A DNA stretch of 55,972 nucleotides, taken from contig LADT01000041.1 of NCBI GenBank assembly GCA_000961765.1, positions 1 through 55,972 on the forward strand, given 5' to 3'. The notes beneath the pieces are model-generated. The model was not told the origin of the DNA and ran no database searches. It was given only the letters and a program-made list of their open reading frames with translations. Each line of letters starts with the position of its first letter. Position 1 is the stretch's first letter. Source of the DNA: Clostridiaceae bacterium BRH_c20a (GTDB lineage: Bacteria > Bacillota > Peptococcia > Peptococcales > BICA1-8). Below are positions 1-55,972 of this stretch, in pieces. The position numbers and the translations under genes are program-made.

Positions 1-335
1 TTGCGTCTGACATCTACTTTGGGGTAAGTTTGTTGTGTCTGATATACTTTGGGGGCAAATTATTGGGTCTGACACTACTTAGGGGATAAATTTTGCGTCT
101 GATAAAAGATCAAAAAAAATAGGCTCATGCCTATCTATAAAAAATTTTCTATCAAAGCTTGTGTCAGACGCAAGAGATAGACCTGTAAGTAATTATCAGA
201 CGCACTAGATAGACCCAAAAGTATTGTCAGACGCACTAGATAGACCCAAAAGTATTGTCAGACGCACTAGCTAGACCCAAAAGTAATTGTCAGACCCACC
301 AGATAGACCCAAAAGTAAATGTCAGACGTACCAGC
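1..335. repeat. Phased, inverted array of ~31-bp repeats around a small hairpin
   Basis: The core GTCTGA occurs at 5, 37, 67 and 97, and its reverse complement TCAGAC occurs at 164, 196, 227, 258, 290 and 322, so both halves have a period of 30-32 bp and face each other. Right-hand units share a core like AGACGCACTAGATAGACCC followed by AAAAGTA; left-hand units are more diverged (CTACTTTGGGG in place of TTACTTTTGGG). A 6-bp perfect hairpin (ATAGGC/GCCTAT, about 119-134) lies near the centre. No gene is visible here. The period is close to three helical turns, which would place each core on the same DNA face. The array may continue beyond the left edge. Confidence 0.8.
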
Positions 336-340
336 TAGAC

Positions 341-613
341 CTATGAGAAATCTGTCACTACATTTACAAATGATGAAAAATTTTTTTCGATAACAATAAG
401 AGTATTGTAATCACAAAGCACTTTTTTAGCTAAAATTGTATCTGCTCCTTGAGGCAGCCTATTTCCTCCTTTTATTTTTACAGTTTCACATATTTTTATA
501 CTAGCACTTTCTTCAGGAATAATCCGTAAAGCAACATAACCTTCTTCAAAAATAATTTTCTTAACTTCACTGGAAACTGCATAGCCATTAATAGCTGCTT
601 TATATTCTGTCAT
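341..613 (-). CDS. Short protein resembling an N-terminal piece of MoeA
   Basis: This is a 90-residue protein starting at the ATG at 613, behind GGAGG. An upstream in-frame ATG at 643 has no ribosome site. The N-terminal NGYAV and the later LPQGADTIL match the order of two hallmark motifs of molybdopterin molybdenumtransferase MoeA (DGYAV, then P-x-GAD-T-V/I), with a short beta-rich stretch between. The molybdate-insertion catalytic domain of the roughly 400-residue enzyme is absent. It could be a remnant, or a stand-alone domain kept for another purpose; the good ribosome site favours translation. No other molybdenum-cofactor gene is nearby. The stop codon falls at the edge of the adjoining repeat array, so the array may have cut the gene short. 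Family assignment is by eye and moderate. Confidence 0.45.
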   Translation of the reverse strand: MTEYKAAINGYAVSSEVKKIIFEEGYVALRIIPEESASIKICETVKIKGGNRLPQGADTILAKKVLCDYNTLIVIEKNFSSFVNVVTDFS

Positions 614-764
614 AAGTAACCTCCGGCACAATTTAACAATCATTTAATAAATTGTATTTTAAATTTCTCTAAAAGTTCCTTCTTTCCTGCTGAATATTTT
701 AAAAAGAATTCTGGAATAATAAATCTGAAAAATTTAAATCTTTTTAAAAAATAGGAGGTCACTT

Positions 765-1247
765 ATGACGAAAAAAATTGTAGGTATTTTCACCTCAAAA
801 GGACAAGCAGAAGGTGCAGCTGAACAATTAAGACAAGCTGGATTTGATAAGGAAATATCAATTGTTTCCAAGGGTGACGAGAAAAAACAAGGTAATAATG
901 AAGGCATGAATATGGGCACTAGCGATTCCGTTACAGATGGAGCAGCTACAGGTGCCACTTGGGGAGCATTAGGCGGTCTTGCCCTAGGAGCAGGTGCTTT
1001 AGCAATACCAGGCTTCGGACCATTATTAGCCGCTGGGCCAATTGCAGCAGCTCTCTCAGGAGCAGCAGCTGGTGGCTTAGGTGGAGCATTAGTGGATATG
1101 GGTATCCCTGAAGCAGAAAGTAGAAATTATGAAAGAGACGTAAAAGGTGGTAAAACCTTGATTGCTGTAGAGTGCAGTGATGACAAAGCGGCAAAAGCTG
1201 AAAAAATCCTAAAACAAAGCGGTGCTGAGAACGTAAAACAACACTAA
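765..1247 (+). CDS. General stress protein 17M/YflT-like protein
   Basis: This 160-residue protein starts at an ATG behind GGAGG. The first 40 residues (KKIVGIFTSKGQAEGAAEQL) form the beta-alpha-beta start seen in YflT/GS17M-type stress proteins. A Gly/Ala-rich hydrophobic segment follows (about residues 57-113), able to form two glycine-zipper helices. The C-terminal part carries a second ferredoxin-like strand pair ending in a coil (KAAKAEKILKQSGAENV). In related proteins the glycine-rich segment associates with membranes and the flanks are soluble; the biochemical role is unknown. It is a single gene with no obvious operon partner. Downstream lie three GGGGACA hairpin repeats. Confidence 0.7.
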   Translation: MTKKIVGIFTSKGQAEGAAEQLRQAGFDKEISIVSKGDEKKQGNNEGMNMGTSDSVTDGAATGATWGALGGLALGAGALAIPGFGPLLAAGPIAAALSGAAAGGLGGALVDMGIPEAESRNYERDVKGGKTLIAVECSDDKAAKAEKILKQSGAENVKQH

Positions 1248-1252
1248 ATCGG

Positions 1253-1437
1253 AAAGGGGACACACCCCTTTTGGAGTCAAACTTTTAGCCGGGGAATGTC
1301 CCCAACTTAGAAAGGGGACACACCCCTTTTGGAGTAAAACTTTTTAGCCAGGGAATGTCCCCAACGTAGGAAAGGGGACACACCCCTTTTGGAGTTTTTA
1401 GCCGGGGAATGTCCCCAACGAATGCTTCGCCATTCGT
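1253..1437. repeat. Three tandem GGGGACA hairpin repeats plus a terminal hairpin
   Basis: AAAGGGGACACACCCCTTTT recurs at 1253, 1311 and 1371 (period 58-60). Each copy is followed by a second small hairpin (GGGGAATGTCCCC or one-base variants). Every unit therefore holds two G/C-rich stem-loops, GGGG-ACACA-CCCC and GGGGA-ATG-TCCCC. The block ends in a perfect 7-bp hairpin at 1418-1437 (ACGAATG, loop CTTCGC, CATTCGT). It is an intergenic repeat family rather than a terminator because no T tract follows. Confidence 0.75.
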
Positions 1438-1473
1438 GCTACCGTGCTACAGAAAAATCCTTAAAACATCTAA

Positions 1474-1513
1474 AAGCAAAAGTAAAGACCGGCAAAAAAA
1501 GCCGGTCTTTACT
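1474..1513 (-). terminator. Rho-independent terminator of lipB-lipA
   Basis: A perfect 13-bp stem (1481-1493 with 1501-1513, AGTAAAGACCGGC) encloses a 7-nt A/T loop. On the minus strand it lies just after the lipA stop and is followed by TTTGCTTTTA. Confidence 0.7.
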
Positions 1514-1520
1514 ATGTCAC

Positions 1521-2369
1521 TTAGGCAAAAAAATCGTCGGCATGGTAGGAGCTCCTGACAAGGGGTCCGGAGGCAACATATTGAAAGCCTAATTCATAAC
1601 CAATTTCTTTGTATTTTTCGAAAACGGAAGGCTCAATATACGCAATAACTGGATGATGTTCCTTTGATGGTGCAAGATACTGACCTATGGTTAAAATATC
1701 ACACCCTATCTTGCAAAGGTCTTTCATAACATTAACTACCTCTTCTTCTTTTTCCCCAAGCCCCAACATAATACCGGATTTGGTATACATGGCATTATCA
1801 ATTTGTTTGACATTTTCTAAAAGCTTTAAGGAGCGGAGGTAATTAGCTTGGGGTCTGACTGAAGAGTATAATCTAGGTACCGTTTCAATATTATGATTTA
1901 GGATATCCGGCCGCCCCTTAACTACTCTTAGTAGGGCATCGCCCTCGCCTTGAAAATCAGGTATTAGTACTTCTATGGTAACCTTATTATTTAATCCCCT
2001 GATTTTTTCGATTACCCTCACAAAATGTTCAGCTCCACCATCGGGTAAATCATCTCTGGTCACTGAAGTTATGACAACATGCTTAAGATTAAGTTCTTGG
2101 GCAGCACTAGCAACACGAGAAGGCTCCTCTAAGTCAACCTCTGCTACCTCGCCCTTTCCTACATTACAAAATGTACAGTTCCGGGTACATATTCTACCTA
2201 AAATCATAAATGTTGCAGTCTTTCGCCCAAAACATTCAATAACGTTTGGACAGTTAGCTTCTTCACATACAGTGTGCAAAGAAAGTCGTTCTAACATTTT
2301 TTTAACTTCCGTTAGTTGAGAGGCGTCCTTTAACTTAATCTTCAGCCAGCTAGGTTTTCTAGTGTTCAC
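1521..2369 (-). CDS. lipA: Lipoyl synthase LipA
   Basis: LipA is a radical-SAM enzyme that inserts two sulfur atoms into protein-bound octanoyl groups to make lipoate for 2-oxoacid dehydrogenases and the glycine cleavage system. At 282 residues it has the usual family length. The auxiliary cluster motif C-x4-C-x5-C is present as [12 protein letters not shown] near residue 35, followed by the SAM cluster motif CTRNCTFC near residue 60. The C-terminus carries the conserved RSSYHAD, whose serine ligates the auxiliary cluster. The start is a GTG at 2369, one base after the lipB stop; its ribosome site GGGGAGAG lies inside lipB. The two genes are therefore co-transcribed. Confidence 0.96.
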
Positions 2370-2370
2370 T

Positions 2371-3057
2371 TTACTCTCTCCCCATCATTGCAAGCAAATC
2401 TTGCTTATCGATTATTTCAGGCTCTAAGTTAAATTCCTTAGAAAAATATTCAATAATATAATTATTTACTACATTCAAGTCGATTGTACACCCTAGCAGC
2501 TTTTCCAAAGAGGTTACCCCTTTGTCCGTAAATCCACAAGGGTTTATCCAATTAAAATGTTCTAAATTGGTATTAACATTAAAAGCAAAGCCATGCATAC
2601 TAACCCACTTTTTAAATGCAACACCGATAGCTGCTATTTTTTCATTATTAATCCATACTCCTGGGCATTTGGGTATAGTACAGGCTGTTATTTCAAATTC
2701 ATACTTTAATAGCTTTATAAAGGTTTCTTCGATCTTATTAAAGAAAATACTAATATCTCGGCCATGATAATTAAGATTTAAGATAGGATACCCTACTATT
2801 TGACCAGGACCATGATAAGTAATATCTCCCCCTCTATTTACTTTATAAATATTTACACCCTGATTTTTCAATATTTCTTGAGGGGTAAGTATATTATGAT
2901 AATTTGTCCTTACCCCCAAGGTCAAGGTAGGCGGATGCTCTAAAAGCAGCATTGTATCTTTTATCTTATTTTCTTGACGCAGCTTTAATAGCTCCTCTTG
3001 AATTTTTAAAGCTTCCTGATAATCTATCATGCCAAGTTTAGAAATTAGTAATTTCAT
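2371..3057 (-). CDS. lipB: Octanoyltransferase LipB
   Basis: LipB transfers octanoate from octanoyl-ACP to lipoyl domains, the step before LipA. This 228-residue protein shows [11 protein letters not shown] near residue 50, [20 protein letters not shown] near residue 78, and the catalytic segment with the active-site lysine and cysteine ([20 protein letters not shown], then [13 protein letters not shown]). It is first in the lipB-lipA operon, with start ATG behind AGGAG. Together with lipA it gives a complete endogenous lipoylation route. Confidence 0.95.
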
Positions 3058-3140
3058 AGTAGCTCCTGTTTAATTTTTAAAATTTTATAAATATTTTAAC
3101 ATACATATAAGGGTTATCCAAACACAAAATCTATTATTAA

Positions 3141-3178
3141 ACCACGGGCCCCTTCGGGGCACACGGATTAACACGGTT
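3141..3178. repeat. Dispersed 'ACCACGG...CACGG' repeat, copy 1
   Basis: A 38-bp element begins ACCACGGGCCCCTTCGGGGC and ends in ACACGG, with an internal GCCCC-TTC-GGGGC hairpin. A near-identical copy lies at 31897-31934, so it is a dispersed family in this genome. Confidence 0.75.
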
Positions 3179-3228
3179 AAAAAAATAACCTACATTTTGA
3201 TGTCACCGAGTGGGTATTAGAAATTTAC

Positions 3229-3353
3229 TAGGCCGTTCAAAAAGACGTAGAACAAGGCGCAAAAAGGGGTCAAAACCGGAGGCGTACAAGTAGTACGTTG
3301 AGGATTTTGACCCCTTTTTGGAACGCAGTTATACGTCATTTTTCAACGGCCTA
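3229..3353. repeat. 125-bp palindromic intergenic element
   Basis: The left end TAGGCCGTTCAAAAAGACGT and the reverse complement of the right end (TAGGCCGTTGAAAAATGACG) match with few differences. The inner arms GCAAAAAGGGGTCAAAA and TTTTGACCCCTTTTTGG pair as well, closing on GTAC-AAGTA-GTAC. The whole element can fold into one long hairpin. It has no coding capacity and looks like a MITE-like or REP-type palindrome. Its right edge supplies the TAG stop of the neighbouring copper chaperone gene. Confidence 0.85.
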
Positions 3354-3587
3354 TACTACAGTGTAGCCTTCTTCAGTAATAACAGCTTTTATAGCCTCTA
3401 TAGTAACCATATCAGCATTATATTCAACCTTAACTTCTTTTGCGGCTAAATCTACTTCCACACTTTCGACACCATTTAAAGCACCAACTGCTTTCAAAAC
3501 AGCATTTTTACAATGATCACAGGTCATTCCCTCTACTTTTAATACTTCAGCATGTACATGACGATGACCACCACAGCATTCACACAT
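3351..3587 (-). CDS. Heavy-metal-associated (CopZ-like) copper chaperone
   Basis: This 78-residue protein consists of one HMA fold. GMTCDHC at about residues 20-26 is the Cu(I)/Zn-binding loop, followed by the beta-alpha-beta pattern NGVESVEVDL and EGYTVV. It is likely to bind Cu(I) in the cytoplasm and hand it to a P-type ATPase, though none is in this window. The N-terminus has an unusual additional metal-binding stretch, CECCGGHRHVH. ATG is behind GAGGAGG. A sigma-A-like promoter with a GACC/GGTC dyad lies upstream, consistent with metal control. The stop codon comes from the edge of the 3229-3353 palindrome. Confidence 0.85.
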   Translation of the reverse strand: MCECCGGHRHVHAEVLKVEGMTCDHCKNAVLKAVGALNGVESVEVDLAAKEVKVEYNADMVTIEAIKAVITEEGYTVV

Positions 3588-3616
3588 AACTAAAACCTCC
3601 TCTGTCTTTTAATTAT

Positions 3617-3645
3617 ATTTTAGACCACCCAGGGATATGGGTCAA
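3617..3645 (-). promoter_or_regulatory. Promoter with possible copper-repressor dyad
   Basis: On the minus strand, TTGACC (3640-3645), a 17-bp spacer and TAAAAT (3617-3622) form a good sigma-A promoter for the copper chaperone gene. The spacer contains ACCC...GGGT bracketed by GACC/GGTC, resembling the C/G-rich dyads bound by CsoR-type copper repressors. The repressor itself is not in the window; operator identity is inferred. Confidence 0.5.
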
Positions 3646-3815
3646 TTTGTTTTTTCCTTAGGAAGGACTAAAGGTTGTTTTATTGAAATAAATATGGAAA
3701 TAAGCATGGAAATAAGTATGAAGTAATTATGTTTAAACATATATTAACATAATATATAATTAAACATAATTACTATTGTTAATCAGTTTAAATAAATTTA
3801 TGGGAGTGAAGGCTA

Positions 3816-4517
3816 ATGCTGGTAATAGGTCATAGAGGGGCAGGTGCTTATGCTCCCCATAATTCACGGCAAGCCTTTGTCCAGGCTATTGCTATGGGTG
3901 CAGATATGATTGAAACCGATATCAGAGTAACTTATGATAATATTCCAGTTATTTACCATGATAGAGATACCCTCTGGGGTCCAATCGCTGCTTTGACCTG
4001 GGAGGAACTGCACCGTTATCCTTTAGGTAATGGTGAATATATTCTCTCTTTAGAGGAAGTGCTCCTACTCTTTGGTTCAAAAATCAGATTTAATCTGGAA
4101 ATTAAACAAATTTCCTTAGAAAAACTAGAGCCTGTGTTAAATATATTAAAAAAATTCCCATTAGATCCCCTTGTTTCATCTTTCTCTATTCCTATTCTAG
4201 AAGAATTATCCTTCCTTACTAATTATCAAAAAGCCTTATTAATTAATAAGGCAATGGATCCTGAAAAAATCCTAGGTCTTATGGAACATTGTCAGGTATC
4301 TATACTTAATCTGTACTATCCACTTTTAGATTCCCATATTGCTGAGCTGGTTAATGGCAATGATTATCAAATTATTGCTTGGACTGATTTTCACTCAGAA
4401 ATCTGGAACCCCATTGCTTTATATAAAAAAGCCCTAGAACTAAATTGTCTAGGCTTTATTACCGGAAAGCCTAACCTTCTCACAGAATATTTGAAGTTTT
4501 TAAAACTACGCTTTTAG
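3816..4517 (+). CDS. Glycerophosphodiester phosphodiesterase
   Basis: This 233-residue protein of the GDPD family hydrolyses deacylated phospholipid diesters to glycerol-3-phosphate and an alcohol. The N-terminus IGHRGAGAYAPHNS holds the HRG catalytic histidine. GADMIETDIRVTYD gives the metal-binding E-x-D, and PVIYHD the second histidine. FNLEIK near residue 92 supplies the conserved E-x-K. There is no signal peptide, so it is cytoplasmic. Its 3' end lies 36 bp before the cardiolipin synthase gene, so the two probably form a phospholipid-turnover pair. The upstream region (3700-3790) is very AT-rich, but no single promoter stands out. Confidence 0.9.
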   Translation: MLVIGHRGAGAYAPHNSRQAFVQAIAMGADMIETDIRVTYDNIPVIYHDRDTLWGPIAALTWEELHRYPLGNGEYILSLEEVLLLFGSKIRFNLEIKQISLEKLEPVLNILKKFPLDPLVSSFSIPILEELSFLTNYQKALLINKAMDPEKILGLMEHCQVSILNLYYPLLDSHIAELVNGNDYQIIAWTDFHSEIWNPIALYKKALELNCLGFITGKPNLLTEYLKFLKLRF

Positions 4518-4553
4518 GGTATATTAATTTACGACTTAAGGGGGTCGTAAAAC

Positions 4554-6032
4554 TTGGATGCATTACAATTAAGTTCTCTAATCCCAGCAAATCAGATCAC
4601 GGAAATTGTTACCTCTATTTTCACCCTAACGATCGTTTTTATAGCAATAGTTATTTTTTTTGAAAATAACGATCCATCTAAAACCCTAGCTTGGTTATTA
4701 ATCCTGGTTTTTTTACCAATTTTAGGCTTTTTCCTATATATGCTAATTGGACGGAAATTTAGAAAAATTAAGCGGTATAAGAAAAAAGGAATTGCCAGCC
4801 TAACCGAGCTTTCTAAAATGGTCCAAGATGAATGCATGCTTATTGTCAAGGGACAGGAATATATAGAAAAAAATATACCTCAGAAAAAAAAGCTTATTAA
4901 CCTTATTATTAACTCAGCTAGCTCCCCATTTACTATTAACAATAAATCTCAGATACTCAATAATGGCGCCGATACTTTTCAGAGCTTCTTTCAAGCTATT
5001 GAACTGGCTGAACACCATATACATCTTGAGTTTTATATAGTTAAGGATGATCAGATCGGAACACAAATGCAAGAGCTCTTGATAAAAAAAGCTAAAGAGG
5101 GTGTGAAAGTCCGCCTAATTTATGATGGTTATGGCAGTCTTAAATTAGACCAAAAATTCTTGGATAGGTTCGAGAAAAATGGTATTCAAACAGTTTGCTT
5201 TTCACCGGTTATCCTCCCAATCATCAACAATAGAATAAACTACCGCAACCACAGGAAAATTTTGGTTGTTGACGGGAAAATTGGTTTTGTAGGTGGGATA
5301 AATATTGGTGATGAATACTTAGGGAAAAGCAAGGATTTTATAGATTGGCGAGACACCCACTTAAGAATTGACGGTGATGCCGTAAAATTCCTGCAGCATA
5401 TTTTTATCCAGGACTGGCTCTTTACAGCTAAAGAAAAAATCACTGGTTCCATGTATTATCCCCCCTGCTCTCTTAATACCAGTGAGGAATTAATTCAGAT
5501 TGCCGCTAGTGGTCCAGATTCACCATGGGAATCCATCATGCAAATGTATTTTTCCATGATAGCTACTGCAGAAAAATCCATGTACTTAACAACCCCCTAC
5601 TTTATTCCTAATGAGAGTATTCTAATGGCTATCAAAAATGCTGCCTTAAGTGGTTTGGATGTAAGAATTATTATTCCCGGCAAACCAGACAGTAGATTTG
5701 TACTGTGGGCCTCCATGTCCTATCTAAAAGAGCTTTTAGAAGCTGGGGTAAGGGTGTATCAATACCAAAAGGGTTTTATTCATTCCAAGACTTTAGTTGT
5801 TGACGGTTTAGTTTCCTCCATTGGCACCGCCAATATGGACTTACGCAGCTTTAAACTTAACTTTGAGGTAAATGCCTTTATTTATAATAAAGAGGTAAGT
5901 CAAAAGCTTGAAGAGGATTTCTTTAATGATTTAAAAAATAGTAAGGAAATTAGCTACTATGACTATGAAAATCGTTCTCTGTTCCTGAGGATTATGGAGT
6001 CCCTAGCCCGACTTTTTTCTCCTCTGCTGTGA
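4554..6032 (+). CDS. cls: Cardiolipin synthase (phospholipase D type)
   Basis: This 492-residue enzyme makes cardiolipin from two phosphatidylglycerols at the membrane. Two N-terminal transmembrane segments (about residues 18-36 and 43-64) precede two phospholipase-D HKD motifs: HRKILVVDGKIGFVGG (about 234-249) and HSKTLVVDGLVSSIGTANMD (about 413-432). It starts with TTG behind AAGGGGG at suitable spacing; no in-frame ATG nearby fits. It follows the GDPD gene in the same orientation. Length and motif order are normal for bacterial Cls. Confidence 0.95.
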   Translation: MDALQLSSLIPANQITEIVTSIFTLTIVFIAIVIFFENNDPSKTLAWLLILVFLPILGFFLYMLIGRKFRKIKRYKKKGIASLTELSKMVQDECMLIVKGQEYIEKNIPQKKKLINLIINSASSPFTINNKSQILNNGADTFQSFFQAIELAEHHIHLEFYIVKDDQIGTQMQELLIKKAKEGVKVRLIYDGYGSLKLDQKFLDRFEKNGIQTVCFSPVILPIINNRINYRNHRKILVVDGKIGFVGGINIGDEYLGKSKDFIDWRDTHLRIDGDAVKFLQHIFIQDWLFTAKEKITGSMYYPPCSLNTSEELIQIAASGPDSPWESIMQMYFSMIATAEKSMYLTTPYFIPNESILMAIKNAALSGLDVRIIIPGKPDSRFVLWASMSYLKELLEAGVRVYQYQKGFIHSKTLVVDGLVSSIGTANMDLRSFKLNFEVNAFIYNKEVSQKLEEDFFNDLKNSKEISYYDYENRSLFLRIMESLARLFSPLL

Positions 6033-6264
6033 TGACTCTTTGGTCAGTTTTTTGGGTCTGGTGCCCCGTGCTCAGTGACCAGTGCCCGAAAAAATTGTAG
6101 CTATGGCCTATTGTCGATAGTCTATAGTTAATAGCAGTTTTAAAATTTCTGATGTAGAAAAAGGATATTTGCTTATTTATATAGAAAATAACTTAATAAT
6201 ACTTATATATATTTTCTAGCTTCTAGCTTCCAGCTTCAAGCTTCTAGAATGGAGGTCATTACAA

Positions 6265-6411
6265 ATGGGTATTAATGTTTTAGGCTGGTTTAGCCTGATT
6301 ATTCTAGGTGGTTTACTTTTTTATCAAATATTTGGTCTTGATAATTCATTTGATCCTATGTTAGATGAAAATGTTGATTTCAACATGAAAAAACCGGAAA
6401 ACGGACATTAA
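6265..6411 (+). CDS. 48-residue single-span membrane miniprotein
   Basis: A small open frame has ATG behind TGGAGG and a strong terminator directly after its stop. The product has one transmembrane helix (WFSLIILGGLLFYQIFGL, about residues 8-25), then an acidic, Asp/Asn-rich tail ending in KKPENGH. I do not recognise the family. The combination of ribosome site, hydrophobic helix, charged tail and terminator argues that it is a real gene. Function is unknown. It is preceded by low-complexity TAGCTTC repeats (6217-6247). Confidence 0.6.
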   Translation: MGINVLGWFSLIILGGLLFYQIFGLDNSFDPMLDENVDFNMKKPENGH

Positions 6412-6437
6412 AAAATCGCCCCTGAGGGCGATTTTTT
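6412..6437 (+). terminator. Terminator of the 48-residue protein gene
   Basis: Stem AATCGCCC / GGGCGATT (6414-6421 with 6426-6433), loop CTGA, then a T run. Confidence 0.85.
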
Positions 6438-6448
6438 AGGTTAAGGTT

Positions 6449-6600
6449 TCGCTACATTTTATTCCGCTAGGTTAAGGTTAAGTAAAGCTTAATCTGGCGA
6501 AACGAAATTTTGCCTTAGCCTTTGTCTTTGTCTTTGTCTTTGTCTTAACCTTAACCTTAACCTTAACCTTAACCTTAACCTCAGCCTCAGCCTTAACCTA
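6449..6600. repeat. (CCTTAA)n microsatellite with GCGAAACGAAA-type spacer
   Basis: Six or more CCTTAA hexamers (about 6545-6580) are preceded by four TTTGTC hexamers and followed by CAGCCT variants. Earlier come GGTTAAGG fragments and CTGGCGAAACGAAA. The same composite recurs at about 14698-14806, 17491-17595, 26805-26866, 31942-32062 and 34650-34693. It ends inside the stop region of the next gene. Confidence 0.85.
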
Positions 6601-7198
6601 GTTTACCCAACGGGCCATTCTCATCGATTATATCTTGAATTTCATAAACGGAAATCGGGAAGTAAGGAAAACCATAGGCATAAGGAGTAAGGTCATAAAG
6701 CTGAAAATATATTACTAAAGCTTTATCTGCGATGTAATAATCTTGTTCAGGGTTAATCGATTGAAATTCATTAATCAATGGTAAATCACGTTCTGCTATC
6801 TGCCTTCTAATAATTTCAGATAGCCTGCTGATGTAATCGCTTCCTCTAATAAATAAATCTGATAACATATATGTTCTTCCGGTAGCAACATCAAAGGTTA
6901 ATGATTTAATATAAGTCATACCGTGGGCTCCACCGGCAAAAGCATAATTAATTATCGACAAACTCAATATACCCCTCTGATTATTTTTTAGTTCATAGGT
7001 GCCTGTTACAGTAGTAAAAGGATTTTCAAAATAACCCTGCTTTTTAAGGAGAAAATAAACCATATTTAATATCTCACTATTAATCTTTTGCAAAATCCAA
7101 TAATTAATATTTCCACTCACCACTGGATAGACCACATCTAATCTAGGTCCGACTAATCGTTGAGTAGTGACAATTACTGGTATATCCTGGATATTCAT
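6593..7198 (-). CDS. DUF3298-family protein (RsiV/PdaC-like C-terminal fold)
   Basis: This protein of about 201 residues has the pattern of DUF4163/DUF3298 proteins: an N-terminal VYPVVSG...N..ILQKIN strand-helix, then SLSIINYAFAGGAHGMTYIKSLTFD, where the GGAHG turn is the DUF3298 hallmark, then a C-terminal segment ending in FYPISVYEIQD-like residues. The same fold forms the extracellular part of the anti-sigma factor RsiV, a lysozyme receptor. No transmembrane helix or signal peptide is visible here, so it is probably not itself an anti-sigma factor. I chose the ATG at 7198; the in-frame GTG at 7210 sits almost on the ribosome site. Stand-alone, unknown substrate. Confidence 0.6.
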   Translation of the reverse strand: MNIQDIPVIVTTQRLVGPRLDVVYPVVSGNINYWILQKINSEILNMVYFLLKKQGYFENPFTTVTGTYELKNNQRGILSLSIINYAFAGGAHGMTYIKSLTFDVATGRTYMLSDLFIRGSDYISRLSEIIRRQIAERDLPLINEFQSINPEQDYYIADKALVIYFQLYDLTPYAYGFPYFPISVYEIQDIIDENGPLGKLG

Positions 7199-7277
7199 AT
7201 CTAACCACACACCTTTCTAAATACTCCATATATGTTATGCAGCTAGAAGGGGTATGGTTATAAGTTTGAAGCAGGCT

Positions 7278-8579
7278 CTAAGCTCTATAAGCTTTAATTT
7301 TTGAAATTCGTTTTTCGTCAATTTCTTCAACTTTAAATATAATTTCGTCTAATTCAATAACAGGGTTTTCGCCATTAATAGGGAATTTCCCTAATTGACC
7401 TATAAGATAACCACTCAAGGTTTCGTATTCTTCCGTTGGTAATTTGACTCCAATAATTCTTTCGGCTTTATCTAGGCTAATTGTCCCATCAAATAAATAG
7501 GTATTTTCATCTAATTTCTCAAATTCTTCTTCTTCTTCATGGTCATATTCATCAAAAATACTTCCCACTATCTCCTCTAGTAAATCCTCTATAGTTACAA
7601 TTCCTGCAGTACCGCCATATTCATCTATTAATACAGCCATATGGACTTTGCTTTCCTGTAATTCTTTGAATAAATCATTTGCCTTCTTGGATTTGGATAC
7701 AAAATGGGGTTGCCTAATTATCTTTTTCAAATCAAATTGTTGGTTCTCAGCGCAGATATTAACAAGTTTAATCAAATCTTTAACATGAAGAATTCCAATT
7801 ATATTATCAATAGAATTCTCATAGACAGGTATCCTGGTAAATTCCTCACTACTTATCACATCGATTATTTCCTGCAAACCTAAATCTATGGAAATACTAA
7901 CTATCTCTGTTCTATGGGTCATAATATCTGAAGCTACTATATCATCAAAATCAAAAATATTATTAATCATTTTTTTTTCAATTTCCTGAATTGTACCTTT
8001 TTCTTCGCCTACATCAACCATAAGACGTATTTCTTCCTCAGTAACATGCTCTTCATTAGCATTAGGATCTCCACCTAAAGCACTAATAAAAAAATTAGTT
8101 GAAAGTGTCAAAAACTTTACAAATGGTGCTGTTATATATCCTAATAATGTCAGCGGCCCAACAGAAAATCTCGATATCTCCTCTGACTTTTGCATTGCAA
8201 GCCTTTTAGGTACAAGTTCACCTAAAACTAGGGTAAAATAAGCTAGAATAAGTGTTATAACTATAACTGCAAAGGGTTTAATCACTGTAGATGACACAGC
8301 TACCCCACTTGCCTGAATAAAAACCACCAGTCTGTCGGCAAAGCTTTGAGATGCCAGTGCACTGGCTAGAAATCCCGCTAAGGTGATTCCGATCTGGATA
8401 GTTGCCAGAAACCTGCTTGGTTCATATAAAAGTTTTTTGATAAGCTGGGCTTTTTTATCCCCATCTTCAGCCATCACCTTTATTTTATTATCATTAAGTG
8501 AGATCATGGCAATTTCTGAAGCTGCAAAAAAAGCGTTAAGTAAAATCAGACCCGCCAGAATAAGTAATTGGGTGAGCAA
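7278..8579 (-). CDS. HlyC/CorC-family CNNM/CBS membrane protein
   Basis: This protein of about 433 residues has a DUF21/CNNM membrane domain with four hydrophobic helices (LLTQLLILAGLILLNAFFAASEIAMISL is the start of the first), then a tandem CBS pair (motifs IMTHRTEIVSI and DEYGGTAGIVTIEDLLEEIVGSI), then a CorC_HlyC domain ending in KIKAYRA. Family members are linked to Mg2+/Co2+ efflux or homeostasis. A TTG at 8579 behind GGAGG is the likely start. The frame stays open 21 codons upstream but without a ribosome site, and its residues are not family-like. It stands alone; upstream (8643-8933) I see no gene or clear signal. Confidence 0.9.
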   Translation of the reverse strand: MLTQLLILAGLILLNAFFAASEIAMISLNDNKIKVMAEDGDKKAQLIKKLLYEPSRFLATIQIGITLAGFLASALASQSFADRLVVFIQASGVAVSSTVIKPFAVIVITLILAYFTLVLGELVPKRLAMQKSEEISRFSVGPLTLLGYITAPFVKFLTLSTNFFISALGGDPNANEEHVTEEEIRLMVDVGEEKGTIQEIEKKMINNIFDFDDIVASDIMTHRTEIVSISIDLGLQEIIDVISSEEFTRIPVYENSIDNIIGILHVKDLIKLVNICAENQQFDLKKIIRQPHFVSKSKKANDLFKELQESKVHMAVLIDEYGGTAGIVTIEDLLEEIVGSIFDEYDHEEEEEFEKLDENTYLFDGTISLDKAERIIGVKLPTEEYETLSGYLIGQLGKFPINGENPVIELDEIIFKVEEIDEKRISKIKAYRA

Positions 8580-8933
8580 AATATATTCAACCTCCACGCA
8601 GAATAATTTAGCAAAATAAAAAAGACAAAAAAACCCCATCAATCGGAAAACTAAAAAGGTTCATTGTCCTATTCTTAAACATCTGATTTTTCTGTTGATT
8701 GCCCATCTACTAGGGTTGTCGTCCATGATTAAAAAATCACTCCAGAAAAATAACTTATTATAACAGATTATATCAACAGACCTTGTAGGTGTAAATATAC
8801 AATCGTTCATTTTTGTAGGTTCATGTATTTCACTACATAAAATTTATAAAAATTCATAAAACTAAAACAAACTTATTTTAAAAAACCATTCCGGCCTTTC
8901 TCAAATATAATGAAAAGATAGGGTGATATATAA

Positions 8934-9455
8934 TTGAAAATTACAAAGATAGCTGAACAAATCGGTAACATAGGAAAAAGGGATGACCAAAAGGAAAAGC
9001 TCATTACTATTAGTGAAGCCCACACCATCTGGGAAACCCTTACCGCTAAATATGATGCCATGCACTTAACAAATATTCTGCTTATTTTTACCAAAGATGA
9101 TGCTTTGAAAATTATCATTAAGGATGGTATCGAAGCCCTTAAAAAGCAAATAGTTATCATGGAAAAGTTAATGAATAACTACAATGTCCCTCTTACTAAT
9201 AGACCTCCAGAAAAAATCCATCACAGTGATATTGATATTAATATCATGACTGATCAAGTAATTTATAGAACAATTCATACTGGCATGCAAGGGAATCTAA
9301 TGCTTATAGTCGATGGCTTTAGACACGCTATCTCCTCTATCCCCAGAGAAGCCTTCCGCAACATCATGATAATTGAAATGGATCTATATGATGCGTTTAC
9401 AGAATACGGAAAATTAAAGGGCTATTTATTAAGCGAACCCTCCTTTAGACCATAA
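8934..9455 (+). CDS. DUF3231-family protein
   Basis: This 173-residue helical protein matches DUF3231 proteins of spore-forming Firmicutes. The first helical hairpin contains SEAHTIWETLTAKYDAM. The second half has HSDIDINIMTDQVIYRTIHTGMQGNLMLIVDG. It is ferritin-like in its helix pattern, and some relatives are annotated as spore-coat-like. TTG start behind AGGGTG. No operon partner. Its presence supports a sporulating host; role is otherwise unknown. Confidence 0.65.
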   Translation: MKITKIAEQIGNIGKRDDQKEKLITISEAHTIWETLTAKYDAMHLTNILLIFTKDDALKIIIKDGIEALKKQIVIMEKLMNNYNVPLTNRPPEKIHHSDIDINIMTDQVIYRTIHTGMQGNLMLIVDGFRHAISSIPREAFRNIMIIEMDLYDAFTEYGKLKGYLLSEPSFRP

Positions 9456-9559
9456 AAATTATAAGAATCTTTTCTTCTACCATTGTCCTTGACTAATAAC
9501 TCTTTCTATTGTAGCTGTTAAACATCAGAACTATTCTTTCATAAAGCACCTCATAAATG

Positions 9560-9907
9560 TTAGATATTTCCTACTAACCACTTTATTAGTTCAATTAAAA
9601 ATTGAATAATTACTCCTGCGAAAAAAACAAAAGTAAGCCTGCGATACCAGTACAGCCACTTAATGACTTCTCTCTCATGCTCTGCCCACTGAGGATTTTT
9701 GAATAACCATTTTATAGCTAAACTGTTGCGGGCATAAGAACCATAAAGTACACTGGCCTTATCGGGAACCCAAAGGATACCGATGGGTTTTTTGTCTTCC
9801 TCCCAAATCTCCCTATGATTTTCATATTCAAAACGCAAGATTTTATCGAATATAATAAAACCTATCAATAATATCAAAATTAGGACTGCAAAATATATTC
9901 CAAACAA
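9560..9907 (-). CDS. Small membrane protein of unknown function
   Basis: This protein of about 115 residues has a hydrophobic N-terminal helix (IYFAVLILILLIGFIIF) and a C-terminal helix (FVFFAGVIIQFLIELIKWLV), joined by a charged, tryptophan-rich loop (REIWEEDKKPIGILWVPD, then WAEHEREVIKWLYWYRR). The likely start is TTG at 9907, eight bases after AGAGG; a GTG at 9916 overlaps the ribosome site. I do not recognise the family. Confidence 0.55.
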   Translation of the reverse strand: MFGIYFAVLILILLIGFIIFDKILRFEYENHREIWEEDKKPIGILWVPDKASVLYGSYARNSLAIKWLFKNPQWAEHEREVIKWLYWYRRLTFVFFAGVIIQFLIELIKWLVGNI

Positions 9908-10073
9908 GTCAATCACCTCTTTTCCATTTATTTCATTTATACATTTATGATTACACTGCAGAAACCTCTAATCTCACCTCAATTAAGCTGTATACAGTGT
10001 GATGGTTTGAATTCAATTACTATATATAATGTGTGAAATCGCAAAATGGTACTTTTTGCAGCAGAATTCATAT

Positions 10074-10103
10074 ATAAAAACCTACTCTCAAAAATGAGAA
10101 TAG
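10074..10103 (-). terminator. Terminator of the DUF1287 gene
   Basis: Nine-base-pair stem CTATTCTCA/TGAGAGTAG on the minus strand (one mismatch or G-U), followed by GGTTTTTTATA, just after the stop at 10118. Confidence 0.75.
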
Positions 10104-10117
10104 TCGCTTTTTCATAT

Positions 10118-10813
10118 TTAGTATTTAGGGAATCTAAAATGCCCTACAATAGGAGAAGTCCAGTCAAGGATATAATCTTCTTCCCGTGGTGTCGGTCCCG
10201 CATTATGCAGGATATAAGGTACACCATCCGACCTTCTTTTGTCAGATACTATAGCAATATGCCAAAGAGGGCTTCCATATATTACTATGTCGCCACCTTG
10301 CCACTCTGCTAAGTTTTCAACATCACCTGGTTTAATTTCCGTTGTAAGATTAGCAGCATATTTCTTAAAGAATACTAATAGATTCGGTACTCTCCTAAAA
10401 TCAATATTAGGCTCAGCTTTACCCTGAACTCTTGGGTAATCACTTAAATTTGCCTTTATATCTTTATCAACTAAATCTTTTACATTATAACCTGCATCTC
10501 GAAATGCTCTCCAAACAAGGTCTGTACAGACACCTTCATTATCAGGAGGATATCCACCAGCATAATAGGCACTATGATAATTAGGTTGACGTTCTACTTC
10601 TGCTCTTGCTCCTTCAATAAGATCATCAAGGTCTAAAAGCCCATCCCCGTCTTGATCACTTTCTATCATCAGTTTCTCGATTTCTATGGATGGAATTATA
10701 TTCTCTTTTAATCCAGTGGTATTATCTTCCCTTTGAATTATATAAAATTCATCAAAAGAAAGTAATACCAGTATTAATATTACTACTAACAATATTCCAA
10801 ATAATTTTTTCAC
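10118..10813 (-). CDS. DUF1287 protein, secreted NlpC/P60-like, with EF-hand-like loop
   Basis: This 231-residue protein has an N-terminal hydrophobic anchor (about residues 4-20), then DQDGDGLLDLDDL (about 53-65), which matches a calcium-binding EF-hand/dockerin loop. The DUF1287 domain follows: YYAGGYPPDNEGVCTDLVWR, where the Cys is the probable nucleophile, then DFRRVPNLLVFF, GDIVIYGSPLWHIAIVSD with the His, LHNAGPTP, and GHFRF. DUF1287 is related to the NlpC/P60 papain-like fold acting on peptidoglycan or similar amide bonds. GTG start behind AGAGG. The pairing of a Ca-binding loop with this domain is unusual. It lies just downstream of another exported protein gene. Confidence 0.75.
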   Translation of the reverse strand: MKKLFGILLVVILILVLLSFDEFYIIQREDNTTGLKENIIPSIEIEKLMIESDQDGDGLLDLDDLIEGARAEVERQPNYHSAYYAGGYPPDNEGVCTDLVWRAFRDAGYNVKDLVDKDIKANLSDYPRVQGKAEPNIDFRRVPNLLVFFKKYAANLTTEIKPGDVENLAEWQGGDIVIYGSPLWHIAIVSDKRRSDGVPYILHNAGPTPREEDYILDWTSPIVGHFRFPKY

Positions 10814-10857
10814 ATTATACCTCTTCTACCTTCTCGTTATTACGATTAATTATATAC

Positions 10858-11562
10858 TCATTTTTTACTTAGTTTTGGAATTAATAAACTTTTAATTATT
10901 AACATACTTAGTGCTAATATCAAGAAAAGTGCCGAAAATTGAATGAGAATATTTAGTGAATTTACCTGAATTGAACGTGAATCAACATCTTGAAAAATTT
11001 CTAGTGGCATTTGAATATATTTATTATTCGAAATAAAATTTTCTAATTCCTCTTTTTCTTTTTGAGAAATCTTTGTATCAGTTAGACTAAATTCTTTTAA
11101 TAAAGAATCCCCCTCAAGGCTTTCATCTAGTTTTCCAGCATACTTTTTGCGTTCTAAACTTATTATCCCCTGAGGTGTTAGTGGCTCATAGCTTTCATCT
11201 CTCTGATAAAGAAAAAGCAAAACCGTATTTCCCCAACTATCTAGTTTGAAATCAGTGGAGGTCATTATTGGTTTGTTATCTGCTCCAGGTGTTTTAACAA
11301 TAAACTCACTTAAATATTTATCCCCTTTTAAATAATAATCAACTTTAACCCGCCAATTTGTAGCCCATAGCTCTGGTGAATCTTCGTATCTCTCTTCACC
11401 TACTGGACCAATTATTTCGCCAACTAGTATTATATCCGACTTTTCAATTAAGTCCTTTGGTGATAGCTTAATCCAAGATGCACAAACAATATTAGTCATA
11501 AATAAACTCCACATTAATAAAAAAACACAAAAAGTTCTAATCTTAAGTTTAATATTATTCAC
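10858..11562 (-). CDS. Exported membrane-anchored protein of unknown function
   Basis: This 234-residue protein has a signal peptide (hydrophobic residues 9-28, ending IVCAS) and a single C-terminal transmembrane helix (LIQFSALFLILALSMLIIKSLLI) before a basic tail, giving an outside domain anchored by its C-terminus. The outer domain begins SPKDLIEKSDIILVGEIIGP, a pattern common in small secreted Firmicutes proteins with a beta-barrel-like N-terminus (VDYYLKG, NTVLLFL). No enzyme motif seen. The start GTG is close to its ribosome site. It probably shares a transcript with the DUF1287 gene 44 bp downstream. Confidence 0.6.
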   Translation of the reverse strand: MNNIKLKIRTFCVFLLMWSLFMTNIVCASWIKLSPKDLIEKSDIILVGEIIGPVGEERYEDSPELWATNWRVKVDYYLKGDKYLSEFIVKTPGADNKPIMTSTDFKLDSWGNTVLLFLYQRDESYEPLTPQGIISLERKKYAGKLDESLEGDSLLKEFSLTDTKISQKEKEELENFISNNKYIQMPLEIFQDVDSRSIQVNSLNILIQFSALFLILALSMLIIKSLLIPKLSKK

Positions 11563-11725
11563 TCTCCTCGCAATCTAACAGATTTATACCACCTTTTTTT
11601 ATTCCTCGATTCTCTTCGACAAAAGTATCGCTACCATACGATATTTGCTTCTGATATTTTGACGAATTAATTAACTAAAAAGTTCCATATAAGATGATGA
11701 AAAACGGAAAGGAGAGTGAAATTGA

Positions 11726-11836
11726 ATGGCATTTGCAGGGGATAATAAGGGCGTTGTTCCCTACGATACACAGAAAAAAACCAGAAAGGATAAGTGGCTA
11801 TCACTTCTGGCTTCTTTTAAATTCTTAGATAGATGA
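11726..11836 (+). CDS. Possible 36-residue basic peptide
   Basis: A short frame has ATG nine bases after AAAGGAGAG. The product is basic in the middle (KKTRKDKW) and ends LLASFKFLDR. The reading frame overlaps an inverted repeat (CCAG...CTGG around 11779-11808) followed by CTTCTTTT, so the stretch may instead be a terminator or structured RNA. It converges on the deacetylase gene. Weak candidate. Confidence 0.3.
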   Translation: MAFAGDNKGVVPYDTQKKTRKDKWLSLLASFKFLDR

Positions 11837-11838
11837 TC

Positions 11839-12906
11839 TTAGTTGTAGGTATTAAGTTTTTTTTCTCCTAACTTACTCTCATCAATTAAGTCCTTTTGAG
11901 AGGTTGGTATACTTATTGTATTGGGATCACCATCACTTATATATCTTTTTTCCGGGTTATTATCAAAGTAATTCAACCACTTATCAAATTCTTCCTGGAA
12001 AACTTGAATCCTCGGTAGCTTAGTGGAGTCATAGCCTTTGGCAACAGGTGATTTAATAGGGCCTGAGCCAACAAGAAGAATAGCCTTATTATGGTATTTT
12101 GTTCCATCATACTCTCCACTAACAGCCCAGTTAATATCCTTGGGGTTAATCCCATGGGGTAAAGCAAGAGTATCTAGCTCATAGCCGGGAACAACCTCTT
12201 GGACCATTTTCACCATTTTAGCCAATTCTTCTGCTACCTCTTCTTGGGAAAGGGTACTAAGCTTTTTATGGTTTACCGTATGGTTACCTAAATCCATGCC
12301 TAGAGCAACAACTTCCTTTAGCTTATCCTGCCAGGAATCCTTCTGCCGAAAAGGTGCATAGTAGTTGATATAGAAGGTCGCTTCCAAACCAAAATCCGGA
12401 TATTCCTCAGCAAAAGCTTTTAAAACTCCTACTGCGGAATTAGGATCGATGATTCTTTTGCCATCTTGTTCTATGTACCGAAAATGACCTTCTGTACCAT
12501 CATCAAAGGTTAAAACAACGGGAGTATAACCTGCTTCTATCTGAATATTGTTTGTAACCACATCCCTGAGACTTACTAACCGGTAACCCTTTTCATAAAG
12601 TACTTCTAAATCTTTACGAAAATTGGTATAGGTTCGGGCCCAGCGTCCTTCTTGTTCACCAATGGTATGCCACTCTAAAATCATAATCTGCCCCGCTTCA
12701 TTAGCTTTGACTAAAGCTGGATTATTCTTGGTTTCTTCCGGTTCAGATTTTGGCTCTACCACAGGTTCTGAATTTGGTTCTTCCGTTTTTGGGGTATCTG
12801 GTTCTTTTTCTCGAGGATCCTGAACCTGCTTAGTACTGCAGCCCGTAGAAATGAGGGCAAAAACTAGAATCACTGCTAAAATTATGTACCGCGTTTTTAA
12901 CTTCAA
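11839..12906 (-). CDS. Polysaccharide deacetylase lipoprotein
   Basis: This 355-residue lipoprotein has a signal peptide with lipobox (ISTGC, Cys at about 23), a 45-residue Pro/Glu/Lys linker, then a NodB-type carbohydrate esterase 4 domain. TFDDG (about 138-142) holds the catalytic Asp and metal Asp, and GNHTVNH (about 213-219) holds the two metal-binding histidines. DTLALPHG matches the later family motif. It is likely to deacetylate a cell-surface polysaccharide on the outer side of the membrane. TTG start, eight bases after GGAGG. Single gene. Confidence 0.85.
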   Translation of the reverse strand: MKLKTRYIILAVILVFALISTGCSTKQVQDPREKEPDTPKTEEPNSEPVVEPKSEPEETKNNPALVKANEAGQIMILEWHTIGEQEGRWARTYTNFRKDLEVLYEKGYRLVSLRDVVTNNIQIEAGYTPVVLTFDDGTEGHFRYIEQDGKRIIDPNSAVGVLKAFAEEYPDFGLEATFYINYYAPFRQKDSWQDKLKEVVALGMDLGNHTVNHKKLSTLSQEEVAEELAKMVKMVQEVVPGYELDTLALPHGINPKDINWAVSGEYDGTKYHNKAILLVGSGPIKSPVAKGYDSTKLPRIQVFQEEFDKWLNYFDNNPEKRYISDGDPNTISIPTSQKDLIDESKLGEKKLNTYN

Positions 12907-13162
12907 CTGCTTGTCCTCCTTATGTTAGTGACTGGTGGCTGGTGATAGGTCGATGGTCTATATTAGTATTCTATCACCATATACTAACATCCTTCTACAT
13001 ATTCATATTGTTATTTATTAACAAATTTATTTCGTATCCGTACGTGAGACACTGTATGTTCGTGACATCATGTCAACCGTTCGCCGAAAAGCCAATAAAA
13101 ATTAAAACTACGGGTTTTAAATTCTTACTTCCGACCTCCGATCTCCCAACCTCTAACCTCTA
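12907..13162. other. Intergenic stretch of degenerate low-complexity repeats
   Basis: No gene is seen. It holds an echoing CTGGTGGCTGGTG run at 12931-12943, TATTCTATCACCATATACTAAC, and a pyrimidine-rich ACCTCCGATCTCCCAACCTC tract at 13133-13152. Similar GGGCACTGGGCACTGG strings occur at about 6059-6086, 13818-13832 and 17630-17655. Confidence 0.5.
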
Positions 13163-13726
13163 TCAGTATCCTACTCTCCGTTTTTCTAAGGTGGCTACTA
13201 TGGCCGAAATAACCCGATATAGTTCTTCCTTTTCTTGAACAATAGTTTGTAGGTTTTTCCTGCATTCTCTTCCGACTATTTCACCGTGAGCAATGGAAAG
13301 ATTAACACTGGTTACACTTTGCATACAGCCTAAGACAGTATCATCGCAAAAAATGATTTGGGTCTTTGTTTTCTCTAACGGATTACAGCTTTTTACCTTA
13401 TTGTGTACTATATAACCATTAGCACCCTCATCCTTGGCAAAAGGCTCCCTAATTTTTATAGGGAGCAGTATCAATTCAGGATGAAAGGCTAAAGGTGCCG
13501 AAACTCTTTTTCCAACGAGAACGCCATATTTGCGCTTTAATTGGGATATGTCAACAGCAAAAACTTTAGCTAAATTTTTTAAAACCGTTTTAGTTTTATA
13601 AGGTATTACTATTTTCTCTCCACCAACCAACCAAACCTCAGTACTATTTCCGCCTAATTGTTCGTAAATAGGTATCAAACAATTTATGTCCTGCCATTTT
13701 AACTCAAAGTTAAAATTAGCCATCAT
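13163..13726 (-). CDS. Unknown protein, weak resemblance to ComK-type regulators
   Basis: This protein of about 187 residues starts at the ATG at 13726 (GAGGAGG four bases upstream) or the adjacent ATG. The N-terminal half has VWLVGGEKIVIPYKTKTVLKNLAKVFAVDI, which looks like a strand pair followed by a DNA-binding-like helix. The second half, LILLPIKIREPFAKDEGANGYI followed by KTKTQIIFCDDTVLGC, has the general pattern of the ComK fold (LP.R.P, then T.I.F), but I am not certain. It ends in a helical EKEELYRVISAIVATLEKR. It follows the amidase cassette but is separated from it by a terminator. Confidence 0.45.
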   Translation of the reverse strand: MMANFNFELKWQDINCLIPIYEQLGGNSTEVWLVGGEKIVIPYKTKTVLKNLAKVFAVDISQLKRKYGVLVGKRVSAPLAFHPELILLPIKIREPFAKDEGANGYIVHNKVKSCNPLEKTKTQIIFCDDTVLGCMQSVTSVNLSIAHGEIVGRECRKNLQTIVQEKEELYRVISAIVATLEKRRVGY

Positions 13727-13745
13727 CAGACCTCCTCTCATAAGA

Positions 13746-13772
13746 CTAAAAGAAAACCAGCATTTGCTGGTT
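13746..13772 (-). terminator. Terminator of the amidase/YvrJ cassette
   Basis: Perfect 8-bp stem AACCAGCA/TGCTGGTT (13755-13762 with 13765-13772), then TTCTTTTAG on the minus strand. Confidence 0.75.
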
Positions 13773-13837
13773 GTAGCTACGGAACCTGCAGTGCTACAGG
13801 AAAAGTTTTAAAAGCTTACTGGGCACTGGGCACTAAC

Positions 13838-14287
13838 TTATCCTGAATCTAATAATTTTAAAAATAATTCTTTAGGAAAAAAGCGGCCTGGACACAAGGT
13901 ATTACTTCCTGGGACCTGATTATGAAGCTCCACTTTTCCTATTTGAATGTTATATTCTTGTCTTAGCTTCTTAACCAGCTTTACTGCCGCTGATAACTGC
14001 TCCGGTGATACAGTATCATATTGGAAATTACCTACTAGGCAGATGCCTAAAGCGGTAAAATTCCTCCGGCCAGCCTGAGTATGGGCTCCTATTCTATCTA
14101 AGGGGCGCCCTAGCTCAATTCTACCGTCAGCTAAAACCAGATAATGGTATCCGATATCACTCCAGCCCCGCTCCTGAACATGCCATCTTCTTACAACCTC
14201 CGAATCAATTGGCTGCCACTGATCTCCTTGCCAAAAGCCCCGGGGGCTTGCAGAATGATGAATAACTATACCTTGCCACTCAACCAT
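13838..14287 (-). CDS. N-acetylmuramoyl-L-alanine amidase (amidase_2/PGRP)
   Basis: This 149-residue zinc amidase cuts the bond between muramic acid and the stem peptide. It is almost a bare domain: IVIHHSASPRG (first zinc His, about residue 10), GWSDIGYHYLV (catalytic Tyr), GAHTQAGRRNFTALGICLVGNF (second His), and PGSNTLCPGRFF in place of the usual zinc-ligand and Lys/His motif. There is no signal peptide or wall-binding domain, so export must rely on a holin-like route or lysis. Its ATG overlaps the end of the upstream yvrJ-like gene by 8 bases, implying translational coupling. Phage endolysins have the same form. Confidence 0.9.
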   Translation of the reverse strand: MVEWQGIVIHHSASPRGFWQGDQWQPIDSEVVRRWHVQERGWSDIGYHYLVLADGRIELGRPLDRIGAHTQAGRRNFTALGICLVGNFQYDTVSPEQLSAAVKLVKKLRQEYNIQIGKVELHNQVPGSNTLCPGRFFPKELFLKLLDSG

Positions 14288-14441
14288 TATACCGTGCCTC
14301 CTTTAAGCCTTCGATAACTTTAGTCAATTCTGTAATAGAATATGATAAGCCTTCTAACTTATTTTCAACTCTAACTAGGAGATAGATGCTTATAACCATA
14401 GGAAACCCATAATTACTAACTTGCAGAAGGAGATTATCCAT
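14280..14441 (-). CDS. YvrJ-family small membrane protein
   Basis: This 53-residue protein starts at the ATG at 14441, which overlaps the TGA of the upstream gene; its own TGA overlaps the amidase start. SNYGFPMVISIYLLVRVE matches the YvrJ family core (SN-x-GFP-x3-x-YLLVR-x-E). The N-terminal part is a single hydrophobic helix, and the rest is an amphipathic coil (KLEGLSYSITELTKVIEGL). In layout it resembles small phage or bacteriocin holins of the BhlA/UviB kind. Function of YvrJ is not established. Confidence 0.85.
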   Translation of the reverse strand: MDNLLLQVSNYGFPMVISIYLLVRVENKLEGLSYSITELTKVIEGLKEARYNG

Positions 14442-14662
14442 CACTCCTCGCCCCCCTTAAAATTCCATTCTTCAATAACTTGCTGTTCACCCTCAATAAT
14501 TTTTAAGATTACCTCCAGACAAGGACTGCAAAGTAATAAATCACCCACTACCTGACTTTGCTGCCAAATTACTAAACGTTTTTCTACCTTTTCCAAACGG
14601 TCGCACAAGTTGCATTTATACCTTTTAGCAATGTGATATGGCTGTATTTCTACTTTGTTCAT
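14441..14662 (-). CDS. Small CxxC/CxxC protein of the YvrJ cassette
   Basis: This 73-residue protein has CNLC near residue 18 and CSPC near residue 46, which could make one zinc site or redox pair. It is rich in Lys/Glu and has no membrane segment. ATG behind GGAGGG. Its TGA overlaps the yvrJ ATG, so translation is coupled. I do not recognise the family. The position inside the cassette suggests a regulatory or chaperone-like part. Confidence 0.6.
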   Translation of the reverse strand: MNKVEIQPYHIAKRYKCNLCDRLEKVEKRLVIWQQSQVVGDLLLCSPCLEVILKIIEGEQQVIEEWNFKGGEE

Positions 14663-14697
14663 ATATTGACTCCCTCCTTTATCGTCCCTAGCGGGAC

Positions 14698-14806
14698 AGG
14701 CTAAGGTTAAGGCAAAGGTTAAGGTTAAGGTTATTTAATGTCGTAACGGTGAAGACACCGTTCCCTACTTAACCTCAACCTAGCGAAGCGAAACCTTAGC
14801 CTGGGT
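14698..14806. repeat. (TTAAGG)n / GCGAAGCGAAA composite repeat
   Basis: GGCTAAGGTTAAGGC and three TTAAGG units precede a unique stretch, then CTCAACCTAGCGAAGCGAAA in inverted sense, so the element is bordered by opposite-facing AAGGTT runs. It sits between the DUF2922 gene and the CxxC gene. Confidence 0.75.
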
Positions 14807-14810
14807 TTTT

Positions 14811-15032
14811 CTAGCTAACCAGTTCGGTAACCTGTCGTGCTACAACCCTAGCCCCAATGACCGAAACAAGGTCACCACCGGTAGAATTGATAATATTAGC
14901 AGTGATAATGTCGTTCATAGCTGCTCCCACAATTTCAGCAGTTAGATCCTCTCTTGGATCTAGAATACTTATTGTCACACGACCGCTGGCTGCATTAGCA
15001 AATATCATCTGCAGAGTTTTAGTTTCTTCCAT
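14811..15032 (-). CDS. DUF2922-family small protein
   Basis: This 73-residue protein shows LQMIFANAASGRVTISILDP then DLTAEIVGAAMNDIITANII, which is the DUF2922 pattern (F-x-N-x-x-G...S..DPR-x-D.T...V..AM). It is small, beta-alpha and without signal peptide. DUF2922, DUF1659 and YvrJ genes regularly travel together in Firmicutes, and the trio is intact here. Function unknown. ATG is 12 bases after GGAGG. Confidence 0.85.
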   Translation of the reverse strand: MEETKTLQMIFANAASGRVTISILDPREDLTAEIVGAAMNDIITANIINSTGGDLVSVIGARVVARQVTELVS

Positions 15033-15072
15033 AACTAAACCACACCTCCTCTCCTGCTATTTTTTCATTGAT

Positions 15073-15297
15073 CTAAATCTGTTCTAAGCTAACTTCATTT
15101 ACCCTATTTACTTCATACAATGGATGTAGCTGCAAGCCTGCGATAGTAACAGAAAACTGATAAACATTTTCATCAGAGGCACTGGCTTTGACCCTATTGT
15201 AACTGCGGGTTTTTAAAACCGGATTGCCTTGCCCATCAACACCTGTTTGCAGAATAACTTGAAGCCTAGAGCCTAAAGCGGTAGAGATTATGGCCAT
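15073..15297 (-). CDS. DUF1659-family small protein
   Basis: This 74-residue protein starts at the ATG at 15297, eight bases after GGAGG (an in-frame GTG at 15306 overlaps the ribosome site). LGSRLQVILQTGVDGQGNPV then TRSYNRVKASASDENVY is the DUF1659 pattern. It is the first gene of the cassette; DUF2922 follows after 40 bp. Probably a short all-beta protein. Function unknown. Confidence 0.85.
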   Translation of the reverse strand: MAIISTALGSRLQVILQTGVDGQGNPVLKTRSYNRVKASASDENVYQFSVTIAGLQLHPLYEVNRVNEVSLEQI

Positions 15298-15532
15298 TTT
15301 TTTCACCTCCTCTTTTCTTGACTTGCCCTAATTCTAATTGAGAAAGATGAAACAATAAAAAGTCGTATTGACGAGAAAACTGAGATGATTTACTCAAATC
15401 CTGCAAATTTTTAGTTTAATTACTTTAAAAGAAGTGATAATATATAGAAATATTAAATAAAACCAATAATTTGCAGGGGAAATTGTTTTAATAGAGAATC
15501 TTTTAAGAAAATTATTATATGGAGGTATCCCA

Positions 15533-15955
15533 ATGGAGGCAAAAGTAATATGGAAAGATAAGGTATGCTTTGAAGCAAATGTGGGATCAGGCCATCAAAT
15601 TATCATGGATGGTTCAACTGATATTGGTGGTGAGAATAAGGGAGCAAGACCCACCGAGCTTTTGCTTAGTGGCGTTGGTGGTTGCTCAGGTATAGATATG
15701 GTAAAAATCTTAAATAAAATGCGCCAAGAAATAACCAATCTAACAATTCATGTCAACGGGAAAAGAGCTGAAGATTATCCGAGAAGATTTACCAATATTA
15801 ACGTTCATTTTGAGCTAGAAGGGGCAAATCTTGACCCTGAAAAAATAAAAAAAGCCGCACAAATGTCTATGGAAAAATACTGCTCAGTATCTCTCTCTTT
15901 AAATGCTGATATTACCTATACCTGTAAAGTGAATGGAACACTTATCTCAACTTAA
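15533..15955 (+). CDS. OsmC-family protein
   Basis: This 140-residue protein of the OsmC/YhfA group has the two reactive cysteines of the family: VGGCSGIDM (about residues 48-56) and EKYCSVSLSL (about 120-129). The N-terminal ARPTELLLSGVGG is typical. OsmC/Ohr proteins reduce organic hydroperoxides; the YhfA-like subgroup has a less certain role. ATG follows GGAGG. It lies 68 bp before the aminotransferase gene and may share its transcript. Confidence 0.9.
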   Translation: MEAKVIWKDKVCFEANVGSGHQIIMDGSTDIGGENKGARPTELLLSGVGGCSGIDMVKILNKMRQEITNLTIHVNGKRAEDYPRRFTNINVHFELEGANLDPEKIKKAAQMSMEKYCSVSLSLNADITYTCKVNGTLIST

Positions 15956-16023
15956 TAGTAATATGATTTAATTTTCATTAAAAATATAATGACACAAAAA
16001 AAAAATTCAGGAGGCATGTTGAA

Positions 16024-16878
16024 ATGGAAGGTTTGGGATTAATAGACGGTAAATTTGTTGGTTTGGATGAACACGTTGTACCCATCGAGGATAGAGGTCA
16101 TCTATTTGGTGATGGTGTTTATGAAGCAGTAGTAGTCTGGGGTGGGAAACCTTTTCTGGTAGTTGAACATATTGAACGAATGTTTAATAGTGCTTCATTG
16201 ATTAGAATGGAACTTCCATATACCTTAGAAGAACTGGTAAAATTTCACCTGCAGTTGATTGAAGAATCAAGCTTTGAAGAAGCCCTAATCTACTCCCAGT
16301 TTACTAGAGGAGTTGCTCCTCGCAAGCATCCTTTTCCTTTGGGAGTTAAGCCCCGTTTGTCTATGACTATCCGCCCTTGGGTAAGATTAGACTCAAATTT
16401 AAAAACCAACGGAGCCAAAGCCGTACTTTTACCTGATGAACGCTGGTTAAAATGCAACATTAAATCCCTCAATTTATTGGGAAATGTCCTAGCCAAACAG
16501 ACTGCCACCGAAAATGGCTGTTTTGAAGCCATTTTGCATAGGGACGGCTACATCACTGAAGGTTCTAGTTCTAATGTCTTTGCGGTAAAGGATAATGTTA
16601 TCTATACAGCACCAACCAGTAACAAAATTTTATCCGGCATTACTAGAGGTGTCATTTTAAAACTTGCTCAAGAAAATAACTTGTTGGCGAAAGAGGAAGT
16701 ATTTACTACAGATTTCCTGCTAGCTGCCGATGAGGTTTTCCTGACAGGTACCACCACAGAAATCATGCCCATAGTTTCGGTAAATGACCACACCATTGGA
16801 GATGGTAAGGTAGGTGCAATTTCTAAGATATTGCATGAAGTTTATATGAATAAAATAGCTAAAGAATGTAATTTATAA
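16024..16878 (+). CDS. dat: D-amino-acid aminotransferase-like (class IV)
   Basis: This 284-residue, PLP-dependent fold-type IV aminotransferase interconverts D-alanine and D-glutamate, or acts as a branched-chain aminotransferase. The N-terminus IEDRGHLFGDGVYEAVVV is the class IV signature start. CNIKSLNLLGNVLAK holds the PLP lysine (about residue 148). EGSSSNVFAV and TGTTTEIMPI are the cofactor phosphate and substrate loops. The early GDGVYE and the D-amino-acid genes nearby favour D-amino-acid aminotransferase, although the 4-amino-4-deoxychorismate lyase group shares the fold. ATG follows AGGAGG. Confidence 0.8.
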   Translation: MEGLGLIDGKFVGLDEHVVPIEDRGHLFGDGVYEAVVVWGGKPFLVVEHIERMFNSASLIRMELPYTLEELVKFHLQLIEESSFEEALIYSQFTRGVAPRKHPFPLGVKPRLSMTIRPWVRLDSNLKTNGAKAVLLPDERWLKCNIKSLNLLGNVLAKQTATENGCFEAILHRDGYITEGSSSNVFAVKDNVIYTAPTSNKILSGITRGVILKLAQENNLLAKEEVFTTDFLLAADEVFLTGTTTEIMPIVSVNDHTIGDGKVGAISKILHEVYMNKIAKECNL

Positions 16879-16936
16879 TTCTCTAACTATAACTATGTAA
16901 ATTACTGTTAACTACGAGTTGAGCCGCTAAAAATAA

Positions 16937-16970
16937 AAAAACTGAGCACCTGCGCTCAGTTTTTATTTTT
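16937..16970. terminator. Bidirectional terminator
   Basis: Stem ACTGAGC/GCTCAGT (16941-16947 with 16954-16960), loop ACCTGC, with A run before and T run after, so it serves the aminotransferase gene and the convergent membrane-protein gene. Confidence 0.85.
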
Positions 16971-17316
16971 CGGCCCGAGTATACTTAACAATAGCAACAA
17001 CCAGCATCACAAAAGTAATCCCATAGGCTAAAATAAGTCCCTCAATATAATTTAATATATTAATAACAATGAGAATATAAGCTAAACTCCTGCCTAAATT
17101 TGATAGTAAATCATATCTGGAAGTATTTACACCGAGGCTTTTAAATTCTGCCCTTACCATTTTCCCCATATTACTGGTTTCTAATGGAATAGAGGCTGCA
17201 CTTAAAAAAAGCAAAAATCCAAAAGACCAGGCGTAGGACAAGTTGCCTAATTGGAAGCTTTTCGCTGCCATAACTAATTCCAAAGCTGCCGCAAGCATAT
17301 AGCTAAATAATAGCAA
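16963..17316 (-). CDS. Four-helix membrane protein of unknown function
   Basis: About 117 residues with four hydrophobic segments (LLFSYMLAAALELVMAA, AWSFGFLLFLSAAS, LAYILIVINILNYIEGLIL, YGITFVMLVVAIV). The likely start is TTG at 17316, nine bases after AAAGGGGA. A longer frame from TTG 17349 lacks a ribosome site. I do not recognise the family. The stop lies inside the bidirectional terminator. Confidence 0.55.
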   Translation of the reverse strand: MLLFSYMLAAALELVMAAKSFQLGNLSYAWSFGFLLFLSAASIPLETSNMGKMVRAEFKSLGVNTSRYDLLSNLGRSLAYILIVINILNYIEGLILAYGITFVMLVVAIVKYTRAEK

Positions 17317-17700
17317 GTTAGATACTCCCCTTTTATCCCTTTTTGACAATTATCTATATAAAAATTCGGTACAAATCAACTATTTCCTGCTTTCTAAAGA
17401 ATAATCGCCCCAGGCGATTATTCGCGTTCTCTTTTGGGTGAATAATAAATGTCCAGTGGGCGAGTGAGCGAGTGGGCGCGATATAATAACTAAGGTTAAG
17501 GTTAAGGTTAAGGTTAAGGTTAAGGTTAAGGTTAAGGTTAAGGTTAAGGTTAAGGACAAAGGAAGAATTGAGATTAAGATTTCGCTATGCTAGAGTTTAC
17601 GCCCACGGTTAGATTAAGATTCATTTTCTGGGCACTGGGCACTGGACACTGGACCCGAAACCCAATAGACTATCCTAATAACTAGCCACTAGTCACTCAA
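17317..17700. repeat. Intergenic hairpin and 11-copy (TTAAGG)n microsatellite
   Basis: No gene is seen in this 384-bp gap. It holds a perfect 11-bp hairpin at 17399-17423 (GAATAATCGCC, loop CCA, GGCGATTATTC), a GTGGGCGAGTGAGCGAGTGG string, then 17491-17556 with eleven uninterrupted TAAGGT hexamers. It ends with CTGGGCACTGGGCACTGG copies (17629-17655). Confidence 0.85.
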
Positions 17701-17718
17701 AACGGGCCAAAGCCCGTT
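17701..17718 (-). terminator. Terminator of the 75-residue protein gene
   Basis: Stem AACGGGC/GCCCGTT with loop CAAA, directly after the stop on the minus strand; the T run is short (TTTTGAG). Confidence 0.6.
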
Positions 17719-17721
17719 CTG

Positions 17722-17949
17722 TTATTCCTTGCCAATATTGGTCTCCTGCCATTCTATCATCTCATCATCAATGGTAGTAACCTCATTCTTAAGGTCAATT
17801 AACTGGGCATCCTCAAGTTCATTAACAACCTGATGCATAGACTTTCTTTCTTCTTCTGTCATTTTTCCAACAAATTGATTTATTTTTTTAGCACTCGCTT
17901 TTTGTACGAATTTCATTCCACCATATTTTACAAACTTATCTTCTGGCAT
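17722..17949 (-). CDS. Small charged protein of unknown function
   Basis: A 75-residue Lys/Glu-rich, probably all-helical protein with no membrane segment (FVQKASAKKINQFVGKMTEE, then MHQVVNELEDAQLIDLKNEV). ATG is nine bases after AGGAGG. It is divergent from the DUF1858 gene. Family not recognised. Confidence 0.6.
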   Translation of the reverse strand: MPEDKFVKYGGMKFVQKASAKKINQFVGKMTEEERKSMHQVVNELEDAQLIDLKNEVTTIDDEMIEWQETNIGKE

Positions 17950-18083
17950 CCTATGATACCTCCTAAATTATTAATATTTTTAATGTGCTCTAAATAACCG
18001 CTATTATTCCTCACATATAATTGTAAAAACAAAACTGTTTTGGTATACTAAACAATGATTTTTAATTTAGGAGGTTAATACAT

Positions 18084-18281
18084 ATGAAAATTACTAAGGA
18101 TATGAGTATTGTTGAAGTTGTTCAAAAATATCCTCAAACAGCTGAAGTTTTTATGCAATTTGGTATGGGCTGCCTTGGCTGCGCTGCTGCAAGATTTGAA
18201 AACATCGAGCAAGGTGCTACCGTGCATGGTATTAGTACTGATGAGTTAATAGCCGCTCTTAATAAAAAAGTTGAAGAATAA
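18084..18281 (+). CDS. DUF1858 redox disulfide domain protein
   Basis: A 65-residue single-domain protein. The pattern I-VEVVQKYPQTAEVFMQFGMGCLGC and ...ARFENIEQGA..HGI..DELI matches DUF1858, the domain associated with hybrid-cluster proteins and ScdA/RIC iron-sulfur repair proteins. The CLGC pair (about residues 31-34) is the proposed redox disulfide or cluster site. ATG follows GGAGG. The nrfHA genes 7 kb away make a nitrosative-stress role plausible, but this is inference. Confidence 0.85.
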   Translation: MKITKDMSIVEVVQKYPQTAEVFMQFGMGCLGCAAARFENIEQGATVHGISTDELIAALNKKVEE

Positions 18282-18309
18282 AAAAATCGCCCCTTGGGGC
18301 GATTTTTTT
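18282..18309. terminator. Terminator of the DUF1858 gene, bidirectional
   Basis: Stem TCGCCCC/GGGGCGA, loop TT, flanked by A and T runs. It also serves the symporter on the other strand. Confidence 0.85.
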
Positions 18310-18315
18310 AACACC

Positions 18316-19539
18316 TTATACTGATAGATTACTATTTACTGGGATATTAAGTTCACCTTCAGTAGCAGCAACTACTACTGCAGCAGAAGCATCACCTGTT
18401 ACGTTTAAAGTAGTTCTGGCCATATCTAGAATTCGGTCAATACCGGCAACTAGAGCAATACCATCTAAGGGTAAATTAACAGCTGTTAAAGTCATAGTCA
18501 GCATAATTAAACCTGCCCCCGGAACACCGGCAGCGCCAATGGAAGCTAAAGTACCGACTAACACAACTGTAAGCTGCTGACCCAGTGATAAGTCTAAACC
18601 ATAAACCTGAGCCACAAATAGAGCACAGATACCTTGATAAACAGCAGTACCATCCATGTTAATAGTAGCACCTAAAGGTAACACAAAACTGGCAACATCA
18701 TTGGATACACCCAGGTTCTCTTCTACACTTTTAATAGTAGCAGGTAAAGTACCGGCACTACTACAAGTGGAAAAAGCAATTACCTGAGCAGGAAGTATGC
18801 CTTTATAGAAAGTTAATGGGCTCATCTTGCCTATAAATTTAACAGCAGCGGAGTAAACAACTGCACCATGAATAATACACCCAAGATATACTGCAAGAAT
18901 TACCATAGCTAGGGGTGCTAAGACATCAAGGCCGTATTGGGCAACGACAGGAACTATTAAACCAAAAACACCGTAAGGAGCAAATTCCATAACAATACCG
19001 GTAATTCTATACATAACTTCTGCAAAGCCATCAAAGAAATTCTTGACGACATTTGACTTCTCTCCGACTAGTGTGATACCAATACCTATAAACAGTGCAA
19101 AAGCAATAATCTGAAGCATTGAACCATTAACTAACGCACCCAAAGGATTATCAGGTATAACTTCTAAAAGAACATTAACAATAGAAGGCGCTTGTTTTCC
19201 TTCATATTTTGCATCTACAGGTAATTCCAGACCTGCACCTGGTACCATAATATTAGCTAAAGTAAGACCAATAATAACAGCGATAGCGGTAGTAACTAAA
19301 TAATAGCCAACAGTTTTACCACCCATACGACCAAGCTTTTTGATATCCCCAACACTTGAAGCACCAACAACAAGGGATGCAAATACAAGAGGAACAATTA
19401 CCATCTTAATTAAGCGTAAAAATAAAGTACCAATTGGTTTAATAAATGTGTTTGCAAAATCTGCTGGGACAAAAAGACCTACAAGAATACCAAGACCAAG
19501 ACCGAGTAAAATTTTAGTGGATAATTTCATTTTTCCCAT
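18316..19539 (-). CDS. Dicarboxylate/amino acid:cation symporter (DAACS)
   Basis: This 407-residue membrane symporter of the GltP/DctA family has about eight helices and two re-entrant loops. Hallmarks in order: FLRLIKMVIVPLVFASLVVG near residue 40, AFSTCSSAGTLPATIKS (serine-rich loop HP1, about 257-272), LPLGATINMDGTAVYQG (the NMDGT cation site, about 288-304), and the C-terminal [24 protein letters not shown]. It imports C4-dicarboxylates, aspartate/glutamate or cystine with H+ or Na+; the residues do not settle which. It is the last gene of a minus-strand run beginning with a broken paralogue. ATG follows GGAGG. Confidence 0.93.
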   Translation of the reverse strand: MGKMKLSTKILLGLGLGILVGLFVPADFANTFIKPIGTLFLRLIKMVIVPLVFASLVVGASSVGDIKKLGRMGGKTVGYYLVTTAIAVIIGLTLANIMVPGAGLELPVDAKYEGKQAPSIVNVLLEVIPDNPLGALVNGSMLQIIAFALFIGIGITLVGEKSNVVKNFFDGFAEVMYRITGIVMEFAPYGVFGLIVPVVAQYGLDVLAPLAMVILAVYLGCIIHGAVVYSAAVKFIGKMSPLTFYKGILPAQVIAFSTCSSAGTLPATIKSVEENLGVSNDVASFVLPLGATINMDGTAVYQGICALFVAQVYGLDLSLGQQLTVVLVGTLASIGAAGVPGAGLIMLTMTLTAVNLPLDGIALVAGIDRILDMARTTLNVTGDASAAVVVAATEGELNIPVNSNLSV

Positions 19540-19604
19540 TCTTTTTCCTCCTTTTTAGAATATTTATTTATCTCTGCTCTTTGAGCAGAAAACTGACCTG
19601 AAAC

Positions 19605-20270
19605 CTAGGAGATTTTATTTATATTTGAGTTGGCTCTTACTTCATCAAGATAATTATAGATTGTATAGCGGGAAACACCTAAAATACTGGCAACATAATC
19701 AACAGCACCTTTTACCAAGAAAACTCCCTTATCTTCGAGCTTCTCTACGATATTAACCTTATCCTCTTTTTCCATTAAGGTCTTAGGCTTATGGTATTCC
19801 TTTAACACACCATGCACTATTTCCTCCATAGCCTCATTAACATCACGGAAAAATTCTTCCTTGGTAACATTATCCGCTTTATTAATTTTTGTAAAAGATT
19901 GCAAAACTTCCATGCATGTTAACATACTAGTCATATCAAAATTAATACACAAGCAACCAATAATATTCCCCAACTGGTCTTTGATAAATATTGTTGAAGA
20001 CTTAAGGGTCTTTCCTTCTTTGGTAGTAGATTCATAACCAATAATATTAGAGGCAGCATTACCCTTTTGTTTTATTGTTTCTAACACTAAATTGGTAATT
20101 GGTGCGCCGGTTTTTCGCCCCGTGAGATTTCCTGCTAGATAGATAAGAGAAGTTTCCGGCCTTTGCAGGTCATGAATAACTACCTCGCAGCTGTTGCCAA
20201 AATTTTCTTTTATTCCCTCCGCCACAGGTATTAATGCAGCCAATATGGGATGGACCTCTTTTATATTCAT
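19605..20270 (-). CDS. YheO/DauR-type PAS-HTH transcriptional regulator
   Basis: This 221-residue protein has an N-terminal YheO-like PAS domain (FGNSCEVVIHDLQRPETSLI, then IKDQLGNIIGCLCINFDMTSM) and a C-terminal helix-turn-helix (KGAVDYVASILGVSRYTIYN, about residues 187-206). DauR, a member of this family, controls D-arginine catabolism in Pseudomonas. Here the gene lies between ridA and a symporter gene in a cluster for D-amino-acid handling, so local control of that cluster is likely. ATG follows GGGAGG. Confidence 0.88.
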   Translation of the reverse strand: MNIKEVHPILAALIPVAEGIKENFGNSCEVVIHDLQRPETSLIYLAGNLTGRKTGAPITNLVLETIKQKGNAASNIIGYESTTKEGKTLKSSTIFIKDQLGNIIGCLCINFDMTSMLTCMEVLQSFTKINKADNVTKEEFFRDVNEAMEEIVHGVLKEYHKPKTLMEKEDKVNIVEKLEDKGVFLVKGAVDYVASILGVSRYTIYNYLDEVRANSNINKIS

Positions 20271-20309
20271 TTTAACCCTCCCATAAAAAATATTTTATCC
20301 AATGTAAAC

Positions 20310-20690
20310 TTAACCCAAAAATACTACTGCTTCAATTTCTACATTGACATCTTTAGGGAGCCTGCTAACCTCCACACATGCCCTAGCAGGAGGCTCAGAT
20401 TGGAAATACCCCCCATAAGTCTCATTTACTAACGCAAAATTATTCATATCCTTTAGAAAGATAGTAGTTTTTATAATATCTTTCATTTGAGCGCCTGCTG
20501 CCTCAACAATTGCCTGTAAATTTTCTAATACTTGCTTTGTTTCAGCTTGAATGCCGTCCTGTACCAATTCACCTGATTGAGCATTAATAGGTATTTGGCC
20601 GGATACAAAGAGTAATTGTCCAGCTTTGACTGCCTGAGAATAGGGCCCGATTGCTTGAGGGGCCCTCTCTGTATTAATAATAGTACGCAT
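20310..20690 (-). CDS. ridA: RidA-family enamine/imine deaminase
   Basis: This 126-residue protein of the YjgF/YER057c/UK114 family hydrolyses reactive 2-aminoacrylate and related imines made by PLP enzymes. Conserved parts: PQAIGPYSQAVKAG, FVSGQIPI, GDIQ-like segment, and the C-terminal PPARACVEVSRLP with the key Arg, then VEIEAV. A cysteine/serine-type PLP lyase (the next gene) releases 2-aminoacrylate, which explains the pairing. ATG follows AGGAGG. Confidence 0.94.
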   Translation of the reverse strand: MRTIINTERAPQAIGPYSQAVKAGQLLFVSGQIPINAQSGELVQDGIQAETKQVLENLQAIVEAAGAQMKDIIKTTIFLKDMNNFALVNETYGGYFQSEPPARACVEVSRLPKDVNVEIEAVVFLG

Positions 20691-20773
20691 ATATCCTCCT
20701 TAAAAAAACTAAATATTTTTATCATAGTTAACTTCTATAAAAACCATTTATTTCCTTCTGTTTGGCAATTAAA

Positions 20774-21778
20774 TTATTCATTTTCCCAGAAGGTAGATGT
20801 ATAGGCATATAAAGCAGGGGAACCTCCTGTATGCAAGAAGACGATATTATCTTCTTTTTTGAAATAACCTTTACGGATTAAATCAATCAAGCCTGCCATT
20901 GCTTTACCGGAATATACAGGGTCCATTAAAATTGCCTCAGTTTGTGCTACTAATTTTGTAGCTTCTATCATACCTTCGGTAGGGATAGAATAACCCGCTC
21001 CAACATATTCATCAAAACATACTACTGTCTCTTTAGGAACAGTACCATTAATCCCAACAAAATTAGCTGTTTTTTCGACCAATTTATAAACCATTTCTTC
21101 TTGGATATCCTTCTTACGGCTTATATTTAAGCCGATTACGGGGATATTGCTGTTAGAGCCATAAAACCCTACAACAAGACCGGCATGGGTACCGGTACTA
21201 CCGCTAGTTGTAACAACATAGTTTATATTTAATCCCATGTCAAAGGATTGCTCTAGAATCTCTTGGGCACATGCTACGTAACCGGTAGCCCCAATTTCAT
21301 TTGAACCGCCACCGGGAATAATGTAAGGAATCCTTCCTTCTGCTTCTAATTCTTTAGCAACTAACTCCATCTCCGCCATCATATTAGAACCGCTGGGGAC
21401 AACATTAATTTTTTCCACACCCAGTAAATGGAATAAGAAGTTATTGCCACTTCCTTGAGGTTTATAACTGCCCGGTACTCGCTCTTCTAAAACAAAACGG
21501 CATTTTAAACCTTCTTTGACAGCAGCAGCCAATGTCAAACGACAATGGTTAGACTGCACAGCACCGCAGGTAATTAAAGTGTCTGCACCCTTTTGTAGGG
21601 CATCAGCTACCAGGAATTCTAACTTTCTAGTTTTGTTTCCTCCTAAAGTTAGTCCCAATAAGTCGTCCCTTTTCATATAAATATTGGGACCACCTAAATA
21701 CTCTGTTAAACGGGAGAGCTTTTCAAGGGGCGTTTTGCCTTCAGTGTAACGTCTGCGTGGAAATTGAGCTAAATTCAT
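20774..21778 (-). CDS. dcyD: D-cysteine desulfhydrase / ACC deaminase family
   Basis: This 334-residue, PLP fold-type II enzyme most likely converts D-cysteine to pyruvate, H2S and ammonia. LGGNKTRKLEFL has the PLP lysine (about residue 48). GAVQSNHCRLTLAAA is the Ser/Asn-His substrate loop. TSGSTGTHAGLVVGF is the phosphate-binding loop. VFLHTGGSPALYAY is the C-terminal conserved end. The family also contains 1-aminocyclopropane-1-carboxylate deaminase and L-cysteate lyase; the genomic company (racemase, RidA) suggests D-cysteine or another D-amino acid. ATG is ten bases after GGAGG. Confidence 0.88.
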   Translation of the reverse strand: MNLAQFPRRRYTEGKTPLEKLSRLTEYLGGPNIYMKRDDLLGLTLGGNKTRKLEFLVADALQKGADTLITCGAVQSNHCRLTLAAAVKEGLKCRFVLEERVPGSYKPQGSGNNFLFHLLGVEKINVVPSGSNMMAEMELVAKELEAEGRIPYIIPGGGSNEIGATGYVACAQEILEQSFDMGLNINYVVTTSGSTGTHAGLVVGFYGSNSNIPVIGLNISRKKDIQEEMVYKLVEKTANFVGINGTVPKETVVCFDEYVGAGYSIPTEGMIEATKLVAQTEAILMDPVYSGKAMAGLIDLIRKGYFKKEDNIVFLHTGGSPALYAYTSTFWENE

Positions 21779-21820
21779 CTTGGATAAACCTCCATAAAAT
21801 ATATTTTAATTATTATTAAT

Positions 21821-22507
21821 TTAGAATGCTTCTCTTACAACTGCTTCCGCTAAAATCTCTGTGGGATCATAAAAGGTTATATTATCTTCATCCCTATCGT
21901 TAAATACAATTGGCAACTCGGTACAGCCTAAAATCACTGCCTCAGCATTTTTACCTACTATGTGATCAACTAGTTCTTGATTAAACATCCTAGCCTTTAA
22001 ATAATCACCCCTTTTAAGAGCATAAATACTCTGGGTTACTTTTTCCTGGTAAGCCTCACTTGGAATAACAACCTTAATATTTGCTGCCTCTAACTTATTA
22101 TGATAAAGCCTAGTTTTGAGAGTCCCTGCTGATGCCAATAGACCTACACTATTTACATTTTTCTCTTTAAGAACTTTTATTGTTTCATCTATAATACTCA
22201 AAACAGGAATTTGCACTGCTCTTTCTACTTCCGAAAAATAATAGTGAGCAGTATTACAAGGCATAGCTAAAATATCCGCTCCCCATTTTTCTAACTGTAA
22301 AGCTATTTGTGCTAATATTGGGCCAGGAGTTTGTCCATTATTTAGGATAGCATCTAATCTGTTGGGAATCTGTGGATTATTGTCTACAAGCATGTGGAGG
22401 TGTTGCTGGTCAATCTGGGCAGGAGTCTTCTTTATTACTTTTGCCATAAAATCTACTGTGGCTTCAGGGCCCATACCTCCGATGATACCAACGGTTTTCC
22501 TAGGCAT
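21821..22507 (-). CDS. racD: Aspartate/glutamate racemase
   Basis: A 228-residue, PLP-independent two-cysteine racemase. VGIIGGMGPEATVDF is the N-terminal glycine loop; MPCNTAHYYF holds the first catalytic Cys (about 83) and AVILGCTELPIV the second (about 195). Among this superfamily, PCNTAH and GCTELP with GGMGPEAT fit aspartate racemase best. The start ATG at 22507 follows GAGGGGTGG; the longer frame begins at a TTG with no ribosome site. It lies between the broken symporter and the desulfhydrase gene and is probably co-transcribed. Confidence 0.9.
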   Translation of the reverse strand: MPRKTVGIIGGMGPEATVDFMAKVIKKTPAQIDQQHLHMLVDNNPQIPNRLDAILNNGQTPGPILAQIALQLEKWGADILAMPCNTAHYYFSEVERAVQIPVLSIIDETIKVLKEKNVNSVGLLASAGTLKTRLYHNKLEAANIKVVIPSEAYQEKVTQSIYALKRGDYLKARMFNQELVDHIVGKNAEAVILGCTELPIVFNDRDEDNITFYDPTEILAEAVVREAF

Positions 22508-22629
22508 TTTACCACCCCTCAATTTGAAAAATAACTTTACTGAATAAAAATATTCTACACTTATTCCAAAATTCCTTCAACTTTTTTAATAACTATTCAA
22601 ATTATTTTGGCTTTTTTAACCTTAAACAA

Positions 22630-22657
22630 AAATGGAGAGCCGGGATGTCCCGGCTCT
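22630..22657 (-). terminator. Terminator after the broken symporter gene
   Basis: Perfect 10-bp stem AGAGCCGGGA/TCCCGGCTCT (22636-22645 with 22648-22657), then CCATTTTTG on the minus strand. It lies before the racemase gene, so the two genes may be separate transcripts or linked by readthrough. Confidence 0.8.
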
Positions 22658-22667
22658 TTAAAAAATA

Positions 22668-23901
22668 TTATAAAGCAAGTGTTTCACTCTCTAAAACTTC
22701 TAGTGGAGTTGCGGTTGCCTCTCTGTCCAAGTCGCCTTCTAAAGCGGAAACAATCAAGCCGGAAGAATTATCACCAAAAACGTTTGTTGTTGTTCTAAAC
22801 ATATCTAAAATTCTATCAATACCCGCAACAATAGCAATACCTTCGAGAGGAAGTCCAACGGATTCCAAAACTAGGGTCAGCATTATCAATCCACCACCGG
22901 GTATGCTAGCAGTACCAATTGATGCTAGAACTGCTGTAAGGACAATGGTTATCTGTTGAACTATAGTAAGTTCAACACCAAATGCGTTAGCTACAAATAC
23001 CGCGCCAACAGCCTGATAAAGGGCTTTAACCATCCATGTTGATGGTTAAAGCTAGGGGGAGAGTAAAACCTGAAACCTTATCAGAAACTCCCAGTTGTTT
23101 TTGAGCACGCATTGTAAACGGAAATGCTGCAGCAGCACTACAAGTACTAAATCCAACCATAGCAGGTTCTAAAACTTTTTTGAAAAAATGAATGGGGTTA
23201 ACTTTAGCAATAAACTTAACTGCCATGGTATAAGTAAACAATATATGAATAACACAACCGATAAACACAGCCAAGATTATCTTACCCATAGGCATAAGTA
23301 TACTTAATCCAAATTTACCTGAAGTCCAGGCAATTAAAGCAAATACACCATAAGGAGCAAATTTAATAACTATATCAGAAAGTTTAAACATTACCTCAGC
23401 CAGCGAACTGAAGAAATTAGCTAATGGAGTTCCTTTTTCTCCTGCAATTGATATTGCTGCACCTAATAGGATAGCAAAAACTATTATTTGTAGTACATTG
23501 CCCTGGGCCAATGCTTCCATGGGGTTTACGGGAAACATACTCACAAGCATTTGTGATGGAGTCACAGAATTGGGTTTGGCAACCTCTTTAATTTCACCCA
23601 GGCTAATACCAGTACCAGGATCAATAACATTGGCTACTACTAAACCAATTACTACGGCAACTGTGGTAGTTATCATAAAGTAGATTAATGTTCTAACTCC
23701 CATACGTCCAATTTTACGAATATCCCCTGCACTTGCTACCCCTGTAACCAATGTAGCCAAAATTAAGGGCACTACAATCAGTCTCAAAGATCTTATAAAG
23801 ATATCACCAATAGGTTTCAAATATTCAGCCTTATCACCCAATATCAGTCCTGCAAAAAAACCAAGAAAAAGTCCAATTAATATTTTTTGATACAATTTCA
23901 T
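22668..23901 (-). pseudogene. Second DAACS symporter, broken by a +1 frameshift
   Basis: The two reading frames together cover a full symporter of about 410 residues like the one at 18316-19539. The first frame (23901-23026) runs from the N-terminus through GFSTCSAAAAFPFTM to INMDG and then a TAA. The second frame (ending at 22668) resumes with [16 protein letters not shown] and continues to the family C-terminus ([20 protein letters not shown]). The intact paralogue reads INMDGTAVYQ at this point; here GGT-ACN-GCN has become GGT-TAAA-GCC, one base longer. The break lies inside a perfect 12-bp inverted repeat. There are no other lesions, so inactivation is recent. ATG at 23901 follows GGGAGG. 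Confidence 0.9.
23023..23052. repeat. Perfect 12-bp palindrome at the frameshift site
   Basis: GCTTTAACCATC (23023-23034), six-base loop CATGTT, GATGGTTAAAGC (23041-23052). The left arm on the + strand carries the TAA stop and the extra base of the broken symporter gene. A hairpin-templated replication error would copy the older arm into exactly this sequence. Confidence 0.9.
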
Positions 23902-24129
23902 GTTCAAGCCTCCCTAAACAATAAATTTTTGATAAAACAACCTTACTTTTACTCACAAAACATTAATGTTATTAAATTTTTTAAAAGTCACCTCCCCACA
24001 TTTAATGACAACACCTTATGGTTAATATAAATTCCTATTATGGATACTTCTCCAACTCATGGAATTTTCCTGCCTCTTACTTAAAATATTTTTAGAATAC
24101 TTAAAAAATTTTTGTATACTGTATTTTTA

Positions 24130-24822
24130 CTAATATAAAAACTTGCTTATCCCCCGAGCAATAGCTTGAGCAAATTTATGTTGGAAGTCTGCTATGCAAA
24201 GCATAGAGCGATCCTTAGCATTAGATAAATATCCTAATTCAACTATTACTGTTATACAGGATGTATTATTTAACAGATAATAATTGCCGGGGAGAGCCTG
24301 CCTTCTAGTATTTCTGACCTGAATTAATTCTCCTTGGATAGACTGAGCTAACCTTCTACCGCTATCACTTTCCGGATGGTAAAAAGTCTGGGAACCGAAA
24401 AATTCTTTATTACGATCACTATTGCAATGGATACTAATTAAAAGCTGGGCATTTTTCTCTTTAGATAATTGGGCTCGCTGCCATAGAGATGCCCTCTGAT
24501 ATGACCCATTATCCTTCCAATCCACAAGATTTGTATCCTTGGTCCTTGTCATAATGACTCTATATCCTTTTTGTTTAAGAATTTTCTCTAATCTTTTAGC
24601 AATATCAAGGTTAATTTCTTTTTCGCAGATATCCCCGGCAACTGCACCCGGGTCCCTACCACCGTGTCCTGCATCAATAACTATTATTGTCTTCCCACTA
24701 GCTGATACAGCGCTTATTTGGTTATAAAAAAATGGCCCTATTTGTGTTAAAAAAGCACCTGCTATAAACATTATTAAGATTAAGATATATTCTATTTTCC
24801 TCTTAAAAATAATAATCAGCAT
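24130..24822 (-). CDS. cwlD: CwlD-like N-acetylmuramoyl-L-alanine amidase (amidase_3)
   Basis: This 230-residue zinc amidase has an N-terminal signal-anchor helix (about residues 10-27). IVIDAGHGGRDPGAV holds the first zinc His and CEKEINLDIAKRL the zinc Glu. LLISIHCNSD has the second zinc His, and VIVELGYLSNAKD the catalytic Glu. Size and the single catalytic domain behind an anchor are typical of CwlD, which with PdaA makes muramic-delta-lactam in spore cortex; general division amidases are usually larger. The start ATG has a weak ribosome site (GGTGAT). Upstream 24823-24899 shows nothing else. Confidence 0.82.
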   Translation of the reverse strand: MLIIIFKRKIEYILILIMFIAGAFLTQIGPFFYNQISAVSASGKTIIVIDAGHGGRDPGAVAGDICEKEINLDIAKRLEKILKQKGYRVIMTRTKDTNLVDWKDNGSYQRASLWQRAQLSKEKNAQLLISIHCNSDRNKEFFGSQTFYHPESDSGRRLAQSIQGELIQVRNTRRQALPGNYYLLNNTSCITVIVELGYLSNAKDRSMLCIADFQHKFAQAIARGISKFLY

Positions 24823-24895
24823 TACACAATCACCTAAATTAGAATAACTAATTAAAAGTATCCCTTCTGATTATTTAAAATTACAGGAAAATAAT

Positions 24896-24918
24896 AGAAG
24901 ATGCCCCAAGGGAGCATC
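24896..24918 (-). terminator. Terminator of nrfHA
   Basis: Stem GATGCTCC/GGGGCATC on the minus strand (one G-U pair), loop CTT, then TTCTATTTTCC, just after the nrfA stop. Confidence 0.75.
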
Positions 24919-24926
24919 CTCTCAAT

Positions 24927-26228
24927 TTACTCAGACCCGCGGGCTTGACGGGCAGCTTGGATTGCACGGTGGGCAAAATCGATAGATTTGCCGATGTAAT
25001 TTAATCCTTCAGCTGGATTATGAAAGCCCATACTGTTTTCCGCCGACATCCAATCCCACAGCCATTGACTTTGACGATGATACTCCTGAGCCTCTTTGAT
25101 TAATTCCTCATTAGCTCCTGTATAAGCTAAAGATAGTTGGATTTCTTTGACCGCTTCTACATTACGATCGGCAGAAATCTTTAATAAATTGTAGTTATTA
25201 TCCTGAATATGATATACCCGTTCCTTGATATACTCAGAGTCCTGCCGATGACAAACATGACAGCTTTCCTCAATTGTTCTTAAGGGGCTAGCTAAAAAAT
25301 GGGATGTAATTTTTACATTACCTTGTTTAACATAGGGCATATGACAGTCAGCACATGCAACACCGGCAGCCTGGTGGGTACTATTCATAAAGAACTCATA
25401 ATCAGGATGCTGGGCTTTTAATACAGGAGTTTGACTATCAGGATGAACCCAATCTACAAATTGATTTTCAGCATATTCATCAGACCGAAAATATTCATAA
25501 ACCTCCTCTGGCTTCATGCCCTCTACACTTTCGCCCCAAGGGAAGGTAACTACCTTTTTATCAGGTGTAAAATAATATTCCACATGGCACTGTGCACAAA
25601 CCAAAGTACGCATTTCCTGACGGCTTGCCTGATCCACATCTTTCCCCATCTTAAATAAGGCTTCCCTAAGAGCAGGCCGCGTTATCCGCAAAGCCATATT
25701 TTTAGGGTCATGACAGTCAGAGCAAGCAATAGCATGCTTGATTCTTTCATCCTTCACCTTATAGAAATCCAGACTGTAAAACTCATCACCATATTCCTCT
25801 AGCAGTTCTGGTATATTTGCCGATTTGCAGGTTAAACAGACTGCCCCTGATTTTTTTCTAGCAGGATTTATCTCACCTATATCCTGAACAGCATAGGGGT
25901 GACCTCTTTCTTCCTTATATTCCTCCCCAAAACCGTAGCCCTTAAATAAGGTAGTCATTTCCGGAAATTCTTCTAATTTACTAAAGGGGTCATTGCCACC
26001 GTATTTTGTACGGATTACTGGTGCTTCTGCAGCGTCCCGGTAGCTCTCATAATGCCGGGGATAATGCTCCCCCCACACGGCTGGGTCTGTTTCCTTTTCT
26101 CCAATTGGGGGAAGATTGGGCCCCTCTCTTAGTACAACCCTGTTTTGATTATAAAAATACGCCATACCACCCAGTGCAAGCAATAGTGCTATAATTGAAC
26201 CTACTATAATAGACCTTTTCCCAACCAT
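24927..26228 (-). CDS. nrfA: Ammonia-forming cytochrome c nitrite reductase NrfA
   Basis: This 433-residue pentaheme enzyme reduces nitrite to ammonium with six electrons outside the membrane. An N-terminal hydrophobic helix serves as signal or anchor. Heme motifs in order: CLTCK (the catalytic heme with Lys ligand, about residue 130), CSDCH, CAQCH, CADCH and CHVCH. VEYYFTPDKKVVTFPWGE carries the conserved active-site Tyr region, and NSTHQAAGVACADCH the distal His. It is 18 bp downstream of nrfH, so the pair forms one operon ending in a terminator. It gives the host respiratory ammonification or nitrite detoxification. Confidence 0.97.
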   Translation of the reverse strand: MVGKRSIIVGSIIALLLALGGMAYFYNQNRVVLREGPNLPPIGEKETDPAVWGEHYPRHYESYRDAAEAPVIRTKYGGNDPFSKLEEFPEMTTLFKGYGFGEEYKEERGHPYAVQDIGEINPARKKSGAVCLTCKSANIPELLEEYGDEFYSLDFYKVKDERIKHAIACSDCHDPKNMALRITRPALREALFKMGKDVDQASRQEMRTLVCAQCHVEYYFTPDKKVVTFPWGESVEGMKPEEVYEYFRSDEYAENQFVDWVHPDSQTPVLKAQHPDYEFFMNSTHQAAGVACADCHMPYVKQGNVKITSHFLASPLRTIEESCHVCHRQDSEYIKERVYHIQDNNYNLLKISADRNVEAVKEIQLSLAYTGANEELIKEAQEYHRQSQWLWDWMSAENSMGFHNPAEGLNYIGKSIDFAHRAIQAARQARGSE

Positions 26229-26246
26229 AATCCAACTCCTTTCCTA

Positions 26247-26687
26247 TTAGTCCATTCCCAGCGGAGGGGGATGGGGTGTATTGCGGTGACATCTAAAGCA
26301 GTAAACCCCTTCTTCATCCTTGGTATCACCCACAATTCTTAATAAATCACTATGGCATGAAAGACAGTTTTCATGAACCACCTCACTGCCATGACCAGAT
26401 ATTAAAAATGACCTGGGAATTTGCCCTGTAATAGTTTCCAATGCATCCCGGGAGCCTGTATAAGCCTTATAAAAGGCACCTCGTACAAGGTCATGGGGAA
26501 TATGACAATCACCACAGCTAGCAACCTCTCTATGGGCTGAGTGATACCAGGTTTCCACCCATGGCTCCATAAAATGGCACGATCCGCAAAACTCAGGGCC
26601 ATCTAGCATATTATTTAAGGGCGGCAGCTTTACCGCCAAAATACTCAATAAACCCAAGGAGATAAGGATAAGGATTAACTTTTTCAT
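26247..26687 (-). CDS. nrfH: Quinol-oxidising tetraheme cytochrome NrfH
   Basis: This 146-residue NapC/NirT-family protein takes electrons from the menaquinol pool and passes them to NrfA. One N-terminal membrane helix (KKLILILISLGLLSILAV) precedes four heme motifs: CGSCH, CGDCH, CLSCH and CFRCH. The conserved CGSCHFMEPWV with Met as heme ligand is the NrfH signature. It is first in the operon. The promoter region (26700-26765) is AT-rich, contains TATAAA near 26714, and has no recognisable regulator site. Confidence 0.95.
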   Translation of the reverse strand: MKKLILILISLGLLSILAVKLPPLNNMLDGPEFCGSCHFMEPWVETWYHSAHREVASCGDCHIPHDLVRGAFYKAYTGSRDALETITGQIPRSFLISGHGSEVVHENCLSCHSDLLRIVGDTKDEEGVYCFRCHRNTPHPPPLGMD

Positions 26688-26762
26688 TTAAAAATCCCTT
26701 CGCTGTTTTTTATTTATAATGTCACAAAAAGCGCTATTTAATACAAGATAACGGGAAATAGA

Positions 26763-26782
26763 AAGGCGCCCCATTGGGACGC
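26763..26782 (-). terminator. Terminator of the Ku gene
   Basis: Stem GCGTCCC/GGGGCGC (one G-U pair; 26766-26772 with 26776-26782), loop AAT, followed on the minus strand by CTTTCTATTT. Confidence 0.65.
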
Positions 26783-26804
26783 ATCTAAAATTATTTAATC
26801 TAGC

Positions 26805-26866
26805 AAAGCGAAATCTTAATCCGGAGTAGCCAAATCTTAACCTTAGCCTAAACCTAAACCTTAACC
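26805..26866. repeat. (AAGGTT)n composite repeat at the Ku 3' end
   Basis: Imperfect CTTAACC and CTAAACC units follow TCTAGCAAAGCGAAATC. The array reaches into the last codons of the Ku gene, whose C-terminal residues EEVKV are written by it. Confidence 0.65.
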
Positions 26867-27678
26867 TCTTCTTTCTTCCTCCTCCCCCGCTTTTTCGGTT
26901 TTTCCTTAGCTTCTTCCACTTTAGCTAAGCTGGCCCTTAAAGCCTCCATTAAATCAACTACTGTAGCCGCTTCCGGCTGCTCGGGAATAGCAATTTCTTG
27001 ACCCCGGATTTTGGCTTCAATTAATTCTAACAAGGCTTCTCGATACTGACTCTTATACTTTTCAGGGTTAAACCCTGTACTCAAGCTGTTAATCAAATTT
27101 TTAGCCATCTCTAATTCGCTTTCATTAACCTTGACCTCTTTCATCAACTCAGGCATCATCTCTGGCGAACGGATTTCTGAAGGATAAAAAATGGTTTCCA
27201 TTAATAAGGCATTTTCGTAGAGCCTCACACAAGCCAGAGTTTCCTTTGACCTTAAAACTACCCTGGCAATAGCGATTTTCCCTGTCTCCTGCATAGCCAT
27301 ATATAGCAGATTGTAGGGTTTATGGCCTAATTCTGTTGGTGCTAGAAAATAAGATTTAACAAAGTAGATCGGGTCAATTTCCGATAAGTCTACAAAATCA
27401 ATAATTTCAATAGCCTTTACACTCTCTAAAGGGATTTTAGCAAAATCCTCATCCTCCATGATAACAAAATGGCCCGATTCATATTCATAGCCTTTTACCA
27501 TTTCACCATTTTCCAACTTTTCATCACAAACTGGGCAATATCTCTGGTAATTTATTGGTGATTTACACTCCTTATGCAGAAAACGGAATTTTATATCATT
27601 AGATTCTGTTGCCGTATACAATTTAATAGGGATATTTACTAAACCGAAAGAGATTGCTCCTTTCCAAATAGGCCGCAT
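26854..27678 (-). CDS. ku: Ku, DNA double-strand break end-binding protein
   Basis: This 274-residue Ku homodimer subunit threads onto DNA ends for non-homologous end joining. The N-terminal RPIWKGAISFGLVNIPIKLY is the Ku signature. CKSPINYQRYCPVCDEKL forms a zinc-like element. The dimerisation arm lies around KSYFLAPTELGHKPYNLL. The C-terminal tail is basic (KEKPKKRGRRKKEE), as in Ku proteins that use it for DNA or ligase contact. ATG at 27678 is eight bases after GGAGG. No LigD is in the window. Sporulating bacteria use NHEJ during germination, when only one chromosome copy exists. Confidence 0.96.
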   Translation of the reverse strand: MRPIWKGAISFGLVNIPIKLYTATESNDIKFRFLHKECKSPINYQRYCPVCDEKLENGEMVKGYEYESGHFVIMEDEDFAKIPLESVKAIEIIDFVDLSEIDPIYFVKSYFLAPTELGHKPYNLLYMAMQETGKIAIARVVLRSKETLACVRLYENALLMETIFYPSEIRSPEMMPELMKEVKVNESELEMAKNLINSLSTGFNPEKYKSQYREALLELIEAKIRGQEIAIPEQPEAATVVDLMEALRASLAKVEEAKEKPKKRGRRKKEEVKV

Positions 27679-27719
27679 AACCATCACCTCCGTTTTTAGC
27701 TTTTCACCCTATATAATTT

Positions 27720-28619
27720 TCATGCAAGAGAAGGAGTTTTTTCTCCTTCCTTACGCAAAAGCAAAATACTAAAGAAAATCAAGATACTCCCAGCAATCTG
27801 CAGCAAAGTAAACTTCTCTCCTAAAAATAAAAATACCAATAATAAGGTAAGGGGTATCTCAGCTGTAGAAATTATCGAAGCTTTGCTAGAGCCAATATAG
27901 GATATCCCGCGCATTAAAAGGAAAAAAGGAATAATTGAACAAAGAACGGCAACGGTACCACCGAACAACCAGGTAACCCTTGAAATTCCTGTTATGTGTA
28001 TTAAGTTGGGGAAAACCAGGTTAATGAAAATAATACCCGTAGTAGAACCAAATTGGGCAAAAGCAGTTACTTTCCAAGGGGATAACGTTTGCAAAGCCTT
28101 TTCACTGAGCAAATTTAAAATTGCATATGCTAATGCAGCTATAAACCCTAATAAAAGCCCTGTGTTATTTATTCCGGTACCACTTAACTTCATTATTTTA
28201 GAAGCTAAGGCCACTCCAAAAAAGCCGAAAGCCAAAGCTATCATTTGTTTAGAGCTGATTTTTTGCCCAAAAATTAATACAGTTCCCATAGCTACAAAAA
28301 CAGGATAGGTATATAAAAGCAGAGTTGCAATACCACCAGGAATATACTGCAAAGATAAGTTATAACAGGTAACAGTACCTAAACTTCCAATGAGACCAAT
28401 AGGAGCAAGGATTTTTAATTCTTGCCATTTAAGATGCAACGAACTAGGGGAGAGTAGCAGCAAACCAAAAAATAGTATTAGAGAAGCTATAATACTTTGG
28501 GTAAATATAATCTCCCAGGCTAAGGCTCCTCGTTGATAAGCATTTACAATTATTAAAGGTGTTGAAGCAAAGGCAGCTGCTGATAATAGGGTAAAGACAA
28601 TTCCTTTTTGATAATCCAT
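27720..28619 (-). CDS. EamA-family (DMT) transporter
   Basis: About 299 residues with ten predicted hydrophobic helices in two EamA repeats. The first repeat has IVNAYQRGALAWEIIFTQ and GLIGSLGTVTCYNLSLQYIPGG; the second has NTGLLLGFIAALAYAILNLLSEKAL and ISYIGSSKASIISTAEIPLT. Family members export or import amino acids, nucleotides or sugars; the substrate cannot be told. ATG at 28619 lies five bases after GGAGG. Divergent from the protease gene. Confidence 0.88.
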   Translation of the reverse strand: MDYQKGIVFTLLSAAAFASTPLIIVNAYQRGALAWEIIFTQSIIASLILFFGLLLLSPSSLHLKWQELKILAPIGLIGSLGTVTCYNLSLQYIPGGIATLLLYTYPVFVAMGTVLIFGQKISSKQMIALAFGFFGVALASKIMKLSGTGINNTGLLLGFIAALAYAILNLLSEKALQTLSPWKVTAFAQFGSTTGIIFINLVFPNLIHITGISRVTWLFGGTVAVLCSIIPFFLLMRGISYIGSSKASIISTAEIPLTLLLVFLFLGEKFTLLQIAGSILIFFSILLLRKEGEKTPSLA

Positions 28620-28765
28620 GGTAACCTCCAAAATATATTTCAATTAAATCTATACAATATCTAATTTTACCTAATCTAGACCAAAAAAAAATATTTATTT
28701 TGCTCTTCGACAAATAATGTTTTGTTTTTTAGTGTTTAGTATATATAATATTGAGGGATAAACTA

Positions 28766-30253
28766 GTGATTGGGGTGCCGGTTTTGAAAAGAACTATTTT
28801 TATTTTTATTTTTATTTTAATCTTTATTTTAGGATTTCCTCTGCAGCCTGCCTTAGCCGAAAACGATAACAGTCAATTAGTTGAAGAAATCCAAGATATC
28901 CTTTGGAAGCATTATGTGGAAACAGTTCCTTTAAGTTTATTGCAGCAAACAACAGTAGATGATGTAATAGCCACCTTAGGAGACCCTTATACCCGTTATC
29001 TTACAAATGATGAATTCCGGGAATTTTGGCTCTCAATAGAAGGGAAATTTGCAGGCGTCGGCATAGTTATTGATTTAATAGATGACAATGTCACGGTTAC
29101 TGATGTGATTACTGGTACACCTGCTGCTAGGGTCAATATTCAGAAGGGTGATATTATTTCCCACGTGGATAACCAGTCTGTTAAGAGCCTTGATTTCGAA
29201 AAAGTCAAAGATCTTTTCAGAGGCAAACCTGGGACGTATATTAAAATCAGAACTTACCGTCCTTGGACTGACACATACCTTTCCTACCTTTTAACCAGAG
29301 AATACATTGTCTTAAAACCTATAGAAACTAATATTCTAGCTAAAAATATTGGTTACATCAAGCTTTTAGATTTTAACCAAGAAGCAGCCCAAGAATTTTC
29401 CCGACAGCTAAGCAGATTTAAAGATCTGGGGGTTAAAGGACTTATTTTAGATTTAAGGGATAATCCCGGAGGCTTAATTGGTGCTGCGCTAGACATATCT
29501 CGAGACATCCTCCCCCCTGGTGGCTTTGTTAAATTGTACTATCGGGGAGAAAAACCGGAGTTAATTACTACTGTAGGTACTACTGATGATCTCATTCCCT
29601 TAATAGTTTTAGTAAATAAAGAAACAGCAAGTGCCGCCGAGATACTAGCAGGAGCCATCCAAGACACAAATGCCGGAATCATAATTGGTACTGATACCTA
29701 TGGTAAAGCAACAGTCCAAAGTCTAGTTCCTCTAGTTAACGGAGGAGCTTTAAAATTTACCTCTGGAAAATATTTGACTCCAAAGGGCCGTCAAATTAAT
29801 AAAATTGGTTTAAAGCCGGATTTTTATATTCCAGATTCCCACAATCAGATTATAGAGGCTATTTGGATGTTGAATAACAAAGTCCATAATAGCCTGACAT
29901 ATCAGTTAAATAATGACTTGTATGTTATTAACAGCAAAGTAAAAAGCCTTACAGTAAAACCCTATCTAAATAAAGGTAATTTTATGGTTCCCCTTAGAAG
30001 TACTGTGGAAAGTCTAGGTGGCAAAATAAAATTTACGGCTCCTGATAATATCCAGCTTACCTTTGGTGAAGATATAGTAAAATTTAAACTTAATTCAAGC
30101 TATTTTACCCTAAATGGAAAAAGGCACATTTTTCCTGTAACACCTACTCTTAAAAATCAACACACCATGATTCCTGTTCGGGCTATCAGCCAGCTTTTAG
30201 GGGCCACTGTAGAGTGGCGGCCTACCACAGGCCAGGTTATTATTTCACGCTAA
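28766..30253 (+). CDS. S41 C-terminal processing peptidase with stalk domain
   Basis: About 495 residues. A signal peptide (very hydrophobic, ending PALAEN) is followed by a short N-terminal domain, a PDZ domain (GVGIVIDLIDDNVTVTDVI, about 94-160), and the S41 protease core with GYIKLLDFNQ and LRDNPGG. The catalytic serine is in ETASAAEILAGAIQDT and the lysine in TDTYGKATVQS. After residue about 395 comes a copper-amine-oxidase-N/stalk domain (MVPLRSTVESLGG, then MIPVRAISQLLGATVEW), frequent in Firmicutes surface proteins. It probably acts at the cell surface. GTG at 28766 follows GAGGG; a TTG at 28784 is an alternative start. Confidence 0.9.
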   Translation: MIGVPVLKRTIFIFIFILIFILGFPLQPALAENDNSQLVEEIQDILWKHYVETVPLSLLQQTTVDDVIATLGDPYTRYLTNDEFREFWLSIEGKFAGVGIVIDLIDDNVTVTDVITGTPAARVNIQKGDIISHVDNQSVKSLDFEKVKDLFRGKPGTYIKIRTYRPWTDTYLSYLLTREYIVLKPIETNILAKNIGYIKLLDFNQEAAQEFSRQLSRFKDLGVKGLILDLRDNPGGLIGAALDISRDILPPGGFVKLYYRGEKPELITTVGTTDDLIPLIVLVNKETASAAEILAGAIQDTNAGIIIGTDTYGKATVQSLVPLVNGGALKFTSGKYLTPKGRQINKIGLKPDFYIPDSHNQIIEAIWMLNNKVHNSLTYQLNNDLYVINSKVKSLTVKPYLNKGNFMVPLRSTVESLGGKIKFTAPDNIQLTFGEDIVKFKLNSSYFTLNGKRHIFPVTPTLKNQHTMIPVRAISQLLGATVEWRPTTGQVIISR

Positions 30254-30277
30254 AAAAACACCTAAATGGAAAAGTAC

Positions 30278-30318
30278 TTAAAAAGTGTCGTTCTGAACAA
30301 AATCCAGAACGGCACTTT
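30278..30318 (+). terminator. Terminator of the S41 protease gene
   Basis: Long stem AAAAGTGTCGTTCTG with CAGAACGGCACTTTT (one bulge), loop of nine bases, followed by TG. Confidence 0.7.
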
Positions 30319-30415
30319 TGTGATAGCAAACATATTATATTTAATAATAATGTGAACAGTGGTCAGACCAGATGCATAAGCTATAGTATATCTCTTATAA
30401 GGAGTGAGTGGACTT

Positions 30416-30853
30416 ATGCAAACCTGGGATAAAATCTATATAAATATAAAAGAGCTCTTAAGCCAGAAAAAAAGAAGAGCCCAAAGCCTCTGGTCTATTG
30501 CTCACATTTTAAATAACCCTTCCTCTGAATATATTTTTTGGGATTTGTGGAGAACCGAAATTCACCATGCCATAGGTTTAAATAAACTATTGCAAAGCCT
30601 TGGTTATTCCCAAATTAAGCTTATGGAAAAAAATAGCATAGGAATTTTTGATATTGGGGCAGAAATAGAACAAATCATAGCTGATAAAGAAAAATGGCTG
30701 CCTATCTTAGAAAAAATATCAGAAGAAACCTTTGGCAATGAAATCCATTACACATTACTGGGAATATTGACCGATGACCTGGTCAGTATCGAAAAATTAA
30801 AGGATTTCCTAACAAAAACTTCCCGTCATTCTGAGCGTTGTGAAGAATCTTAG
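30416..30853 (+). CDS. Unknown helical protein with repeat-derived C-terminus
   Basis: About 145 residues, mostly helical and soluble, with WSIAHILNN, WDLWRTEIHHAIGLNKLLQS and WLPILEKISEETFGNEIHYTLLGILTDD. The two HH/EIH segments could suggest a ferritin-like or metal site, but I do not recognise the family. The last eleven residues (TSRHSERCEES) are not native: they are the translation of a dispersed repeat that begins with GTCATTCTGAG at 30825. ATG at 30416 is behind GGAG at a long spacing. The original C-terminus may be lost. Confidence 0.6.
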   Translation: MQTWDKIYINIKELLSQKKRRAQSLWSIAHILNNPSSEYIFWDLWRTEIHHAIGLNKLLQSLGYSQIKLMEKNSIGIFDIGAEIEQIIADKEKWLPILEKISEETFGNEIHYTLLGILTDDLVSIEKLKDFLTKTSRHSERCEES

Positions 30854-30892
30854 GCTCCTGCGTTCATTCCGTACCTCAGGATGACAGGATGA
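30825..30892. repeat. GTCATTCTGAG...CTCAGGATGAC inverted-repeat element
   Basis: The ends GTCATTCTGAG (30825-30835) and CTCAGGATGAC (30875-30885) are imperfect inverted repeats, followed by a second AGGATGAC. This is the widespread element whose translation gives HSERSEES-like tails. It overlaps the 3' end of the preceding gene. Confidence 0.8.
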
Positions 30893-30951
30893 CATATAGC
30901 CTGGATTCTAGTTATCTTCTACTAACGGTAGGGAAAAACAGAAGCTAGCAA

Positions 30952-31185
30952 TTAAATAGAAAAAGAGTTGGGAGAGTTGATTAAAAGGATGATATTCGCA
31001 ATCATAAAGTTCAACATATAGAATGCTGTATTTTGACCATTAATAATTACATTTGCATCATCAATTGTACCGGTTACTTTTTCCAAGCTAGGCAGAAAAT
31101 TATAGACAAAAATTATTAACATAAAGACATATATCTTTTTGGTCCTAAAAAACTTATAGATTTCATTTTTAACAAGATTCAGCAT
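30952..31185 (-). pseudogene. Truncated ABC-2 type permease
   Basis: Only 77 residues remain of a permease that normally has about 240. The N-terminus (LVKNEIYKFFRTKKIYVFMLII) is typical of bacitracin/lantibiotic-type ABC-2 permeases, followed by part of the first external loop and second helix (AFYMLNFMIANIILL). It then ends in an unrelated NSPNSFSI and a stop. It overlaps the end of the broken ATPase gene, as in the intact operon layout. Confidence 0.8.
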
Positions 31186-31739
31186 TATTGTTCCCCCCTG
31201 TTAGCTCGATAAAAAATTGTTCTAAGGTTTGATTTTGTGGAATTAAGTATTCCACTCTAACCTCATTATTTACACTATCCGAGGCTTATTTATTAAAGCT
31301 CTGGCAATTCCTAGACGCTGCTTCATACCTAAAGAGTACAACCTAACCTTATCCTGCGCCCTATCTTTAAGACCAACAATCTCTAATACTTCATTTATTT
31401 TTTTTTCCTTATATGAGGATGTAAGTTGGCAACCTGGGCTAGGTTATCATAAGCTGAAAGGTATTCATAAAATTTAGGGGTCTCGACAATGGCACCCACC
31501 TCTTTAATAGCATCATTAAAATCCTTCTTTATATCAAAGCCATTAATTTTGATAACTCCATTATCAGGATGAATAAGACTAAGTATCATCCTAATTGTTG
31601 TTGTCTTTCCCGCTCCATTTGGCCCAAGAAAACCAAAAACATCCCCAGCTTCCACTTGAAAGCTAACATCATCTACTACTTTTTTCCCTTTAAAGGATTT
31701 CGATAAATTCGAAACCTCAAGTACATAATTTTTATGCAC
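31169..31739 (-). pseudogene. Broken ABC transporter ATPase (BcrA-like)
   Basis: The N-terminal part is intact: LSKSFKGKKVVDDVSF, Walker A GPNGAGKTTT (about residues 38-47), and the Q-loop region through LHPHIRKKK. There a nine-A run throws the frame into a stop; in the next frame INEVLEIVGLKDRAQDKVRLYSLGMKQRLGIARAL follows, with the signature motif as YSLGMKQR. Directly after NKPR the Walker B motif and D-loop are missing, and the sequence jumps to the C-terminal VEYLIPQNQTLEQFFIELTGG. So the gene has both a frameshift and an internal deletion. It formed an exporter or drug-resistance pair with the permease remnant. Confidence 0.85.
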
Positions 31740-31828
31740 TGCTAATTCCTCCTCAATTTCAACTCTAAAACTATTATTGCCTGTAAAGCTTAAAATGGAC
31801 TTAGTAATATATTAAGAAATTATTAAAT

Positions 31829-31863
31829 AAAAAAAGCCCAGGTCTACAGAAGTAAACCTGGGC
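31829..31863 (-). terminator. Terminator-like hairpin upstream of the broken ABC gene
   Basis: Stem GCCCAGGT/ACCTGGGC (31836-31843 with 31856-31863), then a T run on the minus strand. No minus-strand gene ends before it, so it stands in the leader of the ATPase gene, where antibiotic-responsive attenuators are found. Confidence 0.6.
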
Positions 31864-31896
31864 TGCATGGAAATTTTAATAAAAAACATAATTATA

Positions 31897-31934
31897 ACCA
31901 CGGTCCCCTTCGGAGCACACGGATAAACACGGTT
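31897..31934. repeat. Dispersed 'ACCACGG...CACGG' repeat, copy 2
   Basis: The same element as 3141-3178 with a few changes; the hairpin arms are now TCCCC and GGAGC. Both copies run into GGTTAAAAA. Confidence 0.75.
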
Positions 31935-31941
31935 AAAAAGA

Positions 31942-32062
31942 TTAAGACTAAGGTTAAGGTTAAGGTTAAGGTTAAGGTTAAGGTTAAGGTTAAGCTTCCG
32001 CTTCCGCTTCGCTAGATAAATACTGAAAAACCTAACGAAGCGAAATCTAGTCCTACTTTAAC
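31942..32062. repeat. (TTAAGG)n composite repeat
   Basis: Seven or so AAGGTT hexamers, then CTTCCGCTTCCGCTTCGC and, after a gap, CCTAACGAAGCGAAATC facing the other way. The same parts as the other composite repeats, here upstream of splB. Confidence 0.8.
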
Positions 32063-32103
32063 CTAGTAACTAATTTTTAAAATAAACTTTTAGGAGAAAA
32101 AAC

Positions 32104-33135
32104 ATGGAGCAATTCCCATTTGTCCCTAAACGGGCATTCTTTGAACCTGATGCCTTAGACTATCCGCTAGGGCAAAAAATTTTCCAAACCTTAAAGGAGC
32201 TAGGAGTTCCTATTCAGAATACTCCCTCCCATAATAGGGTAACTGGTATTCCTGGCAAAACTCCTCAGGAACAATACTTTGAAGGAAAAAATACCATGGT
32301 GGTCGGAATCCGCAGAAGTAAGGATTTTCAAACCTGTAAGCCCTCCGCCCATTACCAGCTGCCCTTAAATACCAGCTGTTCTGGTAAATGCGAATACTGC
32401 TATCTAAATACTACTTTAGGTAAAAAACCTTATTTACGAGTATATGTAAACATCGACGAAATTCTGGAGAAAACCCAGGAATATATTAACGAAAATGTAC
32501 CTGAGATAACAATTTTCGAAGGTGCAGCAACCTCTGATCCCCTGCCTACGGAGCCTTTTACCGGGAACTTAGCCAAAACTATTGAATTCTTTGCCCATCA
32601 TAAATATGGAAGGTTTCGTTTTGTTACTAAATTTACTAATGTAGAGTCACTATTACATATCGAGCATAATAAACAGACCCGCTTCCGGTTTAGCTTAAAT
32701 AGTGATTATGTCATAAGCAAATTTGAGCACAGTACTCCATCCTTAAAAGAACGAATAGCTGCAGCCGGTAAAGTATCAGAGGCTCAATATCCACTAGGCT
32801 TTATTATCGGACCTATTATTATTTATGAAGGTTATAAGAAGGAATACAACCGGCTTTTTGCTAACTTGCGGGAAACCTTAAACCCCAAGGCTTTTCCTGA
32901 TCTAGCCTTTGAGCTTATAACCCATAGATACACCAAAAAAGCTAAAAATCAGATACTAGAGGTCTTTCCCCACACTGAACTTCCTATGGATGAGGAAAAA
33001 AGACAATATAAATACGGACAATTTGGCTACGGCAAATACGTCTATCCTAAGGAATCAATGGGGGAATTAAAGCATTTCTTCCAGGAACAAATAAATAAAT
33101 TTTTCCCAGAAGCGGAAATTTCATATTTTATATGA
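32104..33135 (+). CDS. splB: Spore photoproduct lyase
   Basis: This 343-residue radical-SAM enzyme repairs the thymine dimer specific to UV-irradiated spores. The cluster motif CSGKCEYC is at about residues 92-99, preceded by NTS. The family N-terminus (FVPKRAFFEPDALDYPLG) and C-terminus (YKYGQFGYGKYVYPKE) are both present, and the length is normal. ATG follows AGGAG. Single gene. Its presence shows that the host forms endospores. Confidence 0.96.
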   Translation: MEQFPFVPKRAFFEPDALDYPLGQKIFQTLKELGVPIQNTPSHNRVTGIPGKTPQEQYFEGKNTMVVGIRRSKDFQTCKPSAHYQLPLNTSCSGKCEYCYLNTTLGKKPYLRVYVNIDEILEKTQEYINENVPEITIFEGAATSDPLPTEPFTGNLAKTIEFFAHHKYGRFRFVTKFTNVESLLHIEHNKQTRFRFSLNSDYVISKFEHSTPSLKERIAAAGKVSEAQYPLGFIIGPIIIYEGYKKEYNRLFANLRETLNPKAFPDLAFELITHRYTKKAKNQILEVFPHTELPMDEEKRQYKYGQFGYGKYVYPKESMGELKHFFQEQINKFFPEAEISYFI

Positions 33136-33150
33136 AAAAAACGCCAAGCG

Positions 33151-33217
33151 TGTCTAGGAAGCGTGTCTAGGGACGGTCCTTTGACACAATAGTTGATATA
33201 CCCAGTATATCAGCTAT
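33151..33217. repeat. REP-like transposon end with hairpin
   Basis: GGGACGGTCCTTTGACAC at 33170-33187 is the same terminal sequence as on the deleted transposon at 41648-41969. It is preceded by two GCGTGTCTAGG copies and followed by a 12-bp hairpin ATAGTTGATATA/TATATCAGCTAT (33189-33217). A solo relic. Confidence 0.7.
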
Positions 33218-33245
33218 TCGTTTTATAGCGGTTTTAGCCTGACAC

Positions 33246-34586
33246 TTATAATCTCTGTCCAGCTATATCTTTCACAAGTTCATTGATTAATCTTTCTTGA
33301 TAGCCGGCTATTTTAGATTTTTCCATATAATCCTTTACTTTAGCTAATTCCTCTAAATTTAAATTTTTCAATTTGTTAAGCCTATTTTCTGATAGGGCTA
33401 CCTCTGATTGGGATTTTTTATAATCCTCTTCTGTATAGTGCCATAGTCTGACTTGAGCAGGATACCTGGTTTTTAATCGTTGAGCCATAAGAAGCCCTTC
33501 CGGGTCAAAATCACCTGAGTAATATATGATTACATCATTCTTGGCAAGTCGATCTAATAGGATTAATGCAGCCAATTTAAATTGACCATTAGTACAGATT
33601 AAAGGTGGTAAGTTTCTATCAGGAAATTTATCGAGTATTTCTGAAAAAACTCCCGAGTTTTCGACTACAAAAACTACTTTTTTTCCGTTGGCTGGATAAA
33701 AGCTATCTCTTTTGAGTATTTCCCGTAAAGGGACATTGATTACTACACCCTCTTCCCAGCATTTTTGCCACCATTCTGGGGCTTTGTTAGCAGCTTCATC
33801 ACAAGCGATAATTCCCGAAAAGGTAACAAAATTAAGAATATCATCACGAATTATGCCAAAATAACTTAAAAGTTCGGTTATTTCTTCTGAATTAGTATTA
33901 TTTAGCAGCTGATAATTAGTGTCCTCTAGTGTGCGGATATACCCTAAAGCAAAAATTAACAGTCTGCCTTGCTGACTATTAAGATCAAAAGCGTGGGGGT
34001 CATTAGTTACTAAATCTGCAAATACTGGTAACCGCCAATACCGATTTGGTTTATTGTTAGTCCTTTGTGGCAATTTGCATATCGCCTCTAGAACTTTTAT
34101 TAGCTGTTCCTTAAGTAATACAGGATTTTCCTTATAGGACGAATTAACTCCTCTAGTCCCGATTTCATTAGCTTGGAGATACTTGAGCCAGTGTTGGCAG
34201 TAATTTTCGGGATATTTAGCTAATAATTCTCGAAAAAACGTTTCTTTAATTCTTACATATTTCTCTTCTTCTTCTGACTTAGTTAAGATATTTTCACCAA
34301 TATATGAAAACAAGAGTGTTTTTAAATCTATACTAGAGAAACGGGTTTTTTCTAAAGCCTTTTCAAATTCCTTAACAGAAATTGTTACTGAAGATTGCTT
34401 GCTGTAATCTTTTCCCATAAGCCCGCTCAAGGCTTCCTTTTCTAAAGTGGTAAGCTTGACTAATTTAGCTGTTCCACCAAAGCGTCCTAAACTTTTGTAG
34501 TTATTAATAAACTTTTCAAAGAGCCGCTTAAAGCCCGGCTCTTTTCGAAAAAAATCAGCTGCTTCTTGCAACTTATCTTTAGACAT
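33246..34586 (-). CDS. jetD: Wadjet nuclease subunit JetD (TIGR02679/DUF2399)
   Basis: About 446 residues. The C-terminal DUF2399 region has a toprim-like fold: VVFVVENSGVFSEI holds the conserved Glu, and IYYSGDFDPEGLLMAQRL the Asp-x-Asp. JetD is the nuclease that cuts plasmid DNA once the SMC-like complex has extruded a loop. The N-terminal half (FFRKEPGFKRLFEKFINNYKS) fits TIGR02679. ATG at 34586 follows GAGG. It is the last gene of jetABCD, separated from jetC by 107 bp that contain a (TTAAGG) repeat. Confidence 0.88.
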   Translation of the reverse strand: MSKDKLQEAADFFRKEPGFKRLFEKFINNYKSLGRFGGTAKLVKLTTLEKEALSGLMGKDYSKQSSVTISVKEFEKALEKTRFSSIDLKTLLFSYIGENILTKSEEEEKYVRIKETFFRELLAKYPENYCQHWLKYLQANEIGTRGVNSSYKENPVLLKEQLIKVLEAICKLPQRTNNKPNRYWRLPVFADLVTNDPHAFDLNSQQGRLLIFALGYIRTLEDTNYQLLNNTNSEEITELLSYFGIIRDDILNFVTFSGIIACDEAANKAPEWWQKCWEEGVVINVPLREILKRDSFYPANGKKVVFVVENSGVFSEILDKFPDRNLPPLICTNGQFKLAALILLDRLAKNDVIIYYSGDFDPEGLLMAQRLKTRYPAQVRLWHYTEEDYKKSQSEVALSENRLNKLKNLNLEELAKVKDYMEKSKIAGYQERLINELVKDIAGQRL

Positions 34587-34649
34587 AACCACATAACCTC
34601 TATTCACAGCAAGCTTTTATGATCTTACCCAATGTTATAACCTTAGTTT

Positions 34650-34693
34650 GCCTCAGCTTAACCTTAACCTAGCGAAGCACAACCTTAATCTAT
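34650..34693. repeat. (CCTTAA)n composite repeat between jetD and jetC
   Basis: CTCAGCTTAACCTTAACCTAG then CGAAGCACAACCTTAATC: a short member of the hexamer/GCGAAGC family inside an operon. Confidence 0.65.
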
Positions 34694-37600
34694 CTATTTG
34701 GCTACTTCTAGAATTTCATATTCATGCTCTTTGGGTATAATAAGTTCTTTTTGCTTACCATTCCACCAATAACGCACAACTGTAACAAAGGGGGCATTTT
34801 GCGGACGAACTAATTCACAAATAGATAATGCTGAAACTGTATCATAGTCACCCCAAAGAGCTTGAGAATTCATGATATAGTTAAAGTCCAGCTTTTCCAC
34901 CAGATCAAACATATCCCGAATGTTGTTTTCATCAACTCCAGCAAAAGCTTCATCTAAGGAAATAACATATGGCGCATCCTCCCGAGCCTCCAGATATCTG
35001 GAGTAGGCAGCAGAAAATAAGGGTATATACATAGCCATAGCCTTTTCTCCACCACTAAAGGTGTAGAATACATTATTTGTTAATTCCTTTTTCTTTTCCC
35101 CAGCCCTTTGGTAATAGAGGGTAAATTGAAACCACTTGCGGTAATCTAACATTTCTTTAATAATTTGATGAAAGGTTTCCCCATATCCTTTTTCCGCCAT
35201 AATCTCTTTGGCTCTGGTTATTTTAGAACGAAAATGTTGGGTTATCTTATCCATATCCTGTGATTTTAAAAATTTAGGATTTAACCGTAATAATTCCACA
35301 AGTTCTTTTGTATCCAGCTCATCCTCCCACTCTGCGGTCAGAGGACGCCAACGCAAAGAAAATGTAAGACCGCTGGATGTGTTGCGCTGGACCATCAATT
35401 TATCAATTTTTTCAACCCATTCTTCAGCTCTACTTATGCGAGCTCTAATAATTCTCCCCACACTATTCATAATAATTTCTTCATAGAGTTCTCGGTCCTT
35501 ATCATTGAGAATAGTTTGTTGTAATTCAATATCCCGATCTAACTGTTCCAAAACAAAGAAGGGGCTGACCCTTTTACCGGTGTACTCCAGCAAAACTTGT
35601 ATTCTCCGAGATTTAACCTCTAGCTCTTTAACTAAATAGTCTATTACTTGGCTTTCATCGCCCAATTCTAGAGAAGCTATCTCTATTTCAATCTTGCCGC
35701 TGGTTTCCTGACTTAGTCGGTACTCAACTAAAGCACCCTGTTCTTGATAAAAAACCTGATTTAGCTTTTCCGACAACTTCTCCCTATCAATATTATCCTT
35801 AAAGTGAACCGCTAACCTATCTTTGATTTCTTTTGCTTTCTTAAATACTTCCCAAACTTCATTAATTTGTTCCACTTCTTTTACAAAACCTAATTTGAAT
35901 TCAGCTTGAAAGGTATTTTGCCAGTATTCTACCAGTTTCTTATAAATGTTTTGTTTTATATTAAGTTGGTCCACCGCAGTGCGGGTATTATTTATTAAGT
36001 TAATATTTTGGGTGATTTGGTCTTGAGTATTTAATAATTCCTCGGGTAATTCACCTATTCTATTTTCAACCTCATTGATTCTACGGCGAACTTCTTCCAC
36101 CCCCAGGATATTCAATCTTTCAGTTGCATTTTTTAATTGCAACTCTAATTTTTGCAATTCACTATTAATAATATTTATTTCACCCTTAAGTTCATCAATT
36201 AACTCAATAGTATTTAGTAGATTTTGTTGGTAATTGCCAAATGATATAGTACTATTACAATAGTCTTTATATTGTAATTCTAATTGGTGCAAATTTTTCT
36301 TATAAGTATGCATATTATTTACTGCAGCTTCGTAAGCCTCTTTATTAACAGGTAAGGTTATATTTTTTACGTGTTCCCGTAAGCTATCCTGAATAGAGTT
36401 TAGTAATTCTAACAACTTTTTTACTTTAGTGTTTTTAATTTCGACTTCCTTTTCTAGTATATCTACTTCCATAATTAAACGCTGCCAGGTATCATAGGCT
36501 GTTTTTACATCATTTGTTAAAGGAAAACTTGCCGACTCATTATTTAATACTTCTTGACGTTTGACCATGTATTCTTGAGCTTTGATAAGTTCAGCCAACT
36601 TCTCTTCCAATTCTCTTAACTCTTTAGTAAGTTTGGCAATCATTTCTTGGCGGTAGAGTTTTCTTGCTTCTTGGCCAATATATCGAGATGCTTCTTCCTT
36701 AGGTGCATGTCCCTGCAATAAAGATATTTGATAAGTTCCGTCTTCGTTGACCACTGCTAAACCATCATCAGAACCCTCTAATAAAATACTCTGCAAAACA
36801 TTAGCTATTTCCTCAGCTGTTACCCCTACCCCCTCCACCGGGGTGGGATATAATAGTTCCGCCAAAGTGTGCTTAAAAAACTGAGGATTAGGTATTAATA
36901 CCTTATCTGATTTTTGAATACTTTTTGTGTATTTTCCAGGTACTATTAAAGCATCTAAAAAACCCATTTGGCTTATTGCGCTTTCTAGGCGTTCCCGTTG
37001 TTCTGAAGTTACCTGTGCTTTAAACTCTACGGCTTGATAAAAAGGTACGCAAGGAATATTCTTTTCATCCAATTCTTGTCTAGCCATTATCGTATCCTTA
37101 TGCCGTAATGGTTCAGGATCTTTTTTATTTTTCCAGTCGCTTATTTCAACTTCCTTACTATTTATTGCCTCATTTTTATCAGCAATTTGTTGGTTTAACT
37201 GCACTGACATTGTCTCTAACTGTTTAAAGCTAGACATATATGCCTGATTAACTATTCGATTTAAATCTTCTAAGGCATAGTCTTCAAAAATATTATTACA
37301 GATGCGCGCTATTTTTTGCATATCAAAATCAGATACGATTAATTCCTGAGTATTCTGCCGCCACGTATAGACAGCTGACAACAGGTTTTCTTTTTCTTCT
37401 TCGAAAAAATCATACCATTTTTTTACTTCTTTTTCTTTTAAATCAGCAGTTTTACGAGCTTGTCCTAGTTCCCAATCGGCCTCCTTATAATCTTGCCGAG
37501 TTTTATCTAATCCTTCGATAATCTTGAAAATTCTTTCTAATTTTTTGTGGTAATCATCTGTTTCCTTTTTCCATAAGTCAAAAATAAATTCTCCGCTGGC

Positions 37601-38878
37601 ATACTTCTTGGTAAACTCTTGGCGAGCTAAAGGATGGCTCGTAAATTCAGCTTCTTCGCCATCATAATCAAGTTCAGCTAGTATTTCAGTAATGTGTGCT
37701 TCTAAATAACTTAATTTTTGTTCTTCTTTAGCAATTTTTTGTCGATGTTCTAACTCTGTAGTATTTTGCTTACTTACACTATCTTCTTTAACTTTAAGCT
37801 TACTTTTTTCCGAGGCAGCCTTTTGTTCTAAAGCAATCTTTTCTTTCTCAATATCAAAAACTTTATGCTTCTCTAATTTACTTTTCTCATCTTGCAATAT
37901 TTCATTTTCCAGTAACAAATCAGCTTTTAGCTTACTTAAATTGGTTTTTGCTTCTTCATAATTTATTAGGTCAGCTTGTAATTGCTTTTCTTGAGTAAAA
38001 AATTTTAGTAAATCATCATTGGTTTTAAGTAAACCTTGAGCTTTTTCCAATAATACCAATTGATTATACAAATCATACTGCTTACATAGTTTATTTAGGG
38101 ATTTTTGCTCTTTCTCTAGCTGCTCTAATTGTTGTTTAGTCTGATCCATGTTTTCAATCGTATCAGAAAGTGGCCGCAATTCGTCATCAGATAAAGCAGG
38201 TAAAGATTCATTTAAAATCTCATAGATTACAGTTGGCTTAAAATCTTTAGAAAGCTTCGGACTGCGTAATTGAATTAATAACTTAATTAATTCCTCATAA
38301 TCGGCTATATTTTCAAAGCCAAACACATGCTTATTAACTAAATTCATGTACTCTTTAGAAGTTCGAACAACTTTACCCCCGTCAGCAAGACGGTTTTCCA
38401 ACTCTATTCTTGTAAAAGGAATCTTTTGCTTTTTTCCTAAATCGGCACTATATTCATTTTTATATAAGAAAATATCCTGCCCGATACGACGGTTATCAAG
38501 GATTACAAACCCCCAGAAATCCATAGTACTATTTCTTTTGGCCCGTAAACCAATACCAGTTGTAATGTATTGCTCCAGACCTTGCCGCTTGTATTCGAGA
38601 TATAAATAGCCTGTCCGTTCATCACGGTCGACGACACCTTTCTCTCCTAACAAATAGTCTTCCATTTTTCTGGCCCGAGAGCCAAAAGGATCTAAACGAT
38701 CGGGGCTTTTTCGGCCATCTAACAAAACAGGAATAAAGCTCTGCATAGTTACTGACTTACCCGAGCCATTATTGCCTCTTAAAAGCAGCTTACCATCGGC
38801 AAAGTTAAATTCTTCATCATCATAGTACCAGAAGTTTAAGAGTCCTGCCCGGTGCATTTGCCATTTAGTTTTCTTCAT
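34694..38878 (-). CDS. jetC: Wadjet SMC-like ATPase JetC (TIGR02680)
   Basis: About 1394 residues. The N-terminal Walker A is LLRGNNGSGKSVTMQSFIPV (about 27-46), followed by DGRKSPDRLDPFGSRARKMED typical of TIGR02680. Long coiled coils cover about residues 240-470 and 730-1100. Near the C-terminus are the signature FSGGEKAMAMYIPLFSA (about 1260-1276) and Walker B VISLDEAFAGVDENN (about 1290-1304). JetC is the loop-extruding motor of the Wadjet complex, which recognises small circular DNA by topology. ATG at 38878 overlaps the end of jetB by 14 bp, so expression is coupled. Confidence 0.93.
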   Translation of the reverse strand: MKKTKWQMHRAGLLNFWYYDDEEFNFADGKLLLRGNNGSGKSVTMQSFIPVLLDGRKSPDRLDPFGSRARKMEDYLLGEKGVVDRDERTGYLYLEYKRQGLEQYITTGIGLRAKRNSTMDFWGFVILDNRRIGQDIFLYKNEYSADLGKKQKIPFTRIELENRLADGGKVVRTSKEYMNLVNKHVFGFENIADYEELIKLLIQLRSPKLSKDFKPTVIYEILNESLPALSDDELRPLSDTIENMDQTKQQLEQLEKEQKSLNKLCKQYDLYNQLVLLEKAQGLLKTNDDLLKFFTQEKQLQADLINYEEAKTNLSKLKADLLLENEILQDEKSKLEKHKVFDIEKEKIALEQKAASEKSKLKVKEDSVSKQNTTELEHRQKIAKEEQKLSYLEAHITEILAELDYDGEEAEFTSHPLARQEFTKKYASGEFIFDLWKKETDDYHKKLERIFKIIEGLDKTRQDYKEADWELGQARKTADLKEKEVKKWYDFFEEEKENLLSAVYTWRQNTQELIVSDFDMQKIARICNNIFEDYALEDLNRIVNQAYMSSFKQLETMSVQLNQQIADKNEAINSKEVEISDWKNKKDPEPLRHKDTIMARQELDEKNIPCVPFYQAVEFKAQVTSEQRERLESAISQMGFLDALIVPGKYTKSIQKSDKVLIPNPQFFKHTLAELLYPTPVEGVGVTAEEIANVLQSILLEGSDDGLAVVNEDGTYQISLLQGHAPKEEASRYIGQEARKLYRQEMIAKLTKELRELEEKLAELIKAQEYMVKRQEVLNNESASFPLTNDVKTAYDTWQRLIMEVDILEKEVEIKNTKVKKLLELLNSIQDSLREHVKNITLPVNKEAYEAAVNNMHTYKKNLHQLELQYKDYCNSTISFGNYQQNLLNTIELIDELKGEINIINSELQKLELQLKNATERLNILGVEEVRRRINEVENRIGELPEELLNTQDQITQNINLINNTRTAVDQLNIKQNIYKKLVEYWQNTFQAEFKLGFVKEVEQINEVWEVFKKAKEIKDRLAVHFKDNIDREKLSEKLNQVFYQEQGALVEYRLSQETSGKIEIEIASLELGDESQVIDYLVKELEVKSRRIQVLLEYTGKRVSPFFVLEQLDRDIELQQTILNDKDRELYEEIIMNSVGRIIRARISRAEEWVEKIDKLMVQRNTSSGLTFSLRWRPLTAEWEDELDTKELVELLRLNPKFLKSQDMDKITQHFRSKITRAKEIMAEKGYGETFHQIIKEMLDYRKWFQFTLYYQRAGEKKKELTNNVFYTFSGGEKAMAMYIPLFSAAYSRYLEAREDAPYVISLDEAFAGVDENNIRDMFDLVEKLDFNYIMNSQALWGDYDTVSALSICELVRPQNAPFVTVVRYWWNGKQKELIIPKEHEYEILEVAK

Positions 38879-40058
38879 CACTATCTCCACCTTTAGAAAA
38901 ATCTACAGGATATTTACCAACTACTCTTACCAATAAAGGTTTCAAACGTATAACCCCAGTCTCATCAAGAATATCTGCCATCTGCCAATCCACCAAGACA
39001 GCGATTAGTTCTCGGGCAGTTTCTGAAACGATTAATTCTCGATATTGTTTACTCCAACCATGTCCATAATAATCCTTACATTTACTTACCCATTTCTGAA
39101 AATCTACTGGTGTCAAATGCAAAGTGCCATCAAGCTGTAAAGAGATCGCATTACTATTTTTTTCTTCTCTGACCATATTGGCAAACTGAAGCACAATATC
39201 GCTAATTGCTTTATTATCAGGAAACAAAGTATACATGGCTTTTTTCTCTTCTATAGTAAGTAACGCGGCATTGCGATATAATTCAAAACTAAAATCAGTA
39301 TGTTTTTCTACATCTTCCCTAATGCGGTTGCGGTAATTACGAAGATATAAAAAGTCAGGATCATTATTTTCGTTAATATACATGACCGGAGTTAGAAAAA
39401 GCTTACGATAAACCCTTTGCCGCCTTTTTACCCCTAATTGTTCCTCGGAGTTTAAATCTTCAATATTAAGAAAATCTTTTGCATTTTTAAAGGTAGTTAA
39501 ATCTTTAGGAAAGGAACGCAAAAAATAACGAGCCACTATTGGAACTTCATATAAAACTTCGTTATTTTCTGAGTAATTAAAGTCACTGATATCACCATCA
39601 ACAGTTCGCACTAAATATATGTCAGCTGCTGCTTGCAGCACCCTCACTAATGACTTGCGATGTTCATAATGAGTCCAGTCCAACCCCTCAATGGAGGGAT
39701 GAATGGAACTTAGCTCTTCACATAAATCAGACAAAAGAAACTGTTCATCCACATTCTTACCTTCCAAAAAAGCCATCAAACAAGAAAACAAAACATAATC
39801 GCGAACCTGCGTGAATTTCTCTATACCCATCCAAGTCTCCGGCTCAATAGGGAATTTTTCTAATTTAACAAATTGCCGATGAACAATTAAATTTAATCCC
39901 ATTTTTTCTAAGAAAAAGTTTTTAAGTACATTTTCCCGCTGTCTTATTTGTTGATAGATTTCCGGCTCCTTTTCCCGTAAAATCCAGAAATTTTCTAAAA
40001 TATATTGAGCACTTTCTTTAGCTGCTTCATCAAAAATAACTTTGGACTTTTCTTCCAT
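38865..40058 (-). CDS. jetB: Wadjet subunit JetB (TIGR02678/DUF2398)
   Basis: This 397-residue protein fits TIGR02678: ENFWILREKEPEIYQQIRQRENVLKNFF at the N-terminus, winged-helix-like segments in the middle and DWQMADILDETGVIRLKPLLVRVVGKYPVDF at the C-terminus. In Wadjet complexes the kleisin (JetA) and KITE-like (JetB) subunits bridge the JetC heads. It begins 11 bp after jetA and overlaps jetC. ATG at 40058; the ribosome site is within the jetA 3' end. Confidence 0.9.
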   Translation of the reverse strand: MEEKSKVIFDEAAKESAQYILENFWILREKEPEIYQQIRQRENVLKNFFLEKMGLNLIVHRQFVKLEKFPIEPETWMGIEKFTQVRDYVLFSCLMAFLEGKNVDEQFLLSDLCEELSSIHPSIEGLDWTHYEHRKSLVRVLQAAADIYLVRTVDGDISDFNYSENNEVLYEVPIVARYFLRSFPKDLTTFKNAKDFLNIEDLNSEEQLGVKRRQRVYRKLFLTPVMYINENNDPDFLYLRNYRNRIREDVEKHTDFSFELYRNAALLTIEEKKAMYTLFPDNKAISDIVLQFANMVREEKNSNAISLQLDGTLHLTPVDFQKWVSKCKDYYGHGWSKQYRELIVSETARELIAVLVDWQMADILDETGVIRLKPLLVRVVGKYPVDFSKGGDSDEEN

Positions 40059-40069
40059 ATCTTCTACTC

Positions 40070-41545
40070 CTATTCTAAGAACTCAATGATAAAATTAGGC
40101 AGCTTTAAGGTACCATCTTCCCAATTAATTATTATAGATTGATTATCTAACTTACTCAGTTTAAATTTATGACCGGTTTGTGTTTTAGCAAATCCCATTT
40201 TATTACCCATACTTTTTGCGATCCAGTTAAGTAATGTCTTCCTAATATAGGGATCAGTCATAGTTATTTTATTTAATACTATTCTTCTGTTTTCAATTAT
40301 TTCATTAATTAAATGTTGTTCCGCCTCTTTTTCTAATAGATATTCCTGCAGCATTTTAGCCTTTTCCTTAGGATAACTGATGACCGCTTGAGGTCTAGTT
40401 TTTTCCCGATATGTGCGAACTCGAGGATTTAAAATAACCTCCGATGGTTGAAGATCCCAGATTTCTGTATATATATCCTCTGTATCTTTTTCGAGGGCAC
40501 AAAGATGACGAGTATGAAAAAGGCCAAAAGCACATGCTGAAAGCTTATGAGCCTCATTAATATCAGAACAATTAGAAAAAATCTTAGCTAAATGTACATA
40601 ATCCTTTTTCCTGCTTTTAAAATTATGGTGTTTTTCGCCTAAGCGCTGAGCAAACCGCGTCATACGGCGCACAGTTTCATTTGTTGTATTTTGTAAAAAA
40701 ATTAAATCACTATCCCTGCCTTCATGACCTAAAAACCAAGCCCTTAACCCCTGCCACTGATTAGAGTATTTCTCGGTAAGTTCTTCGATGGTAGCAACTT
40801 GATCTAATCTTGGGATACTTAAGTAATATTGAGCTAAAACTTGGGCAGTCCTATGAATGTAATCAAGAGATGTTTGTTCTAACACTGCTTCTATTTTTAA
40901 TGATGTTCTTTGTAAGGCTGTCATGAAATTTCTCAAATATTCCGTGAGTGCATCTTTGTAAACTAAAAATGCCTCAGTCATCATCATTTCTTCGATTTTT
41001 TCACTCTCTAAATGGGCTAAATAGTCAGTGGCATTCTCAGTTAGTTTTTTAAAATAGCCAAAAAGCTCATCCCAAAGGGAATAAAGATTTTCAGTGTCCC
41101 CATTAGCTATTTCGCTATCTGTAAACTTAACAAGTACTTCTAAAAGTCGATCAAAAAGATTTTTCTCTAAAGAGCCGCCAAAGGAATCACCTTTTAGTTC
41201 TAGACGCTTGACCATCCGCTCAAATTCCACAGTATAAGGTGTACATTGATAGCGAAATTTCTTCTTTTTAAATTCCTGTATTGTTGTTACTTTCCCTGTA
41301 TCTTGTCTAGGTATTAAATTTTTCCATTCAACCAATTGGTCTAAATCTTGCTGCAGCTGTTCTTCAGTATAGCTTGCAAAATGTAGCTTTTCTTTTAAGT
41401 ACTGAAATATTTCATCAGGGAAAAGATAGTATCTCAACTTTTCATGCTGTAAATAAAAATATCGTAAAACAGCACGATACCGCCAAGCGTTATTAGCGGT
41501 TAAATAGGCCGCTTCGGTAATGGGTTTTAATTGTTGATCGTCCAT
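40070..41545 (-). CDS. jetA: Wadjet kleisin-like subunit JetA (TIGR02677/DUF2397)
   Basis: This 491-residue protein fits TIGR02677: AYLTANNAWRYRAVLRYFYLQHEKLRYYL at the N-terminus, a winged-helix region with LDQLVEWKNLIPRQDTGKV, and a helical body with RRMTRFAQRLGEKHHNFKSRKKDYVHLAKIF-like residues. It is first of the four genes. The set DUF2397, DUF2398, TIGR02680 and DUF2399 defines the Wadjet variety usually called type III (from memory). The ATG has only a weak GGTGA ribosome site. Confidence 0.9.
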   Translation of the reverse strand: MDDQQLKPITEAAYLTANNAWRYRAVLRYFYLQHEKLRYYLFPDEIFQYLKEKLHFASYTEEQLQQDLDQLVEWKNLIPRQDTGKVTTIQEFKKKKFRYQCTPYTVEFERMVKRLELKGDSFGGSLEKNLFDRLLEVLVKFTDSEIANGDTENLYSLWDELFGYFKKLTENATDYLAHLESEKIEEMMMTEAFLVYKDALTEYLRNFMTALQRTSLKIEAVLEQTSLDYIHRTAQVLAQYYLSIPRLDQVATIEELTEKYSNQWQGLRAWFLGHEGRDSDLIFLQNTTNETVRRMTRFAQRLGEKHHNFKSRKKDYVHLAKIFSNCSDINEAHKLSACAFGLFHTRHLCALEKDTEDIYTEIWDLQPSEVILNPRVRTYREKTRPQAVISYPKEKAKMLQEYLLEKEAEQHLINEIIENRRIVLNKITMTDPYIRKTLLNWIAKSMGNKMGFAKTQTGHKFKLSKLDNQSIIINWEDGTLKLPNFIIEFLE

Positions 41546-41647
41546 TTATTTTCACCAACTTAGTCTGCTTGATATGTAAATAAATATTATACTACTATCT
41601 TTGACAAATTTCATAAAAAACCCTGCCTTTTGCTTTTAGAAATTATA

Positions 41648-41969
41648 GGGACGGCCCTTTGACACAAGATCTTAATGGCAAGAATAAGGCGACAAATAAA
41701 TCAGACTGGTTTTTATCATGTAATGATGCGGGGGAATGAGAAACGGGAAATTTTCAATAATGATAGGGATCGAAAGAAGTTATTAGATATCATGCGTCTG
41801 TCAATTCGAGAAATAGCTGATTTTTTAGGATTGAATAGAGGGATTGTGCAAAGAGTAGTGTCACAAAAGCCTGTTGTTCCAGAGAATGAGAGGTAGGAAG
41901 ATGAGTATATAAGCACCCCTTTAGGGTACTCTATCATATTTTCATCCTCCCGTGTCAAAGGACCGTCCC
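41648..41969 (+). mobile_element. Internally deleted RAYT/IS200-like transposon
   Basis: It is bounded by 18-bp inverted ends: GGGACGGCCCTTTGACAC (41648-41665) and, inverted, GTGTCAAAGGACCGTCCC (41952-41969), one mismatch. Between them is a 73-codon frame (41675-41896): the first 40 residues (INQTGFYHVMMRGNEKREIF) are the start of a REP-associated tyrosine transposase, and the last 30 (SIREIADFLGLNRGIVQRV) match its usual helix-turn-helix tail. The whole central catalytic part (the HUH region is only partly left and the Tyr is missing) has been deleted in frame. It can no longer move by itself. Confidence 0.8.
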
Positions 41970-42086
41970 CAGACACTCCTCCCCAGACACTCCAAAGGGT
42001 ATAAAAAATGCCTCCGCAGGTAATTCCTACAGAGGCTCTCTTTATGTCTATGATATTAATATAGTGTAAATTTATCGTCATTTTCG

Positions 42087-43091
42087 TCAACTTTTTATTG
42101 ACCTACTAAACATAACCTGAGCATAATTCTCAATGTCATTAGGTGTTAGCATATTATACTTTTGCTTTACAGCACTAAAATACTCACCAATAATTTCTTT
42201 ACTGATTGTTCGGTTAGAATGTGCATCTGCCGGAAGTTTGCCACGCGTTTTGATCCAGGGCATTTCAGAGTGCGTAAACCGCTCTAGTATTTTTCCACTG
42301 TAACAGCAAAAGTTCTGAATAACACTGTCGATAACAGCTTTTTCCGAGTCCGTAAACACAGAAACATCAAACTCATCATTACTTTCGATCGGATCAAAAC
42401 GGTAACCGGAGTAACGGTTATAGATTTCCCGGTAAACCGGGCCGTGCACCCAAGCTTCGCAATCCTCGCTAAACAAGAAACTTTCCATAAATGCATGATA
42501 GAAACCCTGAATATAATATAAAGCTTTCTGCAATGCGAGCGGCGTAATATCTTCACACCGGAACAATAGGTAGTCGATTACATCCTCCACTTTAGAAACT
42601 TCAGTATTTTGCCCACCAAGCAATTCTATAATGGTACGTTTACTCTTTTCATATGCGGTTTGGGATTTTAAATTCCCTTTTTTTTCCTCCAGAAGCGATA
42701 AGTAAAAAGCTGGTTCCTCGTAAATTATCTGTAGCACATCGGAATACTGTTTTGATGGCATATCGCCATCACAATAACGAGTAAATGTCATCTCTCCCCA
42801 ACCTAAAAGTAAAGAAAGCGGACGTTTTCCAATATTATACTTTTGTGGGATCTCTAAGATATTTTCAAGCGAAATTATGTCATTTTTTTGGCGGTAAGCA
42901 TCATACAAAGCTTTTAGATTTCCATCCTCAATCTTTGCTACATAGACTTCAGAACCACATTCTGTACATATCGCTTTCTTTCCGGGATAATTATATTCTT
43001 CACCCTTCAATGTGCCTGTCATAGAAATACTTTCTACATAATAGGCGACATCTTTTCTGCATTCCTCACAGAATGTCATTTTCTCATTCAT
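42087..43091 (-). CDS. MqsA-like antitoxin with C-terminal Panacea (DUF4065) domain
   Basis: About 334 residues in three parts. A zinc finger (CEEC, residues about 8-11, and CTEC, about 41-44) and an Xre-like helix-turn-helix (LSLLLGWGEMTFTRYCDGDM) together copy the layout of MqsA. From about residue 175 a Panacea/SocA-type DUF4065 domain follows (VIDYLLFRCEDITPLALQKALYYIQGF, then AWVHGPVYREIYNRYSGY). Panacea domains are antitoxin modules that neutralise many kinds of toxin. It lies 27 bp downstream of the toxin gene. ATG at 43091 is seven bases after GGAGG. It should repress its own promoter through the helix-turn-helix. Confidence 0.85.
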   Translation of the reverse strand: MNEKMTFCEECRKDVAYYVESISMTGTLKGEEYNYPGKKAICTECGSEVYVAKIEDGNLKALYDAYRQKNDIISLENILEIPQKYNIGKRPLSLLLGWGEMTFTRYCDGDMPSKQYSDVLQIIYEEPAFYLSLLEEKKGNLKSQTAYEKSKRTIIELLGGQNTEVSKVEDVIDYLLFRCEDITPLALQKALYYIQGFYHAFMESFLFSEDCEAWVHGPVYREIYNRYSGYRFDPIESNDEFDVSVFTDSEKAVIDSVIQNFCCYSGKILERFTHSEMPWIKTRGKLPADAHSNRTISKEIIGEYFSAVKQKYNMLTPNDIENYAQVMFSRSIKS

Positions 43092-43118
43092 AAAGCTTCC
43101 TCCTTTCATTTCCGCAGA

Positions 43119-43529
43119 CTACCGGAATAGGTAATCTATCGGCTTGTTCCGCTTATGGAATGATATGACAAACACTCGGTTTCCTCCACTAACATCGATA
43201 ATGTTAAATTTTGTATAAATGTCTACCATTTCTTCATTACCTTCAAAATTGAATAACATGTCTTGCAGACAGAAAACATATAACACCTCATGCTCAAATC
43301 TCAAATTCGTATTTTGTAGGGTATGGCAAAAATCCTCGGGCGTGATTTTTAGAAGAATCTCTTTCTGTTTTTTACTGTTAAGATTATATTCGTTTATGAA
43401 ATCAATGTTTTCCTGTCTATTCTCGTTTTTTGAAATATAAAATCGGCTTTCTCTCACGCAATCCTGTATTATTTCCAAAACAGTAGAAATTTGCTTACTG
43501 GTATAATTCTGATTGTAATATGTGACCAT
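43119..43529 (-). CDS. MqsR-like toxin
   Basis: About 136 residues. The C-terminal half reads LKITPEDFCHTLQNTN, then EMVDIYTKFN and RVFVISFHKR, which follows the MqsR pattern (L-S-x-x-D-F-Y-K-S, then D-V, then V-L-I-V-S-F). MqsR is an mRNA interferase of the RelE fold. The N-terminal extension is longer than in MqsR (98 residues). Gene order toxin-antitoxin is that of mqsRA. ATG at 43529 is seven bases after GAGG; an upstream in-frame ATG has no ribosome site. The assignment rests on pattern and context, not a search. Confidence 0.65.
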   Translation of the reverse strand: MVTYYNQNYTSKQISTVLEIIQDCVRESRFYISKNENRQENIDFINEYNLNSKKQKEILLKITPEDFCHTLQNTNLRFEHEVLYVFCLQDMLFNFEGNEEMVDIYTKFNIIDVSGGNRVFVISFHKRNKPIDYLFR

Positions 43530-43561
43530 TGCATCACCTCTTTGCAATGCAATAATACTAT

Positions 43562-43603
43562 ATTATATGCTAATTGTAAATATTTATGCATCAATTAGTG
43601 CAT
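43562..43603 (-). promoter_or_regulatory. Toxin-antitoxin promoter with dyad operator
   Basis: On the minus strand a TATAAT (43562-43567) lies directly downstream of an inverted repeat CTAATTG...CAATTAG (43570-43576 and 43592-43598, 15-bp spacer). The dyad extends to ATGC/TGCAT with a small bulge. No good -35 box is visible, and the dyad covers its place. This fits autorepression by the MqsA-like helix-turn-helix. Confidence 0.55.
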
Positions 43604-43610
43604 TTATTTT

Positions 43611-43641
43611 TAAAAAATGCTCCCTGGAATATCAGAGAGCA
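43611..43641 (-). terminator. Terminator after the CRISPR array
   Basis: Stem TGCTCTCTG/CAGGGAGCA on the minus strand (one mismatch), followed by TTTTTTAAAAA. The only transcript it could end from upstream is that of the CRISPR array. Confidence 0.6.
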
Positions 43642-44112
43642 CTGGTCATGATTCAGCCAGACATATTCAGTTCCTTATCTTTAAAACAATGTTTCTTCTG
43701 AAAATCGTTATGCGCTTACGCCGTGGATACTGTTCATTATATTCTCCAATGCTAAAAGCAATCTGCTGTCAGGTCAATCCATGATATATTGAAGCGATAG
43801 TCATACGAAATTGGCTGTGTATCTTTTTTTGTAATTTATTTTCTTTGTGTTTAATTTATTACTCTATTTTATATTGACCCATCCCAAAAACTGTCCCTTT
43901 TTCAATATGAATTAATTCCCCCTAGCCAATTAGAGGCATTACCTAATTACCTAATTACCTAATGTTAATAATTCGATTCGCTTGAATTTTTGCTTATCTT
44001 GGCATGCTTTTCACCTCGATAGTAATGTACCATAAGGGATTTCGAAAAGCAAAAGGAACCGTCCCCGGTGCATACTCCTATCAAAGCAAAACCGCGACAA
44101 TGTATTCGTAAT
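43642..44112. other. Non-coding stretch beyond the leader-distal array end
   Basis: No gene is found. At 43914-43934 there is AATTCC...CTAG...AATTAG, which resembles a decayed CRISPR repeat; at 43951-43975 there are three tandem ACCTAATT copies. At 44058-44072 lies GAACCGTCCCCGGTG, a fragment of the REP-like transposon end. The rest is AT-rich and without signals I can name. Confidence 0.5.
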
Positions 44113-46726
44113 GTTTCAATTCCCTAGCGGGAATTAGTTTTTTTAGACCAGAGCAGAGGTGGCAAGAGGAGCACCCATCCATAAATCTCTGTTTCAATTC
44201 CCTAGCGGGAATTAGTTTTTTTTAGACGATTTCCAAGTTTGAGCTGTGGCAATTGTTTGGGCACGTTTCAATTCCCTAGCGGGAATTAGTTTTTTTTAGA
44301 CGAAGATGATAAAGACCCTAATAAAAACTCCGGAAAAGAGTTTCAATTCCCTAGCGGGAATTAGTTTTTTTTAGACTATGGTACCTACAATTATGGATGC
44401 TCCTGGTTGGAGTCAGTTTCAATTCCCTAGCGGGAATTAGTTTTTTTTAGACAAAATCAAAACAAGACGCAGAAGAAAAACTTTTAAAAGTGTTTCAATT
44501 CCCTAGCGGGAATTAGTTTTTTTTAGACTGTTTATCTAGTTCCAGGTAATCAAGTATTTTATTATAAAGTTTCAATTCCCTAGCGGGAATTAGTTTTTTT
44601 TAGACGAAAGTTGCATGTGGCAAGGTTATCTCAGGTATGTAAAGGTTTCAATTCCCTAGCGGGAATTAGTTTTTTTTAGACCGTTAGAAATACTTTTCAA
44701 GAAATGCGAATTACCATGTTTCAATTCCCTAGCGGGAATTAGTTTTTTTTAGACAAGTAGGGGCCCTGGGGTATAAAATACTAAATTCACACGTTTCAAT
44801 TCCCTAGCGGGAATTAGTTTTTTTTAGACTATCAAGAATCTACATTAGCGGTTTCCGCTAGATAGGAGTTTCAATTCCCTAGCGGGAATTAGTTTTTTTT
44901 AGACTCATTAATCTTGTGGGAGGAGTTCCGTTTTTTATTATGTTTCAATTCCCTAGCGGGAATTAGTTTTTTTTAGACAAAACAAAAAAACCCCAAAAAA
45001 TTACATTCACCGGGGTTCCCAGTTTCAATTCCCTAGCGGGAATTAGTTTTTTTTAGACTTTAGAAAAAACATTACTTGAATTGTCCGCTTATATGTTTCA
45101 ATTCCCTAGCGGGAATTAGTTTTTTTTAGACTAGCGGATTATACCCTCCCCTATCGAATAAATTCGAAAGTTTCAATTCCCTAGCGGGAATTAGTTTTTT
45201 TTAGACATTAAGAGGCTCTCCCTTACCCTTAAATTGGAGGTGAAATCTGTTTCAATTCCCTAGCGGGAATTAGTTTTTTTTAGACTCCCTGGGTTGGCTC
45301 AGTAAAGCTACAGATCAAGATTTGTTTCAATTCCCTAGCGGGAATTAGTTTTTTTTAGACAAATAATTTATACTATGCTGAAAAGGATCATAAAGCGTTT
45401 CAATTCCCTAGCGGGAATTAGTTTTTTTTAGACAGAGGTTGGCTAATGATATTAAGGGATTGTATAAGTATCAGAGTTTCAATTCCCTAGCGGGAATTAG
45501 TTTTTTTTAGACTTCTTAAAGTTATCTCGAAAAGCCCAAAGATGGGTTATGTTTCAATTCCCTAGCGGGAATTAGTTTTTTTTAGACAGCAACAAAAAAT
45601 AAACCTGTATCCAGCTTCCTTTAATGTTTCAATTCCCTAGCGGGAATTAGTTTTTTTTAGACATAGCCACGAAACAGCACTAGCCCGCATGACTCGCGAG
45701 TTTCAATTCCCTAGCGGGAATTAGTTTTTTTTAGACGGCTCGTGGTGGTATTGATGAAAAGGTGAATGAGAAGGTTTCAATTCCCTAGCGGGAATTAGTT
45801 TTTTTTAGACGTTGGTATTTTAATATTATTGAGAAGGTAGGTGTGATTAGTTTCAATTCCCTAGCGGGAATTAGTTTTTTTTAGACCATTACAAGCAAAA
45901 AAGATAATAAATGTTCGGGTTTTGGGTTTCAATTCCCTAGCGGGAATTAGTTTTTTTTAGACTTGTTGATTTGGTTGTTGGTAGTTTACAGATAATGACG
46001 TTTCAATTCCCTAGCGGGAATTAGTTTTTTTTAGACGGAAGGAAAATTGGTGAGGGGAGGCAAAAAGGTCATATTTTAGTTTCAATTCCCTAGCGGGAAT
46101 TAGTTTTTTTTAGACAAAAAATCCTTCTAGCCCCCGTAACACTCGACACATTCCTTCGTTTCAATTCCCTAGCGGGAATTAGTTTTTTTTAGACGGAAAT
46201 GGTGGATTTGCTGACAAGGGTAAGGTTCATGTTGTTTCAATTCCCTAGCGGGAATTAGTTTTTTTTAGACAGCAAGCTGCCCTATATGAAGGACAACCTA
46301 TGTTTCAGTGTTTCAATTCCCTAGCGGGAATTAGTTTTTTTTAGACGATTGGATGCAGCTCATAGGGGAAGATGGCCTAGGACGTTTCAATTCCCTAGCG
46401 GGAATTAGTTTTTTTTAGACTTATTATGCCGGTGGAGGAGATACCAAAGGTGATGGATCGTTTCAATTCCCTAGCGGGAATTAGTTTTTTTTAGACACCT
46501 TTATTAAAATTACGACAAAATTCGGCATTTTTGCTGTTTCAATTCCCTAGCGGGAATTAGTTTTTTTTAGACAGAATTAAAACAGGTTCTCGTTGAGAGA
46601 GGGATAACGGATCGTTTCAATTCCCTAGCGGGAATTAGTTTTTTTTAGACAATTGATTGCTTAAATCCTTATATTGATTTTAAAAGCATGTTTCAATTCC
46701 CTAGCGGGAATTAGTTTTTTTTAGAC
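44113..46726 (-). CRISPR. CRISPR array, 35 repeats, 34 spacers
   Basis: A 37-bp repeat (on the + strand GTTTCAATTCCCTAGCGGG, then AATTAG, eight T, AGAC) occurs 35 times with spacers of 36-43 bp. In the transcribed (minus) sense it begins GTCTAAAAAAAACTAATTCC and ends GGGAATTGAAAC. It forms a 7-bp stem AATTCCC/GGGAATT and leaves the canonical 8-nt handle ATTGAAAC. The repeat at 44113 has seven instead of eight T and marks the old end. The other copies appear identical. Leader and cas2 lie at the high-coordinate end, so new spacers enter at 46726. The uniform repeats suggest an active array. I found no spacer matching another place in the window. Confidence 0.98.
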
Positions 46727-46892
46727 TGCGCGGGTGATAATGGGCATGGTTATTAGCTTAGAAGTATGTTTTGCGAGATGCTATGATGCTTATAACAATT
46801 AATATTCTTCTCTTATCATAAAACTCCTCTTTTTCCTATCAAAACATACATCGAGTGCCTTCTGTTATTTTTACACACCTAAGCTTCTCGCT
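46727..46892 (-). promoter_or_regulatory. CRISPR leader
   Basis: This 166-bp AT-rich region lies between the cas2 stop and the first repeat. It holds a perfect 10-bp inverted repeat: GTATGTTTTG at 46764-46773 and CAAAACATAC at 46840-46849, 66 bp apart. It must carry the array promoter and the Cas1-Cas2 integration signals. Confidence 0.75.
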
Positions 46893-47171
46893 CTAAAAAA
46901 TAATATCAGCTTCACCATAGATAAAAACAGGAATGCCCATGCGCTCTACTTTGCCTACGCAAGAGCTGCATTGCCTATAGAAAAATATGCTATCTTCTTT
47001 AGTATTCATTAAATTCCACAATTTATACTTCAGTTCAACAACATCAGTAGGGTGCAGCTTTGCTTCGAAAACACTATATTGAACAGGTGTAGCAAAATTC
47101 TTCAAAACTTTAAATATTTTATTTCGCCGCTTATCATCAGAAATATCGTAAACTATAACATAATTCTCCAT
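46893..47171 (-). CDS. cas2: CRISPR adaptation endonuclease Cas2
   Basis: A 92-residue ferredoxin-like protein. MENYVIVYDISDDKRRNKIF has the conserved Asp (residue 9), and QYSVFEAKLHP is the dimer strand. A CSSC pair occurs near residue 70. With Cas1 it integrates new spacers. It starts 6 bp after the cas4-cas1 stop; the ribosome site is weak (TTAGGTAAT), so translation is probably coupled. Confidence 0.96.
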   Translation of the reverse strand: MENYVIVYDISDDKRRNKIFKVLKNFATPVQYSVFEAKLHPTDVVELKYKLWNLMNTKEDSIFFYRQCSSCVGKVERMGIPVFIYGEADIIF

Positions 47172-47177
47172 ATATAA

Positions 47178-48794
47178 TTACCTAACAAGAAAAGCGTGAT
47201 AATTTTCCAATTCATTAGTAAGAACCTTTGCTAAAATCCTAGCCTGTAATTCAATAATGCGCCTGTAGCTAAGCTTATATTCAAATATTGGATGGGTTAT
47301 TTCTTCATTTATTCGATTGCGGTAAGCCTGAAATAATGCTTTTCTCCCCTTTTCCGTCATTTGACATCTTTCAAAGGATATTTCAAAATCATCTTTATTA
47401 ACCATTCCAGTATTGATAGCTGTTAAAACCGCTGAATCAACAATAATCGCCCGAAATTCCTCCATCATATCTAATGCTAGAGCAGGTCTGCCATAAAGAT
47501 TACTGTGATAGAATCCCAAATATGGATCTAAGCCCACCCGCATTAGTTCATTTATTACTTCTTTATTAAGTAGGGTATAGCCATAAGAAAGCATGGTATT
47601 GATGGGATCTCTGGGAGGTCTACGGTTACGACCTATGAAATAAAAATCATCATTATTTTTTAACAAGGAATCAAACACTTTAAAATATTCTTTACTGCCA
47701 TTCCCTTCATACCCCAAAAGCACATCCTTGCTTTTTGCTGTAGCAACCTTTTTTATTATTTTACTCAATTGCTCAACAACAGCCGTTATATCTCCTTTTT
47801 TCAAGGAACGGTTATAGCGCATAAGTAAAGTGCGCATATTGGCTAATTTACCTGTGATAAAAGCTTTTGCCAAATCTAGGCTCTTGGATGAATTATCTAT
47901 CGTCCTAGCTTGGGCCAAGCGCAAAATACTGTTTTTGCTGAGAATAGGATTAAGCCATCCCAGGTAATTCCCATAGGTAGTTCCGAAGTGGACAGGGATG
48001 GATCTCTTTAAAAGTTCCTGCAATAATTGACTAGAAATATTCACTGGACCAATTAATACTATCTGATCAACAGCATTCATAGGAATGTCTTTCACTATTT
48101 CTTTATCCTTAGTAAGTAAAATCCTTCCGTCCTTCTTTTTCAAATAAGCACCTGGTGTATCAACATACAATACCCGTCCCAAATTCGCTGTTGGCACAGG
48201 CCTACGAGGTTTTATAGTCCCTTCTTTTATAAAAGCCGTTTCTTGAGGCAAACAACGCTCAACCAAGCTGCAACCGTTACACCGCTGATCATTGACAGGG
48301 TCAGGCAAAATCTGTTCTTCAATAATACATCTACCCTGTTCTATAGTATGAATAGTTAGCTCCCTTAATTCCTGGGAAAGGGCTACCACTCTTCTTGATG
48401 ATGACTCGACATAAAAAATGTAACCCTGGTTAATCTCCTGATTTAGATATTCTTCTAGTAATAATGCTTGACAACAAACCTGGACATCGTCATTCAAGTT
48501 ATTTCGCAACTCACCTTTTTTATATTCTACCGGATAAATCAGACCTTCTTTTTCTTCCACTACATCTAAAGTGCCAGCAATTTTATAAAGCTCAGAATCT
48601 AAGTATATCTTTCTATGCTGTTTACGATCAGACCGCCATTGAACAGACCTTTCTTCCCGTCGTTCTTCCTGAAATTTTCCCTCTAGAGTGTGTTCGTTAT
48701 AATCCTGGGCTTGTTCAACAACCCGATAATAAAAATTCCTTGGACAATAGAGAATTTCCGCTACTGCTGAAATTGGCAATTTACATTCAATCAT
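47178..48794 (-). CDS. cas4-cas1: Cas4-Cas1 fusion protein
   Basis: A 538-residue fusion. Residues about 1-205 are Cas4, the exonuclease that trims prespacers and selects PAMs: first cluster Cys in YCPRNFYYR, nuclease residues in AGTLDVV and YPVEYKKGEL, and the Cys cluster CNGCSLVERC (about 167-176). Residues about 210-538 are Cas1: LGRVLYVDTPGAYLKKKDGRI at the N-terminal beta domain, catalytic Glu in LLGYEGNGSKEYF, His in LGFYHSNLYGRPALALD, and the acidic pair in MMEEFRAIIVDS. Fusion ties prespacer trimming to integration. Best known in I-G (I-U) and some V-B systems; less usual with an I-B effector. ATG follows a weak GGGTAGGG site. Confidence 0.95.
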   Translation of the reverse strand: MIECKLPISAVAEILYCPRNFYYRVVEQAQDYNEHTLEGKFQEERREERSVQWRSDRKQHRKIYLDSELYKIAGTLDVVEEKEGLIYPVEYKKGELRNNLNDDVQVCCQALLLEEYLNQEINQGYIFYVESSSRRVVALSQELRELTIHTIEQGRCIIEEQILPDPVNDQRCNGCSLVERCLPQETAFIKEGTIKPRRPVPTANLGRVLYVDTPGAYLKKKDGRILLTKDKEIVKDIPMNAVDQIVLIGPVNISSQLLQELLKRSIPVHFGTTYGNYLGWLNPILSKNSILRLAQARTIDNSSKSLDLAKAFITGKLANMRTLLMRYNRSLKKGDITAVVEQLSKIIKKVATAKSKDVLLGYEGNGSKEYFKVFDSLLKNNDDFYFIGRNRRPPRDPINTMLSYGYTLLNKEVINELMRVGLDPYLGFYHSNLYGRPALALDMMEEFRAIIVDSAVLTAINTGMVNKDDFEISFERCQMTEKGRKALFQAYRNRINEEITHPIFEYKLSYRRIIELQARILAKVLTNELENYHAFLVR

Positions 48795-48816
48795 GTCCCT
48801 ACCCCTTAACTATAAA

Positions 48817-51141
48817 TTAGCGAAGAAACTCTAAACCATACTGTTTATTATAAGGAATATCTAAAATATAAATCCCATTTTCCAGCTGAAGCTTTTCTCT
48901 TTGAGCAAAAGCCTTCTTCCGTCCAACACGAATACCCCGCTCTTTCAGTAGCACTTCCAAATCTTCTAAAGGAGAATATAGTTCCTTTGGCACTAGCATT
49001 AAAGTTGGTAAAATATCCTCCCTTGCCTTAAACGAACCTTGACTGTTCTCCTCATCCTCATCTCCATACCTTTCCTTGGGCGTTCTGCCAAAAACTAAAT
49101 CTTCCATGACCATTTCTTCCATTTTATAATCGGCTAAACGGGGTTCCTCTGGGTATAAATCATTAACCCATTGAATAGCAGCATTACTAGATAAAAATCC
49201 TTCGCTATTTTCCAGTATTGACCAACTGGTCTTTAAAATATTCTCGTTATAGGGTAATATCTCAATGCTATTTTCCCAGTTAACTGGAAAGATGTGCAGT
49301 TGATAAGAAAAGAACGGTGGAAACTGGGCTTTTTTACAAACTTCGCATCCACATATTGGAGGCGAGGGACCCTTCCCTCTGCGATGCAATCTCCCAGCCC
49401 TTTGAATAAGGCTATCTATTGGAGCAATTTCACTATACATAATATGACTAGAAATATCTAAACTCAATTCACAAATTTGGGTAGTAACTAAAATAATCTG
49501 CTGGTTATTCACTATTTTTTCCTGGGATAATAATAGAACTTCCTCGTCACTTCTTTTTTCCTGTTCTTTAAAAACTATTTTAATCAGTCTTTCTTTCAAT
49601 TCCCTGTCAGTTCTCGTAAACTGAGAATGATAACATATGATATTTACATCCTGGAATTGTTCTTGTAATTCCTTGGCGACCGCTTTAGCCCGCTCTACCT
49701 GATTAACAACAATCATTTGTTTTAAGTTAATATGTTCCCGAACCAAATTTATTAATTTAGGATTTAATTTGTTTTCCTTTATAAGAGGCTCATTTTCTAA
49801 GGTAACTTTACAAGCATTAGTATCAATTTCGGTTATTTGAACCAATTCATATTTTTGATTATCAGAGGCTTTTTGTAGTGCACTTTGAAAGGAAATGGGC
49901 AAAGTAGCACTCATAATAATATGGGGTATTGATAGTTCACGAAGAATAAATAAGCACTGTCCAATCTTGGCTAACAATAATGGGTCATAATAGTGGATTT
50001 CATCAAAAACAATTAGGGATGTTTGTAAATGACCGAACGCCCTATCAGAATAACGATAACAATGAAGTAAGGAATATAACAAGTGGTCAATAGTAGAAAT
50101 ATTTAATGGTTTTGCATACCAACAGTTAATTATTTTCTCTACTTTCAGGTAGTCTTCATCTTCCCCATCCCACTCCCTAGCCAGCATACTTTCAACTTCC
50201 GAATGATAAACCCCCACATCTTGAGCTTGAAATCCATATTTTTCTGGTTCAATGAAGTCCCAGTACATGGAGTTAGAAGTAAATTTAGTAGGAAGCGTAA
50301 AGATAAGCTTATTAACTTCACCTGCTTCTATAAGTCCATGGCATGCTAATAAAGCGGCACCTGTTTTCCCTGACCCGCAGCCGCCTTGGATTAATAAATT
50401 TCTTTTCCCCTTTTTAATCTTTTCCCTCACAGTATTTTGCAGATCATTAGTCCCTCTAACAACTTCTGAGTGAGTAAATCCTGACCATATTTCCGTCAAT
50501 GAAAAAGAAAATATTTTCTTACCAGCACTGGCCAAATAGTCTACATAAGTAAGCATTGCCAAAAGAAAAGAATACAGACTTTTAAACTGCAAACCTTTAT
50601 TTTCAGGAAGCCTTTCCACCATCATTTTAGCCTTTTGTACCCTATCCGCACCCTCAAAGCCTATAACCTGTGGAGGTAATCCTTTGATATCTTTGAGCCA
50701 GATACCTAAAATATTTTCTAATTCTTGAGTAAATATTGCAATTTTCCCCATGCCCTTTACTCTCTCACCGGCAAAAACATTATTATAAAGGAGCTGATGA
50801 TGTCCTAAAACTGCTAGTGCCGAGGCCAAAAATAAATTATTTCTGGGCCAACCTTTGGCTTCTCCATATAAATAAAAAGAAAAAAAGGCATGAGTAATTT
50901 TTCCTCTTTTTCTTTCATCTCGAATATATTTCTGCCAGAGAGTAGTCCCCTTCCCCAGGTCGTGACAAACAATGGTCTCTCTAACTAAAAAATTTAATTC
51001 ATTTCCTGAACTTAAACCCATTTTAACGGCAAGACAAGAATATACTTTGGTATGGGATAACCACAGGCTATCCCATACTTTCAAGCATCTAGTAATATGT
51101 TCATCTAGGGTTTGTCCATTACCCTTCGCCCAGATTTTCAT
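48817..51141 (-). CDS. cas3: CRISPR helicase-nuclease Cas3
   Basis: This 774-residue protein is recruited by Cascade to degrade the target. The HD nuclease domain is at the N-terminus: CHDLGKGTTLWQKYI (about 59-73), then HAFFS and GHHQLL. The helicase core starts with GGCGSGKTGAALLACHG (Walker A, about 254-270), then LIVFDEIHYYDP (Walker B), MSATLP, and QRAGRLHRRGKG near residue 590. HD and helicase are fused in one chain, as usual in I-B. ATG overlaps the cas5 stop (ATGA). Confidence 0.95.
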   Translation of the reverse strand: MKIWAKGNGQTLDEHITRCLKVWDSLWLSHTKVYSCLAVKMGLSSGNELNFLVRETIVCHDLGKGTTLWQKYIRDERKRGKITHAFFSFYLYGEAKGWPRNNLFLASALAVLGHHQLLYNNVFAGERVKGMGKIAIFTQELENILGIWLKDIKGLPPQVIGFEGADRVQKAKMMVERLPENKGLQFKSLYSFLLAMLTYVDYLASAGKKIFSFSLTEIWSGFTHSEVVRGTNDLQNTVREKIKKGKRNLLIQGGCGSGKTGAALLACHGLIEAGEVNKLIFTLPTKFTSNSMYWDFIEPEKYGFQAQDVGVYHSEVESMLAREWDGEDEDYLKVEKIINCWYAKPLNISTIDHLLYSLLHCYRYSDRAFGHLQTSLIVFDEIHYYDPLLLAKIGQCLFILRELSIPHIIMSATLPISFQSALQKASDNQKYELVQITEIDTNACKVTLENEPLIKENKLNPKLINLVREHINLKQMIVVNQVERAKAVAKELQEQFQDVNIICYHSQFTRTDRELKERLIKIVFKEQEKRSDEEVLLLSQEKIVNNQQIILVTTQICELSLDISSHIMYSEIAPIDSLIQRAGRLHRRGKGPSPPICGCEVCKKAQFPPFFSYQLHIFPVNWENSIEILPYNENILKTSWSILENSEGFLSSNAAIQWVNDLYPEEPRLADYKMEEMVMEDLVFGRTPKERYGDEDEENSQGSFKAREDILPTLMLVPKELYSPLEDLEVLLKERGIRVGRKKAFAQREKLQLENGIYILDIPYNKQYGLEFLR

Positions 51142-51800
51142 AAAACAACTCTCTTTTCACCTAATAAATAGGCTTCAATAGGTTCCTCTAACTGCATTTT
51201 GGAAGCAATATAATAACCCTGGTATTTTACACCACTCCAAGTCCTTCTGTTACCCCTTTCTTCAGCTAAAAAACCGATAGGTAAGTAAAACAGCTCCACC
51301 TTATTAACAGGTCTACCTAATTCCTGAGGTAATATACTGTCTATCTCCTGGGTCATGGTTTTTTTAATGGGGAAAACTTCAACTTCTTTAACCTCTACTA
51401 CATCATCAGATTCGCCCAAACACAAAGGAAAATAGGGATTATCTAAAGCTTTAGCAATATGTTCTATTAGTCCCTGTTCACCTTTGACAGCAATCTGATA
51501 AACCGGTTGGATTAATTTATGGCGCATAACTAAAGTCCGCATTTGTTTATCACGCCGGTCCCATTTAATTATTTTATTATAGCCTTCAATCCTCTCACCG
51601 GGCTTAATCAGTAATATTCCTATATCTAATTTATCCATATTACTATGATCATCACTGGACCAACCCATGGCAGCAGATAATAAGCCGAAGATTGTAGTGA
51701 TAGGCGGTACTGGGTAAGTAGTGTGAACATTTACAGCAGTTGGGATACGAAATGAGCACCAGACGGGGACTTCCAGAGTTGCTTTAAGAATAGCCTCCAT
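51138..51800 (-). CDS. cas5: Cascade subunit Cas5 (type I-B)
   Basis: A 220-residue RAMP protein. MEAILKATLEVPVWCSFRIP and the glycine-rich turn TTIFGLLSAAMGWSSDD are the Cas5 N-terminal signature. Cas5 holds the 5' handle of the crRNA in Cascade. ATG follows GGGGAG; the stop overlaps the cas3 start. It lies 13 bp after cas7. Confidence 0.93.
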   Translation of the reverse strand: MEAILKATLEVPVWCSFRIPTAVNVHTTYPVPPITTIFGLLSAAMGWSSDDHSNMDKLDIGILLIKPGERIEGYNKIIKWDRRDKQMRTLVMRHKLIQPVYQIAVKGEQGLIEHIAKALDNPYFPLCLGESDDVVEVKEVEVFPIKKTMTQEIDSILPQELGRPVNKVELFYLPIGFLAEERGNRRTWSGVKYQGYYIASKMQLEEPIEAYLLGEKRVVL

Positions 51801-51813
51801 ATTAAAATCTCCC

Positions 51814-52731
51814 CTATTTCCCTAATATTTCTTTCACCTTATCCATAACCTGAGAAACTCTCCTGACTTCTACTGCGTATTTTATTAATAAACTTTTAAC
51901 CTCTTCTTCGTTCTTGACTATACCGGGAGTAAAACCAAAGAAAACTTTATTACCTTCATCTGAATGTTGGGCTAGGGAATATTCTAATAATTCTAGATTT
52001 ACTTTCTTGTTTTCATCCAACTCCAGTGCCTTTAATCCTCTCTGGTTATAGGTATCCTGCAGCGATATCAGCAAAATATCCGGGGCTAAGGATGCAGCTG
52101 CTCTAGCTTGCTTCGCAAAACCTGCCAGGTTATAAATCCCATCCAATACTGCTTTTAACCTTTCCTGCCTTTCCTTTTCACCGATATCAATATGGGTATT
52201 CCAGCCCACTACCCTTTCTTCTTTACCTTTTCCTTCTGTAACAGGTACTTTAATTTTACCTATATTGTCAACGTCAACAACCATTCCAAACTTATAAATA
52301 TTCTCCGTCATCTGAACATGGGCAATCCGGTTGTCTTTACTCTTTTTGTTTCCTTCTTTATCAATTACACTGTGACGAGTTAAGAGGTCACTAGTTATAT
52401 CAGCCGTTATCTGACCTAATCCTGGTGTAACCTTAAGGGGTGACCATCTCCGATCACTGCCCACATCTTCCTTAGTAGCAAGAAATCCCCGCAAATCACA
52501 ACCCCAGCAGTTTTTTACATCACTACAAGGTCTTTCCGGAGTACAGATGAATTTTTCAGGATATGTTCTGGTCATAGTTTCAAATAAAGCAGTTCTAATA
52601 GCTTGACCTGATACATATGGTTTTTGCCCATAATCATAAGTTTTTAACTCTGTTAGGTTACCACTACCTTGTCCAGAATTTAAGTTACTTAAATCTGCTT
52701 TAGCTAACCATACTAAACTTAGACATTTCAT
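51814..52731 (-). CDS. cas7: Cascade backbone Cas7 (Cst2/DevR family)
   Basis: A 305-residue backbone protein of the Cst2/DevR group. The N-terminus LSLVWLAKADLSNLNSGQGSG and PYVSGQAIRTALFET match the family. CTPERPCSDVKNCWGC is a four-Cys insert that may bind zinc. AGFAKQARAAASLAPDILL is the conserved later helix. Cas7 subunits coat the guide and flip out every sixth base. ATG at 52731 overlaps the cas8 stop and is ten bases after GGAGG. Confidence 0.94.
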   Translation of the reverse strand: MKCLSLVWLAKADLSNLNSGQGSGNLTELKTYDYGQKPYVSGQAIRTALFETMTRTYPEKFICTPERPCSDVKNCWGCDLRGFLATKEDVGSDRRWSPLKVTPGLGQITADITSDLLTRHSVIDKEGNKKSKDNRIAHVQMTENIYKFGMVVDVDNIGKIKVPVTEGKGKEERVVGWNTHIDIGEKERQERLKAVLDGIYNLAGFAKQARAAASLAPDILLISLQDTYNQRGLKALELDENKKVNLELLEYSLAQHSDEGNKVFFGFTPGIVKNEEEVKSLLIKYAVEVRRVSQVMDKVKEILGK

Positions 52732-54356
52732 CAATTTTCAACCTCCTTTTTCTTAGCACTTCTTAAAGCATTCAAAGATGCGAAAATAATCAAAGTATCT
52801 TTAATAACGGCAAAGTTTGTATCATTTAGGTTGTTTAATAAATTTTCTACCCGTGCTTCCTCTGGAACATGTAAATTAAGCTCTTGTTTATGGGTCTGTT
52901 GAATTCTATTCATTTTAAAAAGTGTCTGACTCAAAACTTTCCTTAAAGCATCCTTATTGTGGGCATTATTGAGGTTAGTAAATAGTCCTATATCATCTTG
53001 GAATATGCATCCGATGGAACGGGCAATTATCTTAATATCTTCTAGTAATTCCTTACTTAACAATTGGTCCACCTCCCCTAATGCTTTAATAATAAATTCT
53101 TCTAAAAAGCTGATACTATTAAAGGTTAGTTTAGCCCCTTCACGATAATATTGGAAAAGACTTTCTGCCACTAACCTCCACCTTTGTAAAACTATACCTT
53201 GAGCAAAGAAATCTATATTTCTTTTATCACCACTGTACCAAAAAGGTAAAAAACTCTGGACTAGATTACCTTTGCGGCCATAATCCTTTCCATAAGGAAA
53301 TTCCTTAACCAAATCAAATAGGCGGTGGTGTACATCTACCATAGAAAATACATTAAAAATTACATTCTGTCCTTTGTTGTAACGGATAACATGCCAGCGA
53401 TGCAGATAAGGTTTTTCAATCTCATCCCAATCTGTATCTTCCTCAAACTTACCTATTACCGCCGAGTATTTATATTGAATGGCAAAATATAAAGTAATTA
53501 CTGTTGGAAATAAAGTGCGGTGTTTAAGTTCCGGGATATTAGTCTGATATGAATAAAGGTTTGCAGTATCCATGTCAATTAATTTGGAAAACTTATTATA
53601 GACCTTTTCTAGTACAATAAGATTAGTTACTTCAGGTAAAAGTAGGTTGGTAGACTCCCCTATAACATAAGGCAAGTTTGAAGAATAGGCAGCCAAAGAA
53701 TTCAAAAAATTACAAAGAGGACACATGTCCATTGTCTCTACGGAGTTTGCATGTCCCCGAACCTTATTATTGTGGTGTTGGTTATAAGAAGGGTTCTTGT
53801 TTTGACGCATAGCTACCCCGTTTTTTTTCCTATAAGGTAAACTGCACACAGGACAATAGGTGATTTCTCTTAACCCAGTTTTTTCAAAAAACTGCCCTGT
53901 AAAACCTTCAACTAATCCCGTTAGTTCTTGTACTGCCTTTTCCCAGTCTGGTGTAATTCCTACATAATTTCTTCTCAATTCAACTCTTGCCAAATTACCA
54001 GTTGGTCTTTTTTTAGTTGCCTCAAAAACTGAGGAATTTTCTTCTTTAGCTAATGGGACAGTATAACGAGCATCAAAAAAACCATTGGAATTCTTTTTGC
54101 GTTCTAAATTTAAGACCTTCATGGAAAAATCTTTTAAAACAATATTGTTTAACATCTGCTTTAAATACTCATACATTTCTTTATTAATAGTCTCAGCAGT
54201 AACATCTGGTTTAATTTGGATCTTCAGTAAGTTAGCTGTTAATTCTGGTTTAGATGTAAAATACCTTTGAAATGATGGTAATGAGAGCATTTTATAAAGG
54301 GTAATAATTCCCCAATCCCTCCAGGGATCTCCCACGCTATTTATCACCCATTTCAA
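52731..54356 (-). CDS. cas8b1: Cascade large subunit Cas8b1/Cst1
   Basis: About 541 residues. It has a zinc ribbon formed by CPVC (about residue 170) and CPLC (about 215), with a His/Asn-rich loop between (NPSYNQHHNNKVRGHANS), typical of Cst1-type Cas8 proteins. The C-terminal part is helical. Cas8 recognises the PAM and recruits Cas3. The likely start is TTG at 54356, eight bases after GGAGG; the GTG at 54365 sits directly on the ribosome site. Combined with Cst2-type Cas7 this places the locus in the Tneap-like branch of I-B. Confidence 0.9.
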   Translation of the reverse strand: MKWVINSVGDPWRDWGIITLYKMLSLPSFQRYFTSKPELTANLLKIQIKPDVTAETINKEMYEYLKQMLNNIVLKDFSMKVLNLERKKNSNGFFDARYTVPLAKEENSSVFEATKKRPTGNLARVELRRNYVGITPDWEKAVQELTGLVEGFTGQFFEKTGLREITYCPVCSLPYRKKNGVAMRQNKNPSYNQHHNNKVRGHANSVETMDMCPLCNFLNSLAAYSSNLPYVIGESTNLLLPEVTNLIVLEKVYNKFSKLIDMDTANLYSYQTNIPELKHRTLFPTVITLYFAIQYKYSAVIGKFEEDTDWDEIEKPYLHRWHVIRYNKGQNVIFNVFSMVDVHHRLFDLVKEFPYGKDYGRKGNLVQSFLPFWYSGDKRNIDFFAQGIVLQRWRLVAESLFQYYREGAKLTFNSISFLEEFIIKALGEVDQLLSKELLEDIKIIARSIGCIFQDDIGLFTNLNNAHNKDALRKVLSQTLFKMNRIQQTHKQELNLHVPEEARVENLLNNLNDTNFAVIKDTLIIFASLNALRSAKKKEVEN

Positions 54357-54361
54357 TATTT

Positions 54362-55147
54362 TCACCTCCTTTTTTCTAAAATATATCGAGAGTCACCTAA
54401 CCCCATAGACGTCTTATAACCAATCGCTGCAATATCTGCAAAAGCCGCAAGGCTGTGCAGCATTCTTTTTTTATGGCTAGGCTCTGATTTATCGATTATA
54501 TAACTACAATTGCCCACGCAGCCAACTATTTTATATATACTATAATCAACTAATTCAGTTTTTAATTTGTATTTACTAACAAATATCTTGGTATTTAATA
54601 CTCCGTCCGTTAATACCACCGGACTAAAGCTATTCCATTTTCTCAATATACTGCCAAATACCAAATTCGGCAAAGGAAAGACCTCCTGGATACCCTGTTG
54701 GCGAAAACTGGTTGGTGACCGAAATTCTAAAGTAATTTCGGAGCTTATTTCATTTTTTTCTAATAGATCAAAATAAGTAAGACCATTTTCCCCAAAAATA
54801 GGAATTATCTCTGTACATAATAACTTTCCACTCCCCAACTGAATTTTCGTGCCCTTTAATTCTTTAGAAATCATCTCTAATACTTTATACATTTCTTGAT
54901 TTAAAGAAGCTAATGAAAAGGAGTATTCACTGTTTTCATCTAAAAAAATTTTCCCCCGTTCCTTCTTGCCTCCATTTACTGGTCCTATAACAAAGGGTTT
55001 TTCATCCATATCATGAATGCTAGAGCTTAAATCTGGGGCTATCTCTTTTAGCCAGTTAAAAAGCCACCCATGTATTTCTGTACCACCATATCCCTTTAAC
55101 ATTCCGAATGCCATACATCTCATTTTTATAATAAGTTTTTGTAACAT
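54362..55147 (-). CDS. cas6: crRNA-processing endoribonuclease Cas6
   Basis: This 261-residue protein, first of the operon, cuts the precursor transcript 8 nt upstream of each spacer. FRSPTSFRQQGIQEVFPLPNL and VFGSILRKWNSFSP are typical of Cas6, and the C-terminal glycine-rich loop AIGYKTSMGLGDSRY is diagnostic. His residues near 26 (EIHGW) may be catalytic. ATG at 55147 is seven bases after GGAGG. That GGAGG directly abuts a degenerate repeat hairpin (55160-55182), which Cas6 could bind. Confidence 0.94.
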   Translation of the reverse strand: MLQKLIIKMRCMAFGMLKGYGGTEIHGWLFNWLKEIAPDLSSSIHDMDEKPFVIGPVNGGKKERGKIFLDENSEYSFSLASLNQEMYKVLEMISKELKGTKIQLGSGKLLCTEIIPIFGENGLTYFDLLEKNEISSEITLEFRSPTSFRQQGIQEVFPLPNLVFGSILRKWNSFSPVVLTDGVLNTKIFVSKYKLKTELVDYSIYKIVGCVGNCSYIIDKSEPSHKKRMLHSLAAFADIAAIGYKTSMGLGDSRYILEKRR

Positions 55148-55159
55148 TCTCTTCCCTCC

Positions 55160-55231
55160 TTAAATTCCCCAAGGGGAATTAGAAATAATAAAGCATAATA
55201 TTTTCATTTTTCAATTCTCAACAAGAATTAG
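55160..55231 (-). ncRNA. crRNA-like element: two pseudo-repeats and a pseudo-spacer (CreA/CreR-like)
   Basis: In transcription order: pseudo-repeat 1 (55231-55208) reads CTAATTCTTGTTGAGAATTG then AAAA, keeping the AATTC/GAATT stem and an 8-nt handle ATTGAAAA (array: ATTGAAAC). A 25-nt pseudo-spacer (55207-55183) begins ATGAAAATATTATGCTTT. Pseudo-repeat 2 (55182-55160) reads CTAATTCCCCTTGGGGAATT then TAA; the stem is kept at 8 bp but the handle is lost. Over 23 aligned bases repeat 2 matches the array repeat at 19. The order and the position just before cas6 match known Cascade-guiding regulators (CreA, CreR). Cas6 should be able to process it. RNA has not been shown. Confidence 0.7.
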
Positions 55232-55250
55232 CCATTTATATTTTGGCTCA

Positions 55251-55278
55251 TCAATGAATATATTATGCTTATTTTTTT
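55251..55278 (+). promoter_or_regulatory. Putative target of the crRNA-like guide, with TCA PAM
   Basis: TCA at 55251-55253 is followed by ATGAATATATTATGCTTA (55254-55271). Compared with the pseudo-spacer ATGAAAATATTATGCTTT the only differences in 18 positions are at 6 and 18. The site lies just downstream of the predicted cas6 promoter, so Cascade binding would block the operon. Beyond position 18 the match weakens (mismatches at 19 and 22). Confidence 0.65.
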
Positions 55279-55285
55279 AGATTTC

Positions 55286-55320
55286 GTATAATTTATACAT
55301 CTTCTACAATAATTTTACAA
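55286..55320 (-). promoter_or_regulatory. Predicted cas operon promoter
   Basis: On the minus strand TTGTAA (55315-55320), 17 bp, TATAAA (55292-55297). The -10 lies in a perfect palindrome GTATAAATTATAC (55286-55298). A second candidate (TTATAC, 18 bp, CATAAT) would put its -10 within the guide target. Confidence 0.55.
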
Positions 55321-55350
55321 TTCCTTCTTTTGGCAATGCGTCAGAATGGA

Positions 55351-55376
55351 GCGTGTCCGGGGACGGCAGACTGTGT
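55351..55376. repeat. REP-like transposon end relic
   Basis: GCGTGTCCGGGGACGGCAGA and then CTGTGTG is a variant of the GGGACGG...TTTGACAC end at 33170 and 41648. It lies directly beside the group II intron 3' end. Confidence 0.5.
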
Positions 55377-55445
55377 GAAAAGTAATAAAATCACAAAGGA
55401 GCATCGGATCGAGTAGCCGGGGCTTCACAGCCCCAAGCCCTCACA

Positions 55446-55478
55446 GAACCGGACTTGCGCTACTAACGCATCCGGCTC
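55446..55478 (-). ncRNA. Group II intron domain V
   Basis: A 33-nt hairpin: GAGCCGGAT at one side and GTCCGGTTC at the other, with the bulge and AGTAGC-type loop region of the catalytic domain V. Confidence 0.75.
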
Positions 55479-55491
55479 TTCACACCACCAT

Positions 55492-55972
55492 TCACATAGC
55501 ATAGCTACTTCCCATTCCTAGGTCGAATATTCTTACATGAGTTTTGGCTTTTGGTAATGGATACTTTTTCAGAAATAGATTAAACTTACCCCAATTAAAA
55601 CTTTTACATTGACTTCTTCTGTTTAACCATTTGTATAGAATCCTTCCAACTTCATAAATGAAATTGCTTACTGCATTTAGATTATCCGTTACTCCATAAT
55701 ATCTACAATATCCTTGCAGTTTAATATTCATTTTCTGCATGAAGTCTTTAATTGGCATGTTTCTGTTCATTTTAATCCATAATTTACAACGAAGTAAGCT
55801 TACTCTATATTTCTTCTTGCTTGTCTTGCGTTTTATGCGTTTCGACCCATTTTTGTCCTTACCCATATAATGCGTAAAACCCAGAAAATCAAATGAGTTA
55901 TTTCCTTTACATCCTCCTGCGATATTGTCCTCATCATTATCTTCTTTTCCCAAGGATAGAATCTTCGTCTTT
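55492..55972 (-). CDS. ltrA: Group II intron reverse transcriptase/maturase, C-terminal part
   Basis: The frame is open to the window edge; the visible part begins KTKILSLGKEDNDED (end of the reverse-transcriptase thumb). It goes on with NSFDFLGFTHYMGK and RKTSKKK, then the maturase domain X: MPIKDFMQKMNIKLQGYCRYYGV and FIYEVGRILYKWLNRRSQ. These are hallmarks of bacterial intron-encoded proteins, which splice the intron RNA and copy it into new DNA sites. About 160 of more than 400 residues are in view. No frameshift in the visible part. Confidence 0.92.
   Translation of the reverse strand, partial: KTKILSLGKEDNDEDNIAGGCKGNNSFDFLGFTHYMGKDKNGSKRIKRKTSKKKYRVSLLRCKLWIKMNRNMPIKDFMQKMNIKLQGYCRYYGVTDNLNAVSNFIYEVGRILYKWLNRRSQCKSFNWGKFNLFLKKYPLPKAKTHVRIFDLGMGSSYAM

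Follow-up and report, generated by a model that had tools for sequence, protein, structure and literature searches.

A mini-CRISPR in the cas6 leader as a probable CreR-type autorepressor of a type I-B cas operon

At the end of the window, by which the whole analysed stretch of 55,972 nucleotides is meant, a type I-B cas operon lies on the minus strand and is followed by a CRISPR array. Its leader contains repeat-like elements of its own, which raises the question of whether they frame a guide that directs Cascade back to this operon, or whether they belong to an RNA structure, a decayed array or a different kind of regulatory site. The operon and the array are made up as follows.

54362..55147, minus strand: cas6, the first gene of the operon (TIGR01877)
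52731..54365, minus strand: large subunit in the cas8 position, without NCBIfam match, 56% identical to that of Peptococcaceae bacterium UBA3933
51814..52734, minus strand: cas7 (Cst2/DevR, type I-B; TIGR02585)
51138..51800, minus strand: cas5 (TIGR02593 above cut-off, TIGR01895 below its cut-off)
48817..51141, minus strand: cas3 with HD and helicase domains (TIGR01587, TIGR01596)
47178..48794, minus strand: cas4-cas1 fusion (NF049935)
46893..47171, minus strand: cas2 (TIGR01573)
44113..46726, minus strand: CRISPR array of 35 repeats GTCTAAAAAAAACTAATTCCCGCTAGGGAATTGAAAC and 34 spacers of 36-43 nt

The cas4-cas1 fusion passes the type I-G model NF049935 and is accompanied by effector genes of type I-B. 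Downstream of the array, at 42087-43547, one protein matches both MqsA-type and SocA-type antitoxins and adjoins a small unknown protein; these two genes are likely a toxin-antitoxin pair.

The leader before cas6

In the leader, a target, a first repeat, a pseudo-spacer and a second repeat follow each other in this order and are succeeded by the Shine-Dalgarno sequence of cas6.

55254..55271, plus strand: target (pseudo-protospacer) ATGAATATATTATGCTTA, pairing with guide positions 1-5 and 7-17
55251..55253, plus strand: TCA at the PAM position, with TCT at this place in UBA3933 and in the more distant genome G361
55262..55267, minus strand: CATAAT, a candidate -10 within the target predicted from the sequence, with a weak -35; the UBA3933 target has CATAAT too
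55208..55231, minus strand: PsiR1, degenerate first repeat CTAATTCTTGTTGAGAATTGAAAA, found by match to the repeat pattern
55208..55215, minus strand: 5' handle ATTGAAAA of 8 nt in PsiR1, 7/8 identical to the array repeat
55183..55207, minus strand: pseudo-spacer (guide) ATGAAAATATTATGCTTTATTATTT, 25 nt long as compared with array spacers of 36-43 nt
55158..55182, minus strand: PsiR2, degenerate second repeat, with the hairpin AATTCCC-CTTG-GGGAATT kept and the handle degenerate (ATTTAAGG, 5/8)
55154..55161, minus strand: cas6 Shine-Dalgarno sequence AAGGAGGG, which shares bases with the 3' end of PsiR2

PsiR1 retains both ends of the array repeat, and the hairpin AATTCCC/GGGAATT of PsiR2 is the hairpin stem of the array, intact. 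The target lies 107 bp upstream of cas6, and the facing ends of the 17-bp guide and target arms are 46 bp apart. A sequence-only reading had already described two degenerate repeats around a 25-nt pseudo-spacer with an 8-nt handle in this leader, and on re-reading, its coordinates and bases for repeats, pseudo-spacer and target proved correct. The same reading had reported that the first 18 bases of the guide differ from the target at positions 6 and 18 only, and this is what the sequence holds: 17 bases are matched with position 6 left free, then the match fades, so that 21/25 bases are matched overall. Repeat-like elements around a spacer-like sequence within a cas locus and a limited complementarity (17 paired positions followed by fading, in a guide of 25 nt vs spacers of 36-43 nt) are both features by which the regulatory RNA CreR is recognised.

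Both the mini-CRISPR and the match between guide and target exceed chance. The 17-mer ATGAANATATTATGCTT, with position 6 free, occurs in exactly two copies in the whole 4.5-Mb genome, which are the guide and the target. After a handle-like motif, a match of 17 nt was reached in 0/400 dinucleotide shuffles of the leader, in which the longest was 13, and the fixed guide was matched as well in 0/3000 shuffles of the flank, whether or not TC was required at the PAM place. For the repeats, PsiR1 is the sole match in the window to CTAATTCN7GAATTGAAA (zero mismatches), and PsiR2 fits CTAATTCCCNNNNGGGAATT exactly, for which 0.01 matches are expected per window. A copy of the guide with one mismatch elsewhere in the genome (C76) was judged to be a chance match; it lacks TC at the PAM position.

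The sequence-only reading also pointed to TCA at the PAM position, and this trinucleotide is indeed present and has a precedent, since both TCA and TCT are functional PAMs in vivo in the type I-B system of C. pasteurianum (PMC4860712). Support for the native PAM comes from one diverged protospacer: the array spacer at 45513-45550 agrees at 31/38 positions with a site elsewhere in this genome, with TCC before the protospacer, consistent with TCN; the target has TCA in the window and TCT in two relatives. The self-matched site (L109, G000:C45, about 1313-1350) is on a contig bearing a fragment that resembles a conjugation coupling protein, and this contig is possibly an escaped mobile element. 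Array spacers gave no matches to phages and plasmids, six spacer patterns were not found in viral contigs, and a spacer hit in gatC of another genome (G006) was judged to be chance.

That the target is the cas promoter region is plausible from the sequence. A promoter scan of the AT-rich leader gave ambiguous calls and did not pick out CATAAT. The best consensus hit, TTGAAA-18-TATTAT, lies inside the mini-CRISPR, where a promoter would produce a cas mRNA lacking the guide; it was dismissed as noise from AT-rich sequence. Directly upstream of the leader, at 55400-55972, the contig breaks off within a group II intron, which was recognised from a domain V/VI match (55408-55480, minus strand) and from a portion of an intron-encoded ORF.

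Guide and target in related genomes

Comparisons were made within 46 genomes of the class, all of them from other genera. The nearest cas6 (52% identity) belongs to Peptococcaceae bacterium UBA3933 (G001, L010/L077), which is the only close relative available for comparison and whose contig begins inside the target. Its operon cas6-8-7-5-3 is syntenic with that of the window at 52-74% identity, and the repeat of its array differs in the loop. In its leader, the parts follow one another as in the window, with the guide ATGAAAATGATTATGTA, the target ATGAATATGATTATGTA and TCT at the PAM place. A comparison with relatives had been proposed in the sequence-only reading, and in UBA3933, guide and target have changed together: one inserted G and two substitutions are common to both arms, and only the mismatch at position 6 persists. 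Pairing between guide and target, another mark of CreR, is thus upheld in this one relative. In both genomes, the pairing reaches one base into the handle and the PAM (A/A in the window, 55145-55285; T/T in UBA3933, L010 1-139), which use as a guide leaves unexplained.

Such coupled arms could also form a long hairpin in the leader of the cas mRNA, acting in cis with or without Cas6 on the repeat-like hairpins and involving no trans-acting guide. A stem and a guide both predict coupled arms, and coupled change alone can therefore not separate the two readings. The arms pair if transcription starts upstream of 55271 on the minus strand, with z-scores of -4.6 (window) and -3.9 (UBA3933) as compared with -0.9 when the RNA begins after the target, and the covarying pairing includes the one base beyond the guide (A/A, T/T). 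A stem does not account, however, for an A.A mismatch at position 6 that is kept while its neighbours change in step, although a single mismatch falls on a sixth position by chance in about 2/17 of cases and both genomes may share it by descent. Nor does it account for pairing that begins, within one base, at the handle-guide junction, or for the TC dinucleotide retained at the PAM position. The inverted layout of the two arms is normal for guides, as in the CreA of H. hubeiense, which represses the promoter of its own operon and whose PAM lies on the strand complementary to the BRE element (PMC8501985).

A further point is the way in which the repeats have decayed. The 5' handle, to which Cas5 binds, agrees with the array repeat at 7, 6 and 6 of 8 positions in PsiR1, and at 5, 2 and 1 of 8 in PsiR2, in the window, UBA3933 and G361, respectively. 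CreA is described as having decayed in the same way, PsiR1 preserving the handle and PsiR2 only the hairpin (PMC9458426; PMC8501985). Retention of the handle in PsiR1 alone points to use as a guide and would be meaningless for a plain RNA stem.

G361 (L084) carries a distant orthologous system (36% identity for cas6, 62% for cas7), in which PsiR1, a pseudo-spacer of 33 nt, PsiR2, a terminator and a promoter (TTGACA-17-TATACT) are found in this order. The first 11 bases of its guide match across the -10 of its own cas promoter, next to the PAM TCT; this match length was reached in 4/3000 shuffles, and in 0/3000 when TC was required. Matches of 11-12 nt arise by chance in some cas6 leaders, and the case of G361 is for this reason argued from flanking repeats, PAM and promoter overlap and not from length alone. 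The terminator between guide and target places them in separate transcription units, which speaks against a stem in one leader. Overall, the hairpin is the main rival of the guide reading but appears unlikely.

Guide-target pairs were searched for in both orientations in the leaders of the other cas6 relatives, and none was convincing outside the window, UBA3933 and G361. No convincing mini-CRISPR unit lies in the leader of G053, a genome congeneric with G361, and related systems of this kind seem to have lost the element. In G247 (L037 2256-3212), a protein overlaps the cas6 start where other relatives carry the mini-CRISPR; its sequence reads like a WYL-type transcription regulator, and the arrangement suggests an exchange of regulators. 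Given these two genomes, the mini-CRISPR switch is not universal. A solitary repeat-like hairpin was seen in still another genus (L052 about 1300-1530, G004:C65), behind a sequence resembling the array leader of the window, and may be what is left of an array since lost.

The apparent loss in G053 and like systems, together with the degeneracy of both repeats, would also suit a decayed mini-array without remaining function, its match to the target being a chance hit or a relic. Against this stand the coupling of guide and target between genera, the retention of handle and hairpin each where it is needed and a match of 17 nt vs at most 13 in shuffles, which together make such a relic very improbable.

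A probable autorepressor and its known counterparts

The leader unit probably supplies a CreR-type guide, through which Cascade represses the operon that encodes it. Self-repression was the central proposal of the sequence-only reading, and it gains support here from the coupled change in UBA3933, the handle pattern in three genomes and the separate units of G361. From the layout of the leader, we infer transcription, processing, binding and repression in the following way. A cas mRNA carrying PsiR1, pseudo-spacer and PsiR2 in its leader would arise from a promoter that coincides with the target or lies immediately before it, with CATAAT (55262-55267, minus strand) as the presumed -10. Cas6 would cut in PsiR1 and PsiR2 and free a short crRNA-like RNA composed of the handle ATTGAAAA, the 25-nt guide and a 3' hairpin, with a predicted length of about 50 nt and starting with AUUGAAAA at 55215 on the minus strand. 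Cascade loaded with this short RNA would bind at 55251-55278 beside the TCA PAM, over the presumed -10 and the start of the operon, and would thereby block cas transcription. As soon as Cascade is claimed by array crRNAs or anti-CRISPRs and is no longer available to the guide, cas transcription would be expected to rise.

A short guide that pairs over 17 bases, position 6 being flipped out, would be sufficient for binding but not for cutting by Cas3. Guides of at most 26 nt repress without cleavage in type I-B, and 24 nt is given as the switch point for H. hispanica (PMC10551041). As the operon encodes a Cas3 with HD and helicase domains, limited pairing matters for sparing the chromosome, and a short guide whose match fades after 17 bases would avoid its cutting. 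The truncated type I-B crRNAs of P. thermoglucosidasius resemble the guide of the window in that guides of at most 26 nt bind and repress despite Cas3; those crRNAs were engineered, whereas the guide of the window is native (PMC10551041).

By its anatomy and its predicted action, the unit is a CreR, and this kind of switch is already known. Liu et al. reportedly described CreR (cas-regulating RNA) in type I-B, I-E and V-A systems in 2023. According to a review, CreR is a degenerate mini-CRISPR by the cas operon with limited complementarity to the cas promoter that guides the effector to autorepression, and draining of Cascade by array crRNAs or anti-CRISPRs frees cas transcription (PMC12737573). 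The unit of the window likewise is a degenerate mini-CRISPR beside the cas operon, has a partial match to the presumed promoter and is predicted to act in autorepression. It differs in its position within the cas6 leader, in the second repeat lying over the Shine-Dalgarno sequence of cas6 and in the 17-nt match. A 2023 NAR survey (Shmakov), cited in PMC10651486, reportedly describes repeat-like elements by cas genes with a predicted regulatory role, and the window has such elements adjoining its cas genes too.

The likeness to CreA of the CreTA system in H. hubeiense includes two divergent repeats, the handle of PsiR1, the hairpin half of PsiR2, the free position 6, the PAM and repression of the own promoter, which for the window is a prediction. 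Positions 6 and 12 of that CreA tolerate mutation, while 1-5 and 7-11 are needed (PMC8501985). The identical layout and the inverted repeat formed by the site might speak for a CreA-type antitoxin or for an inverted-repeat operator bound by a protein repressor. Repression of a linked toxin RNA gene, by which CreTA is recognised, has no counterpart in the window: no toxin-like or other separate unit lies between target and cas6, and it is the cas operon itself that the target precedes. The match is also longer than that of CreA, with 17 as compared with 10 seed bases. For an operator, arms of 17 bp with facing ends 46 bp apart and repeat-like flanks would be unusual, and an antitoxin or operator is accordingly most improbable at this site.

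A repeat-like hairpin over the cas6 ribosome-binding site

Repeat-like elements spanning -37 to -11 relative to the start of cas6 occur in the window, in UBA3933 and, within another family, in the genomes G179, G347 and G256. The elements of G179 and G347 score far above shuffles, and that of G256 is weaker. Neither a recognisable PsiR1 nor a guide was found in the leaders of these three genomes, in which no cas8 follows directly after cas6. Such guide-less elements suggest, judged from their position, an independent feedback of Cas6 on its own mRNA.

The repeat-like hairpin over the cas6 Shine-Dalgarno sequence may be a new detail. Tentatively, PsiR2 could have a dual role, serving the guide RNA as its 3' repeat and forming a Cas6-binding hairpin on the ribosome-binding site of cas6, in which case one cut would free the guide and reshape the start of the cas mRNA. 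If this were true, Cas6 would control its own translation besides supplying the transcriptional repressor, and the overlap of PsiR2 points to a simple test of such control through repeat-like hairpins.

For the CreR-type guide as a whole, repressor RNA and cas mRNA would share a single transcript and depend on a single processing enzyme. The locus would be a natural example of joint divergence, between genera, of an autorepressor guide and its target, in which the flipped-out sixth base has remained free, and this pattern constitutes evolutionary evidence for use as a guide.
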